Position numbers and translations under genes: made by a program. The notes beneath the pieces are model-generated. The model had not been told where the DNA came from. It did no database searches and saw only the letters and a list, made by a program, of their open reading frames with translations. A stretch of DNA of 41,379 nt from Candidatus Poribacteria bacterium (lineage in GTDB: Bacteria > Poribacteria > WGA-4E > PCPOR2b), in the NCBI GenBank assembly GCA_021295755.1, contig JAGWBT010000010.1, positions 1 to 41,379 of the forward strand. Direction: 5' to 3'. Below are positions 1 through 41,379 of the stretch, one piece after another. Within the stretch, counting starts at the first letter, position 1. The number at the start of each line of letters is the position of its first letter.

Positions 1-1
1 A

Positions 2-361
2 GAGATGTTTCCCGTGTTGCGGAAATCAGGGCTGGGACTTCTCGCCTTTAGCCCTTTGGACACCGGACATCTTGTGCCAGGACGTAATATCGATCCGGAC
101 ACACCCTTGGCGACGCTGATAGATGTGTTGGACCAAGTGGCTCAAGATCTGCGCGTGAGTCGTGGAACGGTTTGTGTCGCTTGGGTGTTGACCCACCCAG
201 AGGTGACGAGCGTACTAGCTGGTGCTGAAACTCCTGAACATGTCGAGGACAATTTCGCTGGCACAGAGATGGTATTGTCCGACGAAGCGATTGAGACTTT
301 GAACGCTGCCAGTGCAGCCTACAGGGAACAGCATCTCTGCGGTGAAGGAAACTTTCTTTGA
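2..361 (+). CDS. Aldo/keto reductase, C-terminal part (cut by window start)
   Basis: This is the last third of an aldo/keto reductase, an NAD(P)H-dependent enzyme with a TIM barrel that interconverts aldehydes or ketones and alcohols. The frame is open to the first base, so the true start lies outside the window. The visible part has the family's C-terminal order: a GLGLLAFSPL strand, a helix ending in a VAWVLTHPEV stretch, and then TSVLAGAETPEHVEDNF, the usual cofactor-phosphate-binding end. The catalytic Asp, Tyr, Lys and His lie upstream and cannot be checked. The protein ends 58 bases before the next gene on the same strand. The substrate cannot be told from this part. Confidence 0.85.
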   Translation, partial: EMFPVLRKSGLGLLAFSPLDTGHLVPGRNIDPDTPLATLIDVLDQVAQDLRVSRGTVCVAWVLTHPEVTSVLAGAETPEHVEDNFAGTEMVLSDEAIETLNAASAAYREQHLCGEGNFL

Positions 362-419
362 CAGAACAATTGTTTGTTAGAAACAACTCTCCATCTACCC
401 AAAAGTAACGGAGGAAAAA

Positions 420-1076
420 ATGAGACTTATTCTAATCGGCTGTGAATACAGCGGCACAACCACATTAGCCTACGCAATCAACGAATGGACCAAAGAGACG
501 ATGGGTAAGGAATTTACCCTCATCCATGATCACTTCAAGCTGCCAGATACTAAGCCCCACGGACCAGAGCTGACTGAGGAGGAAATCGCTCAGTTCGATG
601 CACTTAGTCCGCGACTGACAGAAGTTATAATGCGGCATAACCTTTACTATCACACACCCGCCCAGTCTTCGTCGGGAGAGGACTTTCTCGGAATCGGCAT
701 CCATATCGAAGACACAATATACGGACAGTTGTACTACGGCTACGGTGGGCCGGGTGAGATGGGTGACCGGCAGACGATTTCACAAAACCTCGAGCAGCGT
801 ATCCTCAAGTTTGCGCCCGAAACCGTGCTTATCCTAGTGAAGGCATCTTCCGAAGTTATTGCCAAGCGGATGAAAGAAAATCCCCATAAATACCCCGTTG
901 TGCCTGAACAGGACATCCCAGATGTGTTGCAAAAATTCGAGGATGCGCACCAAAATTCGTCGATTAAAAACAAGATAACGCTAGACACTTCCACGACAAC
1001 GGTTGATGAGACAGTCGCTGAATTTGTGGAAAAAATTCAACCATACCTAAGCGAATCTGAACTCATGAAGCTTTAG
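420..1076 (+). CDS. Uncharacterised P-loop protein (kinase- or sulfotransferase-like)
   Basis: A 218-residue soluble protein. It opens with a beta strand and a phosphate-binding loop, GCEYSGTTT at residues 8-16. The Walker A lysine is absent: the position after the second Gly is Thr. The SGTT core resembles the PAPS-binding loop of sulfotransferases as much as a kinase P-loop. Near residue 140 a strand (VLILVKAS) leads into EVIAKRMKENPHKYP, which looks like the LID or arginine region of small nucleotide or sugar kinases. A good ribosome site (GGAGG at 410-414) lies 5 bases before the ATG. It is followed 49 bases later by the dioxygenase-HEAT gene on the same strand, so the two may be co-transcribed. 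I do not recognise a named family. A role in modifying a small molecule is inference. Confidence 0.75.
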   Translation: MRLILIGCEYSGTTTLAYAINEWTKETMGKEFTLIHDHFKLPDTKPHGPELTEEEIAQFDALSPRLTEVIMRHNLYYHTPAQSSSGEDFLGIGIHIEDTIYGQLYYGYGGPGEMGDRQTISQNLEQRILKFAPETVLILVKASSEVIAKRMKENPHKYPVVPEQDIPDVLQKFEDAHQNSSIKNKITLDTSTTTVDETVAEFVEKIQPYLSESELMKL

Positions 1077-1125
1077 TAGCTTCCACAAGGGAAGTAGGCG
1101 AACCCATATTGAAAGGAAAAAGGAA

Positions 1126-2580
1126 ATGGTGGACAAAGCTTATCTTCTTAGCGACGAAGAGATTCGGGATTTTATTGTCAGCGGGCATATCCAAATTCAA
1201 GCTGATTTTCCGACCGATTTTCACGGACACATCTACCAGCAGATCGAAGAAGTACTTGCGAAGGAAGGCAATCCGGGAAATAACTTACTGCCTCGGATTC
1301 CTGATATTCAGCGAGTTTTCGAGCATCCGAAGGTGTGTGGGGCGTTGACGAGTCTGTTAGGTCCAGATTACCTGATCCATCCCCATCGCTACTGCCATCT
1401 TAACTCGCCGGGGAGCGACGGACAAACTTGGCATAAGGACGATTATATATTTGACCAGAAGGTTCGTCACCACCGCTTTCGATGGGTGATGGCTTTCTAC
1501 TATCCGCAAGATGTCACCGAAGACATGGGACCGACAGGGGTCTTACCCGGAAAGCAGTATTACAACACGGTTTCGGACACGAACCCGACGCAAAGCACTG
1601 AGTGGGCAAAAGCCCTTTGTGGAAAGGCGGGCACGGTGACAATTGTGAATTTCGATTCGTGGCATCGAGCGACAGCGAATCGTAGCGACAAAAGACGTTA
1701 CATGCTGAAGTTTCAGTTCACACGGATGCAGGAACCATCTCAATCTCTATCGGGTGACGGACATACGCCCTGGCAACCTGCAGATAACGACAAACATGAG
1801 GCATTATCAAGGAATGTTTGGAAATGGCTCGCTCAAAGCAATGGTGGGGATTCAACGCACGTCGCACCCGACGAAAATGGCTCTGTGTCACAACTGATAG
1901 CGGGACTACGAGATACCGATGAGAGTGTTCGTCTGACTTCGGCTTATGCGCTAGGGGGCATGGGTGAATCCGTCGTGCCAGCACTAATGGAAGCGCTACA
2001 AGAAGAAGCCGAGGCTTTGGCGGAAACAAACGTTGCAAAAACTGCGGCGAATCCACAAGGTGGTAATCCAGCCGATCTCTACTCTGCTCAAGCGTTGACG
2101 GAGGTGGGACAGTCCAGTATACCGGCATTGATTTCAGCGTTAGATGATGTGTCTTGGCCCACCCGTGCGGCAGCCGCGGATACGCTGGGCAATCTAGGTT
2201 CGCATGCGGAAGAGGCTGTGTCACCATTGATTCAGGGGCTGCGTGATGAGAGTTCGTGGGTCCGCCGTAATGCAGCGGAGGCGTTAGGAATAATTGCGAC
2301 ACCTGCCGAAGATATTGTTCCAGCGTTGATGCAGGTCTCAAGCGACTCGGAGATGCTGGTTCGACTCAACGCGATGATGGCACTCGCAAAAATTGGTCAA
2401 TCGGCAGATGGTATCGTGCCAACATTGGCGGGAAGGTTAAGCGATGAGGACCGGTATGTTCGTTACTATGCGGCTGCGGTATTGCGGCAGATCGGAACGC
2501 CCGAGGCACAAGATGCTTTATGGGACGACCTGTTGACCGCCCGCTGGTGTCCTATAACAACAGCGGAGAACCCCTATTGA
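1126..2580 (+). CDS. Phytanoyl-CoA dioxygenase (PhyH)-like enzyme fused to HEAT repeats
   Basis: A 484-residue fusion. Residues 1 to about 205 form an Fe(II)/2-oxoglutarate dioxygenase of the PhyH family, which hydroxylates small substrates while turning 2-oxoglutarate into succinate and CO2. The iron ligands are visible: H103-x-D105 in TWHKDDYIF and H180 in FDSWHRA, with basic residues at 186-191 suited to bind 2-oxoglutarate. Residues about 250-470 are four to five HEAT or PBS-lyase-type helical repeats with the recurring pattern of V-R, A-A-x-A-L-G-x-(I/L)-G and PAL(I/M). An acidic linker separates the halves. The start is an ATG preceded by purine-rich AAAGGAAAAAGGAA. The HEAT part could dock a partner protein or substrate carrier. 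The substrate is unknown. Confidence 0.85.
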   Translation: MVDKAYLLSDEEIRDFIVSGHIQIQADFPTDFHGHIYQQIEEVLAKEGNPGNNLLPRIPDIQRVFEHPKVCGALTSLLGPDYLIHPHRYCHLNSPGSDGQTWHKDDYIFDQKVRHHRFRWVMAFYYPQDVTEDMGPTGVLPGKQYYNTVSDTNPTQSTEWAKALCGKAGTVTIVNFDSWHRATANRSDKRRYMLKFQFTRMQEPSQSLSGDGHTPWQPADNDKHEALSRNVWKWLAQSNGGDSTHVAPDENGSVSQLIAGLRDTDESVRLTSAYALGGMGESVVPALMEALQEEAEALAETNVAKTAANPQGGNPADLYSAQALTEVGQSSIPALISALDDVSWPTRAAAADTLGNLGSHAEEAVSPLIQGLRDESSWVRRNAAEALGIIATPAEDIVPALMQVSSDSEMLVRLNAMMALAKIGQSADGIVPTLAGRLSDEDRYVRYYAAAVLRQIGTPEAQDALWDDLLTARWCPITTAENPY

Positions 2581-2583
2581 GAA

Positions 2584-4344
2584 TTACGCGTCTACTTCCC
2601 CGCGCCACAACCGTTGCATCTCCTCACAGGATGCTAGGAGGGTGTCCAGTGTACCTACCCCTTCAACTCGCCCGTTCTTCAGGACAATAATCTTATCCGC
2701 ACGACGGAGCGCTGGACGACGATGGGAAACAACAAGACAGGTAGCACGTTGTGTTTCAAAGACGCGATCCCAAAGTACCCGTTCTGTCTCTACGTCGAGC
2801 GCAGAAGATAGGTCATCGAAGACATAAAGCTCGGCAGGACGGATAAACATCCGTGTCGCAGCAGCGCGTTGTATCTGTCCTCCCGATAGCTTGACTCCCC
2901 GTGGACCCACGATTGTATCCAATCCGTTTTCGAGTGTCGGGAGATCGTCCTCCATTACACCCAATCGAATCGCTCTGTTAAGTGCCTCCGGGTCATCTGG
3001 CAATCCCATGAGTATATTGTCTTTGAGTGGTTCACTAAAAAGTTGTGGAACTTGTGGGGTATAGGCGCAACGGGGCGGCACAAAGCACGATTTGGGATCG
3101 TCCACCACTTTGTCATTCCAGTAAATCTCTCCGGACTCCCTTGGCAATACCCCTAAGAGAGTTCGCAACAGCGTCGATTTGCCAGCGCCAATTCGTCCTG
3201 TGATGACGATAAATGAACCGGCGGGGATCTGTAGATCAATCCCGTGAATCCCATTCTCAGATCCCTCGTAACGGTAGGTTAGTCCTTTGACCGTTAGTTC
3301 GTGAAGTTGATCGGCGTTCGTCTTGACAGGGACAGGAACAGTAGGCAGATTGCCCCGGAGGTAAACCGGACTATGTTGGGCGAGTATGCTTGGTGGTGTT
3401 CCATCACTAATTCGTTCCATTCGGCCGAACGAAATTTGTGCGCGTGCATGGTGTGTCATTGTTGTTCCTAAGAGCGAACCGCTCCTAGCAACTTCACCCA
3501 CGTAGGCCATGAAGAGGACAATATCGCCGACTGTAAATTCGCCTGATTTCAGCTTCTCTGCAGCGAGTATGAGAATCACGCCTGTTGCAATGTTCCCGAG
3601 ATTCTGATTAATCGAGCGCAGGAGTTGTTCAAGCAGGTTATCTATCAGAGTCGATTTTCGTCGCGCATCGTTAAGCCGGCGAAAGTGCGAGATGACATTT
3701 GACTCCATCGTTGCAACCTTAATTGCCAACACCGCTTGGAACATCTCGTTGATGAAGTTTGTTGACCGCGCTGTGGCAACCCGTTGTGCTGATCGATATT
3801 TATGGATATATTTCCTTGCTGCATCAATAATAATTACCACGAAGATAGACGGAATGACCGTAACGAGTGTAATTATCACGTTTATCCGCACCATCACGAT
3901 GATGGCGAGTACTGCAAAGATGAGGTTGCCCCACAGATGAATGTATCGCTCTAAGTATCTAACGACCGTTCCAACATCATCGCGGAAACTGTTAGTTATT
4001 TCGCCGGACGCACTTGAAATACGACGCGGCGTTCGCACGTTAAGCAAGGCTGTCATTAAGTTTTTGCGAAGCAGCGATTCTACTGCGTACCACCAGCGGG
4101 GCCAAACGACTGCAGATCCAAACAGAGCGATAACGTCGCTAATCTCAACAGCGATAAACAGTGCTACAAGCGTCCATGCGGTGAATCCCGCTTGTGCATC
4201 GCCCGTAAGGGCATCGAAGAACTCTTTAAAGACCCACCCGGTCATAAGTGGGACAAGGTCATCTGCACCCCGAAACAGTATTGTGAGCAGAAAGAGTCCC
4301 GGACTATAACGCAGAAGTTTTATGGCAGCTTGCCCTGTTCCCAT
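2584..4344 (-). CDS. ABC transporter half-unit, membrane domain plus ATPase
   Basis: A 586-residue type IV (exporter-fold) ABC half-transporter that should work as a dimer in the inner membrane. Six membrane helices fill about residues 10-300. The ATPase follows, with Walker A GRIGAGKST (383-391), the signature LSGGQIQRAA (about 486-495), Walker B LYVFDD (about 506-511) and the switch His in VVSHRR (541). The residue after the Walker B aspartate is Asp instead of the usual catalytic Glu, a substitution known from degenerate sites. I chose the ATG at 4344 because AAGGAG sits 6 bases upstream; the ATG 9 codons earlier has no such site. No partner subunit is adjacent. It converges on the dioxygenase gene with a 3-base gap. 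The cargo is unknown. Confidence 0.9.
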   Translation of the reverse strand: MGTGQAAIKLLRYSPGLFLLTILFRGADDLVPLMTGWVFKEFFDALTGDAQAGFTAWTLVALFIAVEISDVIALFGSAVVWPRWWYAVESLLRKNLMTALLNVRTPRRISSASGEITNSFRDDVGTVVRYLERYIHLWGNLIFAVLAIIVMVRINVIITLVTVIPSIFVVIIIDAARKYIHKYRSAQRVATARSTNFINEMFQAVLAIKVATMESNVISHFRRLNDARRKSTLIDNLLEQLLRSINQNLGNIATGVILILAAEKLKSGEFTVGDIVLFMAYVGEVARSGSLLGTTMTHHARAQISFGRMERISDGTPPSILAQHSPVYLRGNLPTVPVPVKTNADQLHELTVKGLTYRYEGSENGIHGIDLQIPAGSFIVITGRIGAGKSTLLRTLLGVLPRESGEIYWNDKVVDDPKSCFVPPRCAYTPQVPQLFSEPLKDNILMGLPDDPEALNRAIRLGVMEDDLPTLENGLDTIVGPRGVKLSGGQIQRAAATRMFIRPAELYVFDDLSSALDVETERVLWDRVFETQRATCLVVSHRRPALRRADKIIVLKNGRVEGVGTLDTLLASCEEMQRLWRGEVDA

Positions 4345-4725
4345 ACGGTCTCCTTGTATACTGTGCTCCATAAGTCCGGGATATGTCTACCCAATCAAGA
4401 TTTTCGTTCATTATGTTGCTGCCTCCCCGGATCCCCACACTGGCATGGATAAATCTTAAAGTAGCACATTCAGCGAAAAAAAGCAAAATCTTTCCTACTT
4501 AACATCCGATTGAAACAACCAGAAAATAGCTATAAAACATACAATCCTAAACCGGCTTTGTAATTTATCTCCCTTGTCCAAGCCAACAATTGTATGATAG
4601 GATAACGTCATCCAAGAACTAGACTTCTAAGAACTAGACTTCTAAATAAAAAAAGGAAAAAGGTTGTTTTGTCTGCATTTCAACCACCGCCTCAAAGAAA
4701 GGACTGAGAGAAAGGGAAGCTCATC
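4345..4725. other. Divergent intergenic region, ABC transporter / epimerase
   Basis: This 381-base non-coding stretch separates two divergent genes. It is AT-rich in its right half and holds a two-copy 15-base tandem repeat, described separately. A possible weak promoter for the ABC gene reads TTGCTT, 17 bp, TACTTT on the minus strand (4458-4486). I see no convincing -35/-10 pair for the epimerase, no tRNA and no credible open frame. Confidence 0.5.
4614..4643. repeat. 15-bp perfect tandem repeat, two copies
   Basis: The unit AAGAACTAGACTTCT occurs twice in direct succession (4614-4628 and 4629-4643), about 80 bases before the epimerase start codon. Each unit contains a partly palindromic AAGAACTAGACTTCT core (AGAA...TTCT), so it could be a pair of operator half-sites or simply slippage. 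Confidence 0.7.
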
Positions 4726-5679
4726 TTGAAAATTCTCGTCACCGGTGCTGCGGGTTTCATCGGTTCACATCTTTGTGAAAAGCTGCTGAACCGTGGTGAT
4801 ACGGTGATAGCCTTAGACAACTTCAACGATTATTACGACACTGCGCGTAAACAGGAAAACGTCCATCAATTACGCAATCACTCCCGCTGTATTTTGTGCG
4901 AGGGTGACATCCGCGATGAGGAAAACATCAACCGTATCTTCACAGAACACAGACCCGAGGCGGTTGTTCATTTAGCTGCCTACGGCGCCGTGCGTTACTC
5001 TATCGGACGCGCCAAACTCTACACCGATGTCAACATCGGCGGGTCTATCAACCTGCTAGAAGCTGCCCGTGAGATTGGTGTCGAAAACTTTGTCTTTGCG
5101 TCTACCTCATCGGTGTACGGAAACACAAAGCAGCTGCCTTTTGTTGAGACTGATCCCTGTAATCATCCCCTCGCGCCCTACCCTGCGAGCAAAAAAGCCG
5201 TCGAGTTGATGGGATATACTTATCACCATTTGCACGGACTGAATTTCACGGCGTTGCGTCTTTTCAATGTCTACGGTCCCCGTGGACGCCCTGATATGAT
5301 GCCGTTCATCGTTACAGAGGGTATTGTTAATCAACGGGAAATTGTCCTGTTCGATGGGGGGCAAATGAAGCGTGATTGGACTTATATTGATGACATCCTT
5401 GGAGGTGTAACCGCTGCGATCGATAGGCCACTAGGCTATGAACTCATCAACCTCGGACGCGGTGAACCAATCCTCATGACGGATTTCGTAGAGATTATCG
5501 AAGGGTTGGTCAGTCACAAAGCGATATTATCCACGCCGCCTGCCCCACTCAGCGAGCCGAAAATTACTTTCGCGGATATCGACAAAGCGCGTCGGTTGTT
5601 GGGCTATAATCCGCAAACTTCTCTCGCAGCTGGGTTGTGCAAGTTTTGGGAATGGTATCAGGAAGCGGTTATGGATTGA
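4726..5679 (+). CDS. NAD-dependent sugar-nucleotide epimerase/dehydratase (extended SDR)
   Basis: A 317-residue extended short-chain dehydrogenase of the UDP-glucose/UDP-glucuronate 4-epimerase type, which acts on nucleotide sugars in the cytoplasm to supply polysaccharide precursors. It shows the NAD-binding GAAGFIG (7-13), an acidic residue ending the second strand (ALDNFNDYYD, 30-38), the STSSVYG segment (126-132) and the catalytic Y152-x-x-x-K156. RLFNVYGPRGRPDM and RDWTYIDD are the usual substrate-side motifs. DNFNDYYD is common in UDP-glucuronate 4-epimerases, but the exact sugar cannot be fixed. The start is a TTG with AGGGAA about 8 bases upstream; no in-frame ATG would keep the NAD-binding strand. 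Full length for the family. Confidence 0.92.
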   Translation: MKILVTGAAGFIGSHLCEKLLNRGDTVIALDNFNDYYDTARKQENVHQLRNHSRCILCEGDIRDEENINRIFTEHRPEAVVHLAAYGAVRYSIGRAKLYTDVNIGGSINLLEAAREIGVENFVFASTSSVYGNTKQLPFVETDPCNHPLAPYPASKKAVELMGYTYHHLHGLNFTALRLFNVYGPRGRPDMMPFIVTEGIVNQREIVLFDGGQMKRDWTYIDDILGGVTAAIDRPLGYELINLGRGEPILMTDFVEIIEGLVSHKAILSTPPAPLSEPKITFADIDKARRLLGYNPQTSLAAGLCKFWEWYQEAVMD

Positions 5680-5744
5680 TGCTTATAGGATTTCCCGGAG
5701 GCTAAAGCGTAAACGAAATCTAACAGATCTGCGCTTGAAACTGT

Positions 5745-6803
5745 CTATGCCAACGGATCAGGGATTGGAAGCTGATATTTCCGCATAACCTCTTGAATCT
5801 GTTCCCATGTGCTTTCTTCGATGAAAATCCCCTCCCGCCTCCGTTTTTCTTGTTCATCTCTGCCGCGCTCACCTGGAATGCGGATCGCCTCGACACCGGG
5901 TAAACGTCTGGAAGACTTGATGTAGTCAATGAAGCTATTGACCTCTGCATTGAAATCTGGCAGGTCCACAAAACTGGCAATGTTAATAACTGTGATGAAC
6001 ACACCGTTGCCCACCCTTGATCCTTCTCGGCTGGTACACCCCGCCCCACTCAACGCTCCAGAGAGGATATCAACAACCATACTGAGTCCGAATCCTTTTT
6101 GCGCGGCGATCCCTCCAAAAGGAAGCAGCGCACCGGGCGGAGAGGCATAAAAATCCTCGACATTGGTTGTCGGCTGTCCTGCAGCATCAATAAGCCAACC
6201 CTCCGGGGCAGGCTCTTTCCGATGCCGTCTCACTCGCACCTTGCCCGCTGCGACAACGCTGGTAGACATGTCTAACACAATGGGCTCACGTCCTTCAACA
6301 GGAATGGCACAAGCTAGCGGATTGGTTGAAAGCCGTCCCTCTATTCCTCCATAAGGCGCGACATTTTGACCGCCGCCATGGTCGTTCACCGTCAAGATCC
6401 CGATCATATTCTTCGCTGCCGCAATCAGTACATATCCGCCCAACCTACCGGTCTCATTAGAACGGGAGATGGTAATCGTACTGACATCGGTCGCTTTTGC
6501 CTTTTCAATTGCTAATTTCATCCCATGTGTCGCAATTACAGGTCCAAATCCCCAATTTCCATCGAGTGCTGCCATCGAAGGGGATTCGCGTTTAACTTCG
6601 ATTGTCGCCCCCGGCTGAATCAGGGATTCCTCGATTTCGTGAACGTATTTTGGCAAGTGGATGATGCCGTGTGAATCATGTCCGACTAGATTGGCGTCAA
6701 CCATGGAGCGTGTCACGACTTCAGACTCTGCGTCAGAGATGCCCATCGCGCGGAAAACGCTCAGGCATGTTTGTGCCAAGACCTCCGCTGTGAAAACTGG
6801 CAT
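5745..6803 (-). CDS. Malate/L-lactate dehydrogenase family oxidoreductase (Ldh2/YlbC type)
   Basis: A 352-residue NAD(P)-dependent dehydrogenase of the Ldh2 family, which oxidises 2-hydroxy acids such as malate, lactate, ureidoglycolate or sulfolactate. Family marks are the early GHDSHGI (41-47, with H45 a likely catalytic residue), ALDGNWGFGP, STNPLACAIP, VLDMSTSVVA and QKGFGLSMVVDILSGALSG. The position that is usually His in the (N/G)H-x-G motif reads SNETGRLG here, a possible change of function. I chose the ATG at 6803 because AGGAG lies just upstream and the protein then begins with the usual MPVFTAEVLA. A frame extension of 19 codons exists. A consensus promoter lies at 6887-6915. It is divergent from the Gfo/Idh gene. 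Confidence 0.9.
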   Translation of the reverse strand: MPVFTAEVLAQTCLSVFRAMGISDAESEVVTRSMVDANLVGHDSHGIIHLPKYVHEIEESLIQPGATIEVKRESPSMAALDGNWGFGPVIATHGMKLAIEKAKATDVSTITISRSNETGRLGGYVLIAAAKNMIGILTVNDHGGGQNVAPYGGIEGRLSTNPLACAIPVEGREPIVLDMSTSVVAAGKVRVRRHRKEPAPEGWLIDAAGQPTTNVEDFYASPPGALLPFGGIAAQKGFGLSMVVDILSGALSGAGCTSREGSRVGNGVFITVINIASFVDLPDFNAEVNSFIDYIKSSRRLPGVEAIRIPGERGRDEQEKRRREGIFIEESTWEQIQEVMRKYQLPIPDPLA

Positions 6804-6886
6804 TATCGATCTCCTATGATTATTATAAATTATAGACCAACGAATTTTAGATAATTCCATGTATCTATTTGGTCAGGTAGATGTTC

Positions 6887-6915
6887 ATTATAAGGGTGCC
6901 GGGAAAGTTTGTCAA
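6887..6915 (-). promoter_or_regulatory. Sigma-70-type promoter for the Ldh2 gene
   Basis: On the minus strand TTGACA (6910-6915) is followed after 17 bp by TATAAT (6887-6892), a perfect match to the vegetative consensus. Transcription would begin near 6880 and give a leader of about 75 bases before the chosen ATG. Confidence 0.75.
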
Positions 6916-6945
6916 CATCGTTGGCGGAAGGGTCCCACTTTGGGA

Positions 6946-6974
6946 TTGACCGTGTCTGGCAAATCTGATAAGAT
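6946..6974 (+). promoter_or_regulatory. Sigma-70-type promoter for the Gfo/Idh gene
   Basis: TTGACC (6946-6951), a 17-bp spacer and TAAGAT (6969-6974) lie about 23 bases before the ATG at 6998. The predicted start near 6981 leaves a short leader carrying a GGAAAGG ribosome site. It is back to back with the Ldh2 promoter, only about 30 bp apart. Confidence 0.6.
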
Positions 6975-6997
6975 ATGCTCTGGAAAGGAATCATAAT

Positions 6998-8056
6998 ATG
7001 CCGGAGCAGAAGGTTAGGATTGGATTCGTCGGCGTCGGTAACATGGGGCAATGCGCCCACCTGAAGAACTATGCGAATCTGGATATTTGTCAGGTAGTTG
7101 CGGTTGCTGAGATACGCGAGCCCCTGCGTCGAAAAGTCGCTACCCGCTACGGTATCCCAAATACCTATCCTACACACGACGGGATGCTGCAAAACGAAGC
7201 GTTGGATGGTATTGTGGCTGCCCAACCTTTCGGTCGATATGGGATACTTGTGCCTGAACTTCTCAAGGCAGGGGTCCCTGTCTTTACCGAAAAACCGCTT
7301 GCAGCTTCTATCGAAGCTGGCGAAAAGATTGTGGCCGCTATGAGAACAAGCGGGACGTGGCACATGGTCGGCTATCACAAGCGCAGCGACTTAGCAACAA
7401 TGTACGCAAAGACGGAAATTGAGCGTCTCAAAACATCGGGCGAACTTGGAAAAATGACGTATGTTCGTATCCTAATGCCCTCCGGGGATTGGGTGGCGGG
7501 TGGTTTTAACGATCTAATCCGTGATGATTCTCCTGCCCCTTCTCTGGAGTGGGATCCGCCCGCTGCTGGCATGAATGACGAAATCCGCAACCAGTATAAC
7601 GGTTTCGTTAACTATTATATTCATCAGATCAATCTGATGCGCTACCTGCTTGGAGAATCCTATGCAGTCACGTATGCCGATCCTTCTGGTGTACTACTGG
7701 CAGGGCAGAGCGAAAACGGCATCGCCTGCACCATTGAAATGTCCCCCTACAACACGACAATTGATTGGCAGGAATCCGCGCTCGTGTGTTTTGAGCGGGG
7801 TTATGTGAAAATTAAACTGCCAGCACCATTAGCGAGTAATCGTCCCGGTCGCGTTGAGATACTGCGGGATCCCGGCGACGGCATTACTCCGGAGACCGTC
7901 GTACCACAACTCCCTTCGGTACACGCCATGCGGCAACAGGCGGTCAATTTCGTAACCGCTATCAAAGGAGAGACAGATCCGCCTTGCACTTCGGAAGAGG
8001 CGTTGGAAGATTTGAAAGTTGCTAGGACTTATATTAAATTACTTACAGGCGTTTAA
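6998..8056 (+). CDS. Gfo/Idh/MocA family oxidoreductase
   Basis: A 352-residue NAD(P)-dependent oxidoreductase of the glucose-fructose oxidoreductase/inositol dehydrogenase/MocA family, acting on sugars or cyclitols. The Rossmann loop GFVGVGNMG is at residues 9-17, the family signature EKPLAAS at 98-104 contains the catalytic-region Lys99, and GYHKRSD follows at 125-131. The second half is the beta-sheet substrate domain, with NYYIHQINLMRYLLG carrying the usual His-x-x-(D/N) segment. Length is normal. It starts the + strand series with a 2-hydroxyacid dehydrogenase (151 bases on) and an HAD phosphatase. The substrate cannot be decided. Confidence 0.92.
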   Translation: MPEQKVRIGFVGVGNMGQCAHLKNYANLDICQVVAVAEIREPLRRKVATRYGIPNTYPTHDGMLQNEALDGIVAAQPFGRYGILVPELLKAGVPVFTEKPLAASIEAGEKIVAAMRTSGTWHMVGYHKRSDLATMYAKTEIERLKTSGELGKMTYVRILMPSGDWVAGGFNDLIRDDSPAPSLEWDPPAAGMNDEIRNQYNGFVNYYIHQINLMRYLLGESYAVTYADPSGVLLAGQSENGIACTIEMSPYNTTIDWQESALVCFERGYVKIKLPAPLASNRPGRVEILRDPGDGITPETVVPQLPSVHAMRQQAVNFVTAIKGETDPPCTSEEALEDLKVARTYIKLLTGV

Positions 8057-8207
8057 TTCCCAACGTGTGGTGCATACCGGATCTAGACCGAAAGATCTGT
8101 TTCTTCTTGTCACGACAAAATTACTAACCTTCCTCGCAAAATAGTATAGTTAATCAGAGCGACGAAGAAACTGATGAAAAATTGGTATCAGAAAGGAGCA
8201 TTAATTA

Positions 8208-9230
8208 ATGAGCAGCTTAATTGTTGTCCATCCCCGTTTTGACGGCGTTTGGCCCTTTGCAGCAGATCACTTCCACACATTGTGGCAGGCACAAGGAGAT
8301 GTCGAATTCATACGCCTCGAACCCAGCGAGGAGCGAAACCTCGGCGAGATTGTCTCAAACCCCGCTGAAATCAAACGGCTTGCATCTCTCAGCGTACCCG
8401 TGACGTTGGAGTGTCTGCAGCGTCTTACGGGGCTAGAGGAGGCGACCTTCCAAGGTAGCTACGGTAGTAGCGTATCAGAGGGACCGATTCAGGAACATAT
8501 CCAGCAGGCAGGAATCACGCTTTATAATCATCCGACCGAGGGATTTTGGGGCCAAACTGTGTCGGAATACGCTCTTGCGTTGACGCTGTGCGGATTGCGT
8601 CGTATCCCACAACTACATCGTGCGATTCTTAGCAGCTTAGTGCCTTGGGATTACGAAGCACCCAACGGCATGGGTACTCCCGGGGGGCGTGGACACCAAT
8701 TTGGCGATGACCCGAACTTTACCAGCGGCACAATTGCAGGAAAACGGGTGCGTATCGTCGGTGCTGGAAACATTAGCAGTCGCTATGCCAGTTTTGTTCA
8801 CATGCTGGGTGCGGATGTAGCGGTTTGGGATCCGTATGCCAGTGAACCCTGTTTTCATCGCGCAGGTTCTCGGAAGGAATGGCACCTTTCTGAACTAGTT
8901 AAAGACGCTGAAATCTTCGCGCCGATGGTGCCTCTGTTAGAATCAACGCGGGGCATCGTTACTGCAGAACATATCAACGCGCTACCGAAAGGCTGTTTAG
9001 TAGTTCTGGCAACGCGTGCAGGGATTTGCGATATGGAGGCAGTACGGAAGCGGGTTCTTGCTGACGAATTAAGCCTTGCTGCCGATGTTTGGGATGTCGA
9101 ACCGCTTCCGTTAGACGATCCGCTTCTGGGGCGACATAACGTCGTCCACACACCCCATAACGCCGGACGGACCATTGACGCCAACCAAGCATGGGCGGAG
9201 AAATTAGTGGTGCAATTTAAGCCACAGTAG
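8208..9230 (+). CDS. D-isomer-specific 2-hydroxyacid dehydrogenase
   Basis: A 340-residue NAD(P)-dependent dehydrogenase that should reduce a 2-keto acid or oxidise a D-2-hydroxy acid. The catalytic triad is visible as R270 (LATRAG), E298 (DVEPLP) and H317 (HTPHNAG). The dinucleotide loop reads GAGNIS (185-190), so the third Gly of GxGxxG is Ser, as in some members. The segment before the Rossmann fold carries an unusual glycine-rich stretch (GMGTPGGRGHQFGDD). GAAAGGAG lies just upstream of the ATG. The HAD gene follows after 22 bases, suggesting one transcript. Confidence 0.9.
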   Translation: MSSLIVVHPRFDGVWPFAADHFHTLWQAQGDVEFIRLEPSEERNLGEIVSNPAEIKRLASLSVPVTLECLQRLTGLEEATFQGSYGSSVSEGPIQEHIQQAGITLYNHPTEGFWGQTVSEYALALTLCGLRRIPQLHRAILSSLVPWDYEAPNGMGTPGGRGHQFGDDPNFTSGTIAGKRVRIVGAGNISSRYASFVHMLGADVAVWDPYASEPCFHRAGSRKEWHLSELVKDAEIFAPMVPLLESTRGIVTAEHINALPKGCLVVLATRAGICDMEAVRKRVLADELSLAADVWDVEPLPLDDPLLGRHNVVHTPHNAGRTIDANQAWAEKLVVQFKPQ

Positions 9231-9252
9231 CCCAATTCACGAACAACACTGT

Positions 9253-10092
9253 ATGCCAAAATACCCAATCGATAAACTTATCACCGATTTTGATGAAACG
9301 ATATCGGAACGAGATACTATCAGCACCCTTGTGCATACAGCGGCTGACAACCGTGCGCATGAGAAAGAGGAGTTTCTCGCAGCTTGGCAGGAGATGGTAC
9401 AATGGTTTTTGACACGGTATCACCGAGTATGCGATGCGTGGCAGGACCATCGGCATTCACTTGTTGATTATCTAAAATCCTTTGAGGAACTGGAAACAGT
9501 CTCTATACAACGAGTGATAGCGAAAGGGTTTCTGCAAGGACTTACAAGCCAGGGATTAAGAGCGGTTGGACGGAACGTCGTCAAGAAACCGGGGGCTAAT
9601 CGGGTGTTGTCCGTTATGCGAGCGGATGGCGTTGCGGTTGAGATTTTATCAGCCAATTGGTCGGAGGCTTTGATCCAAGGAGCAACGGAGGGGCTATGCG
9701 ATCGAATAATCACCAACAGTTTGCAGTATGATGCGGCAGGACGCTCGACCGGGCATATTCACCTGCATATCGTTTCGGCACAGGATAAATTGAGAAAGTT
9801 CAGGGCCCGAAAAAAAAATCCCCCGCGCCCCGATGAAACCGGGGACGGGGGAATCGCTCGGACACTGTATATTGGGGATTCAATCTCAGACTTTCTGGCT
9901 ATCCTTGACGCGGATTTAGGCGTTCTGATTGGGCAGGACCCCACGGCGATGCAAACGATTGAACGGTTTCGCCTCCCAATCCAACGTCTCCAAGAGGGAA
10001 CGCAGTTTGATTCCTCACAGCGTTATCGAGGAACCATCCTGCTCGTCGACTCATGGAAGGTATTGGAGGCCTTTCTCTCAACCACCGAGTAG
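9253..10092 (+). CDS. HAD-superfamily phosphatase (phosphoserine phosphatase/MtnX-like)
   Basis: A 279-residue haloacid-dehalogenase-fold phosphatase. The nucleophile motif is D12-F-D14-E-T (TDFDETISERDT), motif II is in EILSANWSE, the motif III lysine is probably in SAQDKLRKF, and motif IV is YIGDSISDF with its metal-binding aspartates. The layout resembles the phosphoserine phosphatase/MtnX branch. Between motifs III and IV there is an extra basic and proline-rich loop (ARKKNPPRPDETGDGG) whose DNA forms a strong hairpin next to nine A residues. That hairpin reads as a terminator on the other strand. The gene lies 22 bases after the 2-hydroxyacid dehydrogenase and converges on rpoC. The substrate is unknown. 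Confidence 0.82.
   Translation: MPKYPIDKLITDFDETISERDTISTLVHTAADNRAHEKEEFLAAWQEMVQWFLTRYHRVCDAWQDHRHSLVDYLKSFEELETVSIQRVIAKGFLQGLTSQGLRAVGRNVVKKPGANRVLSVMRADGVAVEILSANWSEALIQGATEGLCDRIITNSLQYDAAGRSTGHIHLHIVSAQDKLRKFRARKKNPPRPDETGDGGIARTLYIGDSISDFLAILDADLGVLIGQDPTAMQTIERFRLPIQRLQEGTQFDSSQRYRGTILLVDSWKVLEAFLSTTE
9810..9852 (-). terminator. Strong intrinsic terminator, antisense inside the HAD gene
   Basis: On the minus strand a GC-rich stem of about 12 bp (9819-9832 paired with 9840-9852, one small internal loop, 7-base loop) is followed directly by nine T residues (9818-9810). This is a textbook Rho-independent terminator. It lies about 330 bases downstream of the rpoC stop codon and would end rpoBC read-through while sitting within a coding sequence. 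Confidence 0.7.
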
Positions 10093-10113
10093 GTATTTAC
10101 GTGCGTTGCAAGA

Positions 10114-10144
10114 GGAAGACGAAACATTTAGCGTTTCATCTTCC
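10114..10144. terminator. Hairpin between the convergent HAD and rpoC genes
   Basis: GGAAGACGAAAC (10114-10125) pairs with GTTTCATCTTCC (10133-10144) over 12 bp with one mismatch and a 7-base loop. It lies between two convergent stop codons. There is no strong T run on either side, so it may be a weak bidirectional terminator or an RNA 3'-end stabiliser. Confidence 0.5.
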
Positions 10145-10185
10145 ATGCAAAAACGAACTACGCAAAGCCGTAACGCCGTTCAAGT

Positions 10186-13100
10186 TTAATCTGCTGCTGG
10201 TTCATCAACCTGAGGCGATAGAGGATCAGTAAACTCAGGTTGCTCTGAATCCCCATCGGATTCGAGTTGTGCTTCCCCTGTGGGGAAGGCGCGAATCTTC
10301 CGGAACTTAGACACTCCTGTTCCTGCAGGGATAAGATGTCCCATAATGACATTTTCCTTCAGACCAACAAGTCGATCTCGTTTGCCGATAACCGAAGCCC
10401 TCGTTAGCACATTGGTCGTCTGCTGGAACGAAGCGGCGGAGATGAAGCTTTCCGTGGACAGGGACGCCTTCGTGATTCCTTGTAAAATCGATTCAGCCGT
10501 TGCAGGCTGTCCGCCGCTTTCAATAACGCGGCGATTCGCTCGATTGAAGGTCGTACGTTCTACTTCCTCTTCTTCGAGAAATTCTGTATCGCCCGGATTC
10601 TCGATTTTTACCTTACTTAGCATCTGTCGCACGATGACTTCGATGTGCTTGTCGTTGATACGCTCGCCTTGTGTTCTGTACACATCTTGAACTTCATTGA
10701 CCAAATAATTCTGGACCGCCTCTTCCCCTTTCACTTCAAGGATATCGTGCGGGTTGATTGGTCCATCTGTCAATCGTTCTCCGGCAGCAACTCTATCATT
10801 ATCCTGCACAATTAGGTGTTTGCCCTGTGGAATGCGATGGCTTTCTTGAAAGTCTCCGTCTACCACACGCAGAATGCGTACACCGCGGCTAGCACTTTCC
10901 AACTCGACCTGTCCTTCAATCTTGGAGATGACAGCGGTGTCCTTTGGTCGTCGCGCCTCAAAGAGCTCTGTGACCCGTGGCAACCCTGTCACAATGTCTC
11001 GACTCTGCCCTTTTTCGCGCGGCAGCCGTGCCAAGACAGCTCCTTGTTCCACCTGCTCTTTAGCTGGTTCCAAGACAGTTTCATTTTCTTCCAGTTCTTT
11101 AACGGGAACCGAAAGGTATGCCCCTGTCGGCATCTGATAGCTAACTAGGACTTCTCCGGCATCATCATGAATCTCAATCTGTGGCTGATCCTCGCCTCTG
11201 TGTTCGATAATGACCCACTCCGCTGAACCAGAGGTTCTTTCCTCACGCGCTGTTTTGCCTTTATCAATGTTCTTGAACACAACGTGTCCGGCATATTCTG
11301 TCAGAATCGGCACTTGATACGGATCCCACTCAAGCAGCAACGTTGCTTGTTCACCATTCTGGGAATTACCTTTAGTCACTTTTTGCCCATCATTGACGTA
11401 TAATCGCGCGCCAACATCAGCGGTATGCCGCTCCACCGTATATCCATTGTCATCAATAATCCGGATTTGAGCATTGCGTGAAAGGACAACCCTTTCCGTT
11501 TCTGTATCGGGCTGTTGATCTTCTGATGCCAAATTGGCTTCAACAGGGCGTTCAATAAATCTGACATTGTAATATTGAACTGTCCCATCATGCCGAGCTT
11601 CGACCCTCGATTGGGACCCACCACCACTGACGGTGCCACCTGTGTGGAACGTCCGCATTGTCAACTGCGTCCCCGGCTCCCCAATCGATTGCGCTGCGAT
11701 GATGCCAATCGCCTCACCAACATCTACTATATGATTGCTTGTTAAATCAGTGCCGTAACACTTTGCACAAACACCGTACCGGGCTTCGCATGTCAACACA
11801 GACCGAACACGGACTTCAGGAATACCAACTGCCTCGATTTGCTTTGCTGCTTGTTGGGTAATCAACTCATCCTTTGGCACCAGCACTTCACCTGTGCTCA
11901 AGTCAATGATGTCATCTGCGGCTGTCCGTCCGAAGATCCGTTCTGCAAACGGACTTTCCTCTTCTTCGCCTGTCGTCTTGGTAATACCTCCGAGTGTTCC
12001 GCAGTCATCGGTTGTTATCATGACATCTTGTGCAACATCAACTAACTTCCGCGTCAGGTAACCACTACTCGCAGTCTTAATAGCAGTGTCAGCAAGTCCC
12101 TTCCGCGCACCGTGCGTCGAGATGAAGTATTCAAGCACTGATAATCCTTCGTGGAAGCAAGATTCAATCGGCTGCTCAATAATCTCTCCAGAGGGCTTTG
12201 CCATCAATCCACGCAAACCCGCCAGTTGGCGAATTGAATCGCGCTTGCTTCGAGAAATCGCACCTGAATCCACCATGATATGAACGGGATTGAATCCTTC
12301 AACCTCATCATCACGTCCCTGTTCCAGTCCATCAAACAAGGCAGTTTCGATTTCTTCAATCAACCGATGCCAGACATCAATCACCTTGTTGTATCGTTCA
12401 CCCTCACTCATGCCCATGTCGCCTCTCTGGTAATCGGCTTCAATCTGCTCTACCTGCTTTCGCGCTTCTCTTATCAGCTCCTCCTTCTCGTGTGGGATGA
12501 TCATGTCCTGCATGGCAATAGAAATCCCACCTAGCGTTGCATAATGAAAGCCAAGCCGCTTCAAGTCATCTATAAACGCGACAGTTTGGCGATTACCCAA
12601 TTCCTCAAAGGCACGAGAGACTAAGTCTGAAAGATCGCGGGAACCCATTTCTTGGTTGACAAATGGCAGCGTTTGTTGTGTCTTGGGATCGGTGAAGAGT
12701 AGTGTATCAGGGATAGCCTGATTAAAGATCACCCGTCCTACTGTTGTTACAATTGGCTGCTCTGCTCCCTCAAAGTAAAGCTTTACGGGATCATGCAATC
12801 CGAGTGCACCGCAATCGTGTGCAAGAATAATCTCTTCCGTATCCTGATAGGTTCGGGGAGTTGGTACTTTGCACACTTTCTCCCATTCCTCTTCAGGAAC
12901 ACCCTTCGTAAGGAAGCTAACCCCCATTGCGACATCTCGGTTCGGCACTGCAATAGCGCCGCCGTGTGCAGGCTTGAGCAGGTTTCGCGTAGCCATCATC
13001 AGTAGCTTCGCTTCAACCTGTGCCTCAACGCTTAATGGCACATGCACTGCCATCTGGTCGCCATCAAAATCGGCATTGAATGCCTCACACACCAGTGGAT

Positions 13101-14511
13101 TGATGCGAATGGCTTTTCCCTCGACAAGTACAGGTTGGAACGCTTGAATTCCGAGTCGGTGGAGTGTTGGCGCGCGGTTCAGGAGCACTGGATGCTCATC
13201 AATTACCTCTTCCAACACCTCCCATACCTCCTCCGAAACCTGCTCCGCCATATTTTTCGCCCGTTTGATGGTATGGGCATAGCCCTTCGCTTGCAACTTA
13301 TGAATGATGAACGGTTTAAACAGCTCCAATGCCATCTTCTTCGGCAAACCACACTGGTGCAACTGGAGCTCCGGTCCCACCACGATGACGGTTCGTCCCG
13401 AATAGTCTACACGTTTGCCGAGCAGGTTTTGACGAAAACGCCCCGGCTTCCCCTTGAGCATATCGGAGAGAGATTTGAGAGGACGATTGCCCGGACCACG
13501 TACCATGCGACCATGGCGACCATTGTCCAGCAGTGCATCTACCGCTTCTTGGAGCATTCGTTTCTCATTGCGGATAATTACTTCCGGTGCCCGGAGTTCC
13601 ATCAGACGTTTCAGACGGTTGTTCCGATTAATCACGCGCCGATACAGATCGTTCAAATCGCTAGTAGCAAACCGTCCGCCGTCGAGAGCAACCAACGGTC
13701 TCAGGTCTGGCGGAATTACCGGAATCACCGTAAGAATCATCCAATGCGGTAGATTCCCGGACTTTTTGAAGCCCATGACCAATTTGAGTCGCTTGGACAG
13801 CTTTCGAGATTTTTGCTTACTTGCGGTCGCTTCAAGTTCTGAACGCAGGGTTTCGATTTCCTGATCTAGATCAATCTGTTCCAGCAATTCTCGAATGGCA
13901 TCCGCCCCCATACCTGCACGGAAACTATTGGGAAACTTATCTTGGTATTCCGTGTACTCTTCCTCTGTCAAGAGCTGTTTTACTTCTAAGCCACATTCTG
14001 GGTCATTAATCTCTAATACAATGAACGACTCAAAATAGATGACACGCTCAATCTCACGGAATGGGAGGTCTAAAAACAACCCTATCCGGGAAGGCAGCCC
14101 TTTAAAAAACCAGATGTGTGATACGGGTGCCGCTAATTCGATATATCCCATCCGTTCGCGGCGTACCTTCTGTTGGGTAACTTCAACACCACATCGGTCG
14201 CATATTACTCCTTTATGCTTAATCCGCTTGTACTTACCGCAGCCACATTCCCAATCTTTTTGGGGCCCAAAAATTGCCTCACAGAACAGACCATCTCGTT
14301 CGGGACGAAATGTACGATAGTTAATCGTTTCAGGTTTTCGTACTTCGCCACATGCACAGTTATTTGTTGCACAGCCACTGGTACGCTGGTGGCACGCTGT
14401 ATGTTTTGACCATTCCTTAATGTGTTCTGGCGAAGCAATCCGGATTGAAATTGCATCAAAATTGTTTAGACTTCCCGACTGTGTTGTGTGTTCTTGGATG
14501 TGATTTGACAT
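10186..14511 (-). CDS. rpoC: DNA-directed RNA polymerase subunit beta'
   Basis: The 1441-residue beta' subunit, which carries the catalytic magnesium loop [12 protein letters not shown]. Both zinc sites are visible: the N-terminal one around ECGCGKYK...CDRCG and the second as CGT...[11 protein letters not shown]. The trigger-loop and bridge-helix region is intact ([20 protein letters not shown]). An unusual insertion rich in cysteine (C40, C47, C52, C54) lies between IKEWS and [13 protein letters not shown]. An acidic C-terminal tail follows the last conserved segment. AGGGAGA lies 7 bases before the ATG. It follows rpoB after a 278-base gap in which I see no clear promoter, so it is probably co-transcribed from the rpoB promoter. 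Confidence 0.98.
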
Positions 14512-14789
14512 GGCTGTTCTCCCTTAGTATTAACCAATCAGCAATTGAAAATTAAGTATTGATTCGGTAGTGTGGTCTTTTCGTTTTGGTGTGAGCAGCT
14601 GTAAGCCCCATTTACCAAGATTCACCAAGCAAATTTCGAATCCATGACGTTGAAAAGCTCTCGATCTGATCAGGGCAACATCGGGCTATCGGCGCAACGA
14701 AATCAGATTAAGATTCACGTTATCTCTTAGGCATGGGGCAATTTTTTTGTAGGTTGGATATACCTTACGCAAGGCCCTGATTGGTTGAA

Positions 14790-17700
14790 TCAGATCTCAT
14801 GTTCCGACTCCCAATCCTCAGGGGCTAGGTCAAAAGTATCTAGGTCGTCAGATGTCTGTTCTAGGTCTACATCCAAACAAAGACTTTGTAATTCCTTCAC
14901 AAGGACGTTGAACGATTCTGGAGTGCCCGGCGCAGGAGCATTCTCTCCTTTGACAATAGCTTCGTAAATTTTGCTCCTTCCAACGACATCATCGGACTTA
15001 ATTGTGAGTAATTCTTGCAAGGTATATGCAGCACCGTATGCTTCGAGAGCCCATACTTCCATTTCACCGAGGCGTTGACCACCTTGCTGCGCTTTACCAC
15101 CAAGTGGTTGTTGAGTCACCAATGAATAGGGACCCGTGCTGCGAGCGTGAATTTTATCATCCACCAAGTGATTGAGTTTGAGAATGTAAGTATATCCGAC
15201 GGTAACTTCTTGGGCGAAGGGTTCCCCGGAGCGCCCATCGTACAACTTGGCTTTTCCGTGTTCTGGCAAGCCAGCTTCTTTTAAGAGTTTACGGATCTCC
15301 GGATCCTCTGCACCATCGAATACCGGTGTAGCAATGTATAAGCCAAGCTCCCTAGCTGCCCTACCCAAATGTGTCTCTAGAATCTGTCCCGCATTCATAC
15401 GGCCGGGAACTCCCAATGGATTCATGATGATTTGGATTGGCGTCCCGTCTTCCAGATAGGGCATATCCTCTTGTGGGAGAATCTTTGAAACAACCCCTTT
15501 GTTGCCGTGTCTGCCGGACATTTTGTCGCCGACAGAGATCTTTCGACGGGTCGCCACGTAAACTTTCACCAGTTTGAGAACACCTGGCTTCAACTCATCT
15601 CCCTTGCGAATCTTCTCAATCTGCGCATCCCTTTCTTCCTCCAGATCTCTAAGACGTCCTTGCGCCAACTGTTGAATCCGTTCGATGAGCTCCATTGCAG
15701 TCTTATTCGCAACATGGAAGTCCTCCAACGGAATCCCCGCATCAAGCAGCTTTTCCGTGACAATCCTTCCTTTCTTAGCAATGAGGTTTGTGCCATCAGA
15801 AACACTGCTAGCAAGTTTTTTCCCGAGCAGCGCGTTACGAATTTCGGCGTCCTTGCGTTGGTTAATCAATCCACGTTTCGCTTCCCATTCCTTCTCCACT
15901 TCTTTTTCTTTGGCGAGCTCCCGCAGTCTCGTTTGACGGTCGGGTTCTCGTTCTTTCCGAGAGAAGACCTTAACATCAACCACGACCCCTTCTGTGCCGG
16001 GTTTGACATATTTAGAAGCGTCCCGTACCTCGCCAACCTTCTCACCAAAGATGGCGCGCAGCAGTTTTTCTTCGGGTCCGAGGTCGCTTTCGCCCTTCGG
16101 TGTTACCTTGCCGACCAGAATACTCCCGGGACGGACAACCGAGCCGATGCGAATAATTCCCTCTTCATCCAATTGTGCCAAAGCTTCCTCAGAGACGTTT
16201 GGAATGTCCCGCGTAATTTCCTCACGTCCCATCTTTGTATCACGCGCTTCTACTTCAAACTCTTCAATATGGATGGAGGTGTAGATATCGTCAGTGATGA
16301 GCGATTCGCTGAGGAGGATGGCATCCTCATAATTATATCCTTCCCAAGACATGAATGCGATTAGGACATTGCTTCCAAGGGCAAGTTCTCCATTTTCGGT
16401 GGAGGTTCCATCGGCGATCACTTGACTCGCTTTTATCTCTTCCCCGACATCTACACATGGACGTTGGTGGAGACTGGTGCCACTGTTCGATCGCTTGAAG
16501 GTCGTCAAGCGGTATACATCGTAGCCCATTTCGCTGAACGACTGTTCTCCGCCAGCAATCCTGAAGGCGTCATCAGTGCGAATAATGATTTCAGCGGCGG
16601 ACACGCTTTCCACAACGCCATCCCGTTTTGCTAGCACAACCGCTCCAGAATCACGAGCGGCTTTATGTTCCATGCCCGTTCCAATCAGTGGAGCCTCCGG
16701 GCGGATGAGCGGCACAGCTTGTCGCTGCATGTTACTCCCCATCAAGGCACGGTTCGCATCGTTGTGCTCAAGGAAGGGGATGAGTGCAGCAGAAACACCA
16801 ACGATCTGCTTGGGGGAAACATCGATATAGTCAATTTCTGGCGCTGACTTCCGCGGAAAATCGTCCTTGTGTCGTGTCACCATCATGTCGCCTTCCATTG
16901 TTCCTTTCTCATCAAGGACAGCATGCGCTTGCGCGATGGTGAACGTATCTTCCTTATCCGCAGCCAAGTAATCAATCTGATCGGTTGCTTTGCCTTTCGA
17001 GACCTTGCGATAGGGTGTCTCCATAAAACCGTAGGCGTTTACCCGTGCGTAAGTACTTAAGGAAACAATTAGCCCGACAGATGGACCTTCAGGTGTCTCA
17101 ATTGGACAGACACGGCCGTAGTGAGTTCGATGAACATCTCGCACCTCAAAGGTCGCACGTTCGCGATGTAGTCCACCAGGTCCCAGCGCACTCAAACGGC
17201 GTTTATGGGTTAATTCGTCTAGGGGATTGGCTTGCTGCATAAATTGGGACAGTTGGCTTGAACCGAAGAAGTCTTTAATTGCAGCGGTCAACGGTTTAGG
17301 ATTAATCAGGTCGGCGGGGGTTACATTCTCCAAGTCTTGAACCGTCAATCGCTCTCGCGTTGCGCGAGTCACTCGCAACATTCCCATCCGTACCTGATTC
17401 TGCAACAGCTCACCGACAGCTCGAACTCGACGATTACCGAGGTGATCGATATCATCCATCTCCCCTTCTCCGTTCTGTACCTGTATCAGGTATTGGAGAA
17501 CAGCGGCGATGTCCTCTTTGCGCAGTACTCGAACCTCCTCATTTACTTCTTCATCTCCGTTCCGATACAGGGAGAGATTACCCAATTTTTCATTGAGTTT
17601 GTACCGTCCTACCTCTGCGAGATCGTAACGCACTGGATCGAAAAATAGCTTCTCAAATCGGTTGTGTGCACTCTCAATTGTAGGCGGATCGCCCGGTTGC

Positions 17701-19100
17701 ATCTTACGAAATATCTCAACTACAGCAAGGTCTTGGATAGTACCGCGATGGACTTTGAGAGTATTCCCTGCTTTCTCAATGGTAAAGTTATCTCTGCTGT
17801 TTTTGTTGGATATACGATAGCGTCCCTCTGTCAACACTTGCACAGTCGCGGAGGAGGATAGAGAAGCACCATTATCCTTAAACTGTTGGTGCCATGCATC
17901 CGATACTAGCTCACCATCCGTCAAATCACTTTCGAGGTCCGACGAGACCTCGTCTGACGACACTTCAAAAATTAGCGGCAGATTGTAATCTGATTGGAGA
18001 TCGCGCTTGAGCGTATTCCGCAGGAAACGGATATCTTCTGCATCATCTGCATCTAAAACCTCAACTTTTTTGACTTTTGCCTCACGCAATTCATCAATTT
18101 GTTCTTGCGTCAATTCCGTATTCGCTTCAAGCAAAAGTTCTTCAGTGGCAGGATATCTGATCGGAGCAGCTGTTACCCGATCAATTAGGGACTTGTCGAG
18201 CTTAACCTGTTCTGTCTTAGCATACAGTTTGAGTATGGTTTCATCCGTTTCCCAACCCAGTGCCCGTAGCAGAACGGTTACGAGCATTTTTTTGCGTCGA
18301 TCGAGGCGGACGTAAATCATGTCCTTGATGTCGTACTCAAACTCAATCCACGCACCGCGGTACGGAATAATCCTTGCAGTGTTGAGTATCTGCCCGCTAG
18401 TATGGGTATCTTCCCCAAACGTTGCGCCGGGCGATCGTTGTAACTGGCTGACAATCACCCGTTCAGAGCCATTGATAATGAAAGTGCCGTTTTCCGTCAT
18501 CAAGGGGATTTCACCCATATAGACTTCATTTTCTATTATTTCCTCAGTAGGCAGATTTTCACCGGTGTCCTCATCTTTTTCTCTGAGAACCAATCGGACA
18601 CGAACCTTTACGGGCAAGGCATAACTGAATCCGCGGGATTGGCATTCGTTAATGTCGTATTTAGGGACCCCGAGTGAATAGCTAACAAACCGGAGTTCGT
18701 TAGTTTCGCTGAAGTCGGGAATCGGAAAGATTTCATTCAAAACAGCTTGCAGGCCTTTATCTTCACGCAGACTAACCCGCTCTGTCTTGTGCTCGTGGGA
18801 AACTTCAACGTCACTGATATCTGCTTTAAGCAATTCATCAATTTGCTCTTTTGTCAATTCCGTATTCGTCTCAAGCAAGACATCGCCGGTGGTTGGATGT
18901 TCAACAGGAGTAGCTATTACCCGACCAATTAGAGGACTATTCGGGAGAATTTGTCGTTGAAGAAATTCTTCGTAGGAAGATTTTTGAACCTCAATGAGAT
19001 CCGGGAGATCCAGAATCTCTGGAATTTTTCCGTAAGATAATCGTTCGCGTTTACCATAATATTTGACGGGTTTGTCATATTTTTTAACGGACTGGGGCAT
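14790..19100 (-). CDS. rpoB: DNA-directed RNA polymerase subunit beta
   Basis: The 1436-residue beta subunit, longer than the E. coli protein (1342). Conserved landmarks include [12 protein letters not shown], the rifampicin region with [11 protein letters not shown] and [41 protein letters not shown] and the C-terminal [24 protein letters not shown]. Residues 59-100 and 308-349 are two copies of one roughly 42-residue module inserted at different places in the N-terminal half. At the position equivalent to E. coli D516 there is Gln ([11 protein letters not shown]). The start ATG has AGGTG close upstream. A perfect-consensus promoter lies at 19175-19203. No rplJL or rplKA genes lie upstream, only a decayed transposon. 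Confidence 0.98.
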
Positions 19101-19522
19101 GCTTTCACCTGACCTTGAAATTAGGGGATAAGGGCATTTCTGAATTTTGTTGTCTGAAGCGGGCGTAACGCAGTATTATATAACAACTATTATTCCGTGT
19201 CAAGTGAATTTTTGGGGCGTATACTATTTTTTATTAAAAATTTTCTTTGACTTCAGAAAAAATGGCTGCTACGATAATAATGAGCTTTTCATGAGTCCGT
19301 CCCTCATTTTACGGTAGGTAGTGCTGTTTCGCCGATAGCCGCTTGCTAGGCTCTGTTGACATTTATGTGAGGTCGCGCGAATGTGAGGCACAACGCACAA
19401 TTGGGTTGGAACACCCAACCCCTACGGCGTAAACTGTGTCTACATGGCATAAAGTAAGCTTCAAAGCCAACCAGAGATATCGTAGGCGTGAGATTCCCTC
19501 GTCCGTTCCCCACTTCGTACTC
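19101..19522. other. rpoB leader and upstream region, transposon debris
   Basis: The stretch holds the rpoB 5' leader (about 67 bases), its promoter, an AT-rich tract just upstream of the promoter that could be an UP element, and then sequence that looks like the right end of an IS200/IS605-type element, including a perfect hairpin at 19403-19421. No intact gene is seen. Confidence 0.5.
19175..19203 (-). promoter_or_regulatory. Perfect sigma-70-type promoter for rpoBC
   Basis: On the minus strand TTGACA (19198-19203), a 17-bp spacer and TATAAT (19175-19180) match the consensus at every core base. An A/T-rich run lies upstream (about 19225-19260). The start of transcription would be near 19168. 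Confidence 0.85.
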
Positions 19523-19992
19523 TTATAGGTTGAGATTCATATTCTTAGACAGGTGGCTAAAGGTCATTGAGCGATACCGACCTTCACCTTTGAAGCGTGG
19601 GAAGCCGGGTGCTTCACCTGCTCGGACACGCCGAAAGAACGATTGGTAGGCTTTATCCAGACGGCGTAGGGTATCTTGCAACACGTCAATGTGCAGCATA
19701 TCAAAAGTGCTGGATGTCTGACGCAATTCGGGTAAGGTATTCGCCTGCGTAACCCAACTGACAGATTCGCCTGTTTTGTTGTAAACCTCTTTGCGCCAAG
19801 ACAATCCTTGATTGTATAGGTTTCGCAAGGCCTCAAGCCATGTAAGCAGCACTTTAGTTTGCTTAAAGGTCGGATATATCCGATATTGGTAGGTTTTAAT
19901 CATGGGATTTGGCTTTCTCAACGCCTGTCAGATGTTATCTAACAAACTTTTGTGTCCTGTAGCAAAGGGGTTGGGAGCACCGCCGAGCGGTG
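19403..19992 (-). mobile_element. Decayed IS200/IS605-type element with a truncated tnpB
   Basis: The truncated TnpB frame is bracketed by two perfect hairpins of the kind found at IS200/IS605 ends: 19978-19992 (CACCGC, 3-base loop, GCGGTG) upstream of the gene and 19403-19421 (GGGTTGG, 5-base loop, CCAACCC) downstream. Downstream of the frame the minus strand has a GGAATCTCACGCC stretch that resembles right-end sequence of such elements. The exact borders are not defined. No tnpA is present. Confidence 0.45.
19523..19921 (-). pseudogene. tnpB: TnpB (OrfB, IS605 family), N-terminal fragment
   Basis: This 132-residue frame matches only the N-terminal part of TnpB, the RNA-guided nuclease of IS200/IS605 and IS607 elements and ancestor of Cas12. 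Typical segments are TYQYRIYPTFKQT, LLTWLEALRNLYNQGL, VLQDTLRRLDKAYQSFFRR and GFPRFKGEGRYRSMTF. It stops shortly after that point (NMNLNL), so the RuvC-like catalytic aspartate and glutamate and the zinc finger are missing. A complete TnpB has about 370-400 residues. The true start may be the seventh codon (MIKTYQYRIYP). It cannot be an active nuclease. Confidence 0.85.
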
Positions 19993-20113
19993 GCGTGATA
20001 CCTCCTACCAAAGCTAACCGACATTATACTATGTTTTCACTCATATTACCATAAAAAGAGAGACGCAGTTTCCTCTACGCACTAAAGTACGGGTGCTCCA
20101 CTGCGAAGATTTG

Positions 20114-21250
20114 ATGAATCTGACAGAACAGATTAAGGTTCAGGCACAAAAACTTGGATTTGAATTGGTTGGCATCCTCCCCGTTGAACCGAGCCAGACG
20201 GTTGACCATTACGAACAGTGGTTGAAAGATGGTCATGCAGGAGAGATGGATTATTTAGAAAAGCATCTGTCATTGAAGCGAGATCCGCGCCAGATCCTTC
20301 CCGAAGCCCAATCAATCGTCGCGCTCGCGATTAATTACTACACGCTTGACCCACCTAAATCACTTGCGGAAGACTCATCGCGCGGACAGATTTCTCGATA
20401 CGCGTGGGGAACGGATTATCACCGTCTTATCCGCTTGAAATTAGATCGGCTGGCGACATTTATCCAAAAGGCTGCCGAAGAAAAGGTTAAAACTAGGGTT
20501 TATGTAGATACCGCTCCGGTCCTTGAGCGGGAGTACGCTGAACGTGCGGGAATCGGGTGGATTGCTAAAAACACAAATGTAATCCACTGGCGGGCAGGCT
20601 CTTGGTTTTTTCTCGGAGGCATTCTAGTCAGCATCAAGTTGGATACGGACGTACCATTGCTCCGTGGAAGTTGTGGCACCTGCACCCGCTGCATTGAGGC
20701 GTGCCCCACAGATGCGATCTTAGCGCCCAATATTTTGGATTCTCGGCTGTGCATTTCCTACCTTACTATTGAGTTGAAAGGGAGCATCCCACACAAGCTC
20801 CGCCCACAGATGGATAATCTAATCTTCGGTTGCGACATCTGTCAGGAAGTCTGCCCCTGGAACAGTAAAGCGGTACCGACAAAGGAACGCGATTTTTATC
20901 CTCGCAAGGGAAACCTCGCACCCACGCTGCTATCACTTATAAACATGACACAGGAACAATTTAGTAGACGTTTTAGGCACAGTCCAATCAAGCGAGCGAA
21001 GCGACGCGGCCTTCTCCGAAATGTTGCGGTTGCGCTTGGCAACTGGAAGGATCGCGCTGCGGTGCCTGCCCTTAAACAGGCGTTGAACGATGACGAATCC
21101 CTAGTTCGTGGTCATGCTGCATGGGCATTAGGGCAGATTGGCGGTAAAGCGGCAAGAAAAGCATTACAAACGCGTCTAGACACGGAAGTTGAGACAGAAG
21201 TTATTACAGAGATTAAAGATGCACTGAACCAAAATTTTTCCAAGGATTAA
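20114..21250 (+). CDS. queG: Epoxyqueuosine reductase
   Basis: A 378-residue cobalamin-dependent iron-sulfur enzyme that reduces epoxyqueuosine to queuosine in tRNA anticodons, the last step of that pathway. Two 4Fe-4S motifs are plain: CGTCTRCIEACPTDAI and CDICQEVCPWN. Upstream are the family segments RYAWGTDYH, VDTAPVLERE (with the proposed catalytic Asp) and AGIGWIAKNTN. The C-terminus, from about residue 295, is a HEAT-like repeat (AAVPALKQALNDDESLVRGHAAWALGQIGG), usual for the longer members. I place the start at the ATG that gives MNLTEQIK; a GTG 7 codons earlier is possible. The enzyme needs B12, as does NrdJ further along. Confidence 0.93.
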   Translation: MNLTEQIKVQAQKLGFELVGILPVEPSQTVDHYEQWLKDGHAGEMDYLEKHLSLKRDPRQILPEAQSIVALAINYYTLDPPKSLAEDSSRGQISRYAWGTDYHRLIRLKLDRLATFIQKAAEEKVKTRVYVDTAPVLEREYAERAGIGWIAKNTNVIHWRAGSWFFLGGILVSIKLDTDVPLLRGSCGTCTRCIEACPTDAILAPNILDSRLCISYLTIELKGSIPHKLRPQMDNLIFGCDICQEVCPWNSKAVPTKERDFYPRKGNLAPTLLSLINMTQEQFSRRFRHSPIKRAKRRGLLRNVAVALGNWKDRAAVPALKQALNDDESLVRGHAAWALGQIGGKAARKALQTRLDTEVETEVITEIKDALNQNFSKD

Positions 21251-21382
21251 AGTAATTAGTTGACATGGGTATATTCCATCAACTTGCAACGGACTTTTCT
21301 AGCGTAACACCGAAACTTTATCGGTTAACTTACGTTAATAAAAATGTAACTTGCGAATTGTCTATCGGAGGAGGAATATCCG

Positions 21383-24300
21383 TTGCATATTAATCAAATT
21401 AAAATCAGCGGTTTTAAGAGTTTCGCCGAAGATGTGGAGTTAATATTGGAGCCGGGGATTACAACCATTGTCGGTCCCAACGGCTGTGGCAAGAGCAATG
21501 TGTCAGACGCAATTCGTTGGGTCTTGGGCCAACAGAGTCCTCGCGCGCTGCGTTGCGCCAATATGCAAGATCTCCTTTTCAACGGCGGATCGAACTTTAA
21601 ACCAGCACAACGGGCACAAGCCTCCCTCCATTTCACTAACGTTGAGGGAAAACTTGCGCTCGAATCTCCGGAGATTGCAGTTCGCCGTCAACTGACACGT
21701 AGCGGTGAAAGTGGCTATTTCATTAATGACGCTCCATGTCTGCTACGAGATATTACCGAACTCTTTATGGATACAGGAATCGGCGTCGATGCCTATTCTG
21801 TCATGGAGCAGAGCAAGATTGACCTCATCCTCAATACTCGTCCCGAAGAGCGCCGCTTCCTGTTTGATGAGGTTGCAGGCATCACCAAATACAAGCATCG
21901 TAAAAAAGCCGCACTTAGGAAGCTAGAAGCAACTGAGCAGAATCTTGTCCGGATTAATGATGTGATCCACACGGTGCAGCAGGAAACTGAATCGCTCAAG
22001 CAGCAAGCTGCGCAAGCCAAGCGTTATCAACAACTCCACAGTCAACTGAAAAATCTCGAATTAGATCTCAGCCGTCGGGAGCACGGGCGATTTGTCAAAG
22101 AATTGACTCAAACACAACTCAATTTAGATGAACTGATGCTTGCTGTGACAGAAGCCAATGAGCAGATCGATTCCACTGAACAGCAAATCGAGGATGCAAC
22201 AGCACGTCGAGCCGAGTTAGATAACTTAATTCGCGAGGGACAAGGGGTTGTGAGCCGATTCTCAAGTGAGGTCGAACAAACAGAGGGGCAAATTGCAGTT
22301 TATAAGGAACGACAGCTCAATATTCAGCAGCAACGTCAACGGGCACTTCAGGCAATCGAATCATTGGAAAAACAGTCGGCAGAACTAGAGACACAGAAGG
22401 CAGAACGCGAAAAGGAACACAGGCAGGTTGATGTTTCACTTCAGTTGGAGGAAAGCAAGTTGACCGCGCGGCGGAAGGTTTTGATCGAATTCGACACTCG
22501 GGTGACGGAAGCTGAAAACGCCGTGAAGACAGCGCAAGAAAATTTGCTTGAAACCACGAATCAAGTTTTACAACTAGAAACACAACTTGCGTCGATCAAT
22601 CACAAGCTAGAGTATTCAGCTGCCAATCTGGATCGAATTACAGAACGCTCAAACGTCTTAGGTGCTGAACTGGAAACGGAAAAAGAGAGTTATACAAAAG
22701 CACAACGACGCGAACAGCAGCTTAATGCTGACCTAATTCGGCTTGAGACTGACCGGCAAAAAGCTGAGGAAGAGATCCAACGTTATCAGACGGAACTCCG
22801 CAAGCTAGATTCAGAGATGCGAGGGATGCAGGATTCACTCGGTACTAGCGCTTCGCGGTTCAAGTCCTTAAAGGATCTGCAAGCCACCCATGAAGGTTAC
22901 TACACAGGTGTTCGTGCGATCCTGAAAGTCCGCGAAACAGAACCAGAACGCTTTGGCAGCATTTGTGGCGTCATCGCGGAACTCATCCGAACCGAACCGG
23001 ACTACGAGTTAGCAATCGAAGTGGCATTGGGGAGCGCGATCCAAAACATCGTTACAGAAACGGCTGAAGATGCTCAGTCCGGGATTGAGTACCTCAAGCA
23101 GACGAAAGCAGGCCGGGTGACATTCTTGCCCTTGGATATTCTGCGGACTCGGCCATTTAACGGTGATAGCTTGCTAGGTAAGCCTGGTGTAATTGGTCTC
23201 GCAGCTGAACTTCTAGACTATGATTCAAAATATGAGGTTGCGGTTCAGCAACTGCTGGGAAATACGGTCGTAGTCGAAAACCTCGATATAGCTATACAAC
23301 TGACACGGAGCTCCCGTCATAATGCACGCCTCGTCACGTTGGAGGGAGAATTAATCAATACTTCTGGTGCGGTTACGGGTGGGCATAATACCAGTTCAAC
23401 CAGTGGACTCTTGAGTCGCTCAAGGGAGCTAGAAAGCCTACAGGAACGTATTAGTCAGCTGACAAGCCGGCTTAACGAAAAAGATACCAGAAGCAAAAAG
23501 CTCGCCGGCAAGTTAGCGGAACTGCAACAGACCCGACAAACCTTCATCACGCAGGGGCAAGCACATCAGATTGAGCATGCGAGTTTGTCAAAAGTTCTGG
23601 AACAGGGACAGCGGCAAATCAGTCAGCTTGAGGAACAGTTGAACGATGTAGAGCAGGAGGAGACAAGCCTCCATCAGGAAACAGAAAAAGCGAAAGCAGA
23701 TCAGGCGACACTTCAATCTGAATTAGAGGAAGCAGCCAAGGCGCGTCGCACGCTACAACGACGCATCGAGCGACTGTCAGAACAGATTCAGAGCGAAAAG
23801 AACAAACGTGAGGAAGTCATCGAGTCCTGTCAAGAACTTGAAATCGCCTTGGCAGGGAAACGGGAAAAATTGCAGAGCCTGAATTCCGAGCTCCTGAATC
23901 TTGAAAGAAGTCAGGCACAGGTTCGCGACAGTATCGGTGAGCATCAAGCGGTTATCGATTCTGACGACCAGATCCGCCAGGAACTCTCTTCACAAATTGA
24001 CAAAGCGCAACGCAAATTCCTCCAGATAGAGCAGGAAAAATTCGAGGCTGAGGAAAATGTTAGGCGGCTAGAGGAGGAACATGTAGGCTTAATCGAACAG
24101 ATAGCAGAAGCACAGAAGCTAGTGCGCAAAGCGAGGAGAGAATTCGATAAGCGTAATCGCCTGCGGCATCACCTAGAGGTCACGACAACCCAGCTAGAGA
24201 TGCAATTGAAAGCAATCTCCGCTCGAATTCTAGATAAGTACCAAATCACAATCGACCAAGTCGAGATTGAGGATAATCCGGTTGACGATCTTGAATTGAT

Positions 24301-24946
24301 GGGACAGATTGACACGTTGAAAACCGAGATCGACGGAATGGGAGCTGTTAATCTTGTAGCAATTGAAGAGTATGAAGAGCACAAGCAGCGCGAAGATTTC
24401 CTTGTTACTCAACGTGAAGACCTAGAGAAGTCGCTCGAATCAGTCAATCAAGCAATCCAGAAGATTAACCGGACTTCGCGTGAGACGTTCCTCAAAGCAT
24501 TTGAGCAGATACGGACTAACTTTCAAGAGGTGTTCGAGGAACTTTTTGGCGGTGGGGAGACGGAGTTGCGTTTGACAGACGAATCTGATGTATTAGAAGC
24601 GGGGATTGATATCATCGCTTGTCCACCGGGTAAGCGACCGCAGAGTATCACACAACTCTCCGGCGGCGAGCGGTCGCTTGTTGCCATTGCTCTGCTCTTT
24701 GCCGTGTTCAAGATTAAACCGAGCCCGTTCTGCGTTTTGGATGAAGTTGACGCCGCACTCGACGAAGCGAACGTGCTCCGCTTCACAAACCTTATTCAGA
24801 AATACGCCCAACAGACACAGTTTATTATCATTACCCACAATAAGCGGACGATGGAAATCTCTGATGTCATGTACGGTGTGACGATGGAACAAGCAGGCTT
24901 GTCAAAGGTTGTTTCAGCAAAGTTTGGTAATGAGATCGCAGCGTGA
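21383..24946 (+). CDS. smc: Chromosome segregation protein SMC
   Basis: A complete 1187-residue SMC ATPase, the core of condensin, which organises and segregates the chromosome with ScpA and ScpB. It starts with MHINQIKISGFKSFAEDV and Walker A GPNGCGKSN. Two long coiled-coil arms flank the hinge (about residues 500-660, including GSICGVIAELI and TNTSGAVTGG-like glycines near NTSGAVTGGHN). The C-terminal head has the signature LSGGERSLVAIALLFA and Walker B FCVLDEVDAALDEAN. The start is a TTG with a strong GGAGGAGG about 8 bases upstream. It follows queG after 132 bases. A hairpin at 24946-24974 probably ends the transcript. Confidence 0.97.
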   Translation: MHINQIKISGFKSFAEDVELILEPGITTIVGPNGCGKSNVSDAIRWVLGQQSPRALRCANMQDLLFNGGSNFKPAQRAQASLHFTNVEGKLALESPEIAVRRQLTRSGESGYFINDAPCLLRDITELFMDTGIGVDAYSVMEQSKIDLILNTRPEERRFLFDEVAGITKYKHRKKAALRKLEATEQNLVRINDVIHTVQQETESLKQQAAQAKRYQQLHSQLKNLELDLSRREHGRFVKELTQTQLNLDELMLAVTEANEQIDSTEQQIEDATARRAELDNLIREGQGVVSRFSSEVEQTEGQIAVYKERQLNIQQQRQRALQAIESLEKQSAELETQKAEREKEHRQVDVSLQLEESKLTARRKVLIEFDTRVTEAENAVKTAQENLLETTNQVLQLETQLASINHKLEYSAANLDRITERSNVLGAELETEKESYTKAQRREQQLNADLIRLETDRQKAEEEIQRYQTELRKLDSEMRGMQDSLGTSASRFKSLKDLQATHEGYYTGVRAILKVRETEPERFGSICGVIAELIRTEPDYELAIEVALGSAIQNIVTETAEDAQSGIEYLKQTKAGRVTFLPLDILRTRPFNGDSLLGKPGVIGLAAELLDYDSKYEVAVQQLLGNTVVVENLDIAIQLTRSSRHNARLVTLEGELINTSGAVTGGHNTSSTSGLLSRSRELESLQERISQLTSRLNEKDTRSKKLAGKLAELQQTRQTFITQGQAHQIEHASLSKVLEQGQRQISQLEEQLNDVEQEETSLHQETEKAKADQATLQSELEEAAKARRTLQRRIERLSEQIQSEKNKREEVIESCQELEIALAGKREKLQSLNSELLNLERSQAQVRDSIGEHQAVIDSDDQIRQELSSQIDKAQRKFLQIEQEKFEAEENVRRLEEEHVGLIEQIAEAQKLVRKARREFDKRNRLRHHLEVTTTQLEMQLKAISARILDKYQITIDQVEIEDNPVDDLELMGQIDTLKTEIDGMGAVNLVAIEEYEEHKQREDFLVTQREDLEKSLESVNQAIQKINRTSRETFLKAFEQIRTNFQEVFEELFGGGETELRLTDESDVLEAGIDIIACPPGKRPQSITQLSGGERSLVAIALLFAVFKIKPSPFCVLDEVDAALDEANVLRFTNLIQKYAQQTQFIIITHNKRTMEISDVMYGVTMEQAGLSKVVSAKFGNEIAA

Positions 24947-24974
24947 AACGTGAAAATCTTGCACAATCACGTTT
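24946..24974 (+). terminator. Hairpin terminator after smc
   Basis: AAACGTGA (24946-24953) and TCACGTTT (24967-24974) form a perfect 8-bp stem with a 13-base loop, followed by one more T and then ACCC. It overlaps the last base of the smc stop codon region. It is a plausible but T-poor terminator. Confidence 0.5.
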
Positions 24975-25080
24975 TACCCACACCGCAAACATCTGCTCCG
25001 CCTCCACCATTCCCCTAAACTTCTCCTAAAAAAAGCAAAAAAATAGGCTCACATTAAAAGAAAGTGCGATGGACGAATAA

Positions 25081-25109
25081 AAACCGAGTCTTTGGCAAAA
25101 ACTCGGTTT
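25081..25109 (-). terminator. Intrinsic terminator for the EF-G paralogue
   Basis: AAACCGAGT (25081-25089) and ACTCGGTTT (25101-25109) form a perfect 9-bp stem. On the minus strand the stem runs into TTTTTATT, so it should stop transcription coming from the EF-G gene, whose stop codon lies 45 bases away. It may also catch read-through from smc. Confidence 0.7.
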
Positions 25110-25153
25110 CTATTGCACGGTCCCTTAATATAAGCCAAAAAGTATAGTACCGT

Positions 25154-27223
25154 TTACTCTTCTGTTTCCGATTTTGCTTCGGCAATCACCTTTTGGGCGA
25201 GTTCATCGGGCATCTCCTCGTAACGTGAGAACTCCATCGTGAAGCTGCCCCGCGCACTCGTAATCGATTTAAGATCGATCGAATATCGGAACATTTCCGC
25301 TAACGGTACAGTTGCTTGGATTACCTGACGTTTGCCTGCCTGCTCAACCCCCATGATTCGACCGCGTTTGCTATTGAGGTCGCCGATAATGTCCCCCATG
25401 AACTGTTCCGGAACGGAGATTGTAACGTCCATGATTGGTTCAAGCAGCACGGGCCTGGATTCATTTGCCGCCTCTCGAAACGCAAAAGAGCCAGCAATCT
25501 GAAAAGCCATATCCGAGGAATCAACAGGGTGGTGCTTACCGTCGTAAAGCTCTACCTGAGCATCAACGAAGGGATACCCGGCGATTAGACCTTGAGCCAT
25601 TGTCTCACGGATACCTTTCTCGACTGCGGGGATGTAATTACGCGGGATCGAGCCACCCACAACCTTGTTGACAAACTCAAAGCCGGAACCGCGTTCAAGT
25701 GGGGAAAGGTTTATCCAAACCTCACCAAACTGCCCGCGTCCACCAGACTGACGTTTATACCGACCTTGGACACCACTTGCCCTGCCACGAATTGTCTCCT
25801 GATAGGAGACCTTTGGCATTTCGGTCTCGGTTTCAATACCAAACTTATCTCGCATACGGTTGCGTATGACCGCGAGGTGTATCTCGCCAAGCCCGGAAGC
25901 TAGCAGCTGTTTCGTTGTACTATTCCGCTCAATCTGGAATGATGGGTCCTCTTCCATCATCCGGGAAAGGGTTGTACTCAGCTTCTCGTCGTCCCCTTCT
26001 CGTGCAGGCATGATGGCAAATGAGATAACAGGTTTAGGGAATTCGGCCCCGGGAAGTTGGAACGCACTGCCTACGTCGCAAAATGTGTCGTTCGTTTGCG
26101 CAAGCGTCAGTTTAGACACGACTCCGATATCGCCAGCGGAGACTTGGGGGGTGTCAATAGAGGTTTTCCCATTCATGAACGCGAGTTTGCCGATTCGTTC
26201 ATTCTCACCTTTCGTCGCGTTGTAGACCTGAGAATCACCATTGAAGATACCAGAATAAACACGGAAGAAACTGAGTCTACCTGCGAAGGGATCTGCTAAT
26301 GTCTTAAAAACCAACGCCGACAGCGGCGAATCTGGGGATGCTTCATAGGTTGTTTCACCGTCAATTCCTGTAACCGGTCTGGCATCTACCGGAGATGGGC
26401 AGCAGTTCGTGATCGTGTCCATCAACGGTTGGACGCCGATATTTCGCAGGGCATCACCACAGAGTACAGGTACAAATTGATTGGCACATAATCCTGTACG
26501 AAGGCCAGCCCCAATATCTTCATCGGTGAGCTCACCTTCAAAGAACTTTTCAATCAACTCATCATCGCTTTCCGCTGCGACCTCAACAAGCTGTTCTCGC
26601 ATCTCTTCTGCCTGCGCTTCAAGTTCGGCAGGAGCCTCTGACTTTAGCAAAGGCTTATTATCTGGTGGTTCGGTGAACGCCCCTATCTGTATGAGATCGA
26701 CGATGCCTTTAAAGTCAGCTTCCTTACCAATTGGGATCTGCGTCACAGCCGTTCGGGTTTCAAGAATCTCATCAACGCTCGCAAGGGCGTTTTCAAAACT
26801 GGCGTTCTCTTTATCCATCTTGTTGATAAAGATCATCCGTGGAAGCTCATATCTATCAGCCGCTTCCCATACCTTCTCCGTACCGCCTTCGACGCCGGTT
26901 GTTGCGTCAATCACCACAATAACGGCATCTACCACGCGGAGTACACTCTCGAGATCTCCATGTAAATCTTCGACACCGGGCGTATCAATAATATTTAACT
27001 TGTACCCTTTCCACTCGGCGACACATACAGAACAGTTAATTGTCATCTTGCGTTCAATTTCATCTGGGGCATAATCTGAAACTGAATTCCCACTATCAAC
27101 TTGTCCGATTCGCTCAATTGCGCCCCCATTATAGAGTATCGCTTCGATGAGTGAAGTCTTCCCTGTGCTCGAATGCCCAATAATACCGATATTCCGAATC
27201 TGTTTCGTCTGATATTCCTTCAT
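25154..27223 (-). CDS. Elongation factor G paralogue (EF-G-like, FusA2 type)
   Basis: A 689-residue translational GTPase with all five EF-G domains. The P-loop is GHSSTGKTS, the guanine-specificity motif is NKMD, and domain IV to V continues to KRGRIMGVEQ and the usual C-terminus. It is of the paralogous EF-G-like type: the P-loop is not GHIDAGKT, and in switch II the catalytic-His position of DTPGH is Val (DTPGVEDLHG). Such EF-G2-like proteins are usually encoded beside a canonical fusA; none is in this window. The exact role is unknown. I chose the ATG at 27223 because AAGGAG lies 8 bases before it; a TTG one codon earlier is too close. It carries its own terminator. Confidence 0.9.
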   Translation of the reverse strand: MKEYQTKQIRNIGIIGHSSTGKTSLIEAILYNGGAIERIGQVDSGNSVSDYAPDEIERKMTINCSVCVAEWKGYKLNIIDTPGVEDLHGDLESVLRVVDAVIVVIDATTGVEGGTEKVWEAADRYELPRMIFINKMDKENASFENALASVDEILETRTAVTQIPIGKEADFKGIVDLIQIGAFTEPPDNKPLLKSEAPAELEAQAEEMREQLVEVAAESDDELIEKFFEGELTDEDIGAGLRTGLCANQFVPVLCGDALRNIGVQPLMDTITNCCPSPVDARPVTGIDGETTYEASPDSPLSALVFKTLADPFAGRLSFFRVYSGIFNGDSQVYNATKGENERIGKLAFMNGKTSIDTPQVSAGDIGVVSKLTLAQTNDTFCDVGSAFQLPGAEFPKPVISFAIMPAREGDDEKLSTTLSRMMEEDPSFQIERNSTTKQLLASGLGEIHLAVIRNRMRDKFGIETETEMPKVSYQETIRGRASGVQGRYKRQSGGRGQFGEVWINLSPLERGSGFEFVNKVVGGSIPRNYIPAVEKGIRETMAQGLIAGYPFVDAQVELYDGKHHPVDSSDMAFQIAGSFAFREAANESRPVLLEPIMDVTISVPEQFMGDIIGDLNSKRGRIMGVEQAGKRQVIQATVPLAEMFRYSIDLKSITSARGSFTMEFSRYEEMPDELAQKVIAEAKSETEE

Positions 27224-27814
27224 CAAAAAAACTCCTTACGATGTCAGGTTAACCAAAAACATCTCAGAAATATGTAATTAAGCAGGTCTGTAAAGTTTTT
27301 GTTTGTATGAACTGGCTCTGATGTGGTTTTTACCTAGTTCCTCTGTAGGTCCCCTTCGTGTCGTTTACCCTTGAAGCCTTCCTAGGGGGTAAGCATCGGC
27401 ATCCAAACCGACGAACATTTTACACACCTGAATCAAACAGAAAAATTAGCAGTCACTTTCAAACCTTTCAGAATCTCTTCGATGACGAAAAAGAGGACTC
27501 CATTGAGGTGCTTTTTACTAAATCGGGACCTGCTTTGGAAATTGCTAAAACGTTGGTGATTGTAGCACACCCCTATGGGAAATGCAAGCAAAAAGAATTC
27601 GATCAATTTTTCCCTTTACAATAGCGCAGCTTTCCTCTATACTTGGATGTGCGAGTATTCGACGGCATAAATCCCCAATACACCTACCGATAGAGGTCTG
27701 GAGCTCTCAAGACATGGAAGAGATAGGACGGATACGGAGGGAACTTGGGAGAGTCAAAAACTTCTGCCGTGTGGTACGAGCAGATTTTGATGTTCCATCG
27801 AATTGGAGTCGTGC
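27224..27814. other. Long region without a confident gene
   Basis: About 590 bases separate the EF-G paralogue from the small membrane protein gene. Two overlapping frames of 88 and 78 residues exist on the + strand (27358-27624 and 27582-27818). The first has a GTG start with no ribosome site. The second has poor spacing to a GGGA, but its stop overlaps the next start as ATGA. Neither resembles a family I know. Remnants of a decayed gene are possible. Confidence 0.35.
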
Positions 27815-27955
27815 ATGAAAGGTATTTTCAACGTTCTAATCTGTTTACTCTTTCCTATAGCTTGGGGGGCACTCATTAACTGGATTTTTACCTTTCTCGA
27901 ACGTCGTACTGGCCGTTCAACTCCCCACAACCCTAAAATTGATTATCACATTTGA
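27815..27955 (+). CDS. Possible small single-span membrane protein
   Basis: A 46-residue frame: a short start, one hydrophobic helix (about residues 4-28, with FNVLICLLFPIAWGALINWI) and a basic tail that begins ERRTGR and ends DYHI. GGAG lies 7 bases before the ATG, which is good spacing. It ends 14 bases before the TSUP transporter gene, so it may be translated on the same transcript. It is unknown to me and could be a chance frame, but the ribosome site, membrane helix and spacing favour a gene. Confidence 0.42.
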   Translation: MKGIFNVLICLLFPIAWGALINWIFTFLERRTGRSTPHNPKIDYHI

Positions 27956-27969
27956 AATTATAACGCTAG

Positions 27970-28872
27970 ATGAACGTCGATATCAGTGGCATACCTGTTA
28001 ATATCTTGGGGTTGATTGCTTTAGGGTGCATCAGCGGTTTCCTATCAGGTTTCTTCGGGATCGGCGGGGGTCCGCTAATCACCCCGATTCTCAATATCCT
28101 ATTCGGCATTCCCTTCCCAATTTGCATCGGAAGTACGCTTTCTCGGACAGCTGGCACCACTTTCTCTGCTGTATTGCGGTATTGGAAGTTCGGCAATATA
28201 GATGCAAAACTGGCATTGATGATTGTGGGAGGTAATTTTGTCGGTATCGAGATTGGGGTATATCTGCTCGACTGGCTGGATAAACTGGGAGAGATCAGTG
28301 TCGGGAAGCAATCAATGCCAGCGCTTCAGTATTACTTGCAATGGCTCTTCTTTGGGGTGCTTATCACCGTTTCAGGATTGATTCTCATCGAATCACTGAT
28401 TCACAGAAGAAAAAGCGGTCACAAACAGTCGTTCAGCTTGCTTCGAGACCTACCCATCCCACCTTACGTTTCCTTTCCCATCAGCGATGTTCGGCAAATC
28501 TCGCTCCCGGCAATTGTTTATTCAGCACTCGTCATCGGTATTTTCACAGGATTGCTCGGGATTGGCGGCGGTATCCTCTTCGTGCCGCTACTAATCTACG
28601 GATATGGCGTCGAGACGCATGCGGCAGTTGGCACGACTTCGCTTATCGTATTTTTTTCTGCTGCTTATGGGACTGTTACCCATGCAATGCGGGGTAATGT
28701 TGACTTATGGCTGGTTGCGTTTTTGCTGATTGGATCTACAATCTGTGCACAGGTAGGGGTAATCGCGAATCAGAGAATACAGGGCGATTCGATCCGCTTC
28801 TGTTTTGCGTTTATCGTTTTGATTGTGGCGGGAATGATTGGCTTTAATCTTCTAGGCCTGATCTATGGGTAG
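27970..28872 (+). CDS. TSUP-family membrane transporter (TauE/SafE-like)
   Basis: A 300-residue inner-membrane protein of the sulfite exporter TauE/SafE (TSUP) family, whose members move sulfur-containing organic anions or other small anions. It has two homologous halves. The repeat signature appears as GFLSGFFGIGGGPLITP near residue 25 and GIFTGLLGIGGGILFVPLL near residue 195, each starting a bundle of hydrophobic helices, about eight in total. The second half contains THAAVGTTSLIVFFSA, the usual conserved segment. The middle cytoplasmic loop (RRKSGHKQS) is basic. It converges on the HD gene. The substrate cannot be assigned from sequence alone. Confidence 0.88.
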   Translation: MNVDISGIPVNILGLIALGCISGFLSGFFGIGGGPLITPILNILFGIPFPICIGSTLSRTAGTTFSAVLRYWKFGNIDAKLALMIVGGNFVGIEIGVYLLDWLDKLGEISVGKQSMPALQYYLQWLFFGVLITVSGLILIESLIHRRKSGHKQSFSLLRDLPIPPYVSFPISDVRQISLPAIVYSALVIGIFTGLLGIGGGILFVPLLIYGYGVETHAAVGTTSLIVFFSAAYGTVTHAMRGNVDLWLVAFLLIGSTICAQVGVIANQRIQGDSIRFCFAFIVLIVAGMIGFNLLGLIYG

Positions 28873-28976
28873 TTGAACAACAGCAGGGTTGAACGTTATT
28901 TCTCCAACTTGAGACTCGGAGGCAAAATAGGTGAAGATGTTGATTTACGTTGTTGTTCTCCGACCGGTAAATGCAC

Positions 28977-29540
28977 TTATTGTACAATCTTCTGGATGGC
29001 TTCGTATTTTTCCTTAATCATTTCCTTGCCTTCAGGGCATAATTTATTCCAACTTCGTTCTAATTTTGCCCTTACCCAAGCTGTTCCCTCATCAATTTCC
29101 ATCTGATGTTGAACAAAAACTAGGTAAAACAAAGATGGAATTTGATCAATGTGAGCTATGGCATCGGCACTGGCAAGGCAAACTGCTTCTGCTGTTTGTT
29201 TCTCTATATTGATACTTCCCCGATGAGAAACAATGCACTGCTTGACAGCGATTATCGCATCTTCAGGATAGCCGAGAGATCTTAAGATGTTATCCGCCTC
29301 TTGAGCACTGTGAAGATGATGTTCTGAGGTAAGGGATTCTTCCTTGATACCGGCATAGTCGTGTAACAAGGCAGCAATTTGGACAATCTCTGGATCGGCT
29401 TCCAACTTTTTTGCCAGTAGCTTGCCGTACTTCACAACAAGTGTAATGTGATGACTCCAAATACCATACCCATACTTGTTAGTTTCTTTTTTACACGCTT
29501 CTTCAACGATGCTTCTGATTGTCGGATTTATCTGCCTCAT
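28977..29540 (-). CDS. HD-domain phosphohydrolase in the RNR operon
   Basis: A 187-residue HD-superfamily metal-dependent phosphohydrolase. The metal ligands appear in the right order: H30/H31 in WSHHITL, H60-D61 in ALLHDYAG, H74/H75 in SEHHLHSA, H106 in VSHRGS and D126 in ASADAIAH. Members hydrolyse nucleotides, (p)ppGpp, cyclic dinucleotides or other phosphate esters. Its ATG lies 9 bases after the nrdJ stop codon on the same strand, and a TAGGG ribosome site overlaps that stop, so it is very likely translated from the nrdR-nrdJ transcript. A role in (deoxy)nucleotide balance is inferred from this position. The substrate is not known. Confidence 0.8.
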   Translation of the reverse strand: MRQINPTIRSIVEEACKKETNKYGYGIWSHHITLVVKYGKLLAKKLEADPEIVQIAALLHDYAGIKEESLTSEHHLHSAQEADNILRSLGYPEDAIIAVKQCIVSHRGSINIEKQTAEAVCLASADAIAHIDQIPSLFYLVFVQHQMEIDEGTAWVRAKLERSWNKLCPEGKEMIKEKYEAIQKIVQ

Positions 29541-29549
29541 ACTTCAACC

Positions 29550-31172
29550 CTACGAACATCCACTCGTCGCACCGCAATTCAAACAGCGATAACAGGTGCC
29601 GTTCCGCACCATGATTGTCCCGCAATCATGACAGGGAGGGGCATCTGACTGCATCGCTGCGACGCGTTTTTCGCGCGCTTCTAGTCTTTGGGCGCTTTCC
29701 TCCTGATTGATGTCATCTCCATAAGGGTGCAGCTGCTGTGGCTGGGTAAGCTGATCGCCAAGGCTTCCGTCTCCCTCGGCAAGCACTTCGCTTTGGGGCA
29801 CGAATTTCAGTCCTAGCCAGCGGAATACATAGTCGATGATTGACTTTGCTATTGGGATATCCTTATTGTTGGTAAATCCCGCAGGCTCAAATCCGACGTG
29901 ACTGAACTTGCTGACCAGTGATTCCATCGGAACACCGTATTGTAACGAGATTGAGGTCATTGTCGCGATCGTATCCATCAATCCAGAAATAACAGAGCCT
30001 TCCTTCGACATCTTGAGGAACACCTCGCCGGGGCTGCCATCTTCATAAAATCCAACGGTAATGTAACCTTCGTGACCCGCAACACTGAATTTGTGGGTGA
30101 TTGAATCGCGTTCATTGGGCAGACGACGGCGGATGGGGCGCGTTTCCTGTTCCTCTTCCTCCACTTCCGCTCTGGTGGTGCTGAGAGGTTGCGACAGTTT
30201 CGATCCATCCCGATAGAGCGCTACCGCCTTCAATCCCAGTTTCCATGCCTCAACGTAAAGGTTCTCGACCTCTTCAACCGTTGTTTCGTGGGGCATGTTG
30301 ATGGTTTTGGATATCGACCCACTCAGAAATGGCTGCGTTGCAGCCACCATGCGAACATGCGCCATCGGCTCAATGTAACGCTGACCGTAATTCCCACATT
30401 TGTTGGCGCAATCAAAGACAGGTAGGTGTTCATCTTTCAGATGCGGTGCACCTTCGATGGTCATCATACCACAAATTACCTTGCTTGCTTCTTCAATTTG
30501 CTGCTGTGTAAATCCCAATTCACTCAATAGATCAAAGCCCGGCGCGTTATATTTTTCTGGGCCAAATCCGAGACGCGCCATCCCTTCCTCTCCGACAGTG
30601 TAGGCGTTAAACGCATGCGCCAGCTCAAAAACGGAGGATAGCGTCGCTTCGATCTGACCGATCTCTTCGTCAGTCAAACCCTTCTCTTTAAGTGAGACAT
30701 TATTGATATGCGCCGAACCGATTAGCGAGGAAGTACCTTGCACATAGGTTACAATGTCGTCAATCTCTTTGTCTGTATAACCGAGCTTTTTCAGTGCGCG
30801 TGGTACCGATTGGTTGATAATTTTGAAGTAACCGCCGCCCGCCAACTTCTTGAATTTCACAAGCGCAAATTCGGGTTCAACGCCGGTCGTATCGCATTCC
30901 ATCAGTAGCCCTATGGTACCGGTAGGCGCTAGCACCGTTGCTTGTGCATTCCGATAGCCGTAGCGCTCACCCATTTCAACCGCATCATCCCATGTCTGTT
31001 GTGCTGCCTTCAAAAGGTTAGGTGGGCAGACATCTGGGTTAATGCGATAGGCTGCGGAACGATTCGCGGTTCTTATCGAAACTGGGGAAGGGACCTTTGA
31101 CCGCAGCCATCTCAGCGGATGCCCGATACGCTTCACCACAGAGGATTGCTGTAAGCGCACCGGCGATGGCAT
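29550..31172 (-). CDS. nrdJ: B12-dependent ribonucleotide reductase, C-terminal fragment (frameshifted)
   Basis: This frame holds the second half of the class II reductase. The homologous part begins at about AAYRINPDVCP (near 31055); the residues before that, from 31172, are out-of-frame sequence. It contains ATVLAPTGTIGLLMECDTTGVEP, the barrel strand that carries the phosphate-binding PTGT, then NMPHETTVEEV, a TSCPD-type domain (GSPGEVFLKMSKEGS), and the C-terminal cysteine cluster CHDCG...CYRCLNCGATSGCS, which relays electrons to the active site. On its own it lacks the radical cysteine and cobalamin-side residues. It needs fusion to the frame at 31039-32679 to make a working enzyme. Confidence 0.9.
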   Translation of the reverse strand: MPSPVRLQQSSVVKRIGHPLRWLRSKVPSPVSIRTANRSAAYRINPDVCPPNLLKAAQQTWDDAVEMGERYGYRNAQATVLAPTGTIGLLMECDTTGVEPEFALVKFKKLAGGGYFKIINQSVPRALKKLGYTDKEIDDIVTYVQGTSSLIGSAHINNVSLKEKGLTDEEIGQIEATLSSVFELAHAFNAYTVGEEGMARLGFGPEKYNAPGFDLLSELGFTQQQIEEASKVICGMMTIEGAPHLKDEHLPVFDCANKCGNYGQRYIEPMAHVRMVAATQPFLSGSISKTINMPHETTVEEVENLYVEAWKLGLKAVALYRDGSKLSQPLSTTRAEVEEEEQETRPIRRRLPNERDSITHKFSVAGHEGYITVGFYEDGSPGEVFLKMSKEGSVISGLMDTIATMTSISLQYGVPMESLVSKFSHVGFEPAGFTNNKDIPIAKSIIDYVFRWLGLKFVPQSEVLAEGDGSLGDQLTQPQQLHPYGDDINQEESAQRLEAREKRVAAMQSDAPPCHDCGTIMVRNGTCYRCLNCGATSGCS

Positions 31173-32679
31173 ATCCTTCTTCGCTGTCGTAGGGGATACC
31201 GTTGACCATCAGCAAAGTTCCCAGATTGGCATATCCCAGTCCGAGTGGTCGATAGTCGTGGCTGTTTTGAGCGATTGGCCCGGTTGGATAGGAGGAGAAA
31301 TCCACAAGGATTTCCTGACCGATGAAGAAGATTCGGCAGGCATGCTTGAACCCTTCGACATCAAAGTTTCCATCTTCATCGACGAATTTGAGTAGATTGA
31401 TAGAAGCGAGATTACATGCGGAGTCGTCAAGGAACATATATTCTGAACATGGATTACTGCTATAAATTCGATCGGTATTCGCGCAAGTATGCCAGTCGTT
31501 AATCGTCGTGTCAAACTGCATACCTGGATCCGCACAAGCCCAAGCGGCTTCGGAGATTTGACGCATGAGATCTTTGGCTTCAAATGTTTCACAGATTTCG
31601 CCCGTTGTACGGAACGTTGTATGCCATTTATCACCGCGTAGATAGGCATTCATGAATTCGTCCGTGATTCGGACAGAGTTATTTGAGTTTTGCCCTGAGA
31701 CGGTCTTATACGCTTCCCCATTGAAGTCAGAGGGATAACCAGCAGCGACAAGCGCTGCTACTTTCTTTTCCTCATTCACCTTCCAGTTGATGAAATCAAC
31801 GATTTCCGGGTGATCCATATCGAGGCATACCATCTTGGCCGCGCGTCTGGTAGTCCCTCCAGATTTGGTCGCCCCTGCCCCACGGTCAAAAACCTCAAGA
31901 AAAGACATCAGTCCGCTACTTGTCCCACCGCCGGAGAGTTTTTCTTGCCGCCCTCGAATCTTGAAAAAATTCGTTCCGGTCCCTGAGCCGTACTTAAAGA
32001 CACGCGCCTCATTTTTGACCAACTGGAAAATCGACATCAGGTCATCGTCAACAGCCTGTATGAAGCACGCACTGCATTGTGGGTGGTCGTAGTTATTCTC
32101 CGTCTGGACCACACTGCTCTTTTCAACGTCCCAATACCAGTTGCCGGTTCCGCCTGTAACTCCATATAGATGATATAGTCCACAATTAAACCAGACCGGC
32201 GAATTAAACGCACCGCGCTGCATCACGAGCAGGTCTGTCAGTTCCATCTCAAAAGCATCAGCATCCTCCGGTGTGGCAAAGTAGCCACCAAAAGCTTCGC
32301 CGGCATGGCGGATGGTATGCGCAACACGTTGGACGAGTTGACGAACGCTTGTTTCGCTATCCGTTTCAGGCACACCCGCTTTACGGAAATATTTGGACAC
32401 CGCAATATCCGCTGCCAACTGTGACCAGTTCGATGGGACCTCAACCTCATTTTTCTCAAAGATTGCCTCGCCTTTTTCATTATAGATCACCGAACTTCGA
32501 GGTTCCCACTCGATTGTATCGAATGGATGCACACCGGGCAAGGTATACCGTCGATCAATTTTCAAGCCCTGTTGTTGTGCAGTTTCTTCAAGAGAAGAGG
32601 GTTTGATGTCAGCAGTTTCATCCGATGGCACGGCGGCTATTGAATCCTGATTAACACCAAAATCGTTGGTTTGGGACAT
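31039..32679 (-). CDS. nrdJ: B12-dependent ribonucleotide reductase, N-terminal fragment (frameshifted)
   Basis: The first 546 residues of adenosylcobalamin-dependent (class II) ribonucleotide reductase, which converts ribonucleotides to deoxyribonucleotides for DNA synthesis without needing oxygen. Active-site parts are present: the redox cysteine in PQCSACFIQ, the glycine-rich KYGSGTGTNF, the NPCSE motif with the radical Cys, Asn and Glu, and the partner Cys in SACNLASINLL. The frame runs properly to FPSFDKNRE and then shifts, ending in a short false tail (SFRSLSH). About ten family residues that normally link this point to AAYRI are absent, so this looks like a small deletion. AAAGGA lies before the ATG. 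nrdR is 131 bases upstream. Confidence 0.92.
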   Translation of the reverse strand: MSQTNDFGVNQDSIAAVPSDETADIKPSSLEETAQQQGLKIDRRYTLPGVHPFDTIEWEPRSSVIYNEKGEAIFEKNEVEVPSNWSQLAADIAVSKYFRKAGVPETDSETSVRQLVQRVAHTIRHAGEAFGGYFATPEDADAFEMELTDLLVMQRGAFNSPVWFNCGLYHLYGVTGGTGNWYWDVEKSSVVQTENNYDHPQCSACFIQAVDDDLMSIFQLVKNEARVFKYGSGTGTNFFKIRGRQEKLSGGGTSSGLMSFLEVFDRGAGATKSGGTTRRAAKMVCLDMDHPEIVDFINWKVNEEKKVAALVAAGYPSDFNGEAYKTVSGQNSNNSVRITDEFMNAYLRGDKWHTTFRTTGEICETFEAKDLMRQISEAAWACADPGMQFDTTINDWHTCANTDRIYSSNPCSEYMFLDDSACNLASINLLKFVDEDGNFDVEGFKHACRIFFIGQEILVDFSSYPTGPIAQNSHDYRPLGLGYANLGTLLMVNGIPYDSEEGYAIAGALTAILCGEAYRASAEMAAVKGPFPSFDKNRESFRSLSH

Positions 32680-32810
32680 GTTGATTCCTTTCTTGCAGTT
32701 CCTTTCTTATGATTGCTAAAAAATTGCCGGATTCAGCAACTCGCTTACCTGTAATTCGTTGATAATTCCCCTAAATTCAACGCTCTTCCTGAACGATCAG
32801 TTTCATTAAT

Positions 32811-33266
32811 TTAATCATCAGGTGCTAATTGACGGAGCTCGTTTTCAAAATCTGCTGCATCTTTGAAATCACGGTAGACAGAAGCAAACCGAATATATGC
32901 GACACTATCCAAATTTTTGAGAGCATCCATAACAATCTCACCGATGATATGACTTTCGACTTCGGATTTGCGCATACTGATAATTTGTTGTTCGACATCC
33001 CCAATCAAGCGATCAATGGTTTCCTGACTAATCGAGCGTTTTTCACACGCCTTCATGATATTGCGCTTTAGCTTTTGCCGGTCAAAAGCTTCGCGGCGCT
33101 GGTCTTTCTTAATAATGAAAAGATCCAACACTTCAGCCCGCTCATACGTTGTAAACCGTTTTGAGCAATGGAGACACGCTCGGCGTCTACGGATGGCAGT
33201 CCCTCCGTCAGTATCCCGCTTGTCGATGACTCTTATGCTGGAACCATTGCAGTATGGACATTTCAT
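32811..33266 (-). CDS. nrdR: Transcriptional repressor NrdR
   Basis: A 151-residue repressor of ribonucleotide reductase genes. The N-terminal zinc ribbon uses C3, C6, C31 and C34 (CPYC and CLHC) with the basic GGTAIRRRRAC stretch that binds DNA. The ATP-cone domain (about residues 49-139) binds ATP or dATP and lets the protein sense deoxynucleotide supply. The length matches the family. It is the first gene of the nrdR-nrdJ-HD series, and two NrdR-box-like palindromes lie directly in front of its start codon, so it probably controls itself and the whole operon. Confidence 0.96.
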   Translation of the reverse strand: MKCPYCNGSSIRVIDKRDTDGGTAIRRRRACLHCSKRFTTYERAEVLDLFIIKKDQRREAFDRQKLKRNIMKACEKRSISQETIDRLIGDVEQQIISMRKSEVESHIIGEIVMDALKNLDSVAYIRFASVYRDFKDAADFENELRQLAPDD

Positions 33267-33270
33267 AGAA

Positions 33271-33286
33271 CACCAATATATTGTGT
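33271..33286. promoter_or_regulatory. NrdR box 1
   Basis: The sequence CACCAATATATTGTGT matches the NrdR box consensus acaCwAtATaTwGtgt over its last 13 positions. It lies 5 bases upstream of the nrdR start codon and overlaps the ribosome site, so a bound repressor would block both transcript growth and early translation signals. Confidence 0.7.
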
Positions 33287-33301
33287 ATAATTTCTTTTAC
33301 C

Positions 33302-33317
33302 ATACAATATGTTCGAT
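33302..33317. promoter_or_regulatory. NrdR box 2 (weaker)
   Basis: ATACAATATGTTCGAT keeps the CAATATgT core of the NrdR consensus but loses the right half. Its start is exactly 31 bp from the start of box 1, about three helical turns, the spacing expected for paired NrdR boxes. Confidence 0.55.
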
Positions 33318-33327
33318 AGGGGCTAAT

Positions 33328-33356
33328 ATAATAAACGATTATTAGTGATCTGTCAA
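33328..33356 (-). promoter_or_regulatory. Sigma-70-type promoter for nrdR-nrdJ-HD
   Basis: On the minus strand TTGACA (33351-33356), a 17-bp spacer and TATTAT (33328-33333). The start of transcription would fall near 33321, just upstream of both NrdR boxes, which fits repression by blocking the polymerase. Confidence 0.75.
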
Positions 33357-33575
33357 TAGTTTTTTCACAGAATCTCGATAGTTTTTTCTAAAAATTAACA
33401 ACCGAAATCCAAACAGATAATTCTTGCCGGATTTCGTGAAGATGTGGCACAATAAAATAACTGATAAATTTCCCGATGAATTAGTAAATCTATCGGTTTT
33501 GGTTTGCAAGTGCTAATCCAAGTTATGTGTGTTCGATTACTATAACAATTAAGAAAATGAGAGAAGGATATTTTC

Positions 33576-33659
33576 GTGTATTCAATGAAAACCGCTAAAC
33601 AAAGGCAGATTGGAGTCGTCGAAAGCGCATCAACATACCGGAAAGAAAGCTATCTATGA
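33576..33659 (+). CDS. Possible 27-residue leader peptide overlapping the MATE gene
   Basis: A short frame starts at a GTG (an in-frame ATG follows 3 codons later) with GAAGGA 7 bases upstream. It ends with a TGA that overlaps the MATE start codon as ATGA. The peptide is basic and hydrophilic (it includes MKTAKQRQIG and ends RKESYL). The coupling geometry suggests that its translation could control or feed ribosomes to the MATE gene. It is short and unknown to me, so a chance frame cannot be excluded. Confidence 0.4.
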   Translation: MYSMKTAKQRQIGVVESASTYRKESYL

Positions 33660-35014
33660 AGAAATCGAAGTACGACCTGACCCAAGGGAGCATTTTCAAG
33701 AATCTTATACATCTCGCTTGGCCCATTGCCCTCAGCAATATTTTGCAGGATTCTTTCAGTGTGGTTGATATGATTTTCGTCGGAAAATTGGGAGCCGAAG
33801 CGATTTCTGCCGTTGATATGAGCTCAAATCTTCAGCGGTTGATTAGTGTGCTTTCACTCGGCATCTCGATGGGAACAGTCGTTCTGGTTTCTCAATCAAT
33901 CGGTGCACAGCAGAGAGAGCAAGGGGAAAACATCGCAATGCAGGCGCTCATCTTAAGCATTGCATGTCCTCTTGTAATTGCGTGTATAGGCGTTCCGCTC
34001 GCTGAATTTGGATTGAGGCTACTCGGAGCAGAGGAAGAAGTGGTGCGACTCGGTGTACCTTACTTGCGTATCACACTGCTCGGTGGTATCATGATGTTCG
34101 TATCGATGACGTTAGGTTCCATTTTCAGAGCGGGTGGAGATTCAATAACACCGATGGTGGTCATGATTGTTTCAACGGTCTTAAATATTGTTCTAGATCC
34201 CTTGCTCATATTTGGGATTTGGAAATTTCCGCGTCTGGGTGTTGCAGGATCCGCTTATGCAAGCGTGATTGGTAGAAGCAGTGGGGTTGTGATTTTCCTT
34301 TATCTCTGCTTCATTGGACGTAGTGTCATCTCGCTGAAGCACGTTAAGCGCCGGGTAGATCTATCAGCAATGGGCAAAATCCTGCGCCTCGGAATTTTTA
34401 GTTCAATGCAAGGATTTTTGAGGCACGCCTCCCGGTTGGGGTTTATTCGAGTTGTGGCGATTTATGGAACGAACGCTGTGGCTGCCTACGCTATCTGTAT
34501 GCGCCTCCGCATCCTCGTGATGCACTTGGGTTTCGGATTCGCAAACGCTGTCGCGCCCATGGTGGGGCAGAATATCGGAGCAGGTCAGATTGACAGGGCA
34601 GAAAAATCTGCCAATCTTGCCGGTGGATTGGCAACGGTACTTATGGCTGTGCTTGGAAGCCTACTGTTTCTTTTTCCCCATTTTTGTATTAGGGTATTTA
34701 CTGGACAAACGGAAGTTATCACTGTCGGGAGTGTTTACCTCCGCTACCTATCAGCCACTTTCGCATTTATCGCAATTTCTATTGTATTTGGTCGTGCGCT
34801 CAACGGTGCTGGGGATACTGTTTCCCCGATGGTGATGACATTCATCTGTCAACTCGGTATTGGGCTGGCGCTAGTGATTTCGCTTTCCTTTTTAGTGGGA
34901 CTTAAGGGAGTCTGGATTGGTATCGCCCTATCAAATGTTGTGCAAGGCTTATTGATGTGGTGGTGGTTTAGACGAGGAACATGGAAGACCAAAGCACTGG
35001 TAAGCAAGAAATGA
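33656..35014 (+). CDS. MATE-family multidrug/toxin exporter
   Basis: A 452-residue inner-membrane exporter of the MATE family, which moves organic cations or other toxic compounds out against a Na+ or H+ gradient. About twelve hydrophobic helices form two related halves. The first half starts LIHLAWPIALSNILQDSFSV and VDMIFVGKLGAEAISAV, the typical MATE opening. FRAGGDSITPM near residue 160 and its counterpart ALNGAGDTVSPM near residue 380 are the repeated helix-breaking motifs, and MVGQNIGAGQ near residue 305 is the second-half hallmark. Its own ribosome site is weak (GGAAAG), so it may depend on coupling to the short frame that overlaps its start. The drug or metabolite is unknown. Confidence 0.92.
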   Translation: MKKSKYDLTQGSIFKNLIHLAWPIALSNILQDSFSVVDMIFVGKLGAEAISAVDMSSNLQRLISVLSLGISMGTVVLVSQSIGAQQREQGENIAMQALILSIACPLVIACIGVPLAEFGLRLLGAEEEVVRLGVPYLRITLLGGIMMFVSMTLGSIFRAGGDSITPMVVMIVSTVLNIVLDPLLIFGIWKFPRLGVAGSAYASVIGRSSGVVIFLYLCFIGRSVISLKHVKRRVDLSAMGKILRLGIFSSMQGFLRHASRLGFIRVVAIYGTNAVAAYAICMRLRILVMHLGFGFANAVAPMVGQNIGAGQIDRAEKSANLAGGLATVLMAVLGSLLFLFPHFCIRVFTGQTEVITVGSVYLRYLSATFAFIAISIVFGRALNGAGDTVSPMVMTFICQLGIGLALVISLSFLVGLKGVWIGIALSNVVQGLLMWWWFRRGTWKTKALVSKK

Positions 35015-35070
35015 TGTTACGATTATCACTAGCTGTTCTGTACACTTCGATGGTCATGATCAAACGGAAC

Positions 35071-35550
35071 TTATTCACCTCGCCAGATCTCAAATATTTG
35101 TATAACATCGTTCGCAAGGAGTTGTTGTGCAATCATTTCAAGTTTGGGTTGATCTAAGTCTCCGTGTATCCGGTACTTCTGTCCTGTCTGTGCGGTTTGG
35201 ACATCTGGAACTCCCATATCGTGTAGTCCCTTGAGAACACTATCACCCACAGCATCCGTTACCCCCGGTTTTAACCATACCTCAATGGTCCATACGGAAC
35301 TATCACTTTGTCTTGGGGTATGATTGTCGGAATGGCTATAGACGTAATTCTGCGTCACCGGATCAGCGAGCAGTTCCGCACCGATGCGCTCAATTGTATG
35401 AGAATTAATGTCTCCTTCGATCCAGTAGATTTGAACGGTGTGCACGGATTTTACGCCATCGAGCCCGAGATCAATGATATCCTGAAGAATACCTTGTCCG
35501 ATAGCATCCGGCGTTTCGGGTTTGTAACTAACTTCGATTTTCCATTTCAA
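35071..35550 (-). CDS. Tandem double PurS-like protein
   Basis: A 159-residue protein made of two PurS-like domains: residues 2-75 (VSYKPETPDAIGQGILQDI... to DPVTQNYVY) and 87-157 (VWLKPGVTDAVGDSVLKGL... to NDVIQIFEI). Each has the family plan of a K-P-x-x-x-D-A-x-G opening strand, a helix, a strand with a Gln or Tyr, and a helix ending in A-x-x-L-L-A-(D/N). PurS is normally an 80-residue subunit that bridges PurL and PurQ in the fourth step of purine synthesis. A pair like this also forms the start of some long PurL proteins. No purL or purQ lies nearby. The start is a TTG with AGGAAA about 9 bases upstream; there is no better start. Confidence 0.8.
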   Translation of the reverse strand: MKWKIEVSYKPETPDAIGQGILQDIIDLGLDGVKSVHTVQIYWIEGDINSHTIERIGAELLADPVTQNYVYSHSDNHTPRQSDSSVWTIEVWLKPGVTDAVGDSVLKGLHDMGVPDVQTAQTGQKYRIHGDLDQPKLEMIAQQLLANDVIQIFEIWRGE

Positions 35551-35597
35551 TTTTCGATTTTCCTATCTTAATTTCGATAAACTAAAAGGACTAAAAC

Positions 35598-35861
35598 GTG
35601 CCAACGGAAGAAGCCAGTGCCCGAACGCTGTTAATTATTGTCAGCGTCATCGGCGCTATTTTTACAATTGTAATGATTATCCTGTTCTTCAACGCAGCGC
35701 CTGCCCGCTCCGACATTCCAGACCATCAGACTTACACAGATCCAGCCGCTTGTCTGAAATGTCATCTGCGTGGGACCGAGCAATCGCCAACCATGCCACA
35801 TCTCAATGTCGGCAGCTGCCATATCTGCCATCGGTTGGCAAAGGAAAAGAAGCCGAAGTAA
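35598..35861 (+). CDS. Small membrane-anchored diheme c-type cytochrome
   Basis: An 87-residue protein with one N-terminal membrane helix (about residues 10-32) followed by a short periplasmic part holding two heme c attachment motifs, CLKCH (52-56) and CHICH (74-78), and a lysine-rich end. Extra His residues (H43, H68) and M66 could serve as second iron ligands. It resembles a minimal NapC/NirT-like or doubled-CxxCH electron carrier, but it is far shorter than those tetraheme proteins. The start is a GTG with AAAGGA 8 bases upstream. It is divergent from the PurS gene and converges on moaB. Heme maturation genes are not in the window. The electron partner is unknown. Confidence 0.72.
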   Translation: MPTEEASARTLLIIVSVIGAIFTIVMIILFFNAAPARSDIPDHQTYTDPAACLKCHLRGTEQSPTMPHLNVGSCHICHRLAKEKKPK

Positions 35862-35879
35862 CAAAACGCACCTATTTTC

Positions 35880-36404
35880 TTATCGTCCGACCTCCCATGC
35901 CAGATGCTGTAACTCCGGTCCGATCAGTTTTTCCCACGCTAACTGTACTGCAGCTGTTGAGCCGGGTGTCGAAATAACCACTTTTCCCCGGTACACGCCG
36001 GCGGTAGCACGCGATAGCATCGCTGCTGCTCCGACTTGGTCATAGCTGAACAGCCGAAAGAGTTCACCAAAGCCGGGCAGGGTTTTCTCTAAGGCTTGAT
36101 TCAGCACGTCGAAGGTTGTATCACGTGGGGCGATGCCTGTGCCGCCATTGAAAAGAATCATGCGCGCGTCCCCTGCTGCGAATTCGTCCAGTACCTCCTT
36201 GACCTGATCCGGTTCATCTTTGATGATGCGATAGCCCACGACCTCATTTCCGCCTGACGCCAGTTGTTCTCGGAGGTACGCTGCGTTCTTATCTGTTTCC
36301 GGGGTGCGTGTATCGCTGACGGTAACGATTGCCACGAGCACGGAACCGTGTTCCGCAGCCATCTCCCGATGCTGCTCGGTGCTCGTTGAAGTTTTTTCTG
36401 CCAT
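35880..36404 (-). CDS. moaB: Molybdenum cofactor biosynthesis protein B (MoaB/MogA family)
   Basis: A 174-residue protein of the MoaB/MogA family, which adenylates molybdopterin or otherwise helps insert molybdenum into the cofactor. Key segments are [13 protein letters not shown] near residue 28, the substrate loop [14 protein letters not shown] near residue 87, [28 protein letters not shown], and the C-terminal [25 protein letters not shown] that marks MoaB rather than MogA. The first 18 residues are a variable polar tail. A TTGACA-17-TATTCT promoter lies about 60 bases upstream. No other molybdenum genes are nearby. Confidence 0.92.
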
Positions 36405-36461
36405 CTCTGTTCTCCCTAAAATTAGATACTATGGAATTTATTGCAAAAATCCTACGGATAT

Positions 36462-36490
36462 AGAATATGCCAAACGCCCCACATTGTCAA
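36462..36490 (-). promoter_or_regulatory. Sigma-70-type promoter for moaB
   Basis: On the minus strand TTGACA (36485-36490), a 17-bp spacer and TATTCT (36462-36467) precede moaB by about 60 bases. Confidence 0.65.
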
Positions 36491-36515
36491 GGCTAAATAG
36501 AAACTCAATCTGGGG

Positions 36516-36545
36516 TTGATGCAGTCGGTACAATCATGATAAAAT
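36516..36545 (+). promoter_or_regulatory. Possible promoter for the duplicated DUF5069-like gene
   Basis: TTGATG (36516-36521), an 18-bp spacer and TAAAAT (36540-36545) lie about 75 bases before the ATG at 36621. It is back to back with the moaB promoter. Confidence 0.45.
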
Positions 36546-36620
36546 GAACAAAACAATTCCTAAAATTGAAAAGGGTTGGGAACAAATTTACTAACTTCAA
36601 ATTAAGACAAGGAGCATAAT

Positions 36621-37523
36621 ATGGTTCCCCTGATTAGCAACATTGGCTATGGTCTATTAGGCGTCTGTCAACTTCCACGGTTCTGGTGGAAAGTCACTCT
36701 CAGAAGAGTGGGACTGCTTGACGAAGAATATCCCGATTGCAGCGGCGGGCTTGACACGTCGGTCCTCGAACTTTTAGATTTGGACAAAGAGACAACGCTC
36801 TCCTACCTGCGAGATAATATGCCGAACTATCTTGAATTTGAGACTTGGATTCTCCAGCAAAAGGGTGGGACGATTGATCAACAGGCGGTGGCAGATTGGA
36901 ACGAACAACTCCGATCTCGCAATCACCGTCCGGCGAAAATCGAAGAGACGTATCATGACATCGGGCTTCCTGATGATGCCGGCATTACGTCCGCTGTGGT
37001 GTTGAACAATCTACAGGATTGGCAGCTCTTTTATGAGCGGGACTTGGATAACGATTTCGCAGCGCTGACCGGGCGCGTTGTACCACTGATTGCAAACATC
37101 GATTACGGCGCTTTGGAGGTCTGTCAGTTGCCTCGAACTTGGATTAAAATCCTACTGAAAGCAAAAGGCAAGCTCCACCCGGACTATCCGGACATGACCG
37201 AAAACGGACTGGACCCGCGAGTCTTACGCGTGCTAGGAATCGAGCCCCTCGATGCTGTCGCTTACATCCGTAAAAATCTGCCCAGTTATACTCAGTTTGA
37301 GGCGTGGGTGTTAGAACAGAATGGCAGTGAAATTGACAGGGAAAAAGCCGATGAGTGGAACACCTTTATCCGCAACCGTACCCATAGGGGCGAGAAACGG
37401 ATCGAGATTCACGCAACCGTTGGTCGCGAAGATGACGGCACACTTAACTCTGCGGTGCTCCTCAACCATATCGAGGATTGGCATCTTGCCCACACTGATC
37501 TCATGAATGCATCCGCAGCGTGA
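36621..37523 (+). CDS. Internally duplicated DUF5069-like protein
   Basis: A 300-residue soluble protein built from two copies of a roughly 150-residue unit. Matching segments include VPLISNIGYGLLGVCQLPRFW with VPLIANIDYGALEVCQLPRTW, and FETWILQQKGGTIDQQAVADWN with FEAWVLEQNGSEIDREKADEWN, followed in both by an N-H-R or T-H-R stretch and a (V/L)LNN(L/H)xDW end. The LPR start, a basic helix and a later hydrophobic helix recall DUF5069, a family of unknown function. No catalytic motif is obvious. GACAAGGAG lies before the ATG. It converges on the BtpA gene. I cannot assign a function. Confidence 0.8.
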   Translation: MVPLISNIGYGLLGVCQLPRFWWKVTLRRVGLLDEEYPDCSGGLDTSVLELLDLDKETTLSYLRDNMPNYLEFETWILQQKGGTIDQQAVADWNEQLRSRNHRPAKIEETYHDIGLPDDAGITSAVVLNNLQDWQLFYERDLDNDFAALTGRVVPLIANIDYGALEVCQLPRTWIKILLKAKGKLHPDYPDMTENGLDPRVLRVLGIEPLDAVAYIRKNLPSYTQFEAWVLEQNGSEIDREKADEWNTFIRNRTHRGEKRIEIHATVGREDDGTLNSAVLLNHIEDWHLAHTDLMNASAA

Positions 37524-37574
37524 TTGAAAAGTTCGCTTCTAATTGTGATCCCGGTTTTGGGTTTCTGGAAGCAT

Positions 37575-38375
37575 CTATCCTTCACGCGCCTTAATCAGGG
37601 CGCGCACACGGTCTGCGTCAACTGCGTTTGTTGTCACACCGTCGTGTTTAATCGAGGTGCCGGCAATAACGCCATCTGCATACTGCAAAACTTCGACGAG
37701 GTTATCGACGGTCACACCGCTGCCAGCGAAAATACTGGCTTGAGGAACTGTCGATTTCACAGATTTTAACTGATCGAGATCGGTGCTTTTGCCCGTTGCT
37801 GCCCCCGTAACGATCAGTGCGTCCGCAAGTCCGCGATGATACGTATCCTCCGCACTTGCGAGGATATCGATTGGCGCAAGTGGTACGGCATGCTTTACGG
37901 CAATATCGGCGAAAATTTTAACCTCGCTTTTGAGGAGCGAGCGGTAGCGCAAGGTCTCGTGCGCTTTCCCTTGGATAATACCTTGGTCGGTAAGCATTGC
38001 GCCGGTATGCACATTTACACGGATAAAGTTTGCGTCCGTAACCGTCGCGATTGCTATCGCCGATTTTGCGTCGTTTCGCAGGACGTTGATCCCAATCGGT
38101 GTCTGGGGATGGTGCTCGCGAATCTTGTCTGCAATGAGTGCTAGCACCGCAACGGTATGAGGCTCGACGCTATCCGGTAAGAAGGGCGCATCCCCATAAT
38201 TTTCGATGATAACCCCGTCAATTCCATTATCAATTAGCGTCGCTGCGTCCGAAAGTGCGCGGGTGCGAATTTCATGGAAGGGTTGAGTAGATTGGGGACT
38301 GCCGATCAACGGGGGAAGATGGACCACACCGATGATCGGTTTGGGATGATCGAAAAGCTGATTGGTTCCCTGCAT
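37575..38375 (-). CDS. BtpA/SgcQ-family TIM-barrel protein
   Basis: A 266-residue protein of the BtpA/SgcQ family, a TIM-barrel group named after a photosystem I biogenesis factor but found widely near sugar genes, where it may act in sugar-phosphate metabolism. Family marks are PIIGVVHLPPLIGSP at the start, DGVIIENYGDAPF, IGINVLRNDAKSA, FIRVNVHTGAMLTDQGIIQG and AGSGVTVDNLVEVLQYADGVIAGTSIK. The frame extends 73 codons upstream, but those overlap the SDR gene. I chose the ATG that gives MQGTNQLFDHP, which has AAGGA upstream. It follows the SDR gene by about 34 bases on the same strand. Confidence 0.85.
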   Translation of the reverse strand: MQGTNQLFDHPKPIIGVVHLPPLIGSPQSTQPFHEIRTRALSDAATLIDNGIDGVIIENYGDAPFLPDSVEPHTVAVLALIADKIREHHPQTPIGINVLRNDAKSAIAIATVTDANFIRVNVHTGAMLTDQGIIQGKAHETLRYRSLLKSEVKIFADIAVKHAVPLAPIDILASAEDTYHRGLADALIVTGAATGKSTDLDQLKSVKSTVPQASIFAGSGVTVDNLVEVLQYADGVIAGTSIKHDGVTTNAVDADRVRALIKAREG

Positions 38376-38409
38376 ATTGCTAAAATCCTTCGCTCGTAGG
38401 AGACGACCA

Positions 38410-39216
38410 TCACTGCAAACGTGACAACATCGCCAGCGGTGTTGTTGCAAGCAGACCCGCATCAACGGGCAGCAACACACCAGAAATCCAACGAGACTCA
38501 TCGCTAGCGAGGAATAGTCCTGCCCACGCGATGTCCCAAGCGGTGCCTTCTGTTCCCAAAGGACCTGACCGACGGCGGAGATCGCGCAATTCATCGGAAA
38601 TGGTGGTCGTCATTGGAGCATAAATGTGTCCCGGTGCGATGCAGTTAACCCGAATGTTGTCCCGTCCGTGATGTACCGCCATATTGTGCGTCAAGGAGAC
38701 CGCACCTCCTTTCGATACAGCGTAGGGGATGTTCTGCCAGATATTCGCTCGCAGTCCATCAATTGAAGCGATATTGATAATCGAGCCACCACCTGCCTCA
38801 ATCATCTTGGGAATGGCGTGCTTAGATGCCAGCATCATACCCTTGAGATTAACCGCCATTACATCATCCCAGACATCTGGATCTACATCAACGACCGTCC
38901 CCGCCCCGCCGATGGCGGCACTGTTAAATAGAATATGCAACTCACCGTATCGTTCAACGGCTGCTTCAGCCATCGCTTGACAGTCATCGTTTTCGGAGAC
39001 ATCGCCGACGAAAATTGACGCCTCCCCGCCTTCCTCCTCAATAACAGCAAGGGTTTTCTCCGCATTTTCGAGATTTCGGTCTACCAGCAAGACCTTGGCA
39101 CCCTGCCTACTAAAGAGAATTGATGTCGCTCGTCCAACGCCATCTATCGGGGTGCGACTTCCCGCCCCGGTGACAATGGCGACTTTGCCTGCTAACCGTG
39201 TCCCGCTGTTTTCCAT
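38410..39216 (-). CDS. Short-chain dehydrogenase/reductase
   Basis: A 268-residue classical SDR that oxidises or reduces an alcohol or ketone with NAD(P). The catalytic set is visible: N123 in AVNLKG, S151 in NIASIDG, Y165 and K169 in YAVSKGG. The cofactor loop is stretched: TGAGSRTPIDGVGRA, with several extra residues between the usual glycines, as in a subfamily with TGAGSRTPG-type loops. D46 at the end of the second strand (LLVDRN) suggests NAD rather than NADP. The C-terminus is complete (SRWISGVLLPVDAGL). It lies just upstream of the BtpA gene on the same strand, so the two may share a pathway on a sugar-like compound. Confidence 0.92.
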   Translation of the reverse strand: MENSGTRLAGKVAIVTGAGSRTPIDGVGRATSILFSRQGAKVLLVDRNLENAEKTLAVIEEEGGEASIFVGDVSENDDCQAMAEAAVERYGELHILFNSAAIGGAGTVVDVDPDVWDDVMAVNLKGMMLASKHAIPKMIEAGGGSIINIASIDGLRANIWQNIPYAVSKGGAVSLTHNMAVHHGRDNIRVNCIAPGHIYAPMTTTISDELRDLRRRSGPLGTEGTAWDIAWAGLFLASDESRWISGVLLPVDAGLLATTPLAMLSRLQ

Positions 39217-39336
39217 TATTGCTCGGCTTCCTTTGATTTTATTTTTGATAGAATCAACTCATGGGATTTCGTTTCGTACATATAGAGTAAGCGCACTACC
39301 TTCCTCTACCCCGCCAAATAGCAAAATTTTCCCCTC

Positions 39337-39354
39337 AAGGTGTCTAAGGTGTCT
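39337..39354. repeat. 9-bp perfect tandem repeat, two copies
   Basis: AAGGTGTCT occurs twice in succession (39337-39345 and 39346-39354) in the divergent region between the SDR and the short epimerase. It could be a pair of operator sites or slippage. Confidence 0.6.
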
Positions 39355-39423
39355 ATAGTACGGATGATTTGATGTCTCGTCAACGGAAAATTATGCCTTT
39401 CCACAATCTTGTTAGTGAACCTC

Positions 39424-39453
39424 TTGACAAGTTAAAGAGTTCTGAACAATAAT
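39424..39453 (+). promoter_or_regulatory. Probable promoter for the short epimerase gene
   Basis: TTGACA (39424-39429), an 18-bp spacer and AATAAT (39448-39453, five of six consensus bases) precede the ATG at 39544 by about 90 bases. Confidence 0.5.
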
Positions 39454-39543
39454 GTGTCAGACAAACTTGAAACATGCAGCATATGAACAGACACTGTATC
39501 TTCTCATCAATAATTCAGCGTATAAACCGAGGAAATTACAACT

Positions 39544-40266
39544 ATGAAAATACTGTTGACAGGCGCAGCCGGCTTTGTCGGACGTGCTGCAGTCGATATC
39601 TTGAGCCAAGATCATGAAGTGACTGCCTTTGACATTCGTCCGGTTGTTGACTACGATAACACCGTTCAAGGTGATGTGCTTGACTATCCAACGCTTGAAG
39701 CCGTAATGGCGGGACATGATGCGGTTGTGAATACGATTATGGCACCCAATGGCAGTTACAGCATGGACGGTCCGGGTTTTGATATTAATGTGCGGGGTAT
39801 GTTTAATCTCCTTGAAGCTGCCCGTGTATGCCAGATCCAACGATTTGTCCATACTTCTAGCGGGGCGGTTCATGGCGGCTATCCAGAAGATACCTTTCTC
39901 ACACATGATTTATATCCACTCAAAGCTGCTAGCTCTTATGATCTTTCTAAGCTAGTGCAGGAAGAACTCGCCCGAAATTATCAGGAACAACACGATCTCT
40001 CCATCGCATGTATCCGACCATGGGGCATTATTGATTCAGACGAAATGGTTACGACCGATGGTCATCCTGTAGATGGCTACTATTATGGCTCAATTGATAG
40101 ACGGGATGTTGCGTCCGCGCTAAAATGTGCCCTAGAGACGCCGGATATTAGCTACGATTGTTTTTATATATTTTCCACACCGGGGGGCTATAAAAAAGGA
40201 GATGTAGCACGGACAGAGAGGATGCTGGGTTGGGAGCCGGTTTATCGATTTGATGCAGATCTGTAA
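39544..40266 (+). CDS. Short NAD-dependent epimerase/dehydratase family protein
   Basis: A 240-residue extended-type SDR, shorter than the usual 300-330. It has the NAD loop GAAGFVG (7-13), an acidic residue at the end of the second strand (FDIRPV, D30), the STSSG-like HTSSGAVHG (103-111) and the catalytic Y132-x-x-x-K136 (SYDLSK). RPWGIIDSDEM takes the place of the usual RxxNVYGP segment. The C-terminal substrate part is reduced, ending at ERMLGWEPVYRFDADL. It may act on a small sugar or aldonate, as in uronate dehydrogenases. The aldo/keto reductase gene follows 140 bases on. Confidence 0.85.
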   Translation: MKILLTGAAGFVGRAAVDILSQDHEVTAFDIRPVVDYDNTVQGDVLDYPTLEAVMAGHDAVVNTIMAPNGSYSMDGPGFDINVRGMFNLLEAARVCQIQRFVHTSSGAVHGGYPEDTFLTHDLYPLKAASSYDLSKLVQEELARNYQEQHDLSIACIRPWGIIDSDEMVTTDGHPVDGYYYGSIDRRDVASALKCALETPDISYDCFYIFSTPGGYKKGDVARTERMLGWEPVYRFDADL

Positions 40267-40334
40267 TCTCATTCCCGCAAGGAATCACTTGAATTAAAAA
40301 ATCCTTGAAATCTGGTGGGGATTGTGAGAAAATC

Positions 40335-40387
40335 ATTGGTATCTAAGACATGAATTTACCATCATTTCATTGACAACAGATACCAAT
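40335..40387. repeat. 10-bp perfect inverted repeat upstream of the aldo/keto reductase
   Basis: ATTGGTATCT (40335-40344) and AGATACCAAT (40378-40387) are exact reverse complements 33 bases apart and end 19 bases before the ATG at 40407. They could be two binding sites for a dimeric regulator or the stem of a leader hairpin that sits close to the ribosome site. Confidence 0.6.
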
Positions 40388-40406
40388 TCAGTTTGGAGGC
40401 ACGTTA

Positions 40407-41379
40407 ATGGGTAATATAGCAACAAGCAACTTGGGAAATACAGGGGTTGCCTTAACCAACTTGGGTTTCGGTGGGGCACCACTCGGAGATCTCTTTGAGA
40501 TTCTCAGTGAGACACAAGCGCAGGGGACACTTCAAGCGGCATGGGATGCCGGCTTGCGCTATTTTGACACAGCACCGTTCTACGGCTACGGGAAAAGTGA
40601 GCATCGTTTCGGACATTTTCTGCGCCAACAACCGCGCAATGAGTTTGTGCTTTCTACAAAAATTGGGCGTGTGCTGCGGGCGACACGTGATCCCGATAAT
40701 TTCGATAAAGGGATGTGGGCTGGAGGACTGCCTTTCGATCTTTATTTTGACTATAGCTACGATGGGGTTATGCGTTCTTTTGAAGACAGTCTCCAGCGAC
40801 TCAGCTTGAACTCTATCGATCTCCTGCTCATCCACGATCTCGATCACATGTTTCACGTGAACGATACACGGATCAACGCTCACATGGTGCAGCTCGGCAC
40901 CAGCGGTTGGCGGGCACTTGAGGAGCTCCGTTCCAGTGGACAGATAAAAGGGATAGGGGCTGGTGTGAATCAGATGGGAACTATCCCGCGCTTTTTAGAG
41001 ATGGTGGACCTCGATTTCTTTATCGTTGCGATGCCGTATACGCTGTTAGATCAGGATGTCTTGGACGCTGAATTTCCACAGTGCGAGGAACGCGGTGGTG
41101 CGGTATTTGCCTCTGGTATTCTGGCGACAGGTGCGACGGAGAACGCCTATTACGCCTATGCCCCGGCACCCCCTGAGGTACTAGAAAAAACGCGGTACAT
41201 CCAAGCGGTCTGTGATCGACACAATGTGCCATTACGGGCAGCCGCATTACAGTTCCCGTTAGCGCATCCAATCGTCGCCGCAGCGATTCCGGGTGGTCTT
41301 ATGCCAGAGCATGTTCAATCAAACGTAGAAATATTTGAACACCCTATCCCTGCGGATCTCTGGAGTGAGTTAAAGGCAG
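40407..41379 (+). CDS. Aldo/keto reductase (cut by window end)
   Basis: At least 324 residues are visible and the frame is still open at the last base, so the protein is nearly complete. It is an aldo/keto reductase of the type that includes D-threo-aldose 1-dehydrogenase and L-fucose dehydrogenase. The catalytic residues are D and Y in FDTAPFYGYGKSE (about 53-64), K in STKIGR (about 82-87) and H in LLLIHDLDH (about 145-153). The later barrel holds SGQIKGIGAGVNQM and FIVAMPYTLLDQ, and the end has the cofactor-binding AAIPGGLMPEHVQSNVE. GGAGG lies 7-8 bases before the ATG. A 10-bp inverted repeat lies just upstream. Sugar oxidation is the likely job. Confidence 0.93.
   Translation, partial: MGNIATSNLGNTGVALTNLGFGGAPLGDLFEILSETQAQGTLQAAWDAGLRYFDTAPFYGYGKSEHRFGHFLRQQPRNEFVLSTKIGRVLRATRDPDNFDKGMWAGGLPFDLYFDYSYDGVMRSFEDSLQRLSLNSIDLLLIHDLDHMFHVNDTRINAHMVQLGTSGWRALEELRSSGQIKGIGAGVNQMGTIPRFLEMVDLDFFIVAMPYTLLDQDVLDAEFPQCEERGGAVFASGILATGATENAYYAYAPAPPEVLEKTRYIQAVCDRHNVPLRAAALQFPLAHPIVAAAIPGGLMPEHVQSNVEIFEHPIPADLWSELKA

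Follow-up and report, generated by a model that had tools for sequence, protein, structure and literature searches.

A gene in the window (the whole stretch of 41,379 nucleotides analyzed here) encodes a 484-residue protein that, judged from its sequence, is an Fe-dependent oxygenase of the PhyH superfamily with a C-terminal stack of HEAT repeats. The reading frame (1126–2580, + strand) is uninterrupted, and relatives with the same architecture occur in other genomes. We favor, at close to an even chance, a model in which the HEAT solenoid is a built-in part of the enzyme, a lid or clamp, rather than a docking scaffold. In this model, the six-repeat solenoid would be the permanent second half of an Fe(II)/2-oxoglutarate oxygenase and would most likely pack over the opening of the oxygenase barrel. 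There, conserved HEAT residues, joined in the majority of members by a terminal Arg-Trp pair, could help to form or close the substrate pocket, much as in QueG. The oxygenase half would hydroxylate or oxidatively demethylate a small molecule, probably in the cytoplasm, as the N-terminus does not look signal-like by eye.

Domain layout and predicted fold

The oxygenase domain spans residues 1–238 (1126–1839, + strand) and matches the Pfam PhyH profile PF05721 at residues 63–191 (E 5e-13), with a score of 50.2 bits against a curated cut-off of 22. The Fe-ligand pattern HxD...H is present: His103 and Asp105 of the H103-K104-D105 motif (1432–1440, +) and the distal His180 (1663–1665, +) are predicted to bind Fe(II), and Arg191 (1696–1698, +), about 11 residues past the distal histidine, is predicted to bind 2-oxoglutarate. 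His103 and Asp105 are kept in 105/105 fused family members complete at these positions, from a sample of 106, and His180 and Arg191 are kept in 106/106.

The HEAT half comprises six repeats and a C-terminal helix at residues 252–471 (1879–2538, +), as assigned from Pfam, the helices of an AF2 model, and the repeat register; counted by eye together with predicted helices, repeats and cap reach from residue 252 to residue 484, and helix pairs start near residues 252, 282, 331, 361, 396, and 428. PF13646 (HEAT_2) matches five stretches over residues ~250–470 (E 1e-37), and the HEAT, HEAT_PBS, and HEAT_EZ profiles match the protein too. The last helix carries a tail that ends RWCPITTAENPY, and an Arg-Trp-Cys motif lies at residues 473–475 (2542–2550, +). 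An earlier note, made from the DNA letters, had described a PhyH-type dioxygenase with four to five HEAT repeats; the combination is borne out by a single reading frame in which Pfam finds both domains, but the number of repeats is slightly higher, six plus a cap.

An AF2 model built on 20 sequences had a pTM of 0.82 and a mean pLDDT of 74. The HEAT part was modeled well, whereas the active-site loops and the tail had pLDDT values below 50; the conservation pattern fits a placement of HEAT residues that reach the active site. The oxygenase half of the model, with these low-confidence active-site loops, resembles GriE, FtmOx1, OkaE, and the proline hydroxylase H11 (Z 11.9–12.8; 183–203 residues aligned with rmsd 3.3–4.1) and is thus predicted to have a double-stranded β-helix fold. 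The solenoid half matches alphaRep and natural HEAT/ARM proteins with Z scores of 12–15.7. A sequence search of solved structures gave HEAT-type matches only (E 0.01), and a viral-model search gave just two matches below E 0.001, both PhyH proteins of fewer than 300 residues.

The likeness to known members of the PhyH superfamily (PF05721; GriE, FtmOx1, OkaE, proline hydroxylase H11, PHYHD1) lies in the predicted fold and in the HxD...H...R set, to which the protein in the window adds the C-terminal solenoid. To our knowledge, the solved members of the superfamily end after the barrel. The same type of HEAT repeat is found in the HEAT/PBS-lyase proteins CpcE/F, NblB, and deoxyhypusine hydroxylase, and we know of no PhyH barrel in any of these.

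Distribution and origin of the fusion

Sixteen relatives emerged when species genomes were searched, every one with the PhyH-HEAT architecture and collinear with the window protein (16/16), at 47–90% identity. Fifteen were matched from residue 1–6 through the last residue, and the other ends with its contig. By record name, seven are from Poribacteria, five from Latescibacterota/Latescibacteria, and four from Gemmatimonadota/Gemmatimonadetes; because the genomes with Latescibacterota and Gemmatimonadetes records group together, we count three phyla and claim no spread into Gemmatimonadota proper. An assembly artefact or a chance join of two genes might be suspected, as those relatives that carry a name have titles that mark them as metagenome assemblies and the window's genome (5.0 Mb) is in 257 contigs. 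Collinear fused relatives across three phyla, including some in single-contig genomes, refute this idea, to which we give next to no credence. The grounds for refutation named in the earlier note, a frameshift or chimeric assembly and an architecture confined to this one place, both fail, as the fusion is real and recurs in other genomes. By these sequence comparisons, the protein is neither chimeric nor unique and belongs to a conserved family found in Poribacteria and in uncultured bacteria related to them.

Matches to a full-length profile at E 1e-40 or better were present in 78/84 Poribacteria genomes (52/55 of those of high quality) and in 16/16 and 46/64 genomes of the two further phyla, counts in which a weak best match (e.g., 5e-64 in genome G131) may be HEAT-less, coverage being known among the matches listed. 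Six genomes in the set of 16 and three in the set of 64 had themselves pointed to these phyla; without them, the counts are 10/10 and 43/61. Several copies per genome are common, and some are in tandem. At locus L005 (G000:C113), one copy in a cluster of such genes is broken into ORFs of 144 and 336 residues and runs into N.

For residue-level comparisons, we used 92 loci, where 110 ORFs had a match to the PhyH half with a threshold of E 1e-30. Both domains are held by 106/110 of these ORFs, all distinct and at 91 loci, a share that is biased upward because loci were picked by matches to the full profile; the remaining four are two HEAT-less genes and the two fragments at L005. Dereplication of the fused set for evolutionary tests left 61 sequences. 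Pairwise distances in the PhyH and HEAT halves of these proteins correlated (Mantel r 0.80), with none of 2000 permutations as high and the top one at 0.19; the two halves co-evolve. In a midpoint-rooted tree of PhyH domains from the 61 fused proteins, three HEAT-less close relatives, and 13 other PhyH proteins of one genome, the fused and HEAT-less proteins formed one clade (support 0.91) apart from the other 13, and the three HEAT-less relatives (support 0.99) were sister to all fused members, a pattern that fits one fusion.

We consider it plausible, if somewhat short of an even chance, that one ancient fusion gave rise to a separate class of 2-oxoglutarate oxygenases in at least three uncultured phyla, that this class multiplied within genomes, and that a HEAT lid or clamp over the barrel sets substrate choice through conserved residues and, in most members, the Arg-Trp tail. 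The window's genome (G000, 5 Mb) has at least 152 PhyH matches at E 1e-5, with 150 of 229 candidates scored, whereas only 1/14 control genomes has any PhyH match. The abundance and diversity of poribacterial PhyH proteins, with a very high copy number for the same phylum and Pfam domain, are reported by Kamke et al. (2014; PMC3909097), whose main text reports no HEAT fusion (the word 'heat' occurs 0 times). A study of nucleoside demethylases related to PHYHD1 (PMC12709175) mentions Candidatus Poribacteria and Gemmatimonadota sequences that resemble its enzyme FJS and that may or may not belong to the fused subfamily. Within the searchable literature, which comprises titles and abstract openings and leaves most subscription journals outside, we found no description of a PhyH-HEAT fusion, and to that extent the HEAT-fused architecture appears to be new within a known superfamily. 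Conservation, presence in 78/84 of the phylum's genomes examined, a diagnostic architecture, and a small number of residues to test make the family a tractable entry point.

Role of the HEAT half

Several observations bear on whether the solenoid contributes to the active site. First, Tyr274 in the HEAT half is invariant (106/106), and Arg-Trp occupies positions 473–474 in 90/106 members, the other 16 having a gap there, in one case because the contig ends. The full Arg-Trp-Cys sequence occurs within the last 40 residues of 88/106 members. In the window protein, repeat 2 has an insert between its helices with a clade-specific NPxGGNP motif; 17/106 members show this motif, and 67/106 have just three residues at that place. 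As there are members that lack them (18/106 for the Arg-Trp-Cys tail; 67/106 for a longer insert), neither feature can be essential to all. Second, three residues of the PhyH half, His33, Asn52, and Trp234, show no variation among dereplicated fused members (61/61), but the three HEAT-less sisters have asparagine, aspartate, and a residue other than tryptophan, respectively, as expected if these side chains were part of a domain interface. Asn52 and Trp234 are not confined to the fusion, because five and seven, respectively, of the 13 PhyH proteins that represent other subfamilies of the same genome have them, whereas His33 is absent from 11 of the 13 (the 11 in which the residue is known). 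Third, there is precedent for such a role in epoxyqueuosine reductase, QueG, whose catalytic domain is likewise followed by HEAT repeats. The QueG structure report (PMC4646009) describes an insert between the helices of the first HEAT repeat as carrying active-site residues, and the concave face as packing against a loop. QueG differs in having an unrelated catalytic domain, three HEAT repeats, and a tRNA substrate, and its TIGR00276 profile has no match in the PhyH-HEAT protein at E 0.1. If the HEAT half does form part of the active site, then this family together with QueG would provide a further case of a solenoid that serves as an active-site wall, beyond its use as a binding platform.

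The same window holds a QueG gene (20093–21250, +; TIGR00276). The C-terminal 90 residues of its product are basic (+5), whereas the PhyH-HEAT solenoid has a net charge of –18, and the HEAT half is at –5 or below in 97/106 family members. This acidity argues against nucleic acid binding, and a nucleic acid substrate is disfavored.

HEAT repeats usually bind proteins, and the solenoid could instead be a scaffold that brings a partner protein, or a protein or carrier-bound substrate, to the oxygenase. The best solved-structure matches of the HEAT half are alphaRep binders, the tandem fused paralogues in several genomes might pair with each other, and the HEAT half is more variable than the PhyH half (mean entropy 1.92 versus 1.37 bits), a lower conservation that a docking scaffold fits too. 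Set against these points, no partner gene recurs across clades among the loci examined, 33/103 of the genes have no co-directional neighbor within 200 bp, and the P-loop gene discussed below is a neighbor at just 5/92 loci, in one genus. The carrier-bound or protein substrate that the earlier note had proposed gained no positive support: no carrier-protein family is present among 25 of the 62 neighbor families, and the solved oxygenases of nearest fold have free amino acids or alkaloids as substrates according to their structure titles, although a protein substrate stays compatible with the data. Taken together, we view docking as possible but rather unlikely and prefer the model in which the solenoid is a lid or clamp of the enzyme itself.

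Gene neighborhood and substrate

The gene directly upstream (420–1076, +), which the earlier note had suggested as a partner, is a real P-loop gene. A model of low confidence (mean pLDDT 61) predicts for its product a fold of the nucleoside-monophosphate-kinase type, and a profile of its family gave nothing below E 0.02 in a search of solved structures. The family is present in 65/84 genomes. The adjacency stood at five loci, each time with the P-loop gene directly upstream and always within the window's genus, but conservation of the neighbor did not, as the gene is missing from the other 87 PhyH-HEAT loci. The genus has one more genome, the sixth, in which each of the two genes sits at the end of a contig. 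A HEAT-fused PhyH gene was absent from all 17 further P-loop loci examined, and we reject the P-loop protein as a general partner.

The canonical Walker A sequence GxxxxGK[ST] is degenerate (GCEYSGTT) in the P-loop protein of the window and its five genus orthologues. Threonine replaces the Walker A lysine in 6/6 genus copies; other aligned members have lysine (13/14) or valine (1/14). The P-loop protein is thus a candidate pseudo-kinase. Within the genus, the two genes might form a kinase-oxygenase pair, with a phosphorylated substrate or regulation by the pseudo-kinase. The gap of 30–50 bp that is kept at all five loci with both genes, the genus-wide change from a lysine that is retained in nearly all other members, and an ordinary PhyH gene within two genes at 5/17 of the other P-loop loci would all fit such a pair. 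PhyH genes are so abundant, however, with at least 152 matches in the window's genome, that adjacency is not rare; two of the five ordinary-PhyH loci (L108 and L109) come from one genus; and the fused oxygenase manages without a P-loop neighbor at 87 loci. We regard the pairing as improbable. At L108 and L109, the ordinary PhyH gene lies between two P-loop paralogues and beside a gene that by eye looks sulfatase-like.

Gene order in the window's genus is aldo/keto reductase, P-loop gene, PhyH-HEAT gene, and then a convergent ABC transporter gene; in the window, the 3' end of the co-directional aldo/keto reductase gene is at 2–361 (+; PF00248). Homologues of this reductase are also found in the upstream chain at L031, L032, L034, and L035; at L102 and L151, a homologue is the immediate upstream neighbor of a PhyH-HEAT paralogue. 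In genus g10, a gene for a binding-protein-dependent ABC permease precedes the PhyH-HEAT gene or tandem pair at 9/11 loci (at one of them with a DNA methylase gene between), and six of these loci have a solute-binding protein and two permeases in a 200-bp chain, as identified by Pfam. We take this transporter to be of the sugar type. A Gfo/Idh/MocA-type gene directly precedes the fused gene at L036, L037, L039, L040, L046, L154, and L155 (Pfam for the representatives L036, L046, and L154).

These linkages raise the possibility that the enzyme oxidizes an imported carbohydrate derivative in the uptake or breakdown of sugar-like compounds, which would be compatible with either role of the HEAT half. 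The ABC transporter linkage in genus g10 points in this direction, as do Gfo/Idh/MocA, aldo/keto reductase, 3-keto-disaccharide hydrolase, and MR/MLE or FAH-type genes that adjoin in other clades. No neighbor family was significantly enriched over controls from the same loci, however, in a comparison of 55 dereplicated neighbors (one being the PhyH-HEAT fragment at L005) with 100 dereplicated control genes: Gfo/Idh/MocA genes were 4/55 versus 5/100 (Fisher P 0.72), aldo/keto reductases 2/55 versus 3/100 (P 1.0), and PhyH genes 6/55 versus 4/100 (P 0.17). Genes of these families turn up at a similar frequency in other parts of the loci, so the neighborhood gives no general substrate. We therefore dropped sugar catabolism as general neighborhood evidence, the transporter linkage in a single genus alone standing, and hold a sugar-like substrate to be a doubtful if reasonable candidate.

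Two further features of the window were observed. The coding sequence of a B12-dependent ribonucleotide reductase is divided between two overlapping ORFs at 29550–31172 and 31039–32679 (– strand), with a frameshift that is either real or from assembly, and a short ORF at 19523–19921 (–) presumably resembles the N-terminus of an IS605-type TnpB.
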